A stretch of 64,000 nt of DNA. Origin: Haloterrigena alkaliphila (lineage in GTDB: Archaea > Halobacteriota > Halobacteria > Halobacteriales > Natrialbaceae). Below, one piece after another: positions 1 to 64,000 of this stretch. Made by a program: the position numbers and the translations under genes. The DNA lies in contig NZ_CP071462.1 of assembly GCF_017352155.2 (NCBI RefSeq), positions 3,286,001 to 3,350,000 on the forward strand, in the 5' to 3' direction. Every line of letters begins with the position of its first letter. Within the stretch, counting starts at the first letter, position 1. Under the pieces are notes generated by a model. The model saw only the letters and a list, made by a program, of their open reading frames with translations, had not been told where the DNA came from and did no database searches.

Positions 1-150
1 TGCCGGCCGATGAGCGATATTCCAGCGGACTGACATCAATCGGAACAGGTATCGACTCGGACCGACGTCGGGTTCGGGTGCGTCCCGGGACGTGTTCGGG
101 AGCGTTACTGACGGACGCGACCGGGTCCGTGAGTCGAGTCGCGATGACGA

Positions 151-190
151 CGGGATCGGAGACGATGCGACGGGATCGGAGACGATGCGA
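151..190. repeat. 20-bp perfect tandem duplication
   Basis: Two identical 20-base units lie head to tail at 151-170 and 171-190, just beyond the 3' end of the minus-strand trmB gene. The first 223 bases contain no gene that I can support. The duplication looks like a slippage product and has no evident function. Confidence 0.85.
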
Positions 191-223
191 CGGCGACGGG
201 ACCCGTCGGACGCCGCCGCCCGC

Positions 224-1288
224 TCAGTCCTCGAGCGCCGGCGGTTCGTTGCGGCCGATATGGATCTCGTGGGCTTCGACGTCCTCGAGGGCGGCGACGC
301 GACCACCGATCGAGAGCTGCTCGCCCGACTCCGTCTCGATGGTGAGGCTGGCGACCTCCTCGCTGACCTCGAAGGAGACGTCGAGAATGCGCCCGCGGAC
401 GACGCGCGGACCGCCGACCTCGACGTCCCGGCCCTCGATGGTCGCGTAGAACTCGCCGCCTTCCTCCATCACGTCCTTGACACAACGGCGGATCGACGCG
501 TACTTGCGGGGGTAGGTCCGGGCGGTGCCGTCCTCGCCGAGGGTTCGTTCGGCGGTCGTCCAGAGGACGGTGCCGAAGAAGCCCGAGACCAGAAAGCCCA
601 GCGCCGAGCGGTTGAAGATGACGCCGTAGCGGTCCTGATCGTCGCGTAGCGCGTCCTGGGTCGCGTAGATCGAGTAGTTGCCGTCGGCGACGGCGACGAC
701 CGGCGTCGTGATTCCGCGTCGCGCGCGGGCGGTCGTGGCGACCGCGAGGTAGTCGAACTCGGCCGGGTCGGGCGCCTCGCTGGCCGGCGTCACGATCAGG
801 TCGACGCTGACGCCGGCGTCGACGGTCGCCTTCAGTTCCTCCTCGAAGCGAGTCAGCAGGTCCGGTGTCAGCGACAGGGAGAGTTCGTACTCCGCGGCGT
901 CGATGACCTCCTCGAGGTATCGCAGAATCGTCGACCGGGACTTGACCAGCGAGACGGCTTCCGTGTCCCGGGCGGGGGCGGTGTAGCGGGCCTCGAGCTC
1001 GTCGATCATGCTCTCGAGGGAGTTCTGGACGTTCTCGAAGGCCTCCCCGGGATCGATCGCGACGACTTTCATCGGGCGCGACTCCCGGAGTTCGACCAGT
1101 CCGCGGTCGCTGAGGCTACGGACGGTGTCGTAGACTCGCGGCTGTGGAATGTCGGTTCGGTCGGCGATTTCGCTGGCGGTGAGTTGCCCCTGCTCGAGGA
1201 CGGTCAAGTAGGCGTCGATCTCGTACTCGCCGAGATTGAACCGCTCGCCGACCTGCTCGACGGTCGAACGGAGTTCGTCTGGTGCCAT
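224..1288 (-). CDS. trmB: TrmB-family sugar-responsive transcription regulator
   Basis: The 354-residue cytoplasmic protein has an N-terminal winged helix (about residues 5-80; [20 protein letters not shown] is the recognition part). A coiled segment and a long C-terminal sensor domain (about 110-354) follow, the layout of full-length TrmB. The length and N-terminus resemble the haloarchaeal TrmB known to coordinate glycolytic, gluconeogenic and cofactor genes, so orthology is likely but inferred. The ATG at 1288 is chosen because the open frame upstream does not look like protein. An AT-rich TATA-like box lies near 1318-1328. A GAGTA half-site at about 1334-1338 resembles half of the reported TrmB operator, which would allow self-regulation; this is speculative. 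The gene is divergent from the MscS gene. Confidence 0.88.
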
Positions 1289-1445
1289 ACGAGACCGTAC
1301 GCTCCCGACGGATAAGTGATTTATTATACACCGAGTAGCACCTGTTTTCGAAATCGGGTTGTTCGACCCCCGCGCCGAGTTACCACGAATCAACGCGAGC
1401 CTGACAGTCAGAACGCTTAACCACAGTGAGCCAGAGTGTGTTGCC

Positions 1446-2486
1446 ATGCGCGGGGTGTTGCAGGCCAACGAGAACGAGGCCAACCAGAGTGAGGCCAGTG
1501 AAGCGGCCGAAGGGATCCGAGGCGTGCTACCGTTCGACGTCTCCCAGACCACCGTCGACATCGTCCTCGCGCTCTTCGTGGTCGTCGTCGGCTGGTACCT
1601 CTCGAAGTACGTCGTTCGGATCGCCGGACGAACCGTCGCCCGCCGGATCGAACGACCCAGCGTCACCAGGACCGTCCTTCGGGCCGTCAGACTCTCGGTG
1701 CTGTTGCTCTCCCTGTTCGTCGCCGCGGGCATTCTCGGCGTCGGCGACACGCAGATCCTCCTCTCGGTGACCGTCATCTCGGCGGTCGTCGCAGTCGTCC
1801 TCGCACCGCTGGTCGGGAGCCTGATCAACGGCTTCTTCGTGCTCGCCGATCGGCCCTACGAGATCGGCGACATGATAGAGGTCCCCGACCAAGGCCACCG
1901 CGGGTTCGTCGAGGACATCACCATTCGGTACACCAAGATCTTCACCCTCCAGAACACGTTCATCGTGATCCCGAACTCCGCCATTCAGGAACGTGACGTG
2001 ATCAACTTCTCCGCCGAAGACGAGCGAACCCGGATCTCGCTCGGATTCGACATCACCTACGGCAGCGACCTCAAGGCCGCGCGACGCCAGGCAGAGCGGG
2101 CCGCGCGCAGCGTCGATATAGTCATCTCCGGCGGGCCGGACATTCGGATCGGCAGCGCGCGGTACGGCGCGGCGCCGCTCTGTAATATCGCCGAGTACGG
2201 AGATCACGGGATCGCACTCGAGCTCTTCTTCTGGGTCAAACACCCCTACAAGCTGAACATCGCCCGCTCGGAGGTGCAGACTGCGCTCCGCGAGCGATAC
2301 GCGGATATCGACGTCGAGTTCGCCTACCCGCGACGCCACCACGTCTTCGACGAGACCAGCGGCGTCGCACGAGTGGCCGTCGACGACGGCGACGCCCGGC
2401 GACCGACCGCCGATTCGCCCGTCGAACCGGGCACCCGCCCGGACGCCGAGGACGGAACCGAGGCCGGCGAGTCGGGCGATCGGTGA
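1446..2486 (+). CDS. mscS: MscS-family mechanosensitive channel
   Basis: The 346-residue membrane protein has three predicted helices (about residues 34-56, 75-97 and 102-131). The third is the Gly/Ala-rich pore helix and runs into [20 protein letters not shown], the hallmark entry to the MscS beta domain. A soluble alpha/beta vestibule domain follows, then an acidic, probably disordered tail (about 300-346). MscS channels open under membrane tension and release solutes on osmotic downshift. The ATG at 1446 is preferred over an in-frame ATG at 1359, because a TATA-like CTTAAC at 1416-1421 sits about 25 bases upstream, as for a leaderless transcript. Confidence 0.9.
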
Positions 2487-2627
2487 CGCTGGGGCTTGGT
2501 TCGATTCTCGCGGTCGCTGCTTCGATGCGTCGACCACTCACCGTGACTCGAGTCATCGTCTCCCACCGACCCGAAACGGGGGCCGTCCTTTATCCGCTTT
2601 CCCCGCGAAGTCGGGGGTAGTCGACAG

Positions 2628-3068
2628 ATGTACGACGACATCCTCATTCCGACCGACGGGAGCGAGACGATTTCGGAGACGCTGACTCACGGGCTGCCGA
2701 TCGCCGAGCGCGACGCCGCGACGGTCCACGCGCTGTACGTAGTCGACAGCCGGGTCACCGCCGCGGCCACCGACGAGACGGGACCCGAACTCGAGCGGTC
2801 GCTCGAGGCGGAGGGTCGCGATGCCGTCGCCGACGTCGAAGACGCGGCGGCCGACCGCGGGCTGGAGACGGTCGGCGAGGTCCGGAAGGGGACCCCGTCG
2901 AAGGCGATCCTCGAGTACGCCGACGAGCGCGGGATCGACCTGATCGTCATCGGGACTCGCGGGAAGAGCCCCCGGGAGAAGGTCGCCTCGCTGGGCAGCG
3001 TCTCGGAGCGGGTCGTCGACAACGCGTCGATTCCGGTGTTCGTCGTGCGCGACGCGGGCGCGGAGTGA
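2628..3068 (+). CDS. Universal stress protein, UspA family
   Basis: The 146-residue single-domain Usp has the N-terminal strand YDDILIPTDGSE and the nucleotide-binding loop GTRGKSPREKVASLGSVSERV (matching the G-2x-G-9x-G-S/T pattern of ATP-binding Usp proteins), ending in IPVFVVR. It is probably cytoplasmic and dimeric. A TATA-like CTTTATC lies near 2588-2594. The gene converges with a second Usp-like gene only 12 bases away, so the two can share a terminator region but not an operon. Confidence 0.9.
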   Translation: MYDDILIPTDGSETISETLTHGLPIAERDAATVHALYVVDSRVTAAATDETGPELERSLEAEGRDAVADVEDAAADRGLETVGEVRKGTPSKAILEYADERGIDLIVIGTRGKSPREKVASLGSVSERVVDNASIPVFVVRDAGAE

Positions 3069-3080
3069 GAAAACGGCGAC

Positions 3081-3491
3081 TCAGGCGTGGGCGCTTTCGA
3101 CCGTGATGACCTCGCAGTCGAGGTGGGTCCGCAGGTACTGATCGATGTTCGGATTGTCGGTAAACCGTCGGAAGATCCGTCGCAGGCGACTCGCCTGCTG
3201 GGTCCCGATGACGACGGCGTCGGCACCCTCGGCCGCCACCTCGTCGAGGATGCTCTCTTCGACCAGAAACCCCGTTCGAACCACGTAGCGGGCGTTCTCG
3301 AGCCGTCCGAACGCCTTCTCGGTGGCGGTTTTCAGGTCGACCCGGGTTACTTTCCGCCCGTTCTGGTAGAGATCGACGTGCAGGACCGTCAACGCGGCTT
3401 CCCGTTCGCGAGCGATTTCGATTGCCCGCTCGAGTGTTCGCTTCGAGTGTTTCGTCAGCGGATACCGAACGGGGACCACGACCAGCGACAT
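3081..3491 (-). CDS. Universal stress protein-like protein
   Basis: The 136-residue alpha/beta protein of the Usp superfamily keeps the core LVVVPVRYPL, a central LTVLHVDLY strand and ADAVVIGTQQASRLRRIFRR. The G-2x-G-9x-G ATP loop of typical UspA is absent, since after GTQQ the loop is Arg-rich. It may therefore belong to the non-ATP-binding branch. I start it at the ATG at 3491 because its first residues form the first beta strand. An ATG at 3500 is also possible. It converges with the neighbouring Usp gene. Confidence 0.8.
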   Translation of the reverse strand: MSLVVVPVRYPLTKHSKRTLERAIEIAREREAALTVLHVDLYQNGRKVTRVDLKTATEKAFGRLENARYVVRTGFLVEESILDEVAAEGADAVVIGTQQASRLRRIFRRFTDNPNIDQYLRTHLDCEVITVESAHA

Positions 3492-3635
3492 TATTCGCAC
3501 GAACGATTCCCGCCCGGGTAAACCTTTCAGTTAGGACAGTCACGGCTGTGAACGTGTGCCACGGGATCGTCGGACGGCCGGTGATCGGACGGACGGACAG
3601 ACAGTCATTTACCGCGAGCGACGCTATCCGGAGGT

Positions 3636-3875
3636 ATGCAATCACGGTCGACTGACGACGGCACGACCGTCTACGTGTCCGAGACCGACGGGGACCGCGG
3701 CTCGAAGGGACCGTTTCTCGTCGCCTACGAGTCTCGCGACGCCGAGCGGCGATACGGCTGGTTCTGTGCGAACTGCGACAGCTTCGACAACGCGATGGAC
3801 TCGATGGGCCGCATCAAGTGCAACCGCTGTGGCAACTTTCGGAAGCCGACGGAGTGGGACGCCGCCCACGAGTGA
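3636..3875 (+). CDS. DUF5816-type zinc-ribbon small protein
   Basis: The 79-residue protein is of a type widespread in haloarchaea. Two CxxC pairs, CANC and CNRC, about 20 residues apart form a probable zinc ribbon, followed by the conserved ending GNFRKPTEWDAAHE. I recognise it as DUF5816. No function is known. A TATA-like element lies near 3606-3612, about 28 bases before the ATG. Confidence 0.82.
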   Translation: MQSRSTDDGTTVYVSETDGDRGSKGPFLVAYESRDAERRYGWFCANCDSFDNAMDSMGRIKCNRCGNFRKPTEWDAAHE

Positions 3876-4118
3876 CACGCTGCCGGTACCGACTCGCGAC
3901 CGACCGAACTCGCGGCCGTCCCCGTGACGGACGATCCCGCGTGGGTCACCGACTCGACGTGTATTCCTACGAACAGGCGGTGGCCGACCACTAATTCAGC
4001 CATACAGTCCAGATATATAACCTGTTATCCCGGTACAATTCCAACCTTTTGGGAAGGCGCGGCTCCTTCTTGTTGGGTGCCAACATTTATGGTCGATGCC
4101 CCCGAACCTACGTATCGA

Positions 4119-4439
4119 ATGGGTCCTGTTAACATGCGACTCGTCGAGCAGGCCAGGTCGATCTTCGCAGAGCTTGGGTACACCGTCGAAGGAAACGGCC
4201 CCGAGTTCCGCGCCGAACGCGAGTGGAAAGTCGTCCACGTCAGTACCGTCCTCGAGACGGGCGAGTTACCGTCCGAGTCTGGACAGTTCCACTGCTTCGT
4301 CGCCCAACCCGAGGACGCCGACGACCTCGAGAACAAGCTCCTGAGCGTCGATCCGGACTACGAGTGGGCGATCATCGTCGTCGACGGGGAGGAGTATCAG
4401 GTCGAACGCGCCCCGCCAGGACCACGAGTATCCGCCTAG
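4119..4439 (+). CDS. Conserved haloarchaeal small protein (DUF7116-like)
   Basis: The 106-residue cytoplasmic protein begins with MGPVNMRLVEQARSIFAELGY and continues as a small alpha/beta domain with many acidic residues (EWKVVHVSTV, PDYEWAIIVVDG). No catalytic motif is visible. It resembles the DUF7116 family. In-frame ATGs at 4089, 4119 and 4134 are available. The one at 4119 is preferred because an ATTTAT box at 4085-4090 would act as its TATA element in a leaderless transcript and would overlap the 4089 start. The function is unknown. Confidence 0.75.
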   Translation: MGPVNMRLVEQARSIFAELGYTVEGNGPEFRAEREWKVVHVSTVLETGELPSESGQFHCFVAQPEDADDLENKLLSVDPDYEWAIIVVDGEEYQVERAPPGPRVSA

Positions 4440-4468
4440 TACCGCACCGAAAAACCGAGCCGACTCCG

Positions 4469-5680
4469 CTATTCTTCGAGCGCGTTCCGCGTCGCCGAGA
4501 CGCCGGCACCGGGATCGACGGCCGCGCCCATCGACTCGAGGACGTCGCCCAGCGCCGTCACGACGTAGATGACGTTCTCCGGCCGCGCCGAGTGGCCCAT
4601 ACAGCCGATCCGGAAGATCTCCCCCTCCAGATCGCCGAGTCCGCTGGCGACCTCGAGGTCGTAGCGCTCGATCAGTTCGTCGCAGACCGCGCCGTCGTCG
4701 ATTCCGTCGGGGACGCGGACGGCGTTTAAGCTGGGCAGCCAGTACTCGTCGGGCGCGTTCATCTCGAGGCCCATCGCCTCGACGCCGGCTTTCAGCGCCC
4801 CCGCGAGGCGTTCGTGGCGGGCCCAGCGCTCCTCGATGCCTTCCTCGGCAACCAGTCGCAGCGCCTCCCGGAGCGCGTAGACGTTCGTGATCGGCGCCGT
4901 GTGGTGGTAGGCGCGTTCGTCGCCCCAGTAGCCCTCGAGCAAGGAGAGGTCCAGATACCACGACCGCGGCTCTTCCTCGCGCGCGAGAACTTTGTCCATC
5001 GCCTCGTCCGAGAGCGTGAGGGGACTCGCGCCCGGCGGACAGGAGAGACACTTCTGGGGCCCGGAGTAGGCGACGTCGATGTCCCACTCGTCGACGCGCA
5101 GTTCGACGCCGCCCAGCGAGGTGACGGTATCGGCGATGACCAGCGCGTCGTGGTCGTGGGCCGCCGCGGTGAGTTCGGGGACGTCGGGCTGGAGTACGCC
5201 AGTGCTGGTCTCGGCGTGGACGAAGCCGAAGACGTCGGGGTCGTGGTCGGCCAACGCGTCGGCGACGTCGTCGGGATCGAGCGGTTCGCCCCACGGTGCG
5301 TCGACCTCGACGACCTCGCCGCCCGCGCGCTCGGCCATCGAGGCCATTCGACCGCCGAAGTAGCCGTTCGTCGGGACGAGCATGGTGTCGCCCGGTTCGA
5401 CGACGTTTCCGATCGCGGCCTCCATCGCCGCCGAGCCGGTTCCCGAGACCGGGATCGTCCACTGGTTGTCCGTCCGGAAGGTGTAGCGCAGGAGTTCCTG
5501 CACCTCGTCCATGATCTCGACGAACGACGGGTCGAGGTGGCCCACCAGCGGCGTCGTCATCGCCCGGAGCACGCGCGGGTGGACGTCGCTCGGACCCGGT
5601 CCCATCAGCGTTCGATCCGGCGGTGTGAGTTCGCCGACGGACGGCGCTCGATCCGTCTCCTTCGACAGTTCCTCGGCCAT
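4469..5680 (-). CDS. Class V PLP aminotransferase (alanine/serine-glyoxylate type)
   Basis: The 403-residue fold-type I enzyme has the N-terminal signature LMGPGPSDVHPRVLRAM, a substrate/PLP region VSGTGSAAMEAAIGN, the PLP-phosphate Asp in IADTVTSLGG and the Schiff-base Lys in YSGPQKCLSCPPG. The C-terminal part contains an Arg for the substrate carboxylate (FRIGCMGHSARPENV). This is the pattern of alanine-glyoxylate, serine-pyruvate and ureidoglycine-glyoxylate transaminases. The exact substrate cannot be read from the sequence. The ATG at 5680 is used; two upstream in-frame ATGs (5707, 5701) would add a few poorly conserved residues. Confidence 0.88.
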   Translation of the reverse strand: MAEELSKETDRAPSVGELTPPDRTLMGPGPSDVHPRVLRAMTTPLVGHLDPSFVEIMDEVQELLRYTFRTDNQWTIPVSGTGSAAMEAAIGNVVEPGDTMLVPTNGYFGGRMASMAERAGGEVVEVDAPWGEPLDPDDVADALADHDPDVFGFVHAETSTGVLQPDVPELTAAAHDHDALVIADTVTSLGGVELRVDEWDIDVAYSGPQKCLSCPPGASPLTLSDEAMDKVLAREEEPRSWYLDLSLLEGYWGDERAYHHTAPITNVYALREALRLVAEEGIEERWARHERLAGALKAGVEAMGLEMNAPDEYWLPSLNAVRVPDGIDDGAVCDELIERYDLEVASGLGDLEGEIFRIGCMGHSARPENVIYVVTALGDVLESMGAAVDPGAGVSATRNALEE

Positions 5681-5883
5681 GGGCGTGTGTGCACGTGCCA
5701 TCCGCAAAGAGGTACCGACATCGGCGAATTACAAGCCTTCGGCCGCCCGAATCAACTCTCGCGCTCCGAGTATCGGTTCCGAATGTGATCTCCGGTCGAC
5801 GCGGCGTCGTCCGATATGGGGAATGCAACCGTGCGTCGTGGCTGCGAGTCGTTTAAGCCAACTCACCGCATAGCCGATACATC

Positions 5884-6873
5884 GTGTTCGTCGGTCACGC
5901 GCTCCTCGCGTTCGCCGTCGCGGCGCTCGTCGCCGACTGGAGAGGCTGGGAGCCTCGTCGAGCCCTCTTCGTCGGGAGCGTGGCCGGCGCGTTCGCCGCC
6001 ATCCCCGACATCGACGTCGCCTACGCCCTCGTCGGTCTCCTCGAGTGGCAACTCGGCGACGGCGCACTCGGCGCCTCGGCCGCCTTCTGGGACGCGAGCC
6101 GCGGCGTCCACCGCTCGGTCACGCACTCGCTGGTCGTCGCCGCGGTCGCCGCGCCGGCGTTCGGCCTGCTCGCCGTCCGCGGCTCTTCCCGTCGTCCCCG
6201 GCTCGCCCGGTCGGTCGGGATCGCCGTCCTCGCTGCGCTCGTCGCGATCGCGCTCGTCTGGGACGGTCCCGTCGGCGCGCTCGTCACGGGGCTGTTCGCC
6301 GTCAGCGGCTGGGTCGTCGCTCGCGCGATCGCTCACCGCTCGACGCTGTCGCCGGCAGCGGTCGCCGTCGCCGCGCTCTGGGGGCTCTGGTCGCACCCGT
6401 GGGGCGACCTCGTGACCGGGTCGCCGCCCGACTGGTTCTTCCCCTTCGGCTCCCCCGTCCTCGAGTCGCGGGTCGTCCTCCACGCCGACCCGACGCTGCA
6501 CCTGCTCGGCGCGTTCGCGATCGAACTCGCGACGATCTGGTTCGCGCTCGCGGTCGTCTGTCGGCTCACCGACCGATCGATCCTCGCGGCCGTCGATCGG
6601 CGGGCCGGCGTCGGGGCGGCCTACGGCGTCGCCGCGCTCGCGGTGACGCCGCCGACGCTGGCGGTCTCCTATCACTTCGTCTTCTCCATCCTCGCCGTCG
6701 GGATCATCTGTGGCGCGATCCGGGAGACGCCGACCGCTACCGCCGCCTCCGTGAGCCGTCGCGACCGACCCGAACTCGAGACGCTGCTGGAGGTCGGCGT
6801 GACCGCGCTGGCGGCCGTGACCGTCGCACTGGCCGCCTTCGGCGCGGTCTATCTGGTTGCCATCGCCCCGTGA
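5884..6873 (+). CDS. Membrane-bound metal-dependent hydrolase-like protein (DUF457/YdjM type)
   Basis: The 329-residue polytopic protein has about eight hydrophobic helices. It carries the family pattern MFVGHALLAFAVAAL (His in the first helix), PDIDVAYAL, RSVTHSLVV and a later WSHPWGDLVTG. These conserved His and Asp residues sit at the membrane face and could bind a metal. The family is annotated as LexA-binding or metal-dependent hydrolase, but enzymatic activity is not established. The start is a GTG at 5884. A smaller relative lies at 11291-11917. Confidence 0.8.
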   Translation: MFVGHALLAFAVAALVADWRGWEPRRALFVGSVAGAFAAIPDIDVAYALVGLLEWQLGDGALGASAAFWDASRGVHRSVTHSLVVAAVAAPAFGLLAVRGSSRRPRLARSVGIAVLAALVAIALVWDGPVGALVTGLFAVSGWVVARAIAHRSTLSPAAVAVAALWGLWSHPWGDLVTGSPPDWFFPFGSPVLESRVVLHADPTLHLLGAFAIELATIWFALAVVCRLTDRSILAAVDRRAGVGAAYGVAALAVTPPTLAVSYHFVFSILAVGIICGAIRETPTATAASVSRRDRPELETLLEVGVTALAAVTVALAAFGAVYLVAIAP

Positions 6874-6947
6874 CCGACCGGTCCTCGGACCGACATCTCA
6901 ACCACGGACAACATACGCTTTTATGAGATCAGTCGATACGGAACACT

Positions 6948-7565
6948 GTGTCTCAGGCTCAACTCGAAGGACTGATCGCCGACGGCCGGACGAACGCGGC
7001 GATCGCGTGGGTGTTAGTCGTCGCGATCGCGGCCATCGGCGTCGCCGAGCTCGTGACGGGCGGGTTTCTGTGGGCGACGTTCGCGGCGGCGCTCATCGCC
7101 CTGGCTGTACTCCCTCCGATTGCGTTTCGCTCGTCGCTGGCCATGCTCCCGTGGGAGGTCCTCCTGCTCGCGGCGCTCCCGGTCCTCGGAATGGCCGTCG
7201 GTGCCGACCGGCTGACCGGCCACTTCGCGTCGTACCTCTCGGTCGCGGCCGTCGCGCTCGTGATCGCCGTCGAACTCCAGTCGTTTACCACCGTTCGGAT
7301 GACGCCCGGTTTCGCCGTCGTCTTCGTCGCCGTCACGACGATGGCCGCGGCGGGGCTGTGGGCGCTGCTCAGGTGGAGCGCCGCCCAGACGCTGGGCGTC
7401 CCGTTTACCGCCGACCACGACGCGGTGATGTGGGAGTTCGTCTACTCGACCGTCGCCGGGCTCGGCGCCGGCGTCGTCTTCGAACTGTACTTCAGACGGT
7501 TCGTCCGCCCCGAACGGCGTCTTCCCGGTGGGGCCCAGCCGGTCCCGGAGGTCGACGATGCGTAA
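6948..7565 (+). CDS. Polytopic membrane protein of unknown function
   Basis: The 205-residue protein has six or seven hydrophobic segments and an N-terminal soluble stretch (SQAQLEGLIADGRTN). I see no catalytic motif. The GTG start at 6948 is supported by a TATA-like CTTTTATG at about 6918-6925, 26 bases upstream. Its stop overlaps the start of the next membrane protein by 8 bases, so the two are almost certainly co-transcribed and translationally coupled. Confidence 0.75.
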   Translation: MSQAQLEGLIADGRTNAAIAWVLVVAIAAIGVAELVTGGFLWATFAAALIALAVLPPIAFRSSLAMLPWEVLLLAALPVLGMAVGADRLTGHFASYLSVAAVALVIAVELQSFTTVRMTPGFAVVFVAVTTMAAAGLWALLRWSAAQTLGVPFTADHDAVMWEFVYSTVAGLGAGVVFELYFRRFVRPERRLPGGAQPVPEVDDA

Positions 7566-8217
7566 CCTCGCGAGCCGGCTCCCGTCCCAGCACCGCCAGC
7601 GCCAGCTCACGCACCTCATGGAGATCGGGCTGATCGGGATGCTGTTCGTCGGCATCGAGCGCGGGAACGGCGGGATCGTGATCAACACCGGCGTCGCACT
7701 GCTCGTGACCCAGCTCCCGCCGCTGCTCGAGCGCGACTACGAGATCCCGATGGACCCGCGGCTGACGCTCTGGATCACCACGGCCGTCTTCCTCCACGCC
7801 TTCGGGACCGTCGGGCTGCCGGGCGCCACCGTTACCCTCTACAGCCAGGTCTGGTGGTGGGATCACATGACTCACGCGCTGTCGGCCTCGCTGGTCGCCG
7901 GCGTCGGCTACGCCACCGTCCGCGCGCTCCACGAGCACGCCGACGGTATCTACTTCCCGCGTCGGTTCGTCGCGGTGTTTATCCTGCTTTTCGTCCTCGC
8001 CTTCGGCGTCCTCTGGGAGGTCCTCGAGTTCGCTATCGCACTCGCGGCCGACGCGCTCGGCATGAACCCCGTCCTCACGCAGTACGGGCTCGCCGACACG
8101 ATGCTCGACTTCGTATTCAACTCCATCGGCGGCCTCATCGTCGCGCTGTGGGGCGGCGCGTACCTCACGGGCGTCTCCGGTGCGATCCGCGACCGCTTCG
8201 AGGCGCGGGCCGATTGA
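7558..8217 (+). CDS. Polytopic membrane protein, DUF2238/YjdF-like
   Basis: The 219-residue protein has about six membrane helices. Characteristic features are the conserved [17 protein letters not shown] segment, then [17 protein letters not shown], and a terminal [17 protein letters not shown]. The His, Asp and Glu residues of the first two segments occur in membrane proteins of the DUF2238 kind. The function is unknown. It overlaps the preceding gene by 8 bases. The pair may form one complex, but that is inferred from gene order only. Confidence 0.75.
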
Positions 8218-8384
8218 GCGCTGCGAGACGGTGGCGGTGTCTCCCTTCCCGCTCGAGTAGCGCCCGTCTCCACGGACCTCGTCTTCGACGTTCCGTCGCT
8301 CGCGTTCTCGTCGTATCACATTCCGTGTTATTTGCCATCACTAGCCATATATTGAAGGCGAACAACGGTGTACGCCCACGGGCA

Positions 8385-8585
8385 ATGGTCTTCAAGAAGA
8401 TCACGCTGATCGGCACGAGCACGGAGAGTTTCGACGACGCCGCGGACGACGCCATCGACCGCGCGGAGGACACCCTCCAGAACGTCTACTGGATCGAAGT
8501 CGACGAGTTCGGCGTCGAACTGGCCGGCGTCGAGGGGCGCCAGTATCAGGCCGAGGTCACCGTCGCGTTCGAACTCGAGGAGTAG
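8385..8585 (+). CDS. Dodecin, flavin-storage protein
   Basis: The 66-residue protein begins [20 protein letters not shown], with an alpha helix and then a beta sheet that includes [13 protein letters not shown], the Trp that stacks on flavin in dodecins. Halobacterial dodecin forms hollow dodecamers that bind riboflavin or lumichrome and protect against flavin photochemistry. The length and sequence match the family throughout. A TATA-like CATATATTG at about 8346-8354 lies some 35 bases upstream. Confidence 0.95.
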
Positions 8586-8667
8586 GCTCGGATCGAGCCC
8601 GCTCACCGCTTTTCACGCTTGTGATCGGCAGAAAAAGCAGCGGACGGCGTGGGACGGTCGACGGGCC

Positions 8668-9042
8668 TTACGTCCGGAACGATTCGCCACACCCGCACTC
8701 GCTGACGACGTTGGGGTTGTCCACGTGGAACCCTTCCGCCTGCAGGCCGCTCTCGTAGTCCAGAACGCTTCCCTCGATGTACTTCAGGCTGGCCGGATCG
8801 ACGAACACCCGGAGGTCGTGGTGTTCGTAGATCGTGTCGTCCTCGTCCGGTGCGTCGTCGAACCGCATCCCGTAGGACAGCCCCGCACAGCCGCCCTGCT
8901 GGACGAAGAGCCGAAGTCCGGCGACGTCGTCGTCGAGCCCTTCGCTCTCGAGCAGGGACAGCGCCTGCTCGGCCGCCTCTTCGGTCACTTCGATTTCGGG
9001 TTGGGTCTGCGCGTCCCCGCTATCCACACTGTCCGTGCTCAT
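8668..9042 (-). CDS. HesB/IscA/ErpA-type iron-sulfur cluster carrier
   Basis: The 124-residue protein has the three invariant A-type carrier cysteines, one in QQGGCAGLSYGM and two in the C-terminal SECGCGESF. An acidic N-terminal extension of about 25 residues, typical of haloarchaeal versions, precedes the domain. A-type carriers accept Fe-S clusters or iron and pass them to apoproteins in the cytoplasm. The ATG at 9042 begins MSTDSVDSG; further upstream the frame no longer looks like protein. Confidence 0.93.
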   Translation of the reverse strand: MSTDSVDSGDAQTQPEIEVTEEAAEQALSLLESEGLDDDVAGLRLFVQQGGCAGLSYGMRFDDAPDEDDTIYEHHDLRVFVDPASLKYIEGSVLDYESGLQAEGFHVDNPNVVSECGCGESFRT

Positions 9043-9191
9043 GCGTACATCTTCCGGCGCGACGGTGTTAACTGTGACGCCACCGATCCCGTCCGCTCGC
9101 TCGCCGGTCGTCGGAGCGGGCGCTGTCGCTGGTCGTTCGACGATCGATCCGAACGCGATCGGCCCGCGCCCCGCCCGACAGTCCGCGGCAG

Positions 9192-9446
9192 CTATTCGCC
9201 GAAGCTGTTCGCGTGCTGCTGTACCGATCGATAGTACGTGCCGAACTGCCGTTCGTCGTTTCGCGACAGTTCGATGTCGTATTTGGCCAGCAACTCGAGC
9301 ATCCGTTTCGGCTCGCACTCGTACCACATCGAGAGGAGTCGGACGTTCTTCTGTGCGTAATCGTAGTTTCGCTCGAGCACGCACCTGTCGGTCGGATCGA
9401 CTACCGACTCGCGATCGCGCTCACGGTTGCACTCACGCCGTGGCAT
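9192..9446 (-). CDS. Small conserved-looking haloarchaeal protein, unknown function
   Basis: The 84-residue acidic protein has two predicted helices (ERNYDYAQKNVRLLSMWY and KRMLELLAKYDIELSRNDER) and no metal or catalytic motif. Coding is supported by composition and by the long aromatic-rich segment (FGTYYRSVQQHANSF). I do not recognise the family. It lies alone between an iscA-like gene and hisD, all on the minus strand. Confidence 0.6.
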   Translation of the reverse strand: MPRRECNRERDRESVVDPTDRCVLERNYDYAQKNVRLLSMWYECEPKRMLELLAKYDIELSRNDERQFGTYYRSVQQHANSFGE

Positions 9447-9527
9447 CCTACCTCAAACTCTAGTCCCCAGCACCGTAAAAACTCGGTTGGTACACACGAT
9501 TCGCCGCGCGGTCGACGTAAGCCTCGA

Positions 9528-10826
9528 TTACGTCTCGTCGTCCACCCCGTCCTCGAGCCGTCGGCGGACGCTCGCCGCGTGGGCCTCGAGGCCTTCGGCG
9601 TCGGCGAGCGTGGTAATCGTCTCCCCGAGGTCCGAGAGCCCTTCGGCGGAGAGGCGCTGGACCGTGGTCGACCGGAGGAACGTTTCGACGGAGAGCCCTC
9701 CGGTCAGGCGCGCGCCGCCGTTGGTCGGCAGCACGTGGTTCGTCCCGCTGGCGTAGTCGCCCGCGGCGACGGGCGTGTTCGGACCCAGGAAGACGCTGCC
9801 CGCGCTGTCGATGCGCTCGAGCACCGCGTCTTCGTCGTCGGTGACGATCGAGAGGTGTTCGGGCGCGTACTCCTCGGTGAAGAGGATCGCCTCGCTCATC
9901 GACCGCGCCAGGAGGACGCCGCTGGCGTCGTTCTCGAGCGCTTCTCGGATCACGTCTTCGCGCTCGCGCGCGTGAGCCTGCTCGTCGACGGCCGCGGCGA
10001 CGGCGTCCGCGGTCCCCGCGTCGGCCGTGACGGCGACGACCGACGCGTTCGGATCGTGCTCGGCCTGGGCGACCAGTTCCGCCGCGACGAGGTCCGGATC
10101 GGCGGTCTCGTCGGCCACGACGACCACCTCGCTGGGTCCCGCGAGGAAGTCGATCTCGACGTCACCTCGAACTTCGGCTTTCGCGGCCGTGACCCACCTG
10201 TTTCCGGGACCGACGATCTTCTGGACCCGCGTGATCGTCTCGGTGCCGTAGGCCAGGCCCGCGATCGCCTGCGCGCCGCCGACGCTGTAGACCGCGTCCG
10301 CGCCCGCGACGTGGATCGCCGCCAGCGTCGCGGGATTCAGCTCGTCGGCCGGCGGCGTGACGACCGCGACGTGGTCGACGCCCGCGACGACCGCCGGAAC
10401 GACGGTCATGATCGCACTCGAGGGGTAGGCCGCAGACCCGCCCGGAACGTAGGCGCCGACCCGCTCGATCGGGCGGAATCGGCGGCCGAGTTCTCGGCCG
10501 GGCCCGAACTCCTCGCGCCAGTCCTCGGGGCGTTGCGCCTCGTGGAACTCCCGGACGTTGGCCGCGGCCGTCTCGATCGCCTCGCGCAGGTCATCTTCGA
10601 TGTTCTCGTACGCGCGCTCGCACGCGTCCGTGATCTCGATGTTCCCGAGCTCGACGTCGTCGAACTCGCTCGTGAACTCGCGGACGGCGACGTCGCCCTC
10701 CTCGCGCACCTGCTCGACGATTTCGCGGACGTCTCCTCTGACCGCCTCGATACCGGCGTCGCGCTCGAAGAAGGCGGCGCGGTCGGCCGGACCGAGGTCG
10801 GCGAGTTCCTGCACGGCTACTGTCAT
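9528..10826 (-). CDS. hisD: Histidinol dehydrogenase
   Basis: The 432-residue enzyme catalyses the last two steps of histidine synthesis (histidinol to histidinal to histidine) with two NAD+ and a zinc. Visible hallmarks are [14 protein letters not shown] (NAD region), the zinc and catalytic segment [14 protein letters not shown] with its Gln and His, [10 protein letters not shown], and [10 protein letters not shown] near the C-terminus. It is full length. Histidine genes are scattered here, since hisC lies 33 kb away, as is usual in haloarchaea. Confidence 0.96.
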
Positions 10827-10880
10827 GGCTGCACGTTCGCGGGGTGTGCGAAAAACGGTTTCCTTCCGACCACGCGGGCG

Positions 10881-11102
10881 CTACGCGTCCCCGTCCTCGA
10901 CGGCCCAGACGCCGACGGCGTCGAGGGTCGCCCTGACGAACAGGTAGACGATGATCAGGAACCCGGCGATCGCGAACGGCGCCTGCAGGACGTCCGCGAC
11001 GCCCCGGCCGAACAGGAGCTGACTGAACCCGCGGACGAAGAAACTCAGTACCACGAGTCCGATCCCGACGACGGAGAGTTTGACGAACCCCGATCGATCC
11101 AT
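10881..11102 (-). CDS. Small two-helix membrane protein
   Basis: The 73-residue protein begins MDRSGFVKLSVVGIGLVV and has two transmembrane helices (about residues 8-26 and 40-60) with a short acidic tail (WAVEDGDA). No family is recognised. The start at 11102 is favoured over the ATG at 11165 because the latter adds a charged stretch that does not look coding. It lies 54 bases upstream of hisD on the same strand and may be co-transcribed with it. Confidence 0.6.
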   Translation of the reverse strand: MDRSGFVKLSVVGIGLVVLSFFVRGFSQLLFGRGVADVLQAPFAIAGFLIIVYLFVRATLDAVGVWAVEDGDA

Positions 11103-11290
11103 ACGCCATCGTACGACGCCGGTCGCTAAATCGTGTCGATCGCACGCCGCTCGTATCCGGCCCATGCTACCGCGACTCGCTCGAACTGCCCGACTCGAGC
11201 GCCGCCTTCGGCGGCGACCGGTCGCCGCGATGACCGTTTCGGGGAGACAAGTGCCGCATAACTATCCACCGGTCGCCGCACCTGCCTCGT

Positions 11291-11917
11291 ATGTGGCCGT
11301 GGGAACACGCGATCGTCGGCTATCTCGTCTACTCGTTGCTCTGTCACGCGGTGTATCGCGACTCGCCCGGCGGACTCGAGGCGTTCGCCGTCGTCTTCGC
11401 CTCCGTCCTGCCGGACCTCATCGACAAACCCCTCGCGTGGCAGTTCGGCGTCTTCGACGCCGGCTACGCCGTTGGGCACTCGATCTTCTTCGCCATCACC
11501 CTCTCGACCGTCGTCGGCGTGGTCGCTCGGTCCGCGAACCGGCCGCGATCGGCGCTCGCCTTCAGCCTGGGGTATCTCGTCCACTTGCCCGGCGACGTGG
11601 TCGACTCCTACGTCCGCGAGGACGTGTTCCTCCCCGAACTCGTGCTCTGGCCGATCGTGACCCTCGATGCCGGCGACGCCAACACCGGCTTCCTCGCGAA
11701 CTTCCTGTACTATTTCGGCCGCTACCGGTCGGAACTGCTCGCCGGTGATCTCCCGACCTACGTCTGGCTCCAGCTCGGACTCACGGGCTTCGCGGCGTTG
11801 CTCTGGCTCTACGACGGCGCGCCCGTCCTCCGGGATCTGCTGCGGGGATGCAAACGGCTCGTCGAGAAAGCGCTCGGTGCGGATCGTTCGTTCGAGGACT
11901 CTCCCCGACGACGATAG
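11291..11917 (+). CDS. Membrane metal-dependent hydrolase-like protein
   Basis: The 208-residue protein begins WPWEHAIVGYLVYS, with a His in the first helix. It then has SVLPDLIDKPLAW, VGHSIFFAI and GYLVHLPGDVVDSY, a series of His and Asp residues at helix ends like that of the gene at 5884. It has about five or six membrane segments and belongs to the DUF457-related group of putative membrane hydrolases. It is the last gene before the rRNA operon and points in the same direction. Confidence 0.75.
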   Translation: MWPWEHAIVGYLVYSLLCHAVYRDSPGGLEAFAVVFASVLPDLIDKPLAWQFGVFDAGYAVGHSIFFAITLSTVVGVVARSANRPRSALAFSLGYLVHLPGDVVDSYVREDVFLPELVLWPIVTLDAGDANTGFLANFLYYFGRYRSELLAGDLPTYVWLQLGLTGFAALLWLYDGAPVLRDLLRGCKRLVEKALGADRSFEDSPRRR

Positions 11918-12033
11918 CGCTTCAACCGGTCGCTCGAGGCGAGCAGCCCCTTCCGAGCCGTCGCGACGTTCTCCCGTGCACGACAGTCCCGCGAGGATGA
12001 TCAACACGGTGCAGACGGCGCTCGAGACGACGG

Positions 12034-12042
12034 CCTTATGTA
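12034..12042 (+). promoter_or_regulatory. rRNA promoter-like box, distal
   Basis: CCTTATGTA lies in the context GACGGCCTTATGTACG. It resembles the other boxes of this leader and is the weakest of the four matches. It may instead be fortuitous. Confidence 0.4.
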
Positions 12043-12234
12043 CGCGCCGGGATTTCGAAGTGAATGCAAACGACGCGGCCCACGCCGCCGCGTCCCCTCC
12101 GGCCGACACCCGGCACGGAGGCAGGCACTGTATCCCACCGCTCGTCTCGAGTCGTCGGTTCGATGGCTCGGGCTCTCGAGGGAACTCGCACTGCGCTCGG
12201 CCGGCTTCGGTTGGTCGTCGTCGCAGTGCGATGC

Positions 12235-12243
12235 CCTTATATG
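12235..12243 (+). promoter_or_regulatory. rRNA promoter-like box
   Basis: CCTTATATG follows GATG, matching the haloarchaeal rRNA promoter core (GATGCCTTAAGT-like). Transcription would start about 26 bases downstream. Confidence 0.65.
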
Positions 12244-12316
12244 ATGCGGGCACCTCCGTTGAGATGCGCGGAAGTCCCCGCCGGATGCGGTTTCCGGCGG
12301 CGGGACGATCCGATGC

Positions 12317-12325
12317 CCTTAAGTG
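12317..12325 (+). promoter_or_regulatory. rRNA promoter-like box, best match
   Basis: CCTTAAGTG is preceded by CGATGC, the closest copy of the halophile rRNA promoter consensus in the leader. It sits 82 bases after the previous box in the same GATGCCCTTA context, which points to a duplicated promoter unit. Confidence 0.75.
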
Positions 12326-12416
12326 TAACAGGGTGTTGGGATATGAACGCAACAAACGCGTGATCGACGGGACGTTCAACTCGTTCCGTCATCTCGGACC
12401 GCTCGCAGTCCGAAGG

Positions 12417-12425
12417 GGTTATGTA
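12417..12425 (+). promoter_or_regulatory. rRNA promoter-like box, proximal
   Basis: GGTTATGTA lies inside the near-palindrome GGGGTTATGTACCCC, about 100 bases after the previous box. It could be the promoter nearest to the processing stem. Confidence 0.5.
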
Positions 12426-12502
12426 CCCCGGACGGCTTACGAATAGGTCCGAAGGAGATGAGGATTCCACCCCTGCGGTCCGCCGTACAGATGGAATCTG
12501 AT

Positions 12503-12535
12503 GTTAGCCTTGGTAGTTCGGTGACGCCCGATCGG
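12503..12535 (+). other. 16S rRNA processing stem, 5' strand with bulge-helix-bulge
   Basis: Bases 12503-12519 are exactly complementary to 14207-14223 (17 bp). Next comes a 4-bp helix GGTG (12520-12523) with CACC (14200-14203), then 12527-12535 pairs with 14191-14199. The two 3-nt bulges are ACG (12524-12526) here and TTT (14204-14206) on the other strand. This is the exact bulge-helix-bulge substrate of the archaeal tRNA-splicing endonuclease. Confidence 0.9.
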
Positions 12536-12630
12536 TCGGCGATCAACGGTCACCGAACGTGGACCCATGTGTGAGTGTGTACCAACATTCACCGCCAACA
12601 GACCCTCCCCTCACGGGGAGAACAGATAGC

Positions 12631-14104
<1,474 letters not shown>

Positions 14105-14190
14105 ACAGACCGGGACTGGGGCGCCGCCCCAGCCCACAAGTCGTGGCGCGTCGCGCCACGCAGTCCACGTTCGATCGACCATCCGTTCGG

Positions 14191-14223
14191 CCGATCGGGC
14201 ACCTTTGAACTACCAAGGCTAAC
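14191..14223 (+). other. 16S rRNA processing stem, 3' strand
   Basis: This is the partner of 12503-12535: 17 exact base pairs at 14207-14223, the bulge TTT, the central CACC and a 9-bp inner helix. Together the two strands loop out the complete 16S for excision. Confidence 0.9.
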
Positions 14224-14262
14224 ATTTCGCTCCCTACCGAGCCGTGACGGCTCGGTAGGGGT

Positions 14263-14334
14263 GGGCCCATAGCTCAGTGGTAGAGTGCCTCCTTTGCAAG
14301 GAGGATGCCCAGGGTTCGAATCCCTGTGGGTCCA
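14263..14334 (+). tRNA. tRNA-Ala (anticodon TGC)
   Basis: This 72-base tRNA has the acceptor stem GGGCCCA/TGGGTCC with discriminator A, the D-loop AGCTCAGTGGTAGAG, the anticodon TGC at 14295-14297 and the T-loop GGTTCGAATCC. CCA is not encoded. Its place in the 16S-23S spacer is the usual archaeal arrangement. Confidence 0.97.
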
Positions 14335-14356
14335 TGACTCGGAGCGGATCGGGATC

Positions 14357-14370
14357 GTGTCCCTTAAGTG
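14357..14370 (+). promoter_or_regulatory. Internal promoter-like box before 23S
   Basis: GTGTCCCTTAAGTG in the 16S-23S spacer repeats the CCTTAAGTG core seen upstream of 16S (12317-12325). An internal spacer promoter has been described in halobacterial rRNA operons. Here it is inferred from the shared core only. Confidence 0.55.
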
Positions 14371-14478
14371 GGACAGGCACTTCCGATCTAATCCGAACGC
14401 AAACCGATGCACCAGCCCGTGTAAACGTGGCTGGGAAGGGTTAATGCACGCCGCGTCTACGGCGTGCAGATGAGACCG

Positions 14479-14515
14479 TGTGTACGTGTAGTCCAGGCGT
14501 CCACTGGACCCGTTC
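14479..14515 (+). other. 23S rRNA processing stem, 5' strand with bulge-helix-bulge
   Basis: Bases 14479-14495 are exactly complementary to 17531-17547, and G14496 pairs with C17530. Then a 4-bp helix GCGT (14497-14500) pairs with ACGC (17523-17526), and 14506-14515 pairs with 17511-17520. The bulges are CCA (14501-14503) and AAA (17527-17529). This is a canonical bulge-helix-bulge. Confidence 0.9.
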
Positions 14516-14562
14516 CCGGGTCACATACGTGATTGCATCTCGCAATCGCCGATCCGATGAAC

Positions 14563-17476
<2,914 letters not shown>

Positions 17477-17510
17477 TCATACTACAATCGCATTGGATCC
17501 GTGACGCGGT

Positions 17511-17547
17511 GAACGGGTCCGGACGCAAACTGGACTACACGTACACA
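17511..17547 (+). other. 23S rRNA processing stem, 3' strand
   Basis: This is the partner of 14479-14515: an inner 10-bp helix at 17511-17520, the bulge AAA and a 17-bp outer helix at 17531-17547. It closes the loop that releases pre-23S. Confidence 0.9.
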
Positions 17548-17618
17548 ACGGTCAGAGACACGAGACACTAGCCGAGACCGATATTGGTATGGCGACGGTT
17601 CGATTCCGTTGATCGGCG

Positions 17619-17740
17619 TTCGGCGGCCACAGCGGCGGGGTTCCTCCCGTACCCATCCCGAACACGGAAGATAAGCCCGCCTGCGTTTCGGTGAGTACTG
17701 GAGTGCGCGAGCCTCTGGGAGACCCGATTCGCCGCCACCC
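17619..17740 (+). rRNA. rrf: 5S ribosomal RNA
   Basis: This 122-base RNA contains the conserved TCCCGTACCCATCCCGAACACGG core and the late GAGTACTGGAGTGCGCGAGCC, with ends GGCGGCC and GGTTCGCCGCC-like strands that pair. No tRNA-Cys follows it, unlike in many haloarchaeal operons. Confidence 0.96.
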
Positions 17741-17798
17741 ATTCATACTCCATTTCACAACTCAAGAGGGACGCCTCCGTCACTCGGAGCCGTCCCGG

Positions 17799-17803
17799 TT
17801 TTT
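17799..17803 (+). terminator. Oligo-T terminator after 5S
   Basis: A TTTTT run follows the GC-rich segment GGAGCCGTCCCGG about 60 bases after 5S. Archaeal RNA polymerase stops at such T runs. It is the first one downstream of the operon. Confidence 0.5.
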
Positions 17804-17936
17804 CGCCCGACGAGCAGCGGCGCTCGCTCGGATATTCATATTTTCGGAACTCGTCGGCGATCGGATCACACCTGTCCAAATGCTCCCAAATTCTTTTGGA
17901 GCGGGGCTTATTCGAGTGTGTGAGAGACACTGCAGT

Positions 17937-18347
17937 ATGGAATCGGCAGACCTCTCTCTGGACGCCGCTTACGGACTCCTCTCCGAGTCGCGCCGTCGAT
18001 ACGTCCTGTACTACTTTCTGGACAACGACCACGCGAACATCGAGCGACTCGCCATTCAGATCGCCGCCTGGGAATCGAACACCCGAATCGACGACGTCAC
18101 CGAAGAACAGACGCAGCGAGTGACGACCTCGCTGCTTCACAGCCACATTCCGGAACTCGCCGACAACGGAATCGTGGAGTACGACGGCCGAACGGGCGAC
18201 GTGATCGTCGACGACGAGTTCGACGAGATTCGTGAGACGGCGGCCCAGGCCAGAGCGACCGAAGACGACATCCCCATTACCGGCTCGTCGCGAGAGTCGT
18301 TCCTCTATAGTGAGCCGTTACCGTCTTCGAAGACCGAGCACCAGTAA
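17937..18347 (+). CDS. DUF7344-type winged-helix protein
   Basis: The 136-residue protein begins MESADLSLDAAYGLLSESRR, followed by RYVLYYFLDND, a region with HTH character, LLHSHIPELADNGIVEYDG and an acidic C-terminal tail. Haloarchaea encode many of these proteins, thought to be DNA-binding or partner-binding regulators. The start at 17937 fits the family N-terminus; upstream in-frame codons overlap the 5S RNA. Its targets are unknown. Two further family members lie at 31905 and 52355. Confidence 0.82.
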   Translation: MESADLSLDAAYGLLSESRRRYVLYYFLDNDHANIERLAIQIAAWESNTRIDDVTEEQTQRVTTSLLHSHIPELADNGIVEYDGRTGDVIVDDEFDEIRETAAQARATEDDIPITGSSRESFLYSEPLPSSKTEHQ

Positions 18348-18602
18348 TCCGCGCTCGGTGTCGGTTTGCTTGACGAGCGGTAACGTCTCTCTTCGAGCGC
18401 ATTGCGCGGGGAATTTCGCCCCCGCCGTACCGGCGAAACGACGGGGACTTCGGGGGTGGGAATCGGAACGGGTGACACTGGCGGTACGCCAGCATGGTAA
18501 ATAATACCAAACACTACTACACGGTTACCGCCTTTCTCAGTACGTGAAAATCGCACCGTCGTTCGCGTGAACGCGTATCGCCCGGAACACTAACGTCCAG
18601 CG

Positions 18603-18780
18603 TCATTCCGAGGCGGCACGCCGCGTCGGCTGGCTAACCCTCGTGCCGGGCGGAGGAGCTGACGTGCTCCCCGATCGGGTGGGGAAACCCACCGGTGTAT
18701 CGCGTGCCCGGGTTCGCCGTGCTGTCATCGCACCCGAGTGGGTCTGCTCGGCCGGGGACTAGAGGCACGCAGGCTCCCTA
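18603..18780. ncRNA. Candidate structured RNA of unknown family
   Basis: The 466-base gap between the DUF7344 gene and coxB holds no protein gene. Several perfect hairpins cluster here. GGAGC-TGACGT-GCTCC is at 18655-18670. GGTGGG-GAAA-CCCACC, with a GNRA tetraloop, is at 18678-18693 inside CGAT/ATCG. A 7-bp stem GCGTGCC/GGCACGC (18702-18708 with 18764-18770) encloses GTGC-7-GCAC (18719-18733) and CCGAG-8-CTCGG (18734-18751), a three-way junction. It lacks the SRP and RNase P consensus cores. The strand is uncertain: it could be a free RNA on plus or the 3' region of the coxB transcript on minus. Confidence 0.45.
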
Positions 18781-18813
18781 GGTGTGGGGCTCGTTTAACT
18801 CTTCGGCGATGTC

Positions 18814-19584
18814 TCACCCTGGATCGGGTGCCTCGGCGACGGTCCCTTCGTTCTCCTCGAGCCACTGATCGTACGTTTCGCGGTCGACGACGACGATTTC
18901 CCCCTCCATCCGCGAGTGGCCGGCGCCACAGAACTCAGCACAGACGACGTCGTAGCGGCCCGGTTCGTCGACGGTGGTCCGAGCGCGCGTGTAATCGCCG
19001 GGGAACGCGTCCTGTTTGATACCGAGATCCGGCGCGAAAAGCGAGTGAATGACGTCGTCCGTGGTGAGCCAAAACGTCACGTCTTCGTTCGCCGGGATCA
19101 CGATCTGGTTCTCCGTCGTGACGTTCGCTTCGGGATAGGTCGCCTGCCACTCCCACTGGTAGCCGCGGACGTGGACCTCTTCGTCCCCGGTGTCGGGAAG
19201 GTCCTCGAAGGAGTCGAACCCTTCCTGACTCCGATTGTCGGACTCGAGGGCCTGCGACGGCGAGACGTACGGGTTGACGAGAACGGTGTAGCCCGAGAGG
19301 CCGACGAACAGGAGGATGATCGCCGTCGCGGCGGTCCAGGTGATCTCGAGGGCCGGATCCTCCGTGGTGGGCTGGGGGTCGTCGTTGTCGTGGAACTTGA
19401 CGGCCGCGTAGACCAGAATCATCAGGACGAACAGGGTCAGGGGCAAGGCGACGTAGAGCAACTGGTACTCGAGGCCGTCGATCAGTTCGCGGTTGGGCGA
19501 CTGGGCGGCGACCGTACCGGGTATTGCGACGAGATACGCGAGTAGTGCGACGCAGCCTGCGCCGAGCGTCCGTCGACGGCTCAT
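18814..19584 (-). CDS. coxB: Cytochrome c oxidase subunit II
   Basis: The 256-residue protein has a signal-like N-terminus (residues 1-27, ending VAAQ) and two membrane helices (about 40-62 and 85-104). A periplasmic-side cupredoxin domain carries the CuA site: H180, C215, C219, H223 and M226 in CAEFCGAGHSRM, plus the aromatic patch GYQWEW. This is the electron entry subunit of a heme-copper oxidase with a full CuA centre. It is transcribed away from coxA across a 218-base divergent promoter region. Confidence 0.95.
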   Translation of the reverse strand: MSRRRTLGAGCVALLAYLVAIPGTVAAQSPNRELIDGLEYQLLYVALPLTLFVLMILVYAAVKFHDNDDPQPTTEDPALEITWTAATAIILLFVGLSGYTVLVNPYVSPSQALESDNRSQEGFDSFEDLPDTGDEEVHVRGYQWEWQATYPEANVTTENQIVIPANEDVTFWLTTDDVIHSLFAPDLGIKQDAFPGDYTRARTTVDEPGRYDVVCAEFCGAGHSRMEGEIVVVDRETYDQWLEENEGTVAEAPDPG

Positions 19585-19802
19585 TGGCGGTCGTTCAACG
19601 ACCGGCGTGATATACGGTGGCCATCGAAAACCGGACAGTCACGGCTCCGTATGAGTGTAGACGAACGCTGTACTGGGAAGGCGGGTCAAAACCGATGACA
19701 GTCACGGGTTCGCCACTCCATTTTTATTTGGATCGGTGATGTGCCTCCCGCTATGCACGGCGACGAGCAGTGCGGTCGAGGGAGTGGAGGTGACGGGCGT
19801 CG

Positions 19803-22082
19803 ATGAACCGTGCGCTCGCGGAGGTTTCGTTGTTCGGAATCGTCCTGGTCGGCTGTCTGCTAACGATTCGTCTGGCGCGCCGGAAGCGGGGCGATCCGTC
19901 GCCGGACGGGGGGTACGCGACGGGCCGCCAGCGAGGAGTCGGTCTCGCCGACCTGAAGGCGGCCGCGGTGCGCTGGACGACGACGACGAACCACCGCGAG
20001 ATCGGGATGCTCTACATCGCGTTCGGCACCGTCGCGGCGATCTGGGGCGGGATCGACGCGATGATGATTCGAACGCACCTGCTGACGCCGGAGGCGAACC
20101 TCTGGACGGAGCAGACGTACAACGAGTTGTTCACGATGCACGGGCTGACGATGCTGATCTTCTTCGTGACGCCCGTCTTCTTCGGAATTGGAAACTACTT
20201 CCTGCCGCTGTTGATCGGGGCGGACGACATGGCGTTTCCGCGATTGAACGCGATCGGGTTCTGGCTGTTGCCCCCGTCGCTGTTACTCGCTCGCCTGGGG
20301 ATCGTGGCCGAAGTGACGGGAGGGATACTCGCGATCGTCGTCCCGAACGATTGGCTGTCGGTGCTGTTAGCGTTTCAGGAGCCGGCGATCGGGTGGACGA
20401 TGTATCCGCCCCTGTCGCTGGCTCCGAATCCCCAGACGAATTTCCTCCTCCTCGGGCTCCACTTGAGTGGCATCGCTACCACGATCGGGGCGATCAACTT
20501 CATCACGACGGTGATCTACGAGCGCGACGAATCGATCGGCTGGGCGAACCTCGATATCTTTTCGTGGAACATGCTCATCACGAGCGCGATCATCGTCTTC
20601 GCGTTCCCGCTGCTCGGCACGGCCCTGCTCATGTTGCTGTTCGACCGCAACTTCGGGACGACGTTCTTCGCCGTCGAGGGGGGTGGTCCCATCCTCTGGC
20701 AGCACTTGCTGTGGTTCTGGGGCCACCCGGAGGTGTACATCATCTTCTTGCCGGCAACCGGGCTGATGAGCCTCATCCTGCCGAAGTTCGTCGGTCGCAA
20801 GCTGTTCGGGTTCAAGTTCATCGTCTACTCGACGATCGCGATCGGCGTCCTCTCCTTTGGCGTCTGGGCCCACCACATGTTCGTGACCGGCGTGGACCCC
20901 CGTATCCGGGCGAGTTTCATGGCTACCTCGATCGCCATCGCCGTTCCCAGCGCGATCAAGGTGTTCAACTGGATCACCACGATGTGGAACGGCGACGTCC
21001 GACTGGCCGCACCCACGGTCCTCTGCGTCGGCTCGATCGGCCTGTTCATCGTCGGCGGCGTCACCGGCATCTTCCTCGCCGTCATCCCGGTCGACATCAT
21101 CTACCACGGCACCTACTACGTCGTCGGCCACTTCCACCTCATCCTCATGGGGATCATCCCGCTCATGATGTTCGCCGCCAGCTACTACTGGTACCCCATG
21201 CTCACCGGCCGGATGTACGACCGACGACTCGCGATCTTCCAGTCGTCGCTGCTCGTCGTCGGCGCCGCACTCACGTTCATGACGCTGATGGCGCTCGGCT
21301 TTCTCGAGCACCCCCGCCGGTACGCGACGTATCCGCCGGAGTTCTCGGCGCTGCACGTCGTCGCGACCGTCGGTGCCTTTCTCATCGGGATCAGCGTCCT
21401 CATGTGGCTCTACAACATGATTTGGTCGTACTTTCAGGGGGCGCCGATCGAGACGGCGGATCCGTGGGAACTCAAGGCGACCGAACAGTTCACGCCCGAG
21501 TGGCAGTGGTTCGAGGACCGACTCGAGCGCGAGCACGGAATCCCGCCGAGCGAACCCGACGAGGTCCGCCCGTCGTACGTCCCGGCTCAGGAGGAGCGCC
21601 CGCCGTCGCTGTACGGCCGAATCGTGCCGGTCGCTCGGCGGGCCGCGAACGACGCTGGTGTGGGTGCAGCCGGCGGGCTCGTCGGCGCCGTCCTCATGTC
21701 CGGCGTGCTCGCCGTCGCCGTCCTGCTGGGCGTGTTCGACCTCGCGTCCTTCGCGAGTCTCGCAACGCTCGTGGGCCTGCCCGAGAACCTCCTGCTCGGG
21801 TACGGACTCTTCCTCTTCGGCGGGATGACGGTCTGGCCCCTGCTGTTCCTGTCGCTGGGTGAGTACCTGCCGGGCGAACTCACCTTCGTCACGGGGCTGT
21901 GGTACGCGACGGTCATCGCGTCGGGCTTCGCCATCGCGTTCTACACCGGCCAGACCGGGCTCGAGCTGGTGACGTACCTCATCTTCGTCCTGCTCGCTCA
22001 CTGGATCTACGGGCTGGGGCTCGCCGGGATCATCACGTACCTCGGCGGTCGCCGACCGACGTCACCGGAGGGGCCGCGATGA
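19803..22082 (+). CDS. coxA: Cytochrome c oxidase subunit I with C-terminal four-helix extension
   Basis: The 759-residue integral membrane catalytic subunit has the heme a ligand H113 and the D-channel residues N131 and D141. The CuB and cross-link motif WFWGHPEVYI gives H308, E310 and Y312. CuB ligands are H357 and H358, the K-channel Lys is K386, and heme ligands H443 and H445 lie in VGHFHL. This is an A-type oxidase with both proton channels. Residues about 618-759 form an additional module of four hydrophobic helices (DUF6789-like by eye) not found in ordinary subunit I and distinct from subunit III, which is encoded at 24540. The last 4 bases overlap the next gene (ATGA). Confidence 0.95.
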   Translation: MNRALAEVSLFGIVLVGCLLTIRLARRKRGDPSPDGGYATGRQRGVGLADLKAAAVRWTTTTNHREIGMLYIAFGTVAAIWGGIDAMMIRTHLLTPEANLWTEQTYNELFTMHGLTMLIFFVTPVFFGIGNYFLPLLIGADDMAFPRLNAIGFWLLPPSLLLARLGIVAEVTGGILAIVVPNDWLSVLLAFQEPAIGWTMYPPLSLAPNPQTNFLLLGLHLSGIATTIGAINFITTVIYERDESIGWANLDIFSWNMLITSAIIVFAFPLLGTALLMLLFDRNFGTTFFAVEGGGPILWQHLLWFWGHPEVYIIFLPATGLMSLILPKFVGRKLFGFKFIVYSTIAIGVLSFGVWAHHMFVTGVDPRIRASFMATSIAIAVPSAIKVFNWITTMWNGDVRLAAPTVLCVGSIGLFIVGGVTGIFLAVIPVDIIYHGTYYVVGHFHLILMGIIPLMMFAASYYWYPMLTGRMYDRRLAIFQSSLLVVGAALTFMTLMALGFLEHPRRYATYPPEFSALHVVATVGAFLIGISVLMWLYNMIWSYFQGAPIETADPWELKATEQFTPEWQWFEDRLEREHGIPPSEPDEVRPSYVPAQEERPPSLYGRIVPVARRAANDAGVGAAGGLVGAVLMSGVLAVAVLLGVFDLASFASLATLVGLPENLLLGYGLFLFGGMTVWPLLFLSLGEYLPGELTFVTGLWYATVIASGFAIAFYTGQTGLELVTYLIFVLLAHWIYGLGLAGIITYLGGRRPTSPEGPR

Positions 22083-22651
22083 GCGACGACGACGCTTCGC
22101 CGGCCGACGCGGACGAGCCGCCCGCCACGGACGACACCGGTCCGGTCGAGCCGACCGCGTCCTCGGAGTCCCTGCTGTTGACCTACGCCGCTCCCTTTCT
22201 CGGCGTCGTCCTGATCGCCGTCGGCCTGCCACTCTCGATCGTCGGCGGCTACGTGGTCGTTCAGGACGGCGTCGGACTGTGCGGCGAGCCGACGATCACG
22301 GCGACGCCCGCCGACGAGTACGACGAATCGCTGGCGACGATCGAAGAAACGCCCGCCGACCAGCTCTCGGCGGCCGAACGGCGGGCCCTCGAGGAAGCGA
22401 TCGACAGCCCACTCCAAGAGGGGAAAGTCGCCGGCGAACTCGAGAACCGGGCGGCGTTCCTCGAGGGAACGGTCGTCGAGTACGAAGGGGAGCGCTACTA
22501 CGTCCAGATCACGTCGCAGAACTCCTGTCTCGAGGTGCGGCCGTTGCTGTTCCCGATCGGTGCGGTAGCGATCCTCGTGGGGATCGGCGGCGTGTTGACG
22601 CCCCCGATCTACCGGAAGCTGGCGGGCTTCGAGGAACGAATGCGGCGATAG
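22079..22651 (+). CDS. Two-helix membrane protein coupled to coxA
   Basis: The 190-residue protein has an acidic N-terminal segment (1-35), a membrane helix (about 40-62), an extracellular loop with Cys residues (LCGEPTITATPADEYDESLA ... NSCLEVRPL) and a second helix (about 160-178) before a basic end. The 4-base overlap with coxA argues for an oxidase accessory subunit or assembly factor. The two Cys could form a disulphide. I do not recognise a family. Confidence 0.7.
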   Translation: MSDDDASPADADEPPATDDTGPVEPTASSESLLLTYAAPFLGVVLIAVGLPLSIVGGYVVVQDGVGLCGEPTITATPADEYDESLATIEETPADQLSAAERRALEEAIDSPLQEGKVAGELENRAAFLEGTVVEYEGERYYVQITSQNSCLEVRPLLFPIGAVAILVGIGGVLTPPIYRKLAGFEERMRR

Positions 22652-22741
22652 GGCGGACGAGCGATCGGGTCGAAGACGGGGGTGCGTCGCGACCGGGGCC
22701 TCTCGGCGGAACCGCGTCTCGGTCGGCCGCTCGCGCTCGGC

Positions 22742-23641
22742 TTACTTGTTCGAGTCGTCGGTGGTGTTCGAGCTTCCGTCGCTCGACGTACCGGTCGCGT
22801 TCGAGTCGCTCGCCGCCTCGTCGTCGGGTCGGTTCGGCGTATCGTTGGTCATCGGACTCGGCTGGGGTGCGATGACCTCTCCGTCACCCGGCTGCTCGGG
22901 GAGGTAGGAGAACTGCCCCTTGCCGTCCGGCGACTCGCCTTGCGTCCAGGGGTAGCCCGGATCGGGCTGCTGTTCGCGTCTGGTCGACATGAAGGCGTAG
23001 TTGTACTCCTGGTTCTCCTGTTCCTGCGGGAAGCTCGCGGGAACGGGAACCGGGTCGTCCAGCGACTCGAGGGCCTCGAGCCACTGGTTCTGGTGCATGG
23101 TGTCCCGAGCGATGAGGTAGGCCAGCATGTCCTTCATGCCGGGGTCGTCGGTGTACTCGTAGAGCCGCGTCGCGAGGGTGCGACCGGTCGCCTCGGACAT
23201 CACGTTCGCGTAGAGGTCGCCGGCGAGGTTCCCCGACGCGACGATGTAGTTGCCGGTGAAGGGGACGCCGTTGCTGTCGACGGGCATCGCAGACTCGCCC
23301 GCAGACAGGAACTGGCGGGGGTTCTGGCCGGTCATCGCCGCGGCCGTCGCCGCTGTCTCCTGCGCCTCGTCGCCCATCTGCTTGGCCGACCCGCGGAGGT
23401 TCTTGGTGACCGCGGTGGCGAGCATCTCGATGTGGCCGAGTTCCTCGGCGGCGGTCTCCATCAACAGGTTCCGATACTGCTCGTAGCCTTCGGGGAGGGC
23501 CCACGCCTGGAACATGTACTGCATCGCGACGCGCATCTCGCCTTCCTGCCCACCGATCGCCTGCTGGAGAAGTTTCGCGAAGTGCGGATCCGGTTCTTCG
23601 ACGGTGACCTCGTACTGGAGTTCCGGTTCTTGGAAGAACAT
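22742..23641 (-). CDS. Manganese catalase
   Basis: The 299-residue four-helix-bundle dimanganese enzyme disproportionates hydrogen peroxide. Metal-ligand segments are GGQEGEMRVAMQYMFQAW, AAEELGHIEML and the later RDTMHQNQWLEALE. A Ser/Asp-rich tail (about 265-299) is disordered and typical of halophile versions. The ATG at 23641 (MFFQEPELQYEV) is the family start; an upstream ATG at 23758 would add unrelated sequence. Its place among oxidase genes suggests peroxide protection during respiration, an inference. It diverges from the Tat-signal gene next to it. Confidence 0.93.
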   Translation of the reverse strand: MFFQEPELQYEVTVEEPDPHFAKLLQQAIGGQEGEMRVAMQYMFQAWALPEGYEQYRNLLMETAAEELGHIEMLATAVTKNLRGSAKQMGDEAQETAATAAAMTGQNPRQFLSAGESAMPVDSNGVPFTGNYIVASGNLAGDLYANVMSEATGRTLATRLYEYTDDPGMKDMLAYLIARDTMHQNQWLEALESLDDPVPVPASFPQEQENQEYNYAFMSTRREQQPDPGYPWTQGESPDGKGQFSYLPEQPGDGEVIAPQPSPMTNDTPNRPDDEAASDSNATGTSSDGSSNTTDDSNK

Positions 23642-23758
23642 CCACCCGATTCTGGCCAGCGCTACGGAGATAATGCTGTCACTTGCCAGTGCTCCCGTTG
23701 TATCGACATGGCCAATCATTATTTCAACGCCGATAGTCGGATGGACGGCAGAGTACAC

Positions 23759-24190
23759 ATGCGAAAGGATACGTCAGGATCGACGGCGCGACGAACGTTC
23801 CTCAAGTACAGCCTCGTGTCGACGAGCACACTCGTTGGGACCTCGAGTACAGGAGCAGCGGCGGAGACGCCTCGCGATCCGGCCGGACCGGCGGACCGGA
23901 CGGTCGAACGGGGCGTGATGCGCGCGTACCAGTATATACCGAACAGTCGAGTCACGGTCCGTGACGCCGTCGACCGGCAACCCAGCGGTCTCGAGGACGC
24001 GTTCGGCTACGTCGTCGCGTACGACGCCGCGCCGTCCCTCCAGGCCCTGCTGTTCACGACCGCCGACGGGGGCGGCGGCGAGTCGGACTCCCGCCCCCTC
24101 CAGTCTGGCGATTCACTCTCCCTCGGTGGCGTTCAGGACGCGCCGTCGGATGCGAGTCGCCGGTACGTCACCGTCGGCGTCGAGCAGTGA
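23759..24190 (+). CDS. Small Tat-exported protein of unknown function
   Basis: The 143-residue protein has a twin-arginine signal, ARRTFLKYSLVSTSTLVG, and a cleavage-like AAAET. The mature domain of about 100 residues begins PRDPAGPADRTVERG and contains ALLFTTADGGGG, with no metal motif. The ATG at 23759 places the RR motif correctly; an ATG at 23708 is also in frame. Divergent from the Mn catalase, it may share that promoter region. No family is recognised. Confidence 0.65.
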   Translation: MRKDTSGSTARRTFLKYSLVSTSTLVGTSSTGAAAETPRDPAGPADRTVERGVMRAYQYIPNSRVTVRDAVDRQPSGLEDAFGYVVAYDAAPSLQALLFTTADGGGGESDSRPLQSGDSLSLGGVQDAPSDASRRYVTVGVEQ

Positions 24191-24272
24191 GGCTGATGGG
24201 CTGTCCATCGACGACAGCGGGTCGTCAGCCTCACTGGGGTTTTTCCCGACTGGCTGTGGTACGCCGCCCGAG

Positions 24273-24467
24273 GTGAATACGGTGGTCGAAAACGGCGAGC
24301 GGCGACGCGCCGCGGCGAGGTGTGCGCGCTGTGGCAGGATCGGCATCGTCTACGTCTGGCCCGACGGCACGCGGAAACCGCTCGGACAGACGGCGTTCTG
24401 TGACTGCGACGAGCAGACGCTTCGCCTCCTCGAGGAAGAGCGCGAAGCCGGCGGCGACGGCCCGTAG
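24273..24467 (+). CDS. Zinc-binding microprotein
   Basis: The 64-residue protein has a GTG start. CARC near the start and CDC further on, separated by IGIVYVWPDGTRKPLGQTAF, suggest a small zinc-binding beta hairpin, followed by a charged helix (EQTLRLLEEEREAGG). It lies between the Tat protein gene and coxC. The sequence composition is clearly coding, but the function is unknown. A GTG at 24282 is an alternative start. Confidence 0.6.
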   Translation: MNTVVENGERRRAAARCARCGRIGIVYVWPDGTRKPLGQTAFCDCDEQTLRLLEEEREAGGDGP

Positions 24468-24539
24468 CGGTCCGCGAGAGTGCCGCTGGCGCGGGAACAC
24501 CGTTACCGGCCGGTTCCGCGGCGTCGTCTCGCGGTTCGA

Positions 24540-25487
24540 TCAGACGGCCGCGCCGACGTAGAGGACGAGCACGAGGAACACCCAGACGACGTCCACGAAG
24601 TGCCAGTACAGCGAGACGGTCGCGACGGAGGTGTCGCGGTCGGGGCCGTAGTGGCCTCGGAGCGCCCGCCAGACCAGCACGGCGATGCCGCCGACGCCGA
24701 GCGCGACGTGGAACCCGTGGAGGCCGGTCAACGCGAAGAAGGCGCTCCCGAAGACGCCGCTACCGAGGGTGAACCCCTCGTGGACGACGAACTCGTAGTA
24801 CTCGTAGACCTGTCCGCCGAGGAAGACGACCCCGAGCGCGAGCGTCGTCCCGAGCAGGCCGAGGAAGCGCCGTCGATTGCCGTCCTCGAGGGCCTCGTGG
24901 GCGTAGTGGAACGTGACGCTGCTGGCGAGCAGGAGTAGGGTGTTGACGACCACGAGCGAGCCAAGCAGGGGCGGCAGTTCCTCGGGCGGCCACGTCCCGA
25001 CCCTGACGAAGAAGTAGTAGATAAACAGCGCGCCGAACGTCGAGACGTCGGTCGTGAGAAAGAGCAGCGTCGTCGAGACGTACGAGTCGCGGGACGTGGA
25101 CGTTCGCCCGGCGAGAAACGCCTCGTCGACCCAGCCGGCGATCCCGGCCAGCAGGACGATCGCCCCGACGACGGCGAGTCCGCCGCCGACGAGCGGTGGG
25201 ACGAGCCCCGTCTCGTTGCCCAGGATCGCGATCGCGACGCCGCCGTAGAGTCCAGTCGCCCCGGCGGCGCCGATCAGGGGCCAGCGACTGCGGTGTTCGT
25301 GCTCGTCGTGGTCGACGTCGGGTTCGTGGGGACTGTCGGGGCCGACCGGCCCGTCCGGATCCGCGCGTTCGGCCGTCGCTCCGTCGCTCGAGACGCCGTG
25401 TCCGCCGCCGTCGCTCCGGAGGGGTGTCGGCTCGAGCGACGAATCGGCGTCGTCGCTCGAATCGCTCGCGTCGCTGCGCCGAGCCAT
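24540..25487 (-). CDS. coxC: Cytochrome c oxidase subunit III
   Basis: The 315-residue protein has a long acidic cytoplasmic N-terminus (about 1-70, with HDEHEHRSRW), then seven predicted membrane helices. Family marks are LTTDVSTFGALFIYYFF, FHYAHEALEDGNRRRF, FFALTGLHGFHVALG and the ending SLYWHFVDVVWVFLV. It completes an A-type oxidase with the coxA and coxB genes, although it is on the opposite strand to coxA and 2.5 kb away. The ATG at 25487 (MARRSDASD) is preferred over 25523. Confidence 0.92.
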   Translation of the reverse strand: MARRSDASDSSDDADSSLEPTPLRSDGGGHGVSSDGATAERADPDGPVGPDSPHEPDVDHDEHEHRSRWPLIGAAGATGLYGGVAIAILGNETGLVPPLVGGGLAVVGAIVLLAGIAGWVDEAFLAGRTSTSRDSYVSTTLLFLTTDVSTFGALFIYYFFVRVGTWPPEELPPLLGSLVVVNTLLLLASSVTFHYAHEALEDGNRRRFLGLLGTTLALGVVFLGGQVYEYYEFVVHEGFTLGSGVFGSAFFALTGLHGFHVALGVGGIAVLVWRALRGHYGPDRDTSVATVSLYWHFVDVVWVFLVLVLYVGAAV

Positions 25488-25585
25488 ATCGGCCCTCCAA
25501 CGCGAAGGCGGAAAAAGGGTCACCGATTACGCACCGGTAAGGGATTCGTACAGGGCCTCGACTACCGATCGGTGTGGATCCGCGA

Positions 25586-27127
25586 CTACTGACCGACCGA
25601 CTCGCGGTCGTCCGACAGCGCGGGGAGCGTAAAGGAGAACGTCGTCCCCTCGCCGGGTTCCGAGTCGACCCAGATCTCGCCGCCGTGTCGTTCGACGATG
25701 CGACGACAGAGCGCGAGTCCGATCCCCGTCCCCGCGTGTTCTTCGTTCGTGTGCAGTCGTTCGAAAATCTGGAAGATACGGTCGGCCTGATCCGGGTCGA
25801 GACCGATCCCGTCGTCCCGTACCGACACGATCCACTCCGCGCCGTCGGTCTTCGCGGAGACGTGAATGCGCGGCGGCCCGTCGCCGCTGTACTCGAGGGC
25901 GTTCTCCAGCAGGTTCTGGAACACCTGCCGGAGCTGGCTGGCGTCGCCCTCGACGCGCGGCAGGTTCTCGACGGTGAGGTCGGCGTCGTACTCCTCGAGT
26001 TTCACCTGAAGGTCCGTCCGGACGTCCGCGAGCACGGCGTCCAGATCGACCGGCCCCAGCGAGTCGCCCTGCGTCTCGACGCGGGAGTACGCGAGGAGGC
26101 CGTCGATCATCTCTCTCATCCGCTCGGCGCCGTCGGTCGCGTAGTCGACGAACTCCCGGCCGTCCGCGCCGAGTTCGTCGCCGTATCGGTCCTCGAGCAA
26201 CTCGAGGTAGCTCGAGACCATCCGCAGGGGTTCCTGGAGGTCGTGGGAGACGGCGTACGCGAACTGTTCGAGCCGTTCGTTCGAGTCCTCGAGTCGTCGC
26301 TGATACGTGATGAGGTCGGTGACATCTTGGACCATCAACATCCCCGCGACCACCGCGCCGTCGTCGTCGGTGACGGGGATCGTTCGGACGAGCCAGTGCC
26401 GGTCGGCGTACTCGATCTCGACCCGCTCTCGGTCGCCGTCCAGAGCGTCCCGGATGGCCGGTTCCACGGTCTCGGCGACGTCGTCGCCGAACGCCTCTCG
26501 AGGGGTCTGCTCGTTGAGGTCCGCCGGATCGATCGGGAGTCGGTCGAACGCCTCGCCCGCCGCGAGGGAGAACCGCGGTTGGTCGTCGAACAACGCGACG
26601 ATTCCGTCGGGGAACCGCTCGGCGAGCGTCCGGTATCGGCGTTCGGATGCCGATATCCGGTCGTACATCCGCTGGAGTTCTCGTTCTCGCTCTCGGAGTT
26701 CGTCGGTGTACCGCCGCTGGTTGGCGTTGTAGACGCCGATGCCGAAGGCGGCGACGATCCCGAAGAGGACGCCGTTGAGCGCGAGCGCGTACGGTTTCGG
26801 CTCCGCCATCACGCGGAGCTGGATCGCGACGATCCACAGGAACAACAGCGCGATCAGCCCGCCGACGAGGAGGTTCCACTTCGCGACGGTCACGACGTAC
26901 TCGGTCTCCCACTCCAGCCGAACGATCCACGCTCCCGCGAGGACGAGCCCGAACGCGAGGACGAGCAGCGCGCTGTTCTCGAGCAGCGTCCACAGCAGGC
27001 TCCACGAGAGGTTGCGGAGGTCGTCCCAGATGTCGTAGAGCGGGACGAGCAGGATCAGGAGACCGAGTCCGGAGACGCACCCGCCGGCGAGGTATCGACG
27101 AGCGCGTTCGCTGTCGATCGATGGCAC
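25586..27127 (-). CDS. Membrane sensor histidine kinase (four TM, PAS, HisKA, HATPase)
   Basis: The 513-residue protein has four N-terminal membrane helices (about 12-32, 50-68, 83-105 and 114-134), then a linker helix. A PAS domain (about 165-275) is followed by HisKA with phospho-acceptor H295 in YAVSHDLQEPLRM, and a HATPase with N box NLLENALEYSG, G1 DDGIGLD and G2 GTGIGLALCRR. No response regulator is adjacent, as is common for haloarchaeal orphan kinases. The kinase half is nearly the same as those of the genes at 54836 and 58506. Located beside the oxidase genes, it could sense redox or membrane state (inferred). Confidence 0.92.
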   Translation of the reverse strand: MPSIDSERARRYLAGGCVSGLGLLILLVPLYDIWDDLRNLSWSLLWTLLENSALLVLAFGLVLAGAWIVRLEWETEYVVTVAKWNLLVGGLIALLFLWIVAIQLRVMAEPKPYALALNGVLFGIVAAFGIGVYNANQRRYTDELRERERELQRMYDRISASERRYRTLAERFPDGIVALFDDQPRFSLAAGEAFDRLPIDPADLNEQTPREAFGDDVAETVEPAIRDALDGDRERVEIEYADRHWLVRTIPVTDDDGAVVAGMLMVQDVTDLITYQRRLEDSNERLEQFAYAVSHDLQEPLRMVSSYLELLEDRYGDELGADGREFVDYATDGAERMREMIDGLLAYSRVETQGDSLGPVDLDAVLADVRTDLQVKLEEYDADLTVENLPRVEGDASQLRQVFQNLLENALEYSGDGPPRIHVSAKTDGAEWIVSVRDDGIGLDPDQADRIFQIFERLHTNEEHAGTGIGLALCRRIVERHGGEIWVDSEPGEGTTFSFTLPALSDDRESVGQ

Positions 27128-27224
27128 GGGTGATCGTAAGACCGGCCCCTTCCTAAGTGCTGGTTTTCCTCCAACCGGATGGGAACCCGACCGCGTCGGG
27201 TGACTCCGCGGCGGCCGCCCGTCG

Positions 27225-28616
27225 TCAGTAGAAGTACTCGTCCTCGCGCAACTGGACGTAGCCCCCGTCGCGGTAGGCGTACTTGCGGCGCTTGTACTGG
27301 AGGAGGACCTTCGAGGCGCCCAGTCCGGCCGTGTAGCCGCGGCTGATCAGGTTGCCGCCGCCGGCCCCGCGTTGCATCTCGTTGACCACCGAGAACGTCC
27401 GGTCCCAGTCGTGGGGTTCGTAGTCGGCGACGATGTCCGCGAAGGCGACGTTGCGCAGGATCTCGTCGCCGATCGCGTCCTTCCAGAGGTCGTTGTAGCC
27501 CTCGAGGGAGTCGGTCGCGGCGAGTCGGCCGGCGATCTTCCCCGTTCGGACGGCGACGTGGTAGCCGCCCTCGTGGAACGCGGAGGTCGTGCCCATCGCG
27601 CCGCCCGCGACGGCGATGTTGGCGCCGACGGGCGACTCGATCGGCCGCGTCGAGGAGATCGGGTAGGTCTCGGTCCCCTTGGACTTTCCGCGGTCCTCGA
27701 CGCGCGGGATGTCCTTCTCGATGTCGTACTCGTCGCCGTACTCCTGCTCGAGCAGGCGGCGGATGTACTCCGACCCGGAGGGCAGCCGCTCGTCGTCGGG
27801 TCGCAGGAGTCTGTAGGCCCCGGGATTTCTGACGTCCCCGAGTTCCATCCCGATGGGCATCGTCAGGCCGACGCGGGCGACGGTGCCGTCGTTGGGGAAG
27901 ATCCACGGGTAGGCAGTCTCGCCGGGCATGTACCCCCACCAGAACGTGAGGGTGTCCTCGAACTCCTCGAACAGTTCCTCGGGGAACTCCCGATACTCCT
28001 GGTAGGCGATGTGATTCGCTTCGGGGGGCGAGAGGTAGTCGGAGACGCTGCGCCCCGGCGCCGTGAACTGGTCGAGCGCATCCAGCGTGATGCGGCGCTG
28101 CGGGCCGTCGGCCAGCACGACGTACTGGGCTTCGATCCGGTCGCCGTTCGAGAGGGTCAGCGTGTGGGTCGGCCCCTTCGGGCTCGAGGCGCGGAGGTCG
28201 GTCTCGAGGTCCTTGACGCCCGTGCCGACCCGGAGGTCGGCGCCGGCGTCGGTGGCGCGCTCGTAGAGCCAGTCGTCCATCCGCGCGCGGTGGAAGGTGT
28301 AGCCGAACTTCGGGTAGGTCGCCTCCATCCCCGTCGTCCGCAGTTCGACCGACGTCGAGGGGCCGACGAACTCGGTTCCCTCGAGTTCCCGCAGAATGAC
28401 GTCGTCGGGGATTTCCCGGTAGTCGAACTCCATGATGTCGATCCAGTAGTCGAGCATGCCGGCGGCGTCGGTCGAGTCCGGCCCGAGTCCCTCGCGGTCC
28501 TCCCGCGGGACGCCCTGTTCGAAGAGGACGGTCTCGGCGCCGTGGGCCGCGGCCCGCTCGGCTGCGGACGCCCCCGCGGGCCCGCCACCGACGATCGCGA
28601 CGTCTACGCGTTCCAT
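27225..28616 (-). CDS. Geranylgeranyl-reductase-family FAD oxidoreductase
   Basis: The 463-residue flavoprotein has an N-terminal Rossmann motif VAIVGGGPAGASAAERAA, RARMDDWLYERA and a second FAD-contact segment (NIAVAGGAMGTTSAFHEGG). The family reduces the isoprenoid chains of archaeal lipids or related prenyl groups. This member has an extra YFDYREIPDD-like region (DIMEFDYREIPDDV) and a Trp/Phe-rich central part (TFWWGYMPGE). It may act on lipids, menaquinone side chains or another polyprenyl substrate, and the substrate cannot be assigned. Confidence 0.85.
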   Translation of the reverse strand: MERVDVAIVGGGPAGASAAERAAAHGAETVLFEQGVPREDREGLGPDSTDAAGMLDYWIDIMEFDYREIPDDVILRELEGTEFVGPSTSVELRTTGMEATYPKFGYTFHRARMDDWLYERATDAGADLRVGTGVKDLETDLRASSPKGPTHTLTLSNGDRIEAQYVVLADGPQRRITLDALDQFTAPGRSVSDYLSPPEANHIAYQEYREFPEELFEEFEDTLTFWWGYMPGETAYPWIFPNDGTVARVGLTMPIGMELGDVRNPGAYRLLRPDDERLPSGSEYIRRLLEQEYGDEYDIEKDIPRVEDRGKSKGTETYPISSTRPIESPVGANIAVAGGAMGTTSAFHEGGYHVAVRTGKIAGRLAATDSLEGYNDLWKDAIGDEILRNVAFADIVADYEPHDWDRTFSVVNEMQRGAGGGNLISRGYTAGLGASKVLLQYKRRKYAYRDGGYVQLREDEYFY

Positions 28617-28710
28617 ACGCCGTTTGGACTCAACGAGCCGTTATAAAAACTGCGAGTGAATTTCCGTTCGTCGGGGGGTTCGTCTCTCGCTCGAGCCCTC
28701 GACTCGTTTT

Positions 28711-28871
28711 CCGGTGGCGCGCGCTGTCGGAAGACCGAGCGAAGCGAGGTGCGAACGGTGAACGAAGTGAACCGTGAGCGACAGCGAGGGGCTCCGACGG
28801 AATTGCGCGAGGGACGAGCGAACCCAGTGAGCGAATCGGTTGGGGAGGACGTGGCGATTCCCCGTTGCCAC
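28711..28871 (-). repeat. Dispersed intergenic repeat, copy A
   Basis: Read on the minus strand, this is GTGGCAACGGGGAATCGCCA, then CTCCCCAACCGATTCGCTCA, CGTCCCTCGCGCAATT and the terminal CAGCGCGCGCCACCGG. It matches copies B (29001) and C (36102) in block order, with variable sequence between blocks. The gene-free interval 28617-29359 is mostly occupied by copies A and B, which are head to head around 28872-29000. Confidence 0.8.
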
Positions 28872-29000
28872 GATGAGGTGCCATAGTACGATTGCCCATA
28901 TCGTTTCATTCGACCCATTCGGACTGAACGATACGTTCACTACAACATACGAATGGAACGGCGCTGCGATTGGAGCGGCGGATGAAACGAAGCGTCCTGC

Positions 29001-29185
29001 TACCGTGGCAACAGTGAGTCACCACGCCCTCCCTAGCCGATTCGTTCGCTCGCGCTCACGGCTAACGCCGTTCGCGTCCGCGGCGCGTAGCGCCGCGCTC
29101 TCGCTCACTCATCCCTCGCGCAATATCCTCGAGCGGTCCTCGTCGTCACTCGGACCGCTCGACAGCGCGCGCCACCGCACGCCGG
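29001..29185 (+). repeat. Dispersed intergenic repeat, copy B
   Basis: The copy starts TACCGTGGCAACAGTGAGTC and has CTCCCTAGCCGATTCGTTCG, CTCATCCCTCGCGCAAT and the end CAGCGCGCGCCACCGCACGC. It has internal palindromes, including GGCGCGTAGCGCC. It is in inverse orientation to copy A, and the 129 bases between them hold nothing that I recognise. Confidence 0.8.
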
Positions 29186-29359
29186 TTCCGCAGCCGAGCG
29201 GGGTATGTTCTTGTAGGGAGGGTGTTCGAACTGTTCTATACTACTCCACCGATAGCAGAACGCCGACTCGTTTTTCGATATTCGTTCTCCCTGTCCACAC
29301 CGATCGATAGCAGTGCCGGGAGACGAACGCTTTTGAAACCCCTGGACGACTCACCGAAC

Positions 29360-30331
29360 ATGAGCGACGCCGACGCGCCGGACGTGCTCGTCCTCCGGAC
29401 GGGCACCCACGGCATGCCAGTCGAGGAGTACGCCGCCGCGATCCGCGAGCGAATCCCGGAGCTGACGGTCGAACTCGCGCGCACGCCCGCCGCGGAGCGC
29501 GAGAAAATCGCGAACGCCCCGTTCGTCACTGGAATGACCGTCGACGAGGACATGGTCGCGGCCGCCGACGCCCTCGAGGTGTTCGCCTGCGCCTACGCGG
29601 GGACCGGTCACCTCCCTCTCGAGACGTTCGAGGAGCGGGGCGTCGCGGTCACGAACGCCTCGGGCGTCCACGGCCCGAACATCGGCGAGCACGTGCTGGG
29701 GGCGATACTGCACTTCACCCGGCGGTTCCACGTCGCCGAGCGCCAGCAGCGCCGCCGGGAGTGGCGCCACTACCAGGCCCACGAGTTGCAGGGGTCGACG
29801 GTGACGGTCGTCGGACTGGGCGCGATCGGCCAGTCGGTCTGCGAGCGCCTCGACCCCTTCGGCGTGGAGACGATCGGCGTCCGCTACACGCCGGAGAAGG
29901 GCGGCCCGACCGACGAGGTGATCGGCTTCGAGGGGGAGGCGTTCGACGACGCGCTCGCGCGGACCGACTACCTCGTGCTGGCGTGTCCGCTCACGGAGAC
30001 CACGCGCGGGCTGCTCGATCACGAGGCGTTCGTGACGATGAATCCCGACGCCGTGCTGGTCAATATCGCCCGCGGCCCGGTCGTCGACACCGACGCGCTG
30101 GTCGCGGCGCTGCGCTCGAACTGGATCCGCGGCGCCTCGCTGGACGTCACCGATCCCGAACCGCTGCCCGAGGACCACCCGCTGTGGACCTTCGAGAACG
30201 TCCAGATCACGCCCCACAACGCGGGGCACACGCCCGAGTACTACGAGCGACTGGCCGACATCGTCGCCGAGAACGCCCGCCGGTTCGCCGACGACCCCGA
30301 CGCGGAACTCGAGAATCAGGTCCTGCCCTGA
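29360..30331 (+). CDS. D-2-hydroxyacid dehydrogenase
   Basis: The 323-residue NAD(P)-dependent enzyme interconverts 2-oxoacids and D-2-hydroxyacids. The Rossmann motif VVGLGAIGQSV is followed by HVGVRYTPEKGG-like sequence (IGVRYTPEKGG). The catalytic triad is the Arg in NIARGPVVDT, the Glu in DVTDPEPLPEDHPLW and the His in ITPHNAGHTPEY. Enzymes of this haloarchaeal group have been characterised as 2-ketoacid reductases. The ATG at 29360 begins MSDADAPDVLVL; an upstream in-frame extension from 29222 is not protein-like. Confidence 0.92.
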   Translation: MSDADAPDVLVLRTGTHGMPVEEYAAAIRERIPELTVELARTPAAEREKIANAPFVTGMTVDEDMVAAADALEVFACAYAGTGHLPLETFEERGVAVTNASGVHGPNIGEHVLGAILHFTRRFHVAERQQRRREWRHYQAHELQGSTVTVVGLGAIGQSVCERLDPFGVETIGVRYTPEKGGPTDEVIGFEGEAFDDALARTDYLVLACPLTETTRGLLDHEAFVTMNPDAVLVNIARGPVVDTDALVAALRSNWIRGASLDVTDPEPLPEDHPLWTFENVQITPHNAGHTPEYYERLADIVAENARRFADDPDAELENQVLP

Positions 30332-30601
30332 ACCCGGTTCTACCCGAAATCCGGTTCTGCCCCGAACCGTCCGGCTCTGCATCGACCGCCCCCGCAACGA
30401 CCGGCCCCTCATCGTCCGGCCCTCCATCGTCCGGTCCCTGGCGAGGAGGCGCCGTCTGCTGCGGTTTTTTCACCCGGTAGCTCGAAGAGCCGCTATGAAA
30501 CGGACAGTACGCGTCGGTCGCGGGTCCGCGACCGCGCCCGACCGAGCGACGACTCGAGCGCCGACGGCTCGCGGACCGACGCCTCGAGCGGAGGGGACTC
30601 G

Positions 30602-31033
30602 ATGACGCTCACGTTCGACGGCACGGTGCTGGTCCCCGTGGCCGACCCGGACGACGGCGAGCGGACCGCGGCGGCGCTGGCGCCGCTGCTCACGGACCGA
30701 AGTACGGCGGTCCTCGTCAACGTGGTCGAGAAAGCCGGCGGCGCGCCGGACAAAGCCTCGGTCGAACAGCGCGAGGAGTACGCCGAGGAGATTTTCGAGC
30801 GCGCGCGCGGGCCGCTCGAGGCCACCGACGCGGCGGTCGAGACGGAGATCCGGTACGGGACCGACGTCGTGGACGAGATCTTCGCCGAGGCTCGAGACCG
30901 CGACGTCGACGCCGTCGTCTTCACGGCCCGGGAGGGGAGTCGATTCGCCGAACTGCTGACCGGCAGCGTGGCGCGGCGACTGGTCAAAGAAGCGGCCGTT
31001 CCGGTCGTCGCGCTGCCACACGGCGACGACTGA
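30602..31033 (+). CDS. Universal stress protein-like protein
   Basis: The 143-residue Usp-fold protein begins MTLTFDGTVLVPVADPDDGE, with a long acidic first half, then DVDAVVFTAREGSRFAELLTGSVARRLVKEA and VPVVALPH. The ATP loop is modified (TAREGSRF instead of GTRG). The gene stands alone and converges with a TrmB-type regulator gene 61 bases away. The 270 bases before it hold no feature that I can support. Confidence 0.8.
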   Translation: MTLTFDGTVLVPVADPDDGERTAAALAPLLTDRSTAVLVNVVEKAGGAPDKASVEQREEYAEEIFERARGPLEATDAAVETEIRYGTDVVDEIFAEARDRDVDAVVFTAREGSRFAELLTGSVARRLVKEAAVPVVALPHGDD

Positions 31034-31094
31034 CGGTCCTCCGCGAGGACTCGCGGACTCACGACGCGCCCGCTCTATGCGTGTCGCCGTGCGC

Positions 31095-31883
31095 TCACCC
31101 GAAGACGTCCTCCGCGTCGATGCGCGCGCCGAGGATGTGCCGAAGACCGACGACCAGCCCGTGATCCGGGCCCTTCGCCCAGATGGCCGTCTCCTCGACC
31201 TGCCCCGGGCGGGGCTGCTCGGTGACGGCGCCGAGCAGCACCGATCGCCGATCGACCATGACGATTCGGCTGAAGCGCTTGGTCTCGAGGGTCGACGAAT
31301 CGGCCGCGAGGTCCGTGACGGCGACCGTCGCGTCGGGAACCGCCGACGCGACCCGCTCTTCGGTGTCCTCGGTTCCGGATTCGACGATCACGTCGACGCC
31401 GCGATCGCTCGCCGCCGCCAGCGCCTCGAGGAGTTGGGTCTCCAGCACGTCGCCCTCGGCCAGCAGGACGTAGATCTCCTCCTCGACGTCATCGAGAAAC
31501 TCGTTGATTCGATTGGAGACGTGCTCGTGGTCGGCGATCGCCCACGCGCCCTTCTCCTCGAGGTCGTTCGACTGGCGCAGCCCCGAGAGCGCCTCGTCGG
31601 CCGACGCGATCGTCGACTCGTACTGCTCCCGGAGCGCCTCGAGGGCTGCGTTCTTCGAAATCGCCCGGTACTCTCGGGGCTCGGATTGCTGGACGTCGAC
31701 TAGGCCCCGACGGTGGAGCCGGTCGACCGCGTCGTAGACGCGCGAACGCGGCACGTCCGAGAGCGTGGCGATCTCCGAAGCGGTCGCCGTCGCGACCCGC
31801 GAGAGCGCGACGAAACAGCGCGCCTCGTACTCGGTCAGCCCGAGTTCCGTCAGGAGACCGACTGCCTGCTCTTCGGTAGGCAT
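31095..31883 (-). CDS. TrmB-family transcription regulator, short form
   Basis: The 262-residue protein has a winged helix at about residues 5-80 (SEIATLSDVPRSRVYDAVDR) and an alpha-helical linker. The C-terminal domain resembles a phospholipase D-like receiver fold (IYVLLAEGDVLETQLLEALA). It lacks the longer C-terminal sensor sheet of the TrmB at 224. The effector and targets are unknown. It is in line with, and 21 bases downstream of, the DUF7344 gene, so the two regulators may be co-transcribed. Confidence 0.88.
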   Translation of the reverse strand: MPTEEQAVGLLTELGLTEYEARCFVALSRVATATASEIATLSDVPRSRVYDAVDRLHRRGLVDVQQSEPREYRAISKNAALEALREQYESTIASADEALSGLRQSNDLEEKGAWAIADHEHVSNRINEFLDDVEEEIYVLLAEGDVLETQLLEALAAASDRGVDVIVESGTEDTEERVASAVPDATVAVTDLAADSSTLETKRFSRIVMVDRRSVLLGAVTEQPRPGQVEETAIWAKGPDHGLVVGLRHILGARIDAEDVFG

Positions 31884-31904
31884 GGTCGGACGTTCTCCGG
31901 CACC

Positions 31905-32330
31905 CTACTGGGGCTGAGGCCTGCGCGTGCCGGCATCGACCGCCGTCTCGAGGGCACACGCCCGCGCGAGCAGGTCGGCGCCGGCCCCGCGGAGGGAGAC
32001 GGTGTTCTCGTCGGGATTAAAGTCGACGGCGCCGTCGGCCGCCAATTTCGGGACGTGGACGTGGCGCAGGGCGATCCGCACCCGGCGGCGGGTGCCCAGC
32101 AGCGCGTCGCCGCACTCGGCGATCGCGCCGCGTCGGTGGTCCTGTTCCTCGAGAGTCATGTGATCGGCGAGATCGGAGAGCGAGACCGCCTCCTCGCAGT
32201 CTTCGAGATAGCGGAGGATACTCCGACGGCGGGGATCGGCGAGGAGGTCGACCGTCGACCCCGTCTCGTCGGCCGATCCCGCGGCCCCGACCGGCGTCAG
32301 GGACTCGGGATCGGAAATCACGGGAAGCAT
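31905..32330 (-). CDS. DUF7344/ArsR-like winged-helix regulator
   Basis: The 141-residue protein has a disordered start (1-25), then STVDLLADPRRRSILRYLED, a recognition helix region LSDLADHM, and RRRVRIALRHVHVPKLAADG, the last being the family pattern of a helix followed by the beta wing. It is probably a DNA-binding regulator. It immediately precedes the TrmB-type gene on the same strand. Confidence 0.8.
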   Translation of the reverse strand: MLPVISDPESLTPVGAAGSADETGSTVDLLADPRRRSILRYLEDCEEAVSLSDLADHMTLEEQDHRRGAIAECGDALLGTRRRVRIALRHVHVPKLAADGAVDFNPDENTVSLRGAGADLLARACALETAVDAGTRRPQPQ

Positions 32331-32434
32331 ACCCGGCTTTGGGAGCGTTCCTATTTGTGCACGCCGCCAAATCAGTCAGGTATCCGCGCGGACGGGACCG
32401 TCGCGAACCGCCGACCGTCCCGAAAAGTGGGGAG

Positions 32435-33469
32435 TTAGATGTAGCCCTGATCGAGCAGCAGTTCGCCGTTGAGCACGCTCGCGCCGGCGGCGCCGCGGAT
32501 GGTGTTGTGTGCGAGACAGTTGTACTGGAGGCCGAACGGCGACTCCTGGAGGCCACCCGCGGCGACGGCCATTCCGCCGCCGAGCGTGCGGTCCATCCGG
32601 GGCTGGGGCCGGTCGGGTTCCTCGAAGACGTGGATGAGCGGCTCCGGCGAGGAGCGCAGGTCGAGCGACGGGTACTCGCGCATGGCCTCGGCGGCCGCGT
32701 CGGCGGTGAGGTCCTCCTCGGTCTCGACCCAGACGTTCTCGAGGTGGCCGTCGATGGTCGGGATGCGGTTACAGGAGGCGGCGACCTCCATGCCGTTGTG
32801 GGTCAGTTCGGCGCCGTCGAACTCGCCGAGCAGTTTCCGGGACTCGGTCTCGAGCTTGTCCTCCTCGCTGCCGATGTAGGGGATGGCGTTGTCGATGATC
32901 TCCATCGAGGTGACGCCGTCGTAGCCCGCGCCGGAGACGGCCTGCAGCGTCGAGACGTGGACCTTCTCGAGGCCGTAGTCGGTCAGCGCCGCGAGGGTGG
33001 GGACGAAGGTGATCGTCGAGCAGTTGGGGTTCTTGACCATCGCGCCGTCCCAGCCGCGCTCGTCGCGCTGGACCTCCAGCAGGTCGATGTGTTCGGGGTT
33101 GACCTCCGGGATCACGAGCGGAATATCGTCGTCCATCCGACCGTTCGAGGAGTTCGAGGAGACGACGTAGCCGGCCTCGCAGAACCCGGGCTCGACCTCC
33201 GCGCCGACGCTCGAGGGGAGCGACGAGAAGATGAGGTCGACGTCGTTCGGGACGTCGTCGGGGTCGGTCTCGCGGACGGTCATGTCGGCGACGTCGTTCG
33301 GAATCGGGCTGTCGACGCGCCACTTCGCGGCCTGGCGATACGACTTGCCCGCGCTGGATTCGCTGGCGGTCAGTGCTGCGATCTCGAAGTCGGGGTGTGG
33401 ATCGAGAAGCTGGATCAGTCGCTGTCCGACGGCACCGGTCGCACCGAGGACGCCTGCTCGTACTGCCAT
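32435..33469 (-). CDS. asd: Aspartate-semialdehyde dehydrogenase
   Basis: The 344-residue NADP enzyme reduces aspartyl phosphate to aspartate semialdehyde, feeding lysine, threonine and methionine synthesis. The Rossmann loop is [17 protein letters not shown], the catalytic Cys lies in [11 protein letters not shown], and the substrate-binding Arg/His segment occurs in [13 protein letters not shown]. The protein is full length and fits the archaeal type. It appears monocistronic. Confidence 0.95.
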
Positions 33470-33665
33470 TTTCCGGCACTCCGGGACGAGTCCGCAAAAC
33501 CGTTTGGGTTTGGTCTTGCGATTCGACCGACGGCCGCTTCGCGTCGGTCAGCCGACTCTCGGCCGGAGTCGCGACGACCCCCGTCGGCCGCGCATAGAAG
33601 CCATTAAGAAAACGGAGTGAAATCTATCGACCGATGCACGTACTACAGGTTCGATCGGACGCGGG

Positions 33666-33932
33666 GTGGTCCCGGTGACGAACTCGACCGCGAGTTCGAG
33701 CGGCGTCGGCCCGTTCGACTCGCTGTTCCAGACCGGTGCCGCAGTCGTCTCGGCGATACTCTTTCTCGCCGCGATTTTCGTGGGCTGGACGGGGTATTCT
33801 GGCGGCTTCATCCCCGTCACCGGCACGGAACTGAGCGTCGTCTCGGGCGCAGTCGGGCTCATGCTCCTGAGCTTCTTCGGCCTCGTCGCACTCGTCGCCG
33901 CGTTCTTCATGGAATCCGGCTTCGACCACTGA
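33666..33932 (+). CDS. Small two-helix membrane protein
   Basis: The 88-residue protein has a short Ser/Thr-rich start, a hydrophobic helix (VVSAILFLAAIFVGWTGYSG) and a second helix (VVSGAVGLMLLSFFGLVALVAAFFME). GTG codons at 33666 and 33675 are both possible starts. It is an unknown family, probably a haloarchaeal membrane protein. It stands alone between divergent asd and convergent rps17e. Confidence 0.6.
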   Translation: MVPVTNSTASSSGVGPFDSLFQTGAAVVSAILFLAAIFVGWTGYSGGFIPVTGTELSVVSGAVGLMLLSFFGLVALVAAFFMESGFDH

Positions 33933-34095
33933 CGACTCGCGTTCGGTGCCGATCGGTTCTTCGGTCCAGCCGCTCCCTCGAAAGCGGCGGTACCGTCGAC
34001 GGTGACCGCTCACCGCTGCCCCGCTAGCGACGCGAGCGTCGCGGCGCCGATACCGTCGGCTCGAGAGCGCGTGAACGCGAGACAAAAGCGCCGGC

Positions 34096-34290
34096 TTATG
34101 CGGTCGCCGCCTGGGAACTCTTCTTCCGGGTGACGTAGCCCGCGATCCGGTTGCGAACGCCCTTGGACTCGACGTTGGTGAGCTTGCTGACGCTGTCTTT
34201 GTTCTGTTCGAAGTCGGTCGTAAACGCGTCCGGATACCGCTCCAGGAGGAGGGTCCCGGTCTTCTTGACGTAGGCCGGTTTGATTGCCAT
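34096..34290 (-). CDS. rps17e: 30S ribosomal protein S17e
   Basis: The 64-residue archaeal and eukaryotic small-subunit protein begins [20 protein letters not shown] and ends [10 protein letters not shown]. It is full length for an archaeal S17e. It lies downstream of the DUF447 gene on the same strand, separated by 114 bases, so it could be the last gene of that operon or have its own promoter. Confidence 0.97.
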
Positions 34291-34404
34291 GTGGGGAGGT
34301 TCCGTCCAGAGGCTCTTAATGCCTTTCTCTTCGACCGTGCGACGCGGGACGCAACGTGAGACACTGTCGCCGCCGGCGGTCGGCGGCCCGATCGCGTCGC
34401 TCGC

Positions 34405-35118
34405 TTACCACTCCGCGTGCTCGCGAACGCGCTCGAGCGCCTCGCGCTCGCGCGGCCCGCCGGCGCGGTCGACGACCGACGCGCAGTACGCGAGGCGTTC
34501 CCGGAGTTCGTCGTCGTCGTAGCCCGCCACGCCGAGTCGCGACGCGGCGACGGTCGCCTCGACGACGGCGCCGAACCCGCGGTCGACGGTCGGCACCCTC
34601 GTCGACTCCACGGCGGACTCGAGGAGGCGGAGCGCCCACTCCTCCCATTCGGTTCCCGCGTCGGTCCCCGACTCGAGGGGGTCGACGGCGACGCGAACCC
34701 ACGCGCTGGCGGACTCGAGGAGCGGCTCCTCGCGCTCGACGATCGAGAGCGCGGCGTCGGCGAAGACGACTGGATCGTCGACGAACTGCACGTAGCCCTC
34801 GCCCCGCCGGTGAAAGTTGCCTCGGGTGCGGGTCCGGCCCCACGTGCGCGCGGTGACGTACTCGTTGGCAGCGCGTCCGCCGTCACTGGCGTCGTTAGCG
34901 GCGGGTCCGTCGTCACCGGCGTGGTCCTCGTCGCACGTCTCGCCGTCGGGGGCGAACACCCCGAGTGCCGCGAAGTTCCACAGGCCGTTCGGTCCGCGGG
35001 TCGCCACGACGGTTTCGGTGACTCCCGACAGCGGAACGGGCCAGTCGGCGGTAGCGGACCCATTGGGGCTCGAGTCGCGCGCGCCTCGGTCGTCGGGCCG
35101 CGACTCCTCGGCGGTCAT
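34405..35118 (-). CDS. DUF447 family protein (flavin-reductase-like fold)
   Basis: The 237-residue protein has the family pattern VTETVVATRGPNGLWNFAALGV near the start, GNFHRRGEGYVQFVDDP, and a helical C-terminal part. DUF447 proteins have a split-barrel FMN-binding domain. In several archaea they are genomically linked to the CitG-like family, as here, where the start overlaps the CitG-like stop by 4 bases. The reaction is unknown. Acidic insertions (about 55-85) are halophile-specific. Confidence 0.85.
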   Translation of the reverse strand: MTAEESRPDDRGARDSSPNGSATADWPVPLSGVTETVVATRGPNGLWNFAALGVFAPDGETCDEDHAGDDGPAANDASDGGRAANEYVTARTWGRTRTRGNFHRRGEGYVQFVDDPVVFADAALSIVEREEPLLESASAWVRVAVDPLESGTDAGTEWEEWALRLLESAVESTRVPTVDRGFGAVVEATVAASRLGVAGYDDDELRERLAYCASVVDRAGGPREREALERVREHAEW

Positions 35119-35972
35119 ACCGCGATCGCCTCCCGCTCGAGGGCGATGAACAGCCCCGCGGCCGTGACGTCGGCGGTCGTCCCCGGATTGACGCCGCGGG
35201 CGACGAGGTCGTCCGCGAAGGTCTCGACCGCGTCGGGGTCGGTCTCGAGGGCGTCGCGCTCGAGCAGTTCGGCCGCGCGGTCGCTCACCTCGCGGGCGAC
35301 GGCCTCGCCGCTACGGGTCGCGACGAGCGTGTCGGGACGGTCGGCCAGCAGCGACAGAAAGACCGCGGCGGTTCGCTTCGTCACCGGCGCGTCCGGATCG
35401 GCGTCGGCGAGCCGTTCGGCGGCGGCAAAGGAGCGCTCGAAGCCGGTCACCCACTCGCGGGCGACGTCGTCGCCGGGGACGCTGCGCTCCATCACGTCCA
35501 GCAGCGTCAGCCCCCGGTCCTCGAGGGCCGGGACGGCGTCGCTCCCGCGGCGGACGTCCAGCGGTTCCATGTCCGCGGGCGGGTCGCCGACGAAGACGTC
35601 GACGCGGTCGAACGCCCGGTAGAAGTCGGCCGCGTCGGCGACGGTGGTGTCCTCGCAGACGGCCTCGACGGTCGGCTGGGCCAACTCCTCGCGAGCGGCC
35701 CGGACCAGCGGCACGAGCAACAGCAGCGAGCCGAACTGGGTGTTGCCCCCGCCCTGTTCGGCCATTCCCGCGACGGCGCGTTCGAAAGCCGCGCCGACCG
35801 CCGCTCCGTCTCCGGCCAGTTCGAGCCCCTCGCGGGCCCCGACGGCGCCCGCCAGAAAGTGTTCGAATCGCAGGTCCTCGAGGTCGCGGTGGCGATCCAC
35901 GTTCCCCGGCTTGGGGGTGCCCGCGACCTCGAGCAGCAGCGCCAGTTCCGCGTTCCGCGCCGGCGTTCGCAT
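35115..35972 (-). CDS. Triphosphoribosyl-dephospho-CoA synthase-like (CitG/MdcB family)
   Basis: The 285-residue all-helical nucleotidyl transferase-like protein carries the family motif TPKPGNVDRHRDLEDLRFEHFL, with its Lys, Asp and Arg residues. A conserved GGNTQFGSLLLLVPL is also present. In bacteria the family makes the citrate/malonate lyase prosthetic-group precursor from ATP and dephospho-CoA. No lyase is known near this gene, so a different cofactor role is likely. The ATG at 35972 gives the usual length. It is coupled to DUF447. Confidence 0.85.
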   Translation of the reverse strand: MRTPARNAELALLLEVAGTPKPGNVDRHRDLEDLRFEHFLAGAVGAREGLELAGDGAAVGAAFERAVAGMAEQGGGNTQFGSLLLLVPLVRAAREELAQPTVEAVCEDTTVADAADFYRAFDRVDVFVGDPPADMEPLDVRRGSDAVPALEDRGLTLLDVMERSVPGDDVAREWVTGFERSFAAAERLADADPDAPVTKRTAAVFLSLLADRPDTLVATRSGEAVAREVSDRAAELLERDALETDPDAVETFADDLVARGVNPGTTADVTAAGLFIALEREAIAV

Positions 35973-36101
35973 GGATCGGGCTACGGGCGGGGAGGGTTTA
36001 GGCGTGTGCTTCTGATCGTTCGACACTCGATGGCTCGAGGTGCGTACTGGAGGTTCGCGTACTGGTGGTTCGAAGCGGGTTGGGACGGGGAAAGTGTGCT
36101 G

Positions 36102-36235
36102 CTATCGTGGCAACAGGGAATCGCCACACTCTCCCCAGCCGATTCGCTCGTTTCACTCGCTCATCCCTCGCACGACGTTACCGGTGCGCCTTCGTAGTAC
36201 TCAGGCGCCCCGTCAGCGCGCGCCACCGCACGCCG
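36102..36235 (+). repeat. Dispersed intergenic repeat, copy C
   Basis: The copy starts CTATCGTGGCAACAGGGAATCG, with block CTCCCCAGCCGATTCGCTCG, CGCTCATCCCTCGCAC and the end CAGCGCGCGCCACCGCACGC. It is the same block order as copies A and B, 7 kb away. It fills most of the 274-base gap between the CitG-like gene and the zinc-ribbon gene. Confidence 0.8.
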
Positions 36236-36246
36236 ACTGGGCACTA

Positions 36247-36468
36247 TCAGCGATAGACGTCCTGATAGGCCTCGCGATACTCCCGGAGCGCGATCCGCGC
36301 CCGGCGTCGCGAGGTGAAGCCGAACCCGACCGCCGGACAGTCCTCGCTCGGACACGCCCAGGTGAACGTCTCCGAATCCGGGTCTCTGGTGACCGATACG
36401 TCCGCGTCGCACCGGGGACACTGCCAGCCCCAGCGCATATTCCCTGCGTACTCGTTCGGTCGCCCCAT
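36247..36468 (-). CDS. Zinc-ribbon small protein
   Basis: The 73-residue protein carries CPRC near the start and CPSEDC later, a four-Cys zinc ribbon around a beta hairpin (VSVTRDPDSETFTWAC). A basic helix follows (SRRRARIALREYREAYQDVYR). It may bind nucleic acid or a protein. Starts at 36468 (MGRPNEYAGN) and 36438 (MRWGWQC) are possible. It lies between the CitG-like and the F420-related genes on the same strand. Confidence 0.7.
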   Translation of the reverse strand: MGRPNEYAGNMRWGWQCPRCDADVSVTRDPDSETFTWACPSEDCPAVGFGFTSRRRARIALREYREAYQDVYR

Positions 36469-36614
36469 CTGGTTCTACGTTCGGGTCGTCTTCGCGTCTG
36501 AAGTGTCTCGACATGCATATCGTGGCGCTTTATTATAGGTCGACGAATCTGACGGTCCGGTATCGATGCGCTCCCCGACTTCCGGACAGCCTAATCGCCT
36601 GAGAATCAGAGGAC

Positions 36615-36668
36615 CCGGCCGTCTGAGTGGCTGAGTAGCCGATCATCTGATAATCCGGCCGTCTAAGT
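36615..36668. repeat. Imperfect direct repeat, 40-bp period
   Basis: CCGGCCGTCTGAGT at 36615-36628 recurs as CCGGCCGTCTAAGT at 36655-36668 with one mismatch. The related CTGAGAATC and CTGATAATC also recur. It lies in the 219-base gap beyond the end of the Dus-like gene, with no other feature seen there. Confidence 0.55.
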
Positions 36669-36687
36669 ACCCAACCGCTCGAGCGCG

Positions 36688-37440
36688 TTACCGCGACGAC
36701 CGCGCCTCGAGCCCGAGGTGTCGATCCACGGCCTCCCGAACTCGCTCGAGCACGGCGGGGTCGTCGCTGGGACGGCCGACGCTGACCGCGTCGGCGCCGT
36801 ACTCGACGTACTCCCGGACGGTCGCGTCGTCGCGGACGCCGTTGTTGGCGACGACGAAGAGATCGGTGGCGTCGACGACGTCCGCGATCACCGACTCGGA
36901 GTCCATCGCGTCGACGTGGACGTAGTCGGCGCCCGCGTCCTCGAGGGCGACCGCCAGCGCGGGGAGGTCGACGCCGGAGACCTCGGCGCGGACCTTCACG
37001 CCGACGGTGGCGCCGGTGTCGGCCGCTCGGCGGACGTAGGTAGAGAGGCGCTCGCGGTCGCGCAGGAGCGTCTCGCCGCAGCCGACCGCGCAGAGCTCGT
37101 CCTGCCGGCAGTGGGCGTTGATCTCGAGGAAGGCGTCCCGGTCCCGGCAGATCCGCGCCGCGTCGGCGACGGGGTCCGGGGTCGCACTCCGGACGTTGAA
37201 CCCCGGCTGGACGGGCGCGTCCTCGAGGCCGGCGAGCTGGCGGTCGATGAACGCCAGCGGGTCGTCGGGGAGGAACTCGTTGCGCTCGCGGGCGACGAGT
37301 TCCCGCGCCGCCGCGCGGGACTCCTCGTCGACGGCGATGCCGCCGAGGACCGCCGCGCCGGCGTACTCGGATCCGGCGCGGGCCCACTCGGCGTCGGCGT
37401 CGCCGCTGAGACTCGCGAGGGCGAGAGGGGGTGTGAACAT
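36688..37440 (-). CDS. Dus-like flavin TIM-barrel protein
   Basis: The 250-residue TIM barrel is related to tRNA-dihydrouridine synthases. It contains FLEINAHCRQDELCAVGCGETLL (the family Glu-Asn and Cys region, here with extra Cys), TVGVKVRAEVSG, the His-containing strand YVHVDAMDS, and FVVANNGVRDD followed by ADAVSVGRPS. The C-terminal helical tRNA-binding domain of true Dus enzymes is missing, so tRNA may not be the substrate. It begins 10 bases after cofD ends on the same strand, which suggests a link to coenzyme F420 chemistry (inferred). Confidence 0.75.
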   Translation of the reverse strand: MFTPPLALASLSGDADAEWARAGSEYAGAAVLGGIAVDEESRAAARELVARERNEFLPDDPLAFIDRQLAGLEDAPVQPGFNVRSATPDPVADAARICRDRDAFLEINAHCRQDELCAVGCGETLLRDRERLSTYVRRAADTGATVGVKVRAEVSGVDLPALAVALEDAGADYVHVDAMDSESVIADVVDATDLFVVANNGVRDDATVREYVEYGADAVSVGRPSDDPAVLERVREAVDRHLGLEARSSR

Positions 37441-37450
37441 CGGTTCGTGA

Positions 37451-38443
37451 TTAGTCGACGATCTCGATGGCTTCGGCGACCGCGCGTGCGACCCGCGCGG
37501 CGTCCCCCGGCGAGTCGATCCGGATGTCGGTCTGGATCGTCGGCCGGTCGAACGTCGCGTCGTCGCCGTCGTCGATCACGAACGCGTCGGCGAAGGGGTA
37601 GGCCGTCGCCAGCCCCTCGGTGCTCGGCTCGGCGTTGACCGCTTCCATGAGGTCGCCGGCGGGTCCCGAGAACGCCTCGTCGCCGAGGAACGGCGAGACG
37701 GCGACGACCGTCGCCTGCCCGAGCGCGTCGGCGACGCCGGGCAGCGTCAGCATCGGGCCGATGCTCGTGACGGGGTTCGAGGGGCCGATGACGACGGTGT
37801 CCTCGAGCGCCTCGAGGACGCCCGGCGCGGGTTCGGCGTCCGACGAGCCGCGGAACTCGACGGTCTCGACGGCCGGCTCGCCCCGACGGTCGACCCAGTA
37901 CTCCTGAAAGTGCATCATCCCCTCGTCGGTGTGGACGAGGCTCGCGACGGGATCGTCGCTCATCGGCAGCAGGTCTATCGTCAGCCCGAAGGCGGCGGCG
38001 AGTCGCTCGGTCGCCTCGCTCAGCGTGTGGCCCTGATCGAGCAGACTCGTCCGGGTGATGTGGACCGCGCGGTCGCGGTCGCCGATCGTCATGAACTCGC
38101 CGGTCCCCGAGAAGCGCCGCCAGTTCGCGATCTCCCGGCCCGCCGTCTGTTTGTCGTCGGACAGATACTGCGGGCCGTCGGGCAGTCCCGCGGCCGAGGC
38201 GATGTCCGACAGCGCCGCGTTGGTCCGGTGCGTGTCGCCGTCGATTCCCCACCACGTCTCGCGATCGAGTACCCCGCCACCCTGAAACAGCAGCGTATCG
38301 ACGTCCGGCGAGACGAACAGCCCGCCGAGCTCGATGTCGTCGCCCGTGTTGGCGACGACGGTGGTCTCCTCCGGCGAGAACGCGGCGGCGGCACCGTCTA
38401 ACAGCTTCGGCGTTCCGGTGCCTCCGGAGAGGAAGGTTACCAT
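37451..38443 (-). CDS. cofD: 2-phospho-L-lactate transferase (coenzyme F420 synthesis)
   Basis: The 330-residue enzyme transfers the phospholactyl (or related) group to Fo, forming F420-0. The signature [18 protein letters not shown] is at the N-terminus, then [31 protein letters not shown] and [15 protein letters not shown]. It is full length. Cof genes for Fo and glutamate addition are not in this window. It is co-directional with the Dus-like gene. Confidence 0.95.
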
Positions 38444-38540
38444 ACGCTACACTCTCGAGCGAGGGTACTTAATCGCTTTCGGCCGCTCGCTCGCCCTCGA
38501 GCGCCCTCGCAACGGGCCCTCGTGTCGGGGGTCCGCTGCC

Positions 38541-40094
38541 CTAGTCGCCGATCCAGTCCGCGAAGCTCCCCTCGAGCAGCGTCTCCGACTGCCGGCGGAC
38601 GTACGCGCGTTGCATCTCCTCGATCGCGGTCTCGAGCGACGCCCCGTCCTCGAGCGTCCCGCTGACCTGCGCGTGCTTCCAGCGAGCGGGGGTCACGCCC
38701 TGCCGAACCCGCCGCCGGAGCGGATAGAGGTACTTGGCGGCCTCCTCCTCGGTCAGTCCGCGGTTGGTCAGGCCGTCCTCGGCGTGGGCCAGCAGGTCCT
38801 CGTAGAGCGCGAGGCAGTCGGTCGTCTCCTTCCCGTCGTTGGTGATCCAGGTTAGCTCGGCCTCGAGGCCGTCGACCATCGCCGAGTAGAAGTTCTCGCG
38901 GGCGATCTGCCAGTCGAGTTCGACGACGGGGTGCTCGAGCCGAGTGAGGCTCTCCATAAGGCCGGCGAAGGCGGCGAGGAAAGCCACGGAGTCGCGGACG
39001 GTCGGCTGGGCCGGAATGGGACGAAACTCGATTCGGGCGTTCGCGGCCGAGCGCGTCGGGCCGCCGAAGACGGGGCGGACCCACCGCCAGTAGGTGCCGT
39101 GCTTGCGCCGAAAGTGGGGGAACTGGTCGTCGAAGCGCTCGCCGGGTTCGACCGGCATCGGCACGATGGTGTCGTCGGCGGCGATCCGGTCTATGGCCTC
39201 GTCGACGGTCTCGAGGTCGCGGGGGAACCGGACCTTCCCTTCGCCCGTCGTCGGGTCGTTCAGGACGGTTTCGAAGACGCTGATCCGGTGTTCCATCCAG
39301 CACTCGTCGAGGATCTCGTCGGCGGTCGCGTCCTCGTCGTACAGATCCGCGGGGAAGAACGGCGAGTTGACGCCGAGTGCGAGCAGCGGGCCAGCGACGC
39401 GCACGGCGTAGTTGAAGTAGTCGGGGAGGTCCGGCGCGTGGGCCACCTGGTAGTGGGGCTGAATCGACGTGATGAGGCTCTCCGGCATGACGGTATCGGC
39501 CTGCAGGGAGACGTTGGGCGCCTCGATGCACATGCCGGCGGACTCGGCCTGATCGGTGTTGGCCATCGCGTGATAGCGGGCCGAGTCGCTCATGTTGGTC
39601 GCGATCCGGAACGACCGTTCGGTGCCGTCGGCGTCGGTCGTCGTCCGCTCGACGCTGTCGGTGAGGTAGGTCGCCGCGTCCTCGCCTTCCGGCGGAATCG
39701 TCCAGAGCGCGTCGCTGACCAGCCGCATCCGCTCGGAGTCGGTGACGTTCAGCGCCGTCCGCAGGCGCGCTTTGACCTCCGACTCCTGGGCGGCGATCCC
39801 GTGGGCGTTCAGCGGCTGCGGGCTGGTCGTCATCTCCGCGTTGTGGAGTCCGAGTTCCTTCTCGAACCCGATGAGTTCGAGCAACCGGCGGGGAACCCGT
39901 CGGAGCGCGCAGTCGTCGTTCTTGACCGCGTAGAACTCGTACTCGAAGCCGACGATGGCCTGCGGGTTGTCGAAGACGCCCTCGTCGACGGCGTCTTTGA
40001 TCACCGCGGCGTCCCGCTCGGCTCGCTCGCGAAACTCCTCGGCGTCGACCGCGAGCACGTCTGCGACCCGCGCCGCGAGTTCCTCTGCTGGCAT
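38541..40094 (-). CDS. Large glutamate-cysteine-ligase-like (GCS2 superfamily) protein
   Basis: The 517-residue protein is a haloarchaeal family related to carboxylate-amine ligases. Visible features are AIVGFEYEFYAVK (acidic metal-binding strand), a middle strand FRIATNMSDSARYHAM, and ANARIEFRPIPAQPTV with a catalytic-type Arg. It is much longer than YbdK/GshA proteins (about 360 residues), the extra length lying in the N-terminal helix and C-terminal helical part. The substrate is unknown. ATGs at 40148 and 40133 are also in frame; the one at 40094 (MPAEELAARV) begins the folded part. It is divergent from DNA ligase. Confidence 0.7.
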   Translation of the reverse strand: MPAEELAARVADVLAVDAEEFRERAERDAAVIKDAVDEGVFDNPQAIVGFEYEFYAVKNDDCALRRVPRRLLELIGFEKELGLHNAEMTTSPQPLNAHGIAAQESEVKARLRTALNVTDSERMRLVSDALWTIPPEGEDAATYLTDSVERTTTDADGTERSFRIATNMSDSARYHAMANTDQAESAGMCIEAPNVSLQADTVMPESLITSIQPHYQVAHAPDLPDYFNYAVRVAGPLLALGVNSPFFPADLYDEDATADEILDECWMEHRISVFETVLNDPTTGEGKVRFPRDLETVDEAIDRIAADDTIVPMPVEPGERFDDQFPHFRRKHGTYWRWVRPVFGGPTRSAANARIEFRPIPAQPTVRDSVAFLAAFAGLMESLTRLEHPVVELDWQIARENFYSAMVDGLEAELTWITNDGKETTDCLALYEDLLAHAEDGLTNRGLTEEEAAKYLYPLRRRVRQGVTPARWKHAQVSGTLEDGASLETAIEEMQRAYVRRQSETLLEGSFADWIGD

Positions 40095-40248
40095 ACCTCC
40101 GTGTGCGCACCCGACTGCCTTGAAAGTCGTCATTGTGGCGGAGTGCACCGACCGACGAACGGCTCTCCGTAGCCACGCTCGAGGAACCGCTGTCCGTTTT
40201 CGAGCCGTCTCAGAACCGTTTTACTTCCGCCGGCGATACACTCCGTCG

Positions 40249-42048
40249 ATGGAGTTCGCCACGTTCGCCGACCGGGCCGCCGCGATCGAAGCCGAACCCG
40301 CCGACCTCGAGAGCATCGCCCTCGTCAGCGAGTTGCTCGACGATGCGGGGGACGATGTCGAGACGGTCGCCCGGTTCGTTCAGGGACGCGTGTTCCCGGC
40401 CTGGGACTCGACGAAACTCGACATCGGCCCGTCGACGTGTTACGAGGCGATCGCTCGAGCGGCCGGGACGAACGTGAGCAGCGACGACGTCGAGGAGCGA
40501 CTGGCCGAGGTCGGCGAGATCGGCGCGGTGGCCGCGAGCTACGACTTCGGCGGCCAGCAGGGACTCGGCGCCTTCACGGGGGGCGGCGGGTCCGACGACG
40601 GCAGCTCTGGCGATGGGTCCGACGACCGCGGCTCCGGCTCCGGCGGTGGCGGAACCGCGGGCGGCGACCTCACCGTCGGCGAGGTCGCCGACACGCTCGC
40701 GGACCTCGCCGCCGCCGAAGGGTCGGGGAGTCAGGACCGCAAGGTCGACCTCCTCTTCGGGCTCTTCAACCGCTGCTCGAGCGAGGAGGCCCGCTACCTC
40801 GCCCGACTCGTCCTCTCGGAGATGCGCATCGGCGTCGGCGAGGGCACGGTCAGGGACGCGATAAGCGAGGCGTTCGACGTCCCCACGGAGCGCGTCGAGC
40901 GCGCTCTGCAGGTGTCGAACGACTACGGACAGGTGGCCCGCGTCGCCCGCGACGAGGGCCTCGAGGGACTCGATTCGATGGCCCTCGAGGTCGGGCGGCC
41001 GGTTCAGGCGATGCTCGCGCAGGCGGGGACGGTGACCGACGCGCTCGAGGAGTGGGACGAGGCCGCCGTGGAGTGGAAGTACGACGGGGCCAGAATCCAG
41101 TTGCACCACGATCCGGCGAGCGGCGGTAACGGCGAGTCGGCGGGTGAAACCCGCGTCTTCTCGCGAAACATGGAGGACGTCACCGACGCGCTCCCCGAAG
41201 TCGTCGAGTTCGCCGAGGAAACCCTCGAGGAGCCCGCGATTCTGGACGGCGAGGTCGTCGCGATCGACGAGGACGGCGCCCCGCTCCCCTTCCAGGAGGT
41301 GCTCAAGCGCTTCCGGCGGAAACACGACGTCGCGAAGGCCCGCGAGGACGTGACGGTTCGCCCCGTCTTCTTCGACTGCCTGCACGCTGGCGGCGAGGAC
41401 CTGCTCGAGGAGCCGCTGACGGCGCGCCACGACCGATTGCGGGCGGTGCTCGCCGACGGTGACGACAACGCGTCCCTCGAGGACGCGACCGTCGACGACG
41501 AGCGAGATATCGAGGGGCTCTCCCTGCTCTGGACCACCGACGACCCCGACGAGATCGAGTCCATCGACGCCGGGGCCCTCGAGGCGGGCCACGAGGGGAT
41601 CATGCTCAAGGATCCCGACTCGACCTACTCGCCGGGACGGCGGGGAAAGCACTGGCGGAAGCGCAAACCGGACGTGGAGACCCTCGATTGCGTCGTCACC
41701 GGCGCGGAGTGGGGCGAGGGTCGCCGGGCGACGTTCCTCGGCACGTTCGAACTCTCCGTCCGCGACGGTGACGACTTGGAGACGGTCGGGAAGGTCGCGA
41801 CCGGCATCACCGACGAGAAACTCGCGGAGTTGACCGAACTGCTCGAGCCACACATCGCGCAGGAGGAGGGACAAGCGGTCGACCTCGAGCCCGCGGTCGT
41901 CTTCGAGGTCGGCTACGAGGAGATCCAGACCTCGCCGACCTACTCGTCGGGCTACGCGCTGCGCTTCCCGCGGTTTCAGGGCGTCCGTCACGACAAGGAT
42001 TCCGAGGGTGCCGACTCGATCGAGCGGATCGAACGCCTTCGGGAGTGA
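40249..42048 (+). CDS. lig: ATP-dependent DNA ligase
   Basis: The 599-residue archaeal replicative ligase seals nicks. An N-terminal DNA-binding domain (about 1-220) is interrupted by a Gly/Ser/Asp linker (residues 108-140). The adenylation domain has catalytic K277 in EWKYDGAR, ILDGEVVAID and EGIMLKDPDSTYSPGRRGKHW. The OB domain ends with YALRFPRFQGVRHDKD. The ATG at 40249 starts the family sequence. It is oriented away from the GCS2-like gene. Confidence 0.96.
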   Translation: MEFATFADRAAAIEAEPADLESIALVSELLDDAGDDVETVARFVQGRVFPAWDSTKLDIGPSTCYEAIARAAGTNVSSDDVEERLAEVGEIGAVAASYDFGGQQGLGAFTGGGGSDDGSSGDGSDDRGSGSGGGGTAGGDLTVGEVADTLADLAAAEGSGSQDRKVDLLFGLFNRCSSEEARYLARLVLSEMRIGVGEGTVRDAISEAFDVPTERVERALQVSNDYGQVARVARDEGLEGLDSMALEVGRPVQAMLAQAGTVTDALEEWDEAAVEWKYDGARIQLHHDPASGGNGESAGETRVFSRNMEDVTDALPEVVEFAEETLEEPAILDGEVVAIDEDGAPLPFQEVLKRFRRKHDVAKAREDVTVRPVFFDCLHAGGEDLLEEPLTARHDRLRAVLADGDDNASLEDATVDDERDIEGLSLLWTTDDPDEIESIDAGALEAGHEGIMLKDPDSTYSPGRRGKHWRKRKPDVETLDCVVTGAEWGEGRRATFLGTFELSVRDGDDLETVGKVATGITDEKLAELTELLEPHIAQEEGQAVDLEPAVVFEVGYEEIQTSPTYSSGYALRFPRFQGVRHDKDSEGADSIERIERLRE

Positions 42049-42116
42049 GCGCCGCACCACGGAGCTATATAGCACTACTAGTTAGGTTTACGATACATCG
42101 GCCGGATCGAAGACGT

Positions 42117-42635
42117 ATGCCCTCCAGACGGATGATGCTGTCTACGGCTAGCGCCGCGGCGGTCGGTGCGCTAGCCGGCTGTACGTTGGTCTCGTCGGAT
42201 CGAGGCGTCGACGGATACGTTCAACTGAAGTCGATCGAGGCGTGGAAGCGTGATTCGGAAGGCGGGGAACTGTTCAAGGACGTCATCATCCGCGTTTGGC
42301 CGAAATCGCAGCCAGGCCCGTACGAGCCGGAACTGAAGATCCTCGACGACGAGTGGGCCGACCGGTTCGACACGCCCCTCGAACCGGTCGTCTCCGACGA
42401 GTTACACGACGACCTCGATCGGGCCTACGAAATCCTCCAGTACACGGTCGGCGTCTGTAGCGAGGAGTGGGTCGACAACTACGATGACGGCGACGAGATA
42501 GTGTGCTATAACGCACCGGTCTCTCGAGGGGAATTCAACACGGCGCAACTCTACGATCACGTGCGTGCGTCGTACGAGAACCACGAACTCTCGATCCACT
42601 CGCGGGAGGGGGAGTGGACGTTCGACTCGGAGTAA
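42117..42635 (+). CDS. Small lipoprotein
   Basis: The 172-residue protein has a lipoprotein signal (MPSRRMMLSTASAAAVGALAG) with lipobox LAGC, giving C22 as the probable lipid-modified residue. It contains one Arg pair (SRRMM), compatible with Tat export. The mature part is acidic and includes DELHDDLDRAYEILQY, with two Cys (VGVCSEEW and IVCYNAP) that may form a disulphide. The family is not recognised. The ATG at 42117 is used; a longer frame from 42045 overlaps the ligase region. Confidence 0.7.
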   Translation: MPSRRMMLSTASAAAVGALAGCTLVSSDRGVDGYVQLKSIEAWKRDSEGGELFKDVIIRVWPKSQPGPYEPELKILDDEWADRFDTPLEPVVSDELHDDLDRAYEILQYTVGVCSEEWVDNYDDGDEIVCYNAPVSRGEFNTAQLYDHVRASYENHELSIHSREGEWTFDSE

Positions 42636-42866
42636 CTGAAAGAGCGGTGGCCGACCCCGAGGCGGTTCTCGCGGTCGCTTCGGGACGTTCGCCGCGACGC
42701 TCCTTCTGTTGGCGGTCGTCGAGGACTTCCTCGCGGGCCTCGAGCGAATCGGTCGGCTCCCGGACTGAACCGTCACCGTCGTGGAGTCACAGCGATCGGG
42801 CCGAACAACTCCCCGCGACGAAGACAGGTAAGCACTCTTAAGACCCACGCCCGACAGCATGCTCGT

Positions 42867-44087
42867 ATGCAACCGCGCGACCTGGCCGATCACGTCGCCT
42901 ACGAGGCGGGTCGAGGCATCGAGGAAGTCGCCCGCGAACTCGGGCGCGACCCCTCGGAGTTCGTCAAACTCGCCTCCAACGAGAACCCGCACGGCCCCTC
43001 CCCCGCGGCCGCCGTGGCGCTCCGCGAAGCCGCCTCGAGCGTCAGTTCCTATCCGAAAGCCGCCCACGCCGACCTGACCGCCGCGATCGCCGACCGCTGG
43101 TCCGTCTCGGACGACCAGATCTGGCTGGCCAACGGCGGCGACGGCGCGATCGACTACCTCCACCGGGCCGCGCTCGAGCCAGACGACACCGTCTGCGTCC
43201 CGACGCCCGGCTTCGCCTACTACGGGATGAGCGCCCGCTACCACCACGGCGAGGTCCGGGAGTACGCCCTCGAGCGCGCAGACGACTTCGCACAGACAGC
43301 CGACACCGTCCTCGAGAGTTACGACGGCGACCGGGTCGTCTGGGTCATCAGCCCGCACAATCCGACGGGGTCGACGATGCCCCTCGAGGAGATCGAGCGG
43401 CTCGCCGACGAGACCGACGAGGAGACGCTGGTCGTGGTCGACGAGGCCTACGGCGAGTTCGCCGACCGCGATAGTGCGGTCGCCCTGATCGAGGGCCGCG
43501 ACGGGTTCGACGCCCGCGACGATATCGCCGTCCTCCGGACGTTCTCGAAGGCTTACGGGCTGGCCGGCGTGCGACTCGGCTACGCCGTCGTCCCCGACGA
43601 GTGGGGCGCGGCCTACGCCCGCGTGAACACGCCGTTCGCGGCGAGCGAACTCGCCTGTCGGGCCGGCCTCGCCGCGATCGACGACGACGAACACGTCGAG
43701 CGGACCGTCGAGACGGCCCGCGAGTCACGCGCGTCCATGCGCGAGAATATCGACGCCCGCGTCTGGGAGAGCGAGGGCAACTTCGTCCTCGTCGACGTCG
43801 GCGACGCCACCGCGGTCGCCGAGGAGCTGCAACAACGCGGCGTCATCGTCCGCGACTGCTCGAGCTTCGGGCTGCCGGCCTGTATCCGCATTACCTGTGG
43901 CACCACCGAGGAGACCGAGCGCGCCGTCGAGACGCTCAACGAGGTGCTCGCGGATCTCGGCCTCGAGACCGACGGCGGGGAGGAGACTCCCGGTACGGAC
44001 GATACCCCCGACGCGGACGACGGCGACGATCCCACCAACGCAGACGACGGCGACGACCCCACCGAGGCGGAGGTGGTCGACACGTGA
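42867..44087 (+). CDS. hisC: Histidinol-phosphate aminotransferase
   Basis: The 406-residue fold-type I PLP enzyme of histidine synthesis has LASNENPHGPSPAAAVAL (substrate loop), VWVISPHNPTGSTMPLEEIE, the PLP-binding Lys in LRTFSKAYGLAGVRLGYA, and a later Arg in CIRITCGTTEE. It has an unusual acidic C-terminal tail of about 35 residues (TPDADDGDDPTNADDGDDPT) not needed for catalysis. The GTG start of the next gene overlaps the stop by 4 bases. A TATA-like CTCTTAAG at 42836-42843 precedes a leaderless start. Confidence 0.95.
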   Translation: MQPRDLADHVAYEAGRGIEEVARELGRDPSEFVKLASNENPHGPSPAAAVALREAASSVSSYPKAAHADLTAAIADRWSVSDDQIWLANGGDGAIDYLHRAALEPDDTVCVPTPGFAYYGMSARYHHGEVREYALERADDFAQTADTVLESYDGDRVVWVISPHNPTGSTMPLEEIERLADETDEETLVVVDEAYGEFADRDSAVALIEGRDGFDARDDIAVLRTFSKAYGLAGVRLGYAVVPDEWGAAYARVNTPFAASELACRAGLAAIDDDEHVERTVETARESRASMRENIDARVWESEGNFVLVDVGDATAVAEELQQRGVIVRDCSSFGLPACIRITCGTTEETERAVETLNEVLADLGLETDGGEETPGTDDTPDADDGDDPTNADDGDDPTEAEVVDT

Positions 44088-44662
44088 GAGTCGCCGTCAC
44101 CGGCACCCCGGGCACCGGGAAGACGACCGCGAGCGAACTGCTCGAGTCCCGGTTCGGGGCCGACGGTTCGGCCGCGGACGCGGACTCGACGCCGGAGTCG
44201 GACGACGACTCGGCGCCGGCCCTCGAGGTGATTCACCTCAACCGCGTCCTCGAGGACGAGGGGCTCTACACGGAGGTCGACGCCGACCGCGAGAGCAAGG
44301 TGGCCGACCTCGACGCGCTCGCGACCTGGCTCGAGGGCCGCGACGACGTCCTGATCGAATCCCACCTCGCCCACCACTTCGCGGTCGATCGGGTCGCCGT
44401 GTTGCGGTGTGACCCGGACACGCTCGAGGAACGACTGCTCGAGCGCGGCGAGACCGAAGCGAAGGCGACCGAAAACGCAGAGAGCGAGGCCCTGGACGTC
44501 ATCCTCTCCGAAGCGGTCGACGAGCACGGCCTCGAGTCGGTCTACGAGATCGATACGACCGAGCGCGAGCCGGCCGACGTCGCGGACGCCCTCGAGGCGG
44601 TCGTGACCGGCGAGCGCGAACCGAGCGCCGGCGACGTGGACTTCGTGGGGTACCTGACATGA
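44084..44662 (+). CDS. AK6/Fap7-type adenylate kinase-like NTPase
   Basis: The 192-residue P-loop NTPase has GTPGTGKTT at residues 7-15, LIESHLAHHFAVDRV, LRCDPDTLEERLLERG and a C-terminal DVDFVGYLT. This fits the Fap7/AK6 family, which in archaea and eukaryotes acts as an adenylate kinase and a late 18S/16S ribosome-assembly ATPase. A Ser/Asp-rich insertion (about residues 26-45) is halophile-specific. The GTG start is coupled to hisC, and the stop overlaps the next gene by 4 bases. Confidence 0.85.
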   Translation: MRVAVTGTPGTGKTTASELLESRFGADGSAADADSTPESDDDSAPALEVIHLNRVLEDEGLYTEVDADRESKVADLDALATWLEGRDDVLIESHLAHHFAVDRVAVLRCDPDTLEERLLERGETEAKATENAESEALDVILSEAVDEHGLESVYEIDTTEREPADVADALEAVVTGEREPSAGDVDFVGYLT

Positions 44663-45273
44663 CGCTGGACAAACTCAGACCGTACGTCTCGGGCTTCCTC
44701 GACCCGTTCGTCAAAGGATTCGACCGCGTCGGGATGACGCCCGACGGCGTGAGCGTGCTGGCCTTCGGCATGGCCGTTCTCGCGGCGGCCGCGTTCGCGC
44801 TGGGCGGTCGCGCGGATCCGATCTGGTACGTCGCAGCCGCGACGCTGGTCTTCCTCAACGGCTGGCTCGACATCATCGACGGCGCCTTGGCCCGCGAACA
44901 ACAGGTCGCCTCCGCGGGGGGCGACCTCCTCGATCACGTTCTCGACCGCTACGCCGACATCGTCGTCATCGCCGGCTTGGCCGCGGGCATCGGGGACTAC
45001 CTGCTGGGCTTCGCCGCCGTGACTGGCGTCGTGATGACCTCCTACCTCGGGACGCAGGCCCAGGCGGTCGGCCTCGACCGCGTCTACGGCGGGTTGGTCG
45101 GCCGCGCCGACAGGCTGGCGATCATCGGTATCGTCGGCTTCCTCGCCTACCCGCTGGCGGAGGCGAGTCCCGGCGGATTCACGGTGATCGGCTGGCTGCT
45201 GATCTTCCTCGCGGTCGTCGGTCACGTGACCGCGCTCCAGCGGTTCTTCCACTCCTGGTCGGCGCTGGACTGA
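44659..45273 (+). CDS. CDP-alcohol phosphatidyltransferase
   Basis: The 204-residue membrane enzyme has the family signature D71-x2-D74-G75-x2-A78-R79-x8-G88-x3-D92-x3-D96 (begins DIIDGALARE). It joins CDP-archaeol with an alcohol such as inositol phosphate, serine or glycerol phosphate during archaeal lipid synthesis. It has about six membrane helices. The order hisC-AK6-transferase with 4-base overlaps is a tightly coupled operon. The alcohol substrate is not decidable from the sequence; an inositol-phosphate synthase role is one possibility. Confidence 0.88.
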   Translation: MTLDKLRPYVSGFLDPFVKGFDRVGMTPDGVSVLAFGMAVLAAAAFALGGRADPIWYVAAATLVFLNGWLDIIDGALAREQQVASAGGDLLDHVLDRYADIVVIAGLAAGIGDYLLGFAAVTGVVMTSYLGTQAQAVGLDRVYGGLVGRADRLAIIGIVGFLAYPLAEASPGGFTVIGWLLIFLAVVGHVTALQRFFHSWSALD

Positions 45274-45366
45274 CCGGCCGCCCGTCGGTCGTTCGGTACC
45301 GGCCGACTGGCCTTCGTTCGGTAGTACGCCGCATGGTTTATCACTCGCCGCGATATAGACACCTGC

Positions 45367-45915
45367 ATGGTCCAGTGCGAGATGTGTGGCGCCGAGACGT
45401 CGTCTCCGAAGACAATCAAGGTCGAGGGCGCGAAACTCGACGTGTGTTCGAACTGTACCGATTTCGGTACCGAGGTAAAGCAACCCTCGAGCTCGAGCAC
45501 CTCGACGAAGTACTCGACCGGGTCGGGATCGTCGTCCAGTTCTGGCGGGAATTCGAGCGGATCGGCCTCGAGTTCGTCCTCGAGCTCCGGCGGCTCGAGT
45601 TCCCGGCAGCGGTCGGATATGTTCGACGACATGGACGAACTCGCGACCGACTACGACGATCTGGTCCGCAACGCCCGCGAGGAGAAGGGGCTGAGCCAGT
45701 CGGATCTGGCCAACGAACTCAACGAGAAGGCGAGCCTGATCCGGAAGATCGAACGCGGCGACACGCTTCCCAGCGACCGCGTCCAGTCGAAGCTCGAGAA
45801 CTTCCTCGAGGTCGATCTGAACGCCGAAGGGGGATCCAGCGAGAACTCGGAGTGGTCCGGCGGCTCCTCGTCGGGCAGTTACACGCTCGGTGACGTGGTC
45901 AAACGGAAGGACTGA
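45367..45915 (+). CDS. mbf1: MBF1-type multiprotein bridging/HTH protein
   Basis: The 182-residue protein has an N-terminal zinc finger with CEMC and CSNC pairs (residues 4-30), a long Ser/Gly-rich linker (about 42-78), then an XRE-type HTH (EKGLSQSDLANELNEKASLI) with the conserved RKIERGDTLPSDRV. It is the archaeal counterpart of eukaryotic MBF1, a protein linking TATA-binding protein and regulators and also associated with ribosomes. It is probably monocistronic. Confidence 0.9.
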   Translation: MVQCEMCGAETSSPKTIKVEGAKLDVCSNCTDFGTEVKQPSSSSTSTKYSTGSGSSSSSGGNSSGSASSSSSSSGGSSSRQRSDMFDDMDELATDYDDLVRNAREEKGLSQSDLANELNEKASLIRKIERGDTLPSDRVQSKLENFLEVDLNAEGGSSENSEWSGGSSSGSYTLGDVVKRKD

Positions 45916-46028
45916 CGCGGTAGCGAGGCGTTCGTCGTCGCAGTCGGCGGTCGGCGATCGCGACGGGCTCCCGATTCGTGCGTCGGCGACTCGCAAACTA
46001 TTTCTTTCGCGCGGAAGGCTGTGCTCGT

Positions 46029-46673
46029 ATGTTCGTCCTCGTTAACCTGAAGACCTACCCCTGCGATCCGGTCGCGGTCGCCGAAGCCGTCCGCGACGTC
46101 GACGAGTCGACCGACGCCCGCCTCGCGGTGGCCCCGCAGGCGGCCCACATCGAACGCGTGGCCGAGACGGGCGCCGAGACGTGGGCCCAGCACGTCGATC
46201 CGATCGAGCACGGCAGCAACACCGGCCACACGCTGGCCGAGTCGGTCGTCGATGCGGGGGCGGTCGGGACGCTGATCAACCACTCCGAGCAGCGACTCAA
46301 ACTGGCCGATATCGACGGCTCGGTCCGCGCCGCCGAGCGCGCGGACCTCGAGACCGTCGTCTGCGCCAACAACGCAGAACAGATCGGCGCCGCGGCGGCG
46401 CTCGGTCCCGACGCGGTCGCCGTCGAACCGCCGGAACTGATCGGGACCGGAACGCCGGTCAGCCAGGCCGATCCCGATATCGTCGAGGACGCCGTCGAGG
46501 CGGCCGCGAACGTCGATAGCGAGGTGTCGGTCCTCTGTGGTGCCGGCATCAGCACCGGCGACGACGTCGTCGCGGCCGGCGACCTCGGCGTCGAAGGCGT
46601 CCTGCTGGCCAGCGGCGTCGCGAAGGCCGACGATCCGCAGGCGGCGCTCGAGGACCTCGTCGAACCGCTCTGA
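46029..46673 (+). CDS. tpiA: Triosephosphate isomerase
   Basis: The 214-residue archaeal short TIM isomerises glyceraldehyde-3-phosphate and dihydroxyacetone phosphate. Key residues are K8 in VNLKTYP, the catalytic His in LINHSEQRL, the Glu in [11 protein letters not shown] and the phosphate loop [11 protein letters not shown]. The ATG at 46029 ([10 protein letters not shown]) is preferred over an upstream in-frame ATG at 45978. An AT-rich TATTTCTTT lies near 46000, about 28 bases upstream. Confidence 0.96.
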
Positions 46674-46794
46674 ACCGGCCGCGATCGATTCGCGACTGGT
46701 CGAACCGAACCGCGTCACCTGAACCGCGCAAACCGGACCGCACCAACGGAACCGCGTCCGACGACTTTTCTCCGTGCTCGCGGTACCCCATTGC

Positions 46795-47280
46795 ATGACC
46801 GACGCGCATCCCGTCGACGTCGCACTCGAGAACCGGCTGATGGGCCGGGGGATCTACGTGACCGACTGCGAGTATCGCCCGCCCGACGGCGATGTGGGCG
46901 ACGCCGATTCGTCGGAGGGCGACGTGGACGACACCGATCCGTCCGCCGGCCACACGGACGATACTGATCTGTCCGACGACAGCCTCGTCACGCCGCCGGA
47001 CGGGACCGGACTCGTGCTCGAGTACGAGACCGTCTCCGAAACGGCCGGGGTGGAGAGCGGCGAGGTCGGTACCGTCGTCCGGACGGTACTCGACGTCGCC
47101 GCCGAACGCGAGTGGTCGCCGGGGCGTCTCGAGGCGACGTCGCTGACGACCGACGGGGACGTCCGGGGGCACTGGCACGTCGAGCGGGACTGGTTCGATC
47201 GGCTCGGCATCGGGCTGGACGACCTCGAGTTCTCGCAGCGCGTTCTCGAGACGAGACGGTCGGACGCCGCCGAAAAGTAG
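46795..47280 (+). CDS. Conserved acidic haloarchaeal protein, unknown function
   Basis: The 161-residue protein begins MTDAHPVDVALENRLMGRG, followed by an acidic insertion of repeated short Asp-rich phrases (about 34-60; SSEGDVDDTDPSAGHTDDTD), then a beta-rich domain with VLEYETVSETAGVESGEVGT. It has no catalytic motif. It sits between tpiA and the TIR-domain gene on the same strand. The Asp-rich phrases differ by small steps and look like an internal expansion. Confidence 0.7.
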   Translation: MTDAHPVDVALENRLMGRGIYVTDCEYRPPDGDVGDADSSEGDVDDTDPSAGHTDDTDLSDDSLVTPPDGTGLVLEYETVSETAGVESGEVGTVVRTVLDVAAEREWSPGRLEATSLTTDGDVRGHWHVERDWFDRLGIGLDDLEFSQRVLETRRSDAAEK

Positions 47281-47324
47281 GTAGATTAATACTGTCTCAC
47301 ACACGTACCTGTCGTAGATCGCAA

Positions 47325-47936
47325 ATGACCGGAGAACAGATCTACGTCTCGCACGCGCCCGGCGACCTCGAGCTCGTCCAGGAGCTGTTCTCGACGGTCA
47401 AGAACTTCCCCTTCGGCGTCCACATCGCGCTCGAGGAGGTCGAGTCCGGTCGCTCGCGAAAACGACTCGAGGGGCGCGTCGCGAACAGCGACGTCGTCGT
47501 CGCGGTGCTGACCGACGACTCGGCCGATAATCGGTGGATCAACCAGGAGATCGGCTACGCGACGGCCAAGGGGATTCCGGTCGTCCCGCTCTACGAGCAC
47601 GAGCGCCACCGCGGAGGCTTCATCGACGGCGTCGACGGCGTGACGATCGATCGGCAAAACCCGTCGTTTACGATCTTCAACCTGGTCAGCCGGCTGCGGA
47701 GCGAACTCGCCCCGCTGGGCGCCCTCTCGGTGCCCAACTGGTACATTCGATTCCCGTGTACGATTCCCGACTGCGGCCACCAGGTCACGCTCGAGATCGA
47801 GGACGGTCAGACGAAACTCTGGACGCGATACAAGCACGGTAAACCCCTGCGAACGACGTGTGGGGACTGTGACTCGACGTACTACTTCGATCCGGCGACG
47901 ATCGGCTACGTCCGCCGGGAGGACGCCGTCCAGTGA
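47325..47936 (+). CDS. TIR-domain protein with C-terminal zinc site
   Basis: The 203-residue protein has a TIR-like domain at residues 1-125. It runs IYVSHAPGDLELVQELF, an LEEVESGRS loop, VVVAVLTDDSADNRWINQEI with W71 and E75, and GIPVVPLYEHE. The W-x3-E step is where catalytic TIR NADases keep their glutamate. Residues 140-190 hold CTIPDCGH (C145, C150) and CGDC (C179, C182), a zinc-ribbon-like site. It may be a cytoplasmic NAD-processing or signalling protein. Its partner is not obvious, and it converges with the J-domain gene. A TATA-like ATTAAT lies near 47285-47290. Confidence 0.8.
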   Translation: MTGEQIYVSHAPGDLELVQELFSTVKNFPFGVHIALEEVESGRSRKRLEGRVANSDVVVAVLTDDSADNRWINQEIGYATAKGIPVVPLYEHERHRGGFIDGVDGVTIDRQNPSFTIFNLVSRLRSELAPLGALSVPNWYIRFPCTIPDCGHQVTLEIEDGQTKLWTRYKHGKPLRTTCGDCDSTYYFDPATIGYVRREDAVQ

Positions 47937-47967
47937 GCGGTGTCGCTCGTACTCAGTCGCCTTCTAA

Positions 47968-48666
47968 TCAGTCGTCCTCGAGCCGTTCGTAGGCGTCTCT
48001 GACCAGTTTGAACGCGGACCGACTGCCGCTCTCCCGGTCGGGATGGGCGCGTTTGACTTGCCGGTGGAACGCCTCGCGGAGCTCGTCGTCGGTCGCTCCC
48101 GTTTCGACACCGAGCACCTCGCGAGCCTTCGTTTTCCGCATGTCGACGTCTTTGACGATTCCGTCGTCCTCGGCGCGCGCCTTGCAGTCGGGACAGAGCC
48201 GCTCCGTTCGGTCGTCGACGGTCGTCACGCGGTAGAGTTCGGCGGCGACCCACTCGTTACACTGGGTACAGAGCGATTCGTCGCCCGTCTCGGTCTGGTC
48301 CTCGATGTCGGCGCCGCGGTCGTCGGCCGTATTGGTCGACTCAGTCGCCTCTCTACCCGTCCCGTCTTCGGTCGTTCTACCGGGGGCCTCGGCTACACAG
48401 GCCGGACAACAGGAGAGAACGGTCCCGTCCTCGAGCACGATATCCTCGAGTTCGGCCTCGAGGACGGTGCTGGTACAGCCGTCGCAGGTGGCCCGCAGCT
48501 GGTCGAGCGAGGAACACTTCCGAGCGGCCTCGCGGGCGTGTGGCTCACACCGCGGGCAACAGGCCACCTGCTCGCCGTCCGGCATCGTGATCGCCGTCAG
48601 CTCCTCGAGGGGGACCGTTCGGCCACACCCATCGCAGCCCGCCTGACGGTCGTCGGCCACTGCCAT
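47968..48666 (-). CDS. J-domain protein with three zinc knuckles
   Basis: The 232-residue protein has three Cys4 modules: CDGC with CPRC (about 10-45), CDGC with CPAC (about 61-90), and CTQC with CPDC (about 132-162), then a C-terminal J domain with the HPD triad in VKRAHPDRES. J domains stimulate Hsp70 ATPase, so the protein may hand clients to DnaK. This is not standard DnaJ, because the J domain is last and the zinc modules are unlike the DnaJ Cys-rich region. The ATG at 48666 (MAVADDRQAGC) is preferred over 48687. Confidence 0.8.
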   Translation of the reverse strand: MAVADDRQAGCDGCGRTVPLEELTAITMPDGEQVACCPRCEPHAREAARKCSSLDQLRATCDGCTSTVLEAELEDIVLEDGTVLSCCPACVAEAPGRTTEDGTGREATESTNTADDRGADIEDQTETGDESLCTQCNEWVAAELYRVTTVDDRTERLCPDCKARAEDDGIVKDVDMRKTKAREVLGVETGATDDELREAFHRQVKRAHPDRESGSRSAFKLVRDAYERLEDD

Positions 48667-48810
48667 TACGCACCCCTTCGTATTCATCCCTCATTAGTTT
48701 TCTTTTGATATGACATCTCCGAACGACCAGCGGGGCGATGCGAGTAGCCCGCGGGGACACCACGGCGAAGAACCGGGACACCGATATGGATTCGGCCTCG
48801 AGAGACGGCT

Positions 48811-49233
48811 ATGGACACGGCAGTTCGAACGGACGACCGCGCTCCGACGGTCGACCGGGAGACGATCGGACTCGGTGCGATCGACGTCGGGCTGGTGGCC
48901 ACCCTGCTGGTCATCGGCCAGCTCAGTCACGGGACGAACCCCATCGACGACCCCATCCCGACGCTCGAGACGATCGCCCCCTTCGTGATCGGCTGGCTCC
49001 TCGTCGCGGTCCTCGTGGGGTTCTACACGCGCCGGCTCACGTCGGTGACTCGAGCGGCGCGGGTGACGTCGGTCACGTGGCTCGCGGCGGCGAACGTCGG
49101 CCTCCTGCTTCGACAGTCGGTGTTCGGCGAGACGGCCGCGTGGCCGTTCCCGCTCGTCATCACCGGGTTCGGATTCCTCTTGCTGGTGGGCTGGCGGGTC
49201 GGGTACGCGGCGCTCTCGGATCGACTCCGGTGA
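48811..49233 (+). CDS. DUF3054 membrane protein
   Basis: The 140-residue protein has four transmembrane helices after an acidic lead, with DVGLVATLLVIGQLSHGTNP, TIAPFVIGWLLVAVLVGFY and WLAAANVGLLLRQSVF, the family pattern of DUF3054. The function is unknown. The gene stands alone before a regulator gene on the same strand. Confidence 0.85.
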   Translation: MDTAVRTDDRAPTVDRETIGLGAIDVGLVATLLVIGQLSHGTNPIDDPIPTLETIAPFVIGWLLVAVLVGFYTRRLTSVTRAARVTSVTWLAAANVGLLLRQSVFGETAAWPFPLVITGFGFLLLVGWRVGYAALSDRLR

Positions 49234-49327
49234 CCCGCGCTCGACCCTACCGACACCCCCACGAGTACCGACACAGTCCGCGAGCCGTCTCCAGTAACTA
49301 CTTGAATCGACCGTGCGACCCACGCGT

Positions 49328-50038
49328 ATGGGCGGACGTGGGCCGAAACGGCAACTCGCGGAGAAGATCGCCGGAGAGATCACGCTGAGCGACGATCCCG
49401 GCGCCACGCTGCGCAAGTGGCGGACCGACTTCGATATCTCGCAGACGGATCTCGCGATGGAACTGGACATCTCCTCGTCGGTCATCTCCGATTACGAGAG
49501 CGGCCGCCGGGAGAGCCCCGGGATCGGCGTCGTCCGCCGCCTCGTCGACGGGCTGCTCTCGATCGACGAGCGCCGGGGCGGCGACCGCATCAGACAGTAC
49601 GGCCGGGTGCTTTCGGCCGGCTTCGACAGCGACGTCGTCTACGACCTGCGGGAGTACGCGACTTCGATCCCGCTGGCGCAGCTCTACGACGACGTCGGCG
49701 CGACCGAAATCGCCGCCGGCAGCACCGACCGCATCAGCGGCCACACGGTCATCGACAGCATCGAGGCGATCACCCGCCTCTCGAGCGAGGAGTTCTTCCG
49801 ACTCTACGGCCAGAGCACGAACCGCGTCCTCGTCTTCACCAACGTCACCCGCGGCGAGGGCGTCGGCATCGCGCTCCGGGTCGTCAACCCGACGCCGAAC
49901 GCCGTGATCCTCCACGGCCTCGAGGAGGACGAACTCTGGGACCACGCGGAGGAACTCGCCCGCATCGACGGCTACGCGCTCGCCGTCACGTCGGCGCCGC
50001 TGGACGATATCCTCGAGAAACTGATGACGCTCGAATAG
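49328..50038 (+). CDS. XRE-type HTH regulator with conserved C-terminal domain
   Basis: The 236-residue protein begins with a basic MGGRGPKRQLAEKIAGEIT, then an HTH (DISQTDLAMELDISSSVISDYESGRR) at about 37-65. A long C-terminal domain follows with HTVIDSIEAITRLSSEEFF and RVLVFTNVTRGEGVGIALRV. This matches a widespread archaeal regulator family (COG1709-like). The target is unknown. It converges with gcvH, with a 15-base gap. Confidence 0.85.
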   Translation: MGGRGPKRQLAEKIAGEITLSDDPGATLRKWRTDFDISQTDLAMELDISSSVISDYESGRRESPGIGVVRRLVDGLLSIDERRGGDRIRQYGRVLSAGFDSDVVYDLREYATSIPLAQLYDDVGATEIAAGSTDRISGHTVIDSIEAITRLSSEEFFRLYGQSTNRVLVFTNVTRGEGVGIALRVVNPTPNAVILHGLEEDELWDHAEELARIDGYALAVTSAPLDDILEKLMTLE

Positions 50039-50053
50039 CGGTACTCGGGCCGT

Positions 50054-50437
50054 TCAGGCGATCTGTTCCTCGTACTCCTCGGGCGACAGCAGGTTCTCGA
50101 GTTCGCTCGCGTCGTCGGCGTCGATCTCGAGCATCCAGCCGTCGCCGAAGGGGTCCTCGTTGACGAGTTCGGGCGCGTCGAACAGGGCCTCGTTGATCGC
50201 GACGACCTCGCCGCTGACCGGCGCGTAGAGGTCGGAGACGGCCTTGATCGACTCGATGACGCCGAACTGTTCTTCCTGCGTCAGCGAGTCGCCCTCGTCG
50301 GGGAGTTCGACGAAGACCACGTCGCCGAGTTCGTCCTGTGCGAAGTCCGTGATCCCCACGCGGACGGTGCCGTCGTCCTCGAGGGCCCACTCGTGCGATT
50401 CCAGATAGCGTCGGTCGTCGGGGATGTCGAAGCTCAT
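50054..50437 (-). CDS. gcvH: Glycine cleavage system H protein
   Basis: The 127-residue carrier protein contains [20 protein letters not shown] and the lipoylation region [20 protein letters not shown], with the Lys of ESIKA as the lipoyl site, then [12 protein letters not shown]. It shuttles the methylamine group between P and T proteins. It begins 2 bases after gcvT ends, so the two are one operon. gcvP genes are not in the window. Confidence 0.96.
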
Positions 50438-50439
50438 GC

Positions 50440-51585
50440 TTATACGGTATCGATGAACGGTGTCGTCTCGACTCGTGCTTTCTTGGACTGGCCGCGAACG
50501 ATCACCTGCAGCGTCGTCCCCGGTTCGGCGTACTCGACGGGAACGTAGCCCAGTCCGATCGGTTTGCCCAGCGAGGGACTCATCGTCCCGCTGGTGACGG
50601 TGCCGATCACTCGGGTTTCGGTGTTGGTGATGTCGTAGCCGTGTCGCGGGACGCCGCGGTCGATCAACTGGAAGCCGACCAGTTCTTCCTCGACGCCCTC
50701 CTCGCGGACGCGCGCCAAGGCCTCCCGACCGACGAACTCGGTCTCGAGGTCGACGGTGAAGCCGATACCGGCCTCGTAGGGCGTCCGCGGATTCGACTCG
50801 CGGTCGAAATCCTGCCCGGCCAGCAACAGGCCGGCTTCGATCCGGAGGGTGTCGCGGGCGCCGAGTCCGCAGGGCTGGCAGTCGAACTGCGACCAGATGT
50901 CCTCGGCTGCCGACCACGGGACGATCAGTTCGAAGCCGTCCTCGCCGGTGTAGCCGGTCCGGGCCGTCCAGCACTCGACGCCGTCGACCGTCGCGTACTG
51001 GGCCTCGAACCGGGCCAGCTCGGCGACGTCCTCGTCGATGACGTCGTCGACCAGCGCGGCGGCGTTCGGCCCCTGCACGGCGAGCATGGCGTACTCGTCG
51101 GTTCTGTTGTCGACGGTCGCCTCGAGGTCCCACTCGTTGCGGTAGGTGATCCAGCGCTCGTGAGTCGACTCGTCGGCGCCCGCGTTGGGGACGAAGAGGT
51201 AAGTCGCCTCGCCGTCCTCGTCGGCCGCGCCCTCGTCGGATTCGTTGGGCAGTCGGTAGACGACCGTGTCGTCGATGACGATTCCCTCCTCGTCGGTGAT
51301 CGCGGCGTATTGGGAGTCGCCCACGTGGAGCCGACTCACGTCGTTCGACGTCAGCCGCTGCATCAACTCGGTCGCGTCCGGCCCGGTAACGTGGATCTGT
51401 CCCATGTGTGAGACGTCGAAGACGCCGACGTCCTCGCGGACGGCCGCGTGTTCCGTCCGGATCGAATCGAACTCGACCGGCATGTCCCAGCCGCCAAACT
51501 CCGTGAACTTCGCGCCACGCTCGTCGTGGAGCCCACGTAACGGCGGCGTCTGAAGCGGCATATCCGACTGATTCACCTGCGGCAT
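50440..51585 (-). CDS. gcvT: Glycine cleavage system T protein (aminomethyltransferase)
   Basis: The 381-residue tetrahydrofolate- or tetrahydropterin-dependent enzyme releases ammonia from the lipoyl-bound methylamine. It carries [42 protein letters not shown] (substrate-contact segment) and a C-terminal barrel with [21 protein letters not shown]. It is full length. The ATG at 51585 begins MPQVNQSDM; an internal ATG at 51561 is an alternative. It is divergent from the damaged Lrp-like gene. Confidence 0.96.
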
Positions 51586-51732
51586 AGTAATGTCTTTTCG
51601 TCGGTCGACAGGCGGCTCCGGGTCGTCCGGTGACAGTCGTGGCTCACGAGTGGTGTCGTACGCCCTGCGCCGGAGCTCTTTCCGTCGTTCCTGCACCACT
51701 TCCTTGGGACTGTGCGTGGAACCGGGAGAGAC

Positions 51733-52165
51733 ATGGGTTCGTACGAACTCGACAATCATCGGTGAACAGATCGGCGTCGCGGCCTCTACCGTCCGAAACC
51801 GCATCAACAAGATGGAAGACGCGGGAATCATCCGCGGCTATCATCCCGAGATCGACTACGACGAAGCGGGGTATCCGCTCCACTACCTGTTTATGTGCTA
51901 CGCGTCGACCGACGAGCGAACCGACCTCGTCGAACACGTTCTCGAGACCGTCCCGGGCGTCGTTCGTATCAACGAACTGTTCGACGCCGAGATCAACGTG
52001 GTCGTCGAAGTGATCGCGGCGGACGCGGAGACCCTGGACGCGACCAACGAGCAACTGAAAGCGTGCGGTCTCGAGGTCAAGCGCGGTGAGATATACAAGA
52101 CGACCCACGTTCAGCCCTACGATCACTTCGGGACGGACCTCGAGGAGCAACTCGAGTCGAAGTGA
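51733..52165 (+). pseudogene. Lrp/AsnC regulator with deleted, frameshifted N-terminus
   Basis: From about 51751 the frame encodes most of an Lrp/AsnC protein: the end of the HTH (NSTIIGEQIGVAASTVRNRI), the linker IIRGYHPEIDYDEAGYPLHY and the ligand-binding RAM domain (VVRINELFDAEINVVVEVIA). The first helices of the HTH are missing. Just upstream, in another frame, the ATG at 51733 starts MGSYELDN, the usual family beginning, and reads into a stop after ten codons. Loss of about 16-18 codons with a frame change explains this. A shortened protein from the GTG at 51716 is possible. The gene is divergent from gcvT. Confidence 0.65.
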
Positions 52166-52354
52166 CAGCCTCTCGTTGTGCGGATTCGTTCGACCCACTC
52201 CAACCAAACGTCAGAAAATCTGCACCACATCGCTATTCGAACGAGGTATCGGAAACGAACCCGCAAACTTATGGCGGGTGAATTCCCTCGAAGTATCACG
52301 TACGTGGGCTCCGCGGATCGACTCTGCGAGTGGGGAACCGTACGGGGGCTAGAA

Positions 52355-52663
52355 ATGCAGACACAGAAAATCGACACTGACGAGTTGTTCGCGATCGTTG
52401 CCGACTCCCGGCGGCGATCCATTCTCCGATATCTCCGGCAAAGCGGACCGACCACGATCGATTCACTGAGCGACCACCTCAGTGGCGAACCCACGTCGGA
52501 CGACGAAGCTGTCACTCCCACCGCACTCCACCATACGCATCTCCCTCGGCTCGAAGCGGCGGGATTGCTCGCCTACGATTCGACCACCGGCCGGATCGAG
52601 CCCGGTGATCTGTCCGACCGACGGCTGACTACCCTCCTCGAGACCGGAGCCGAATCTCGGTGA
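52355..52663 (+). CDS. DUF7344-type winged-helix protein
   Basis: The 102-residue protein begins MQTQKIDTDELFAIVADSRR, then SILRYLRQSGPTTIDSLSDH and a strand-like LHHTHLPRLEAAGLLAYDST, the family pattern of a regulatory winged helix. The stop overlaps the GTG start of the next gene by 4 bases. The ATG at 52355 is the family start; a much longer in-frame extension from 52178 is not protein-like. Confidence 0.78.
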   Translation: MQTQKIDTDELFAIVADSRRRSILRYLRQSGPTTIDSLSDHLSGEPTSDDEAVTPTALHHTHLPRLEAAGLLAYDSTTGRIEPGDLSDRRLTTLLETGAESR

Positions 52664-52875
52664 GTCCGCGCATGGGTACTCGATTCACTACGTGGCTCTC
52701 CTGTCCGGCGTGTGACGGTGACGGCGAGGTAAGCGTCCTCGCACACGGCACGGACGTCGTTCTCGAGTGCTACGGGTGCGGAAAGACGGCTGAATTCACG
52801 ATCGGCGACGACACGCCGTTTCAAAATCTCCGTCCGGGTCTCGAGACCAGGCTGGACGGCTCTCCGACCGAGTAA
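52660..52875 (+). CDS. Zinc-ribbon small protein coupled to DUF7344 gene
   Basis: The 71-residue protein has CPAC and CYGC pairs separated by a beta hairpin (EVSVLAHGTDVVLE), a four-Cys zinc ribbon, and a short acidic tail. The GTG at 52660 overlaps the preceding stop; an ATG at 52672 (MGTRFTTWLSC) is also possible. The overlap suggests a two-gene operon in which the winged-helix and the zinc protein may work together (inferred). Confidence 0.7.
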   Translation: MSPRMGTRFTTWLSCPACDGDGEVSVLAHGTDVVLECYGCGKTAEFTIGDDTPFQNLRPGLETRLDGSPTE

Positions 52876-53140
52876 CCCTCCACCCGACTTCCGTTCACCG
52901 GTGTGATCGTCGACGATAGCGCCGGTCTCTACGCCGCTTCCGGTGGCCACTGAACCACTACTCTCGTCGCACGTCTCGTATCGGCTCAACCGCGAATATC
53001 TTCCACTCCCTCGAGCGAACGGACCGGCGTTACCACCCCGATTTGCAGTCGAGTGGCCGTCGATTCGTCGCGACGCGGTGTAAGTGAATGCGGTTACAAA
53101 CTGCTCGCGCTATCGCACCCGGTTGCCGAAAGTATATGCC

Positions 53141-53146
53141 TTAAAA
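53141..53146 (+). promoter_or_regulatory. TATA box of aldehyde dehydrogenase gene
   Basis: TTAAAA sits 26 bases before the ATG at 53167, the normal haloarchaeal TATA-to-start distance, and predicts a leaderless mRNA. The 290 bases before it (from 52876) hold no gene that I can support. Confidence 0.6.
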
Positions 53147-53166
53147 TAACGACACAACGAGTTAGG

Positions 53167-54648
53167 ATGAGCGTCCAGAAACTCGAGCCTGCGGCCGACT
53201 GGAACCAGCTGTACATCGACGGCGAGTGGCGCGACGCCGCGAGCGGCGAGACGATCGCGGTCGAGAACCCGGCGAAACAGGAACCCTTTACCGAGGTGCC
53301 GGCGGCGACGGAAGACGACGTCGACGCCGCCTACGAGGCCGCCGAGGCGGCCCAACCCGAGTGGGCGGCCCGCCCCCGCGAGGAGCGCGACGAGACCGTC
53401 GGGAACTTGCTCGAGGAGATCAACGACAACTTCGCGGAGATCACCGGGCTGCTGGCGACCGAGGTCGGCACGCCGGGCTTTCGTGCACTGGGCGAGTTCG
53501 GCACGGCGACCGGCGACGTGGAGATGGCGCTGGACCTCGAGCCACCCGAAGAGGAGGTCCGCCCCTCCACGTCGATCGACGGGAAGGACAACCACATCGT
53601 CCACGAGCCCGTGGGCGTCGTCGGGATCATCTCGCCGTGGAACTTCCCGTTCCACCTCTCCCTGCGCGCGCTCGCACCCGCCATCGCGCTGGGCAACACC
53701 GTCGTCCTCAAGCCGGCGACGGACACGCCGATCACCGGCGGCCTGCTCATCGCGAAGCTCTGCGAGGCGGCCGGCGTCCCCGACGGCGTCGTCAACGTCG
53801 TCACCGGCCGTGGGTCGGAGATCGGCGACCGGATGACCGGCCACCCGATCCCGCGCGTCATCTCCTTTACCGGCTCGACGGGCGTCGGCAAGGGCGTCGC
53901 GAAGAACGCCGGCGAGAGCCTCGCGCTGCCGGCGCTGGAACTCGGCGGCAACGCGCCCTTCGTCGTCACCGACGAGGCCGACCTCGAGCAGGCCGCCCGC
54001 GCCGGCGCGTTCGGGTCCTTCTTCCACCAGGGACAGGTCTGCATCTCGATCAACCGCCATCTGGTCCACGAGGACCTGTACGACGAGTACGTCGACCTGC
54101 TGGTCGACCACGCCGAGTCGCTGAACGCGGGCGATCCCTCTGAGGACGAGAACGTCACCTTCGGCCCCGTTCAGAACGAGACCCAACGCGACGACATCGT
54201 CGGCTTCGCCGAGGAGTCGATCGAGGCCGGCGCGACCCTCGAGACGGGCGGCGAGGCCGACGGCCTGTTCGTCGAGCCGACGGTCCTCTCGGACTGTACG
54301 AACGACATGCCGACGGCCTGCAACGAGCACTTCGGTCCCGTCGCGCCCGTGATCCCCTTCTCGGACGACGACGAGGCGATCGAACTGGCCAACGACACCG
54401 AGTATGGCCTCTCGGCGTCGGTCTTCTGCGAGGACGAGGATCGAGCCCGCGACCTGGCCGACCGCATCGAGGCCGGGATGGTCCACATCAACGACCAGCC
54501 GATCAACGAGGATCACAACGCGCCCTTCGGCGGCGTCAAGGACTCGGGTCTCGGCCGCTACCACGGCGAGTGGATCGTCCGGGAACTCACCGAACCGAAG
54601 TGGATCTCCGTCCAGAACGAGGACCGGGACTACATCGTCTTCGAGTGA
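53167..54648 (+). CDS. NAD(P)+-dependent aldehyde dehydrogenase
   Basis: The 493-residue class 1/2-like ALDH has catalytic C292 in GQVCISINRH, general base E258 in LELGGNAPF, oxyanion N159 in PWNFPFHLS, and Rossmann-like FTGSTGVGKGVAKNA. The C-terminal part has NDTEYGLSASVF and GGVKDSGLGRYHGEW. It is full length. The substrate is not predictable; the family includes succinate-semialdehyde, benzaldehyde and betaine-aldehyde enzymes. It stands alone, with its own promoter. Confidence 0.93.
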   Translation: MSVQKLEPAADWNQLYIDGEWRDAASGETIAVENPAKQEPFTEVPAATEDDVDAAYEAAEAAQPEWAARPREERDETVGNLLEEINDNFAEITGLLATEVGTPGFRALGEFGTATGDVEMALDLEPPEEEVRPSTSIDGKDNHIVHEPVGVVGIISPWNFPFHLSLRALAPAIALGNTVVLKPATDTPITGGLLIAKLCEAAGVPDGVVNVVTGRGSEIGDRMTGHPIPRVISFTGSTGVGKGVAKNAGESLALPALELGGNAPFVVTDEADLEQAARAGAFGSFFHQGQVCISINRHLVHEDLYDEYVDLLVDHAESLNAGDPSEDENVTFGPVQNETQRDDIVGFAEESIEAGATLETGGEADGLFVEPTVLSDCTNDMPTACNEHFGPVAPVIPFSDDDEAIELANDTEYGLSASVFCEDEDRARDLADRIEAGMVHINDQPINEDHNAPFGGVKDSGLGRYHGEWIVRELTEPKWISVQNEDRDYIVFE

Positions 54649-54835
54649 TCCGGTCGTCCGGCGGCCGGCCTTGATCTCCCCTTGCTGACCGCTCTCGTCG
54701 GGGAGCGGGCCGTTCCGAGACTCGATCGGGAGTTGCTCGAGTCGACGAGTTCCTCGAGTCGACGACACGAGATAGTTCGTCGCCGACGACCAGAACGGGA
54801 ACAGCCTTATCTCCGTCAGTCAACTGAACACAGTT

Positions 54836-55921
54836 ATGAATGATCGGGAGCCAGCGGCGCTTATTCCAGCGGCCGTGAACACGCTTCCGATCAACTTCGC
54901 AATCCTCGACGACGAAGGGACGATCCTGTATACGAATCGCGCGTGGCAGGAGTTCGGCGAAGCGAACGACATCGAACTTCGAGCAGATACGATCGGAACC
55001 AACTATCTGACGATCACCAGACAGGCGGAGACGGAGACGGCACAAACGGCTGCCGCCGGGTTATCCGAGATTCTAACGGGCGAACGAGAGCTCTTCGAGT
55101 TCGAATATCCGTGTCACTCTCCCGACGATCAACGGTGGTTTCTCATGCGGGCAGCATCGTTCACGACCAGCGGCCAGCGATACGTCGCCGTTGCCCATTT
55201 CGACATCACCGATCGGTACACGTACGAGCGTCGGTTGGAGGAGTCCAACGAGCGCCTCCAGCAGTTCGCCTACGTCGCCTCCCACGACCTGCAAGAGCCG
55301 TTACGGATGGTCACGAGCTACCTCCAACTGCTCGAGCGTCGGTACAGCGATGACCTCGACGACGACGCCACAGAGTTCATCGAGTTCGCGGTCGACGGCG
55401 CCGACCGCATGCGCGAGATGATCGACGGGCTGCTTAGGTACTCCAGAGTCGAAACGCAGGGGCAATCCTTCGACTCGGTCGATCTCGAGGCGGTGCTGGA
55501 CGATGTGTTGGCGGATCTCCGTCTCCGGATCGACGAAACCGATGCCGAAATCACTGCCGAATCGCTCCCGACTGTCAGCGGTGACGCCAGCCAACTCCGC
55601 CAACTCTTCCAGAACCTGCTGGACAACGCGCTCCAGTACAGCGGCGAGCAGAACCCCCGCGTGTCAATCTCCGCAACGCGTGACGAGGACGAGTGGCTAA
55701 TTTCGGTCAGTGACACGGGGATCGGTATCGATCAAGACGATACGGACCGGGTGTTCGAGGTGTTCCAGCGACTCCACAGCCACGAGGAGTACGACGGCAC
55801 GGGCATCGGCCTCGCACTCTGCCGACGAATCATCGAGCGCCACGAGGGCGAGATCTGGGTCGACTCCGAACCTGGTGAGGGATCGACGTTTTCGTTTACG
55901 CTTCCAGCACCCGAAACGTGA
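54836..55921 (+). CDS. PAS sensor histidine kinase, soluble
   Basis: The 361-residue cytoplasmic protein has one PAS domain (about 12-128; INFAILDDEGTILYTNRAW), HisKA with phospho-acceptor H150 in YVASHDLQEPLRMV, then HATPase with NLLDNALQYSG, DTGIGID and GTGIGLALCRR. No membrane helix or response regulator is present. The kinase half closely matches those at 25586 and 58506, including runs of identical nucleotides near the 3' end. It is convergent with the 58506 gene across an AT-rich island. Confidence 0.92.
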   Translation: MNDREPAALIPAAVNTLPINFAILDDEGTILYTNRAWQEFGEANDIELRADTIGTNYLTITRQAETETAQTAAAGLSEILTGERELFEFEYPCHSPDDQRWFLMRAASFTTSGQRYVAVAHFDITDRYTYERRLEESNERLQQFAYVASHDLQEPLRMVTSYLQLLERRYSDDLDDDATEFIEFAVDGADRMREMIDGLLRYSRVETQGQSFDSVDLEAVLDDVLADLRLRIDETDAEITAESLPTVSGDASQLRQLFQNLLDNALQYSGEQNPRVSISATRDEDEWLISVSDTGIGIDQDDTDRVFEVFQRLHSHEEYDGTGIGLALCRRIIERHEGEIWVDSEPGEGSTFSFTLPAPET

Positions 55922-56532
55922 ACGAATGAGCCGATCAGTAGGCCCACCACCATTTTGCCCTGCGCTCCCTCGCTGGCGCTCGGTCGCTCGGCAAAATGGT
56001 GATTAACAGCACTCCTCCCTCCCCTGGCTCGCGGCGTTGCCGCTCGCCGTACCGCGGCGCTTCGCGCCGCGCTTTCCGGGTCGGTCGTCGGCCCGCTCGC
56101 TCACTCCGTTCGCTCGCGGTCGCAACGGTAACGCCTCCGCCTGTACTGAGCGTGCGCTCCACATCGAAGGCTGAATAACGTATACGTATTACTAACACAT
56201 ATCACCAATCGCTGTATCGATAGATTTAAATTAGCCTCGATATCGATGATCGAAATGGTGGGGTCAGCCCCCGACGCTGATATCGTGCGATCGCGTGGCA
56301 TCAATGCGGTGCCTCTATCCGGAAACCACTCGATTCGTGCGAATTCAGCGCTGTCGTCCGAAACAAGGACCAGTACGGGGTCACGGTCGTGAGGCAATCA
56401 CCCTCAGAAACCATGTAACTGCTGGTAGCGTACGAGTGACGTGGTATGAGGTCCGCTGGTAACCACAGTCGACATTGTCAACCACTGTAGTTTGGGATCA
56501 TCTTTAACAGCTGATATGGTAACTAATTCTGT
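55922..56532. other. Gene-free interval: GC palindromic part then AT-rich part
   Basis: This is 611 bases. The first part (to about 56165) is GC-rich, with a stem-loop element and palindromes such as CGGCGCTTCGCGCCG. The second part (about 56165-56532) is AT-rich, with no gene visible, and marks the left border of a compositional island. Confidence 0.6.
55948..56001. repeat. Inverted repeat (12-bp arms)
   Basis: CACCATTTTGCC (55948-55959) and GGCAAAATGGTG (55990-56001) are exact inverses, separated by 30 bases that are rich in GCTCG/CGCTC steps. It lies 26 bases after the kinase stop, so it may act as a terminator hairpin or be the end of a repeat element. Confidence 0.6.
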
Positions 56533-56922
56533 ATGTCGGGTACGTTGGGAGATGCTATCGGGGAGTGTACTACGGTGTATACTGCTACTGGTGACCGGAT
56601 CGATATGCCAGTGTGGATTCTGAATGCAGAGTTACAGGACGTTTCGCTCGAGGACAACGGAGACGGAATTGCATATCGTATCGAAGAGGACACTGAGAGG
56701 ACGGAAATCGTGCTTGATGAAACCGAGCGGGGGATCACTGTGTCGGTGGAAACGCAAAGTGGCGATGGGGATACCGATGTCGAGCGAGTGAACGAGTGGT
56801 ATTTCGATTTCATTGGAATTGCGGTCCGCCGCCTGTACGAGGAGTGCGGTGTGGGCGTGAAGGGGCTCTCATTCGGGTTGACGGCTGAAGATTTTGATCC
56901 GTGTCCAAACGAAATCACGTAG
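56533..56922 (+). CDS. Unknown acidic protein of the AT-rich island
   Basis: The 129-residue protein begins MSGTLGDAIGECTTVYTATG, is mostly beta-strand-like, and has three Cys without a clear metal motif and an acidic composition. It is encoded at clearly lower GC than neighbouring genes (for example frequent ATT, GAT and AAA). The family is not recognised. Foreign origin is likely from the base composition. Confidence 0.65.
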   Translation: MSGTLGDAIGECTTVYTATGDRIDMPVWILNAELQDVSLEDNGDGIAYRIEEDTERTEIVLDETERGITVSVETQSGDGDTDVERVNEWYFDFIGIAVRRLYEECGVGVKGLSFGLTAEDFDPCPNEIT

Positions 56923-57019
56923 AACGCTCGTGGTAGCGATCATCGAGCAAGTGTGATCTCCGCTAACGGTCAGTATCGGAGAAGAAATAAGCGAAATGCT
57001 GTCAAATTGAGAGGGGGAA

Positions 57020-57142
57020 CTATCCTTCCCTCTGGACGCAATCCAGATGGTATACAGCAATGCCGCTGTCGCTTCCCTCGCTTGCTGTATACAACCGTTT
57101 TCCCTCAATCTCCCGTCCACACTCATCACACGTCATCAGCAT
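57020..57142 (-). CDS. 40-residue zinc microprotein
   Basis: This short frame encodes MLMTCDECGREIEGKRLYTA, followed by a Ser/Gly-rich part and VYHLDCVQREG. C5 and C8 (CDEC), with H32 and C35 (HLDC), form a C2HC zinc motif. The second ATG (57136) sits about 26 bases from a TTTAAT box at about 57159-57165 on this strand, so a leaderless start there is also possible. It is a common kind of haloarchaeal microprotein; its function is unknown. Confidence 0.65.
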   Translation of the reverse strand: MLMTCDECGREIEGKRLYTASEGSDSGIAVYHLDCVQREG

Positions 57143-57327
57143 CACTACTCGATCAGACTATTAAACGCCGTTGTGACCACAGGAGTAGTCACAGCAGCGC
57201 TGTTCTACGCGAACTTCTCGTGATATGTACCTGTCGTTCGATACAGGTAACGCAGACATCGCTTGCAGAGAGAGCCCCCATCCATTTTCGGTATAATCCT
57301 CTTCAACGCGCCGCAAGAAAACTGAAT

Positions 57328-57795
57328 ATGGGCGATTCACCGCTCGATGATGTCGATCGGAGTATCCTTCATCATCTTCAAGAGAACGCTCGCAACACTG
57401 TCACGGACATCGCTACCGAAGTTGGGGTGTCGGGTAACACCGTCAGGAATCGAATGGAAGAACTCGAGAAGAACGGCATCATCAGAGGGTACAGCGTCGA
57501 TATCGATTACAAGGAAGCGGGTCTCGATCTCCATTTCGCCTTTACGTGTACTGCCCCTATCAGTAAGCGCGAAGATCTGGCACGGGACATTCTCGCGATT
57601 CCGGGTGTGATCGAAGTTCGGGAGTTCATGACCGGTCAAGAGAACATCTATCTCGAGGCGTTAGGGACAGATGCGGAAGATATCACACGAATCGCGCACG
57701 AGATCGACGAGTTGGGAGCGGAAATCCATATTGAAAGACTGATTCGAAACGATTTCAGCAATCCCTTTGACCCGTTTAGGCCATCCGATGAGTGA
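57328..57795 (+). CDS. Lrp/AsnC-family regulator, intact
   Basis: The 155-residue protein begins MGDSPLDDVDRSILHHLQEN and has a full winged helix (TDIATEVGVSGNTVRNRMEE). The RAM ligand domain includes IPGVIEVREFMTGQENIYLE. It has the complete layout missing from the gene at 51733. AT-rich codon use suggests it came with the island. It may respond to an amino acid. The preceding 150 bases contain no gene except the microprotein on the other strand. Confidence 0.88.
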   Translation: MGDSPLDDVDRSILHHLQENARNTVTDIATEVGVSGNTVRNRMEELEKNGIIRGYSVDIDYKEAGLDLHFAFTCTAPISKREDLARDILAIPGVIEVREFMTGQENIYLEALGTDAEDITRIAHEIDELGAEIHIERLIRNDFSNPFDPFRPSDE

Positions 57796-57948
57796 TTGTC
57801 TACCAGATAATGTATTAACTATTCTTATCTCGAAAACTTCAAAATCCGGGGATTGGTTGTCGATAGTCGGAACTCTAGCCCCCAAATTTTTACCCATTCG
57901 AGAAGTAGGTGTGATGAATTCAGCCTGCAGACCGCTATTAGGTGACAT

Positions 57949-58203
57949 ATGAGTGACACAGATGAGATTCGTAATTTAGAGGAGGACGTGATCGTCAAGA
58001 GAGGGGGAGAATACGATCATGCGACGGACGGTCGTGTGACGGTTACTGGAATTTGGCAAGGTGTCCGGCAAGTCGATCGTGCGCGGAATACGAACGATAC
58101 CGGCGTTATCATCGTTCGATACACAACGAATCAGCATGAAGAGGTAGTCGAGGAGGATGAGCGTATAGAGACGCTCGACGAGTTTCTTGTTGCGATTGAA
58201 TGA
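57949..58203 (+). CDS. Small unknown protein of the AT-rich island
   Basis: The 84-residue protein begins MSDTDEIRNLEEDVIVKRGG and is a beta-rich, charged protein with VTVTGIWQGVRQVDRARN and TGVIIVRYTTNQHEEVVEED. No known family. It is low in GC compared with the window. It may be a remnant or partner of the Lrp-like regulator 153 bases upstream. Confidence 0.6.
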   Translation: MSDTDEIRNLEEDVIVKRGGEYDHATDGRVTVTGIWQGVRQVDRARNTNDTGVIIVRYTTNQHEEVVEEDERIETLDEFLVAIE

Positions 58204-58505
58204 CGCGTTCTAATTCGTCTCTACGAGACGCAATCCGGTGAGAAGACGGTAATACCCACCCAATACGGTGTTCAATTCGCATCTGTAGTTACCGAACCTC
58301 CCGATTCGATTTCGAGTATATTTCTGAATGACGAAGTCGTGCCTCTCTCTCCTGTTATCTGTAATTCCCGTGAACGCCGCGTTCAGTACATGTGAACGCT
58401 ATCGCTCGGCTGGCACTAATCTGCCGCATTCAGGTCAAGAACTGGGGGCTGAATAGAGGACGTTCAGCAGATCGGTACGAGCAGATGTGCGTACCATTTG
58501 CGAGT
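58204..58505. other. AT-rich gene-free interval
   Basis: Over these 302 bases between the small island gene and the stop of the large kinase, I see no gene, repeat or RNA. It forms the right part of the compositional island, which ends near 58480. Confidence 0.6.
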
Positions 58506-60929
58506 TCACGGACTGCGGACGGCTGGGAGCGTAAATGAGAAGGTCGCACCCTCGCCGGGTTCGGAGTCGACCCAGATCTCGCCGCCGTGGCGCTCGACGA
58601 TCCGCTCGCACAGTGCGAGACCGATGCCCGTTCCGTCGTACTCGTCCTGACTGTGAAGGCTTCGGAACACCTCGAACACCCGGTCGGCCTGCTCCGGGTC
58701 GATGCCGATCCCCTCGTCACTGACGGCGATCACCCACTCGTCGCCCCGGCGTTCTGCGGAGACGTGCACTCGCGGCGGGTCGTCGCCGCTGTACTCGATC
58801 GCGTTGTCCAGTAGATTCTGAAAGAGCTGGCGGAGTTGCCCGGCGTCGCCCATGACGCGGGGGAGCCCGTCGGCAGTGATCTCGGCATCGTGTTCCTCGA
58901 TTTTCACCTGGAGATCCTGGTGGACGTCCGCGAATACGGCGTCGAGGTCGGTCGCCTCGAGGGCATCACCGCGCGTATCGACACGGGAGTACTGGAGGAG
59001 CCCGTCGATCATCGAGCGCATGCGGTCGGCGCCGTCGACCGCGAACTCGAGGAACTCCTCGCCATCTTCGTCGAGGGAATCGGCGTACCGGTCTTCGATG
59101 AGCTGGAGGTAGGACGAGACCATCCGCAGGGGCTCCTGCAGGTCGTGGGAAGCAGCGTAGGCGAACTGTTCGAGGCGTTCGTTGGACTCCTCGAGTTTGT
59201 CGACCAGCTTCTCTAACCGTCGCTCGCGCTCCCTGCGTTCGGTGATGTCCTGGGCGGCCCCGCGGAACGAAACAACCTCGCCGTCGACGGTCTCTGGAAC
59301 GCCTTGCAGTCGCAGCCAGCGCACATCGCCGCTGGCTGCCGTCCGAAGACGAACCTCAACGTCGAAGGACTCACCGGACTCGAGCGCGTTCTCGACGGCT
59401 TCTTCGACGATCGGCTGATCGTCCTCGTGGTACATGGCGAGGGCGTCCTCGAGCGGCGGCTCCTCGTCAGCATCCACCTCCAGCAGCTCGAAGATGTGGT
59501 CGGTCCAGAACACGTCCTGCGTCTCCACGTCGATCTCCCAGCCGCCAACGTCTGCGATGCGCTCGGTCTTCTCGAGCAAGTCCAGTGCTCGCTCGAGTTC
59601 TCGTTCGCGATTTTTCTGCTCGGTGATGTCGCTTGCCATCCCGATCCATTCGACGATCTCTCCGTCGTCATCCAGCATCGGTACCGCACGCGAGAACGTC
59701 CAGCCCAGGCTTCCATCGACCTGCTCTACCTGGTGTTCCAGCTCGAAGGTGCTCTTGGTCCGGATCGCTTCGTCGATGGCCGCCGTGACGCGATCCTGAT
59801 CGTCCGGGTGAATGTATTTGTCGAGCCACTCGCTGGTCGATTCGCGCGTATCGGGGATGAAGTCCTGGCCTTCGAGCTGTTGCATTTCGCTCCAATCGGG
59901 ACTCATGCGATACACCACATCCGAGCTCGCGGTGACCAGCGCTCGGAATCGCTCCTCGCTCTTCTGAAGCGCCTCCTCGACCTCCTTGCGCTCGGTGATA
60001 TCGCGCGTCGTTCCGGCGATGGCTTCGACGTCCCCCTCGTCGTCGAGTACCGGTGCGAAGATGTAGTCGTAGATTCGGCGACCGAGTTCGGCGTGTTCGA
60101 ACGCCACCTCGCCGCGGATCGGTTCTTTCGTCTCCACGACTTGGTCGATCTCGCGTTCGTGCATCTCCGCGTGCCACGGCTCGTAGCCGAGTTCCAGCAG
60201 GGTCTTTCCGATGGACTCGTCGAGGGTTTGCCCCCACATCTCCAGCAGTGCCTCGTTGGCGAATATGAAGCGGTAGTCGAGGTCGAACGCGTAGACGAGG
60301 TCGGGAGTACTGGAGATGATCGTCTCGTAGAGCCGTCGCTCCTGCTCGGATTCGACGGTCGCTCTCGTCAGCTCTGTCGCCCCCTCCTCACGCTCGGTGT
60401 GTGCCGTATTTGCGGCCGACTCCGCATTTTCGACGGCGTACGCGATCGTGACTCCGACCTCCGCGAGCGATTCGCGCTCGACCGCGCCAAATCCTTGCGA
60501 TCGGTCGGTGGCCAGATGTAACACTCCGTACAGCGTCTCTTCGTAAACGAGGGGGACGGCCGCGCAGGTTTTGTCCTCGTGGTTGCGGAACTGGTTACGG
60601 TACGCCTCGGGCGTCGAGTCGTCACCGAGTTGCTGTCCGACCGTGAGCTCCCGTGTGCGCACTGCCTCTTTTGTCAGTTCCACGCGGGGTGACTCCTCGG
60701 TGATTGTGGGTCCATCGAGCGTCTCCGCTGCAATCCCGGCGGAGGCTGTCGGAATCACTTCCTCGGTCGCTGACTCGTAACGACCGATCCACGCGAAGGA
60801 GTACAACTCCGATGCTGCGAACCGCTCACAGGTGCGTTGTCGTATCTCGTCTTCGGTGATGGTCGGAATCAACGCTCGAGTGACCTCACCGATCACCTCG
60901 TTTACAGAGTGGTTCACACCGCGACTCAT
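58506..60929 (-). CDS. Multidomain sensor histidine kinase (GAF, three PAS, HisKA, HATPase)
   Basis: The 807-residue soluble protein has a GAF-like domain (about 20-170; KTCAAVPLVYEETLYGVLHL), PAS1 (about 198-312), PAS2 (about 322-437), PAS3 (about 450-565), HisKA with H595 in YAASHDLQEPLRMV, and HATPase with NLLDNAIEYSG and GTGIGLALCER. The PAS ends show the repeated RDITERK, SDITEQK and QDITERR pattern. There is no membrane segment and no adjacent regulator gene. It shares its kinase core with the genes at 25586 and 54836, and is convergent with the latter. Confidence 0.93.
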   Translation of the reverse strand: MSRGVNHSVNEVIGEVTRALIPTITEDEIRQRTCERFAASELYSFAWIGRYESATEEVIPTASAGIAAETLDGPTITEESPRVELTKEAVRTRELTVGQQLGDDSTPEAYRNQFRNHEDKTCAAVPLVYEETLYGVLHLATDRSQGFGAVERESLAEVGVTIAYAVENAESAANTAHTEREEGATELTRATVESEQERRLYETIISSTPDLVYAFDLDYRFIFANEALLEMWGQTLDESIGKTLLELGYEPWHAEMHEREIDQVVETKEPIRGEVAFEHAELGRRIYDYIFAPVLDDEGDVEAIAGTTRDITERKEVEEALQKSEERFRALVTASSDVVYRMSPDWSEMQQLEGQDFIPDTRESTSEWLDKYIHPDDQDRVTAAIDEAIRTKSTFELEHQVEQVDGSLGWTFSRAVPMLDDDGEIVEWIGMASDITEQKNRERELERALDLLEKTERIADVGGWEIDVETQDVFWTDHIFELLEVDADEEPPLEDALAMYHEDDQPIVEEAVENALESGESFDVEVRLRTAASGDVRWLRLQGVPETVDGEVVSFRGAAQDITERRERERRLEKLVDKLEESNERLEQFAYAASHDLQEPLRMVSSYLQLIEDRYADSLDEDGEEFLEFAVDGADRMRSMIDGLLQYSRVDTRGDALEATDLDAVFADVHQDLQVKIEEHDAEITADGLPRVMGDAGQLRQLFQNLLDNAIEYSGDDPPRVHVSAERRGDEWVIAVSDEGIGIDPEQADRVFEVFRSLHSQDEYDGTGIGLALCERIVERHGGEIWVDSEPGEGATFSFTLPAVRSP

Positions 60930-61048
60930 TGATACCGATATATTCTGGAATCGGTTTACCGCTGTCGATTTCTGAAGTTGAATTTACGACCGGACTGCAG
61001 CAGCCTTTGGGCCGTCGTTCTGCTGGTGGTCGCTCCTCCAGCTCCCGG

Positions 61049-62662
61049 TTAGCGACCGCGCTCTTCGATCCGCAGGGTGTACGAACCGCTGCCGGCGTTC
61101 GCGTGGATCTGGAGTCGCAGGTCTTCGTCGCCCGTCAACTCGAGTTCGATCGCTTCGCTGGCGCTCGAGCCGGTCGCGGACTCGTGGCTGTCCCACCGGC
61201 TGGGCGAACTGCCGTCGACGTTGACGTAGAGGTCGAAGTCGGCGTCCGCGGGGCCCTCGAGCGTGATCGTCGCCGAGCAGGGATCGCTGGTCCGGAGCGC
61301 GTACCGGTACCGATCGCTCTCGCCCCACCAGCCGCCCGCGAGGGAGCCGTCGGCGCTCGCGGTGACGGTCTCGTCGCCGCACTCGCCGGTCGGCTCGTCC
61401 TCACCGGATTCCTCCGGGTAGGGATCCGTCTCGACGGCCGCGGCCGCATCGACCCGGCCGGCGCCCTGCGCGGTCGACTCGAGACCGAGGTCGGTGGCCG
61501 TCGTCGTGAGGTGCGCCCGGAGGTCGGCGGGGGTGAGGTCGGGATGGGCCGACAGCGCGAGCCCGGCCACGCCGGCGACGACCGGGGCCGCCATCGACGT
61601 GCCGGACAGCCGGGCGTAGCCGTCCCAGGGGACCGCCGAGACGAGTCCCGTACCCGGTGCGGCGATGTCGATCTCCGACCCGGTGTTGGAGAACGAGGCC
61701 AGCGCGTCCCCGTTCAGGGCCGAGACGGCGAGGACGTCCTCGTACGCGGCGGGATAGGCGACGCCGTCGTCGGCGCCCTGGTTGCCCGCGGCACCGACGA
61801 GCACCACCCCGCGCTCGAGGGCGTACTCGCAGGCGGTCCGCAGCGTCCTGAAGCCGTTCGCGCCGCCCAGCGAGAGGTTGATGACGTCGGCGCCGGCGTC
61901 GGCGGCCCACTGGATCCCGTCGGCGATGTCCGAGAGCGATCCCTCGCCGCTCTCGTCGAGTGCGCGAACGGAGAGCAGCGAGCAGTTACTGATCCCGGCC
62001 GATCCGCGGCCGTTGTCCGTCTTCGCGGCGGCGATTCCGGCGACGTGCGTGCCGTGTTGTTCGTCCTCGCTCGTCGGATACGGATCGCTGCCCGTGCCCG
62101 CGAGGTTCTCGCCGACGCGGTCGTCGACGACGCCCTCGAGGTCGGGGTGATCGTACTGGACGCCCTGATCGACGGTGGCGATGAGGACGTCATCGCTGCC
62201 GAGCGTGGTCTCCCAGGCGGTCTCGCAGCCGATCGCCTGCGGGGCGTTCTGGGCCTCGTAGTAGGAGTCGTCGGGTTCGACGAACGACTGGAGGGTCGCG
62301 TTCCGCTCGACGTACTCGACGTGGGGGGAGTTTCTGATCGCGTCGACGAACTGCTTGCGGGCGTGGGCGGGGACGTCCGAGGGGACGGCGACGGTCGCGT
62401 AGCTGATCGCCTCGTTGGTGTGGACGACCTCGACGTGGCCGGGGACCGCCGCGCGGGCCTCGCCCGGCAGGTCGGCGACCGTCGGCGAGATGCCGACGAT
62501 CAGTTCGTCCGTCTTCGGACCCGGCTCGCGGCCGGGTGACGCGCTGGCGACGCCGGTCGAACCGACGAGTCCGCCCGCGACCAGGGCTCCGGCGCCGGAG
62601 AGGAATCGCCGCCGATCGTACGTATCGTTCGTCGTCTCGTCTCGGGGACCGTTCTGAGGCAT
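61049..62662 (-). CDS. Tat-exported subtilisin-like protease (halolysin group)
   Basis: The 537-residue secreted serine protease has a twin-arginine signal DRRRFLSGAGALVAGG, an I9-type propeptide (about 50-120), and a catalytic domain with D165 (VDQGVQYDHPDL), H203 (QHGTHVAGI), oxyanion N294 (AAGNQG) and S356 (SGTSMAAP). A C-terminal domain of about 100 residues (SDRYRYALRTSDPCSATITL) is a PPC-like beta sandwich. It is full length and likely active outside the cell at high salt. It is monocistronic. Confidence 0.95.
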   Translation of the reverse strand: MPQNGPRDETTNDTYDRRRFLSGAGALVAGGLVGSTGVASASPGREPGPKTDELIVGISPTVADLPGEARAAVPGHVEVVHTNEAISYATVAVPSDVPAHARKQFVDAIRNSPHVEYVERNATLQSFVEPDDSYYEAQNAPQAIGCETAWETTLGSDDVLIATVDQGVQYDHPDLEGVVDDRVGENLAGTGSDPYPTSEDEQHGTHVAGIAAAKTDNGRGSAGISNCSLLSVRALDESGEGSLSDIADGIQWAADAGADVINLSLGGANGFRTLRTACEYALERGVVLVGAAGNQGADDGVAYPAAYEDVLAVSALNGDALASFSNTGSEIDIAAPGTGLVSAVPWDGYARLSGTSMAAPVVAGVAGLALSAHPDLTPADLRAHLTTTATDLGLESTAQGAGRVDAAAAVETDPYPEESGEDEPTGECGDETVTASADGSLAGGWWGESDRYRYALRTSDPCSATITLEGPADADFDLYVNVDGSSPSRWDSHESATGSSASEAIELELTGDEDLRLQIHANAGSGSYTLRIEERGR

Positions 62663-63117
62663 GGGGTGACAGTCATCATTACCTGAAATTAGTAAACTCT
62701 TATCGAACTGTGGAACATTTATTCAGAATGATATCGGAAGAGTTCCGACCGAATAAAACCGGGTGCGCTGATAAGGAGTGAACGTGTACAGGCAGTCGGT
62801 TAGGTGGCCCGTCTAACCGGGAACAACTACTCGGCCGTTGGCGTCGTGTCGGCGTCGGTCGCCCGTGACGGCGAGGACGACGGGCGCGTCCGCGGTCTCG
62901 GTCGTCGCGTCACTCGCCGGCGCGGTCGCCGGCGGTCGCTCGAGTTCGGGTGGTCGGACTGGTGGCTCTGATCGACGACGGCGATACGCACGGAACTCCG
63001 TCCCGACCAGAGAGACCGTTATTCGAGTTCGTTGCCGTTTCGGCCCGCCGATCCGATTTCGCGGTCGCCTCGTTCCGATCCGTCACACCTATCTCGCGGC
63101 CCCAAAAACGATACTGC
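62663..63117. other. Gene-free interval
   Basis: These 455 bases lie upstream of the protease and the NYN gene. The first part (to about 62780) is AT-rich and likely holds the protease promoter. The rest is GC-rich with no open frame of protein character and no RNA that I recognise. Confidence 0.55.
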
Positions 63118-63588
63118 ATGTTCGACCGCGTTCGCGCTCGTCTCGTCCGCCTCGTCGGTCCGGACCCCGAGACGGAGCCGACGGTGGGGCTGTTCGTCGA
63201 CGGGCCGAACGTCTTCCGCGACGAGTTCGACGTCGACCTGAACGATCTCCGGGACGCCGCGCGCGAGCTGGGCCGGGTCGGCGTCATCCGGCTCTACCTC
63301 GACGAACACGCCACCCCCGGGCTCATTCAGGCCGCCGAGGCACGCGGCTTCGAGGTGATCGTCACCAGCGGCGACGTCGACGTCAAACTCGCCGTCGACG
63401 CGACCGCGTTAGCCGGCGACGGGACCATCGACCGACTGGCCGTCGCCTCCCGAGATACCGACTTCAAGCCCGTCCTCGAGTACGCGGGCACCGTCGGCGT
63501 CGAGACGATCGCGATCGCCCCCGGCTCCCACGGTCGCTCGGACGCGCTCCAGAACGCGGCCGACGAGGCGATCACGCTGGGCTCCTGA
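63118..63588 (+). CDS. NYN-domain (PIN-like) nuclease protein
   Basis: The 156-residue protein has the NYN pattern: TVGLFVDGPNVFRDEF (first Asp), DVDVKLAVDATALA and VASRDTDFKPVLEYA, three acidic clusters that hold metal in NYN/PIN ribonucleases. It is probably a small RNA-processing or RNA-degrading enzyme. The ATG at 63118 gives the family start; an upstream in-frame extension from 62950 is not conserved-looking. Confidence 0.87.
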   Translation: MFDRVRARLVRLVGPDPETEPTVGLFVDGPNVFRDEFDVDLNDLRDAARELGRVGVIRLYLDEHATPGLIQAAEARGFEVIVTSGDVDVKLAVDATALAGDGTIDRLAVASRDTDFKPVLEYAGTVGVETIAIAPGSHGRSDALQNAADEAITLGS

Positions 63589-63686
63589 CGTCCCAGACCA
63601 CGGACGCACGCGACGACGAGTCGGCGGCCGCCACCCTTGCGAGTCACTCCCACACGCTTAATCGCCCCTGTCTCGTTGATGGCTCC

Positions 63687-63935
63687 ATGAATCACAGAAC
63701 CCGCTCGACGCCCGCGAGAGGTAGGCGCGTGCGCTCGAACCGACTCCGGGATCTCGAGGACCGACTCGCAAATACCGAGCGACGCATCGAGCGACTGGAG
63801 AACACGCTGAAAGGCGTCGTCAGGGAGTTCGAAGACGTCTCGATCGGCGGGCCGTGCAAGTGCGGCGAGAGCCTGTTGATCGTTCGCCATCGGACGATCT
63901 ACTGCCCGAGCTGTCGGTATCGACGGACGATATAA
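63687..63935 (+). CDS. Coiled-coil zinc-ribbon small protein
   Basis: The 82-residue protein has a basic start (about 1-18), a coiled-coil helix (LEDRLANTERRIERLENTLK), then a zinc ribbon with CKCG and CPSC separated by ESLLIVRHRTIY. It likely forms dimers or oligomers and may bind nucleic acid. No family is known to me. It is the last complete gene, 98 bases after the NYN gene on the same strand. Confidence 0.75.
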   Translation: MNHRTRSTPARGRRVRSNRLRDLEDRLANTERRIERLENTLKGVVREFEDVSIGGPCKCGESLLIVRHRTIYCPSCRYRRTI

Positions 63936-64000
63936 CCCCGGCGGTCGCGCGGGTCTCGCTCGCGGCCGCCTCGTGACTCGAGTCAGACGTCGGAAGTCGG

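Follow-up and report, generated by a model that had tools for sequence, protein, structure and literature searches.

TIR domains are known above all for their roles in immunity and cell death. Some of them, such as AbTir, BtTir and SARM1, are NAD+ hydrolases, and E208 of AbTir is the catalytic Glu (PMC10022894). The bacterial chaperone Hsp33 senses HOCl and other oxidants by means of a zinc centre with four cysteines. Upon oxidation the zinc is released, two disulfides are formed and almost half of the protein unfolds (PMC8282892). A literature search for a published fusion of a TIR domain with Hsp33 found none.

The window analyzed here is a stretch of 64,000 nucleotides from Haloterrigena alkaliphila (contig NZ_CP071462.1). 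An earlier interpretation of this DNA from its letters alone (here called the sequence-only reading) had proposed that one of its genes encodes a TIR domain fused to a separate zinc domain with four cysteines (Cys4 domain). This architecture was borne out by a match to Pfam TIR_2 (E 2.5e-9) and by the invariance of all four cysteines. We will name the product the TIR-Zn protein. The features of the locus, in window coordinates, are as follows.

47325..47936, + strand: gene of the TIR-Zn protein, 203 aa plus stop (translation; start and length shared by homologues; dN/dS)
47325..47717, + strand: TIR domain, residues 1-131 (Pfam TIR_2 and ThsB_TIR; model matches TIR structures)
47535..47549, + strand: catalytic-type motif WINQE, W71 to E75 (aligned with W204 and E208 of AbTir; E75 invariant)
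47718..47933, + strand: C-terminal Cys4 domain, residues 132-203, assigned to the Hsp33 redox-switch type (1xjh, E 7.8e-6; hhalign 95%; shuffles 0/200)
47757..47774, + strand: proximal cysteine pair C145 x4 C150 (invariant; CXXC in methanogens, CXC in Hsp33)
47859..47870, + strand: distal cysteine pair C179 xx C182 (invariant; aligned with the CXXC of Hsp33)
47286..47291, + strand: TATA-like TTAATA about 33 nt before the ATG, candidate promoter (recurs upstream of many homologues)
46774..47280, + strand: upstream acidic protein, 168 aa (no match in Pfam)
47968..48687, - strand: convergent J-domain protein with several CxxC pairs (Pfam DnaJ, 1.8e-10)

The gene and its TIR domain

The reading frame at 47325-47936 (+) is intact and was translated into 203 aa followed by a stop. 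M1 is invariant in 74 homologues and the median dN/dS is 0.23; thus, the frame represents a real gene, and this gene is under purifying selection. A TTAATA-like element recurs about 27-35 nt before the ATG of many homologues, as judged by eye and without a statistical test, and suggests that the gene has its own promoter. An operon with tpiA was considered and rejected, since the TATA-like element is located in the gap before the TIR-Zn gene.

Pfam TIR_2 matched residues 6-92 of the protein with a score of 38.1 bits, over the curated cut-off of 28, and exceeded its cut-off in all family members tested. ThsB_TIR matched residues 19-94 (E 1.2e-5), also over the curated cut-off. A search of the PDB with the profile of the whole family returned AbTir (6.1e-6) and BtTir (1.1e-5) for the N-terminal half. 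When the family profile was aligned with AbTir, W71 fell on W204 and E75 on E208. This Glu is invariant in 94 sequences (74 haloarchaeal and 20 from methanogens). W71, E75, C145, C150, C179 and C182 are all invariant in the 74 haloarchaeal sequences, and the 20 methanogen relatives retain E75 and the four cysteines but not W71. The joint alignment, in which the methanogen rows are about 26% identical to the window protein, contains E75, G77, A79, R125, L134, W139, C145, C150, C179, C182 and T192 as invariant positions.

The AlphaFold model of the 203-aa protein (mean pLDDT 75, one of five models being clearly better than the others) exhibited a complete TIR fold, and TIR structures headed the lists of both Foldseek and VIA-align. 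VIA-align gave Z 12.6 for the TIR of SPARTA. The sequence-only reading had numbered the Trp, the Glu and the four cysteines correctly and had placed E75 at the position of the catalytic Glu, in agreement with the AbTir alignment. It had also proposed a comparison with SARM1 and other TIR structures, and the model indeed matched the NAD+-bound form of SARM1 with Z 12.1 over 124 residues.

Deoxyribosyltransferases and DNPH1 reached Z 11.6-11.7 with the same model. This is a tie with the TIRs, and consequently structure alone cannot choose between a TIR and these N-glycosidases. The protein might be a nucleotide or nucleoside N-glycosidase of the deoxyribosyltransferase or DNPH1 kind, acting in metabolism or in the sanitation of damaged nucleotides under oxidation. 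Such an enzyme would share the logic of the catalytic Glu, and the stretch EIGYA..KGIPVVPLY resembles Pfam Nuc_deoxyrib_tr. The matches to this model (E 1.2e-4 for the window protein, P0001, and 8.5e-6 for the family member L081) stayed below the cut-off, with 22.6 and 26.3 bits versus 28.8. In contrast, TIR_2 outscored Nuc_deoxyrib_tr and was over its own cut-off in every member tested, and the full-family profile matched TIR proteins first. We therefore regard a nucleotide-metabolizing enzyme of this kind as very improbable.

A TIR adaptor which has no enzymatic activity, carries a structural zinc domain and works by oligomerization only would agree with the behaviour of W71, which is invariant in haloarchaea and lost in methanogens. 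Across TIR groups a conserved Glu by itself is not correlated with enzymatic activity, and its presence is not always paired with reported activity (PMC7075850). However, E75, G77 and A79 remained invariant across about 25% identity, and an adaptor of this type appears unlikely.

The Cys4 domain

The profile of the Cys4 domain (A5) was compared with the PDB. The best match was 1xjh (E 7.8e-6), a structure of the redox-switch domain of Hsp33 from E. coli, followed by 1i7f (2.1e-4); the next entry was RPB12 (0.009). In the same PDB search in which the whole-family profile had found the TIR NADases, its C-terminal half matched Hsp33 again (1xjh, 2.1e-4; 1i7f, 0.0025). Alignment of the Cys4 family with eleven Hsp33 C-terminal domains, 1xjh included, by hhalign resulted in a probability of 95.0%. 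Haloarchaea alone gave 93.4 and methanogens alone 67.0. Five alignments of other zinc domains, used as controls, reached no more than 12%. With all cysteines masked the value against Hsp33 was still 65%. When the non-Cys columns were shuffled and the cysteines kept fixed, 0 of 200 shuffles reached the real score of 42.6, the best one scoring 26.0. A reciprocal search with the Hsp33 profile ranked members of the TIR family first. At the level of sequence, the homology of the Cys4 domain to the Hsp33 switch thus extends beyond the cysteines.

The proximal cysteines are spaced CX4C in haloarchaea and CXXC in methanogens, and the distal ones CXXC. Because this differs from the CXC plus CXXC of Hsp33, the domain is named Hsp33-type and not Hsp33. 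A zinc domain built on CXXC pairs is frequently structural only. The isolated Cys4 model (small, pLDDT 78) yielded weak, unrelated matches with Foldseek and VIA-align, and Hsp33 was not listed. The Pfam HSP33 model matched the TIR-Zn family marginally (E 0.2). Full-length Hsp33 (PF01430) had no Pfam match up to E 1 in the 203-aa window protein and was not found in the own genome or in 41 relatives, while eight bacterial controls were positive. Across 295 genomes of the phylum, matches to the Pfam model were sub-cut-off only. Across the 197 phylum genomes searched for it, the Cys4 domain itself occurred solely at the end of the TIR-Zn protein, with the exception of one broken fragment. This second copy of the zinc domain is interrupted by two stops (G371:C1:352974-353147) and is the sole occurrence outside a TIR protein.

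According to the sequence-only reading, the protein could be a self-contained sensor-effector whose zinc domain senses nucleic acid or protein. The architecture fits a sensor-effector, and this part of the idea is plausible. A zinc ribbon for nucleic acids was considered and rejected: matches to Pfam ribbons were scattered and sub-threshold, and the oxidation switch of Hsp33 was the best and the only specific match. The trigger of the TIR-Zn protein is likely oxidation rather than nucleic acid.

Distribution and gene neighbourhood

The TIR-Zn gene is carried, in one copy each, by 63 of the 74 sampled Natrialbaceae genomes and by five more from two further families of haloarchaea. A profile search detected the same two-domain protein, mostly of 184-209 aa, outside the haloarchaea. 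Since mcrA was present in all of the 21 non-haloarchaeal carriers tested, these are methanogens. The protein was found in 33/33 good-quality genomes of methanogen family f33 and in 45/86 genomes of methanogen family f19. In four f33 loci (L110, L112, L113, L119) the TIR-Hsp33-switch gene is directly followed by the gene of a SPOUT-type methyltransferase and by a ribosomal-protein operon; these were identified by reading their sequences.

Nearly all Natrialbaceae loci read, and those of family f7, showed the order hisC, pgsA, aMBF1, tpiA, (acidic gene), TIR, reversed J-domain gene. The gene context differs in the two f10 loci. In the eleven Natrialbaceae that lack the gene, the corresponding position shows a clean gap. 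The TIR proteins diverge from one another 1.7 times as much as the housekeeping neighbours do, and the two sets of distances correlate only moderately (r 0.62-0.72); thus, lateral exchange may have occurred to some extent within the family.

Upstream of the TIR-Zn gene, tpiA is located just past the acidic gene. The latter was not detected at L024, L028, L029, L038, L046 and L091, where tpiA and TIR are still side by side. The acidic protein was rejected as an obligate partner, since it was undetected beside several TIR-Zn homologues. Among the loci that carry TIR, 24 of 30 also have the J-domain gene, compared with 2 of 10 among those that do not (Fisher p 0.0012); this association is weak because of joint deletion and shared ancestry. 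The protein encoded at 47968-48687 (-) of the window carries its J-domain at the C-terminus, and its loss tends to go with the loss of TIR.

No ThsA or other defence gene was found beside the TIR-Zn gene. In nearly all loci its neighbours are the acidic protein, tpiA, the J-domain protein and DUF3054. The STALD domain of ThsA had no match in 41 genomes, and the controls gave no match either. Phage records contained no match to the gene, and two plasmid records matched the protein. One of these matches, in Natrinema thermotolerans (CP031304.1:633576-634175, H1), is on a 987-kb secondary replicon listed as a plasmid. A methanogen family member had no match in plasmid records. One viral contig showed a weak match of 38 residues. 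A mobile or viral origin was rejected on the basis of the phage and plasmid searches and the size of that replicon. The TIR-Zn gene is chromosomal, single-copy and near-core. Its fixed chromosomal place in most relatives suggests a built-in, possibly oxidant-triggered function of the cell and not mobile defence, and it looks like a near-core stress gene.

The sequence-only reading had correctly named an acidic protein and a J-domain protein as the neighbours; the former has no Pfam match, and the gene of the latter is convergent. The comparison of homologous gene neighbourhoods that it had suggested revealed one fixed site after tpiA in Natrialbaceae. A role in mobile immunity was not supported, as the gene is near-core, in one copy at a fixed chromosomal site, and has neither defence neighbours nor viral carriage.

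Defence is the role of most studied prokaryotic TIRs, and the protein could instead be a chromosomal antiviral sensor-effector, with a zinc domain that responds to infection and not to oxidation, and a TIR that either depletes NAD or produces a signal. Weak matches to ThsB in PADLOC (E 1.9e-6) and the ThsB_TIR match over the Pfam cut-off are in line with this. On the other hand, the NCBIfam Thoeris cut-offs are far above the TIR-Zn score, and the single copy at a near-core, fixed site amid housekeeping genes, the purifying selection, the missing ThsA and other defence genes, and the 0 phage and two plasmid matches all speak against it. An antiviral function is therefore doubtful.

The housekeeping-like distribution and the position ahead of the ribosomal-protein operon in the four f33 loci would also suit an RNA-directed TIR, whose zinc domain binds RNA and whose TIR strips nicotinamide from NAD-capped RNA in normal RNA turnover. 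This Glu-dependent reaction was reported for AbTir and archaeal TcpA, and Haloferax contains NAD-RNAs (PMC10937652, PMC10663502). However, the zinc domain resembles a redox switch and not a known RNA-binding ribbon, and active enzymes were reported to have a positive surface near the site, whereas here the TIR has a net charge of -6 and the zinc domain is about neutral (-1). The acidity of proteins usual in halophiles weakens the charge argument. We assign a low probability to RNA as the target.

Proposed mechanism and comparison with known systems

From the computed results (a TIR domain by homology and fold, with E75 in the catalytic place; four conserved cysteines; homology to the Hsp33 switch; a near-core gene at a fixed site) we infer, at slightly short of an even chance, a TIR N-glycosidase, probably an NADase, which is gated by oxidation of the Hsp33-type zinc switch and serves as a chromosomal stress-response enzyme. 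With E75, the TIR domain would cleave an N-glycosidic bond. Most likely this would be the bond to nicotinamide in NAD+ (with ADPR or a cyclic ADPR as the product) or in NAD-capped RNA. By analogy with Hsp33, the reduced zinc domain would keep the TIR inactive until oxidation sets it free. In the reduced state the four cysteines would hold zinc, and the Cys4 domain would restrain self-association of the TIR or opening of its pocket. Oxidants such as HOCl, or peroxide together with partial unfolding, may then lead to the disulfides C179-C182 and C145-C150, upon which zinc would be expelled, the Cys4 domain would unfold and the TIR would be released. In methanogens, which are anaerobes, the presence of an oxidant sensor calls for a separate rationale.

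Somewhat more tentatively, the homologues may form an undescribed, ancient archaeal family of oxidation-gated NAD consumers. As a core function of the cell, these would translate oxidative stress directly into a loss of NAD+ or an ADPR signal, in lineages where canonical Hsp33 was not found. If true, a near-core archaeal TIR wired to an Hsp33-related switch would be an example of TIR catalysis that is linked to stress and not to immunity, and the family may bear on the use of TIR signalling outside defence. As a small, self-contained enzyme candidate, the protein would have a trigger that is directly testable in vitro.

The TIR-Zn protein shares the TIR fold with Thoeris ThsB and is over the Pfam cut-off of ThsB_TIR. 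Unlike ThsB, it has no ThsA neighbour, is encoded by a near-core single-copy gene, carries an extra zinc domain and scores far below the NCBIfam Thoeris cut-offs. TcpA and TcpO are likewise archaeal TIRs and are reported to cleave NAD+; they comprise 327 and 341 aa, belong to other lineages and are described with no mention of a zinc switch (PMC10937652). The four invariant cysteines, the distal CXXC, the intervening helix and the tail past the CXXC (Y-x-F-D/N) align with the switch of Hsp33 (HslO). In contrast to Hsp33, the TIR-Zn protein has no chaperone core, its proximal pair is CX4C or CXXC and not CXC, and the switch is joined to a TIR. With AbTir, BtTir and SARM1 it has the TIR fold and a Glu at the catalytic place in common, and the haloarchaeal members also the Trp four residues before this Glu. 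It differs from these enzymes in its size of only about 200 aa and in the Hsp33-type zinc domain, which replaces other regulatory domains.
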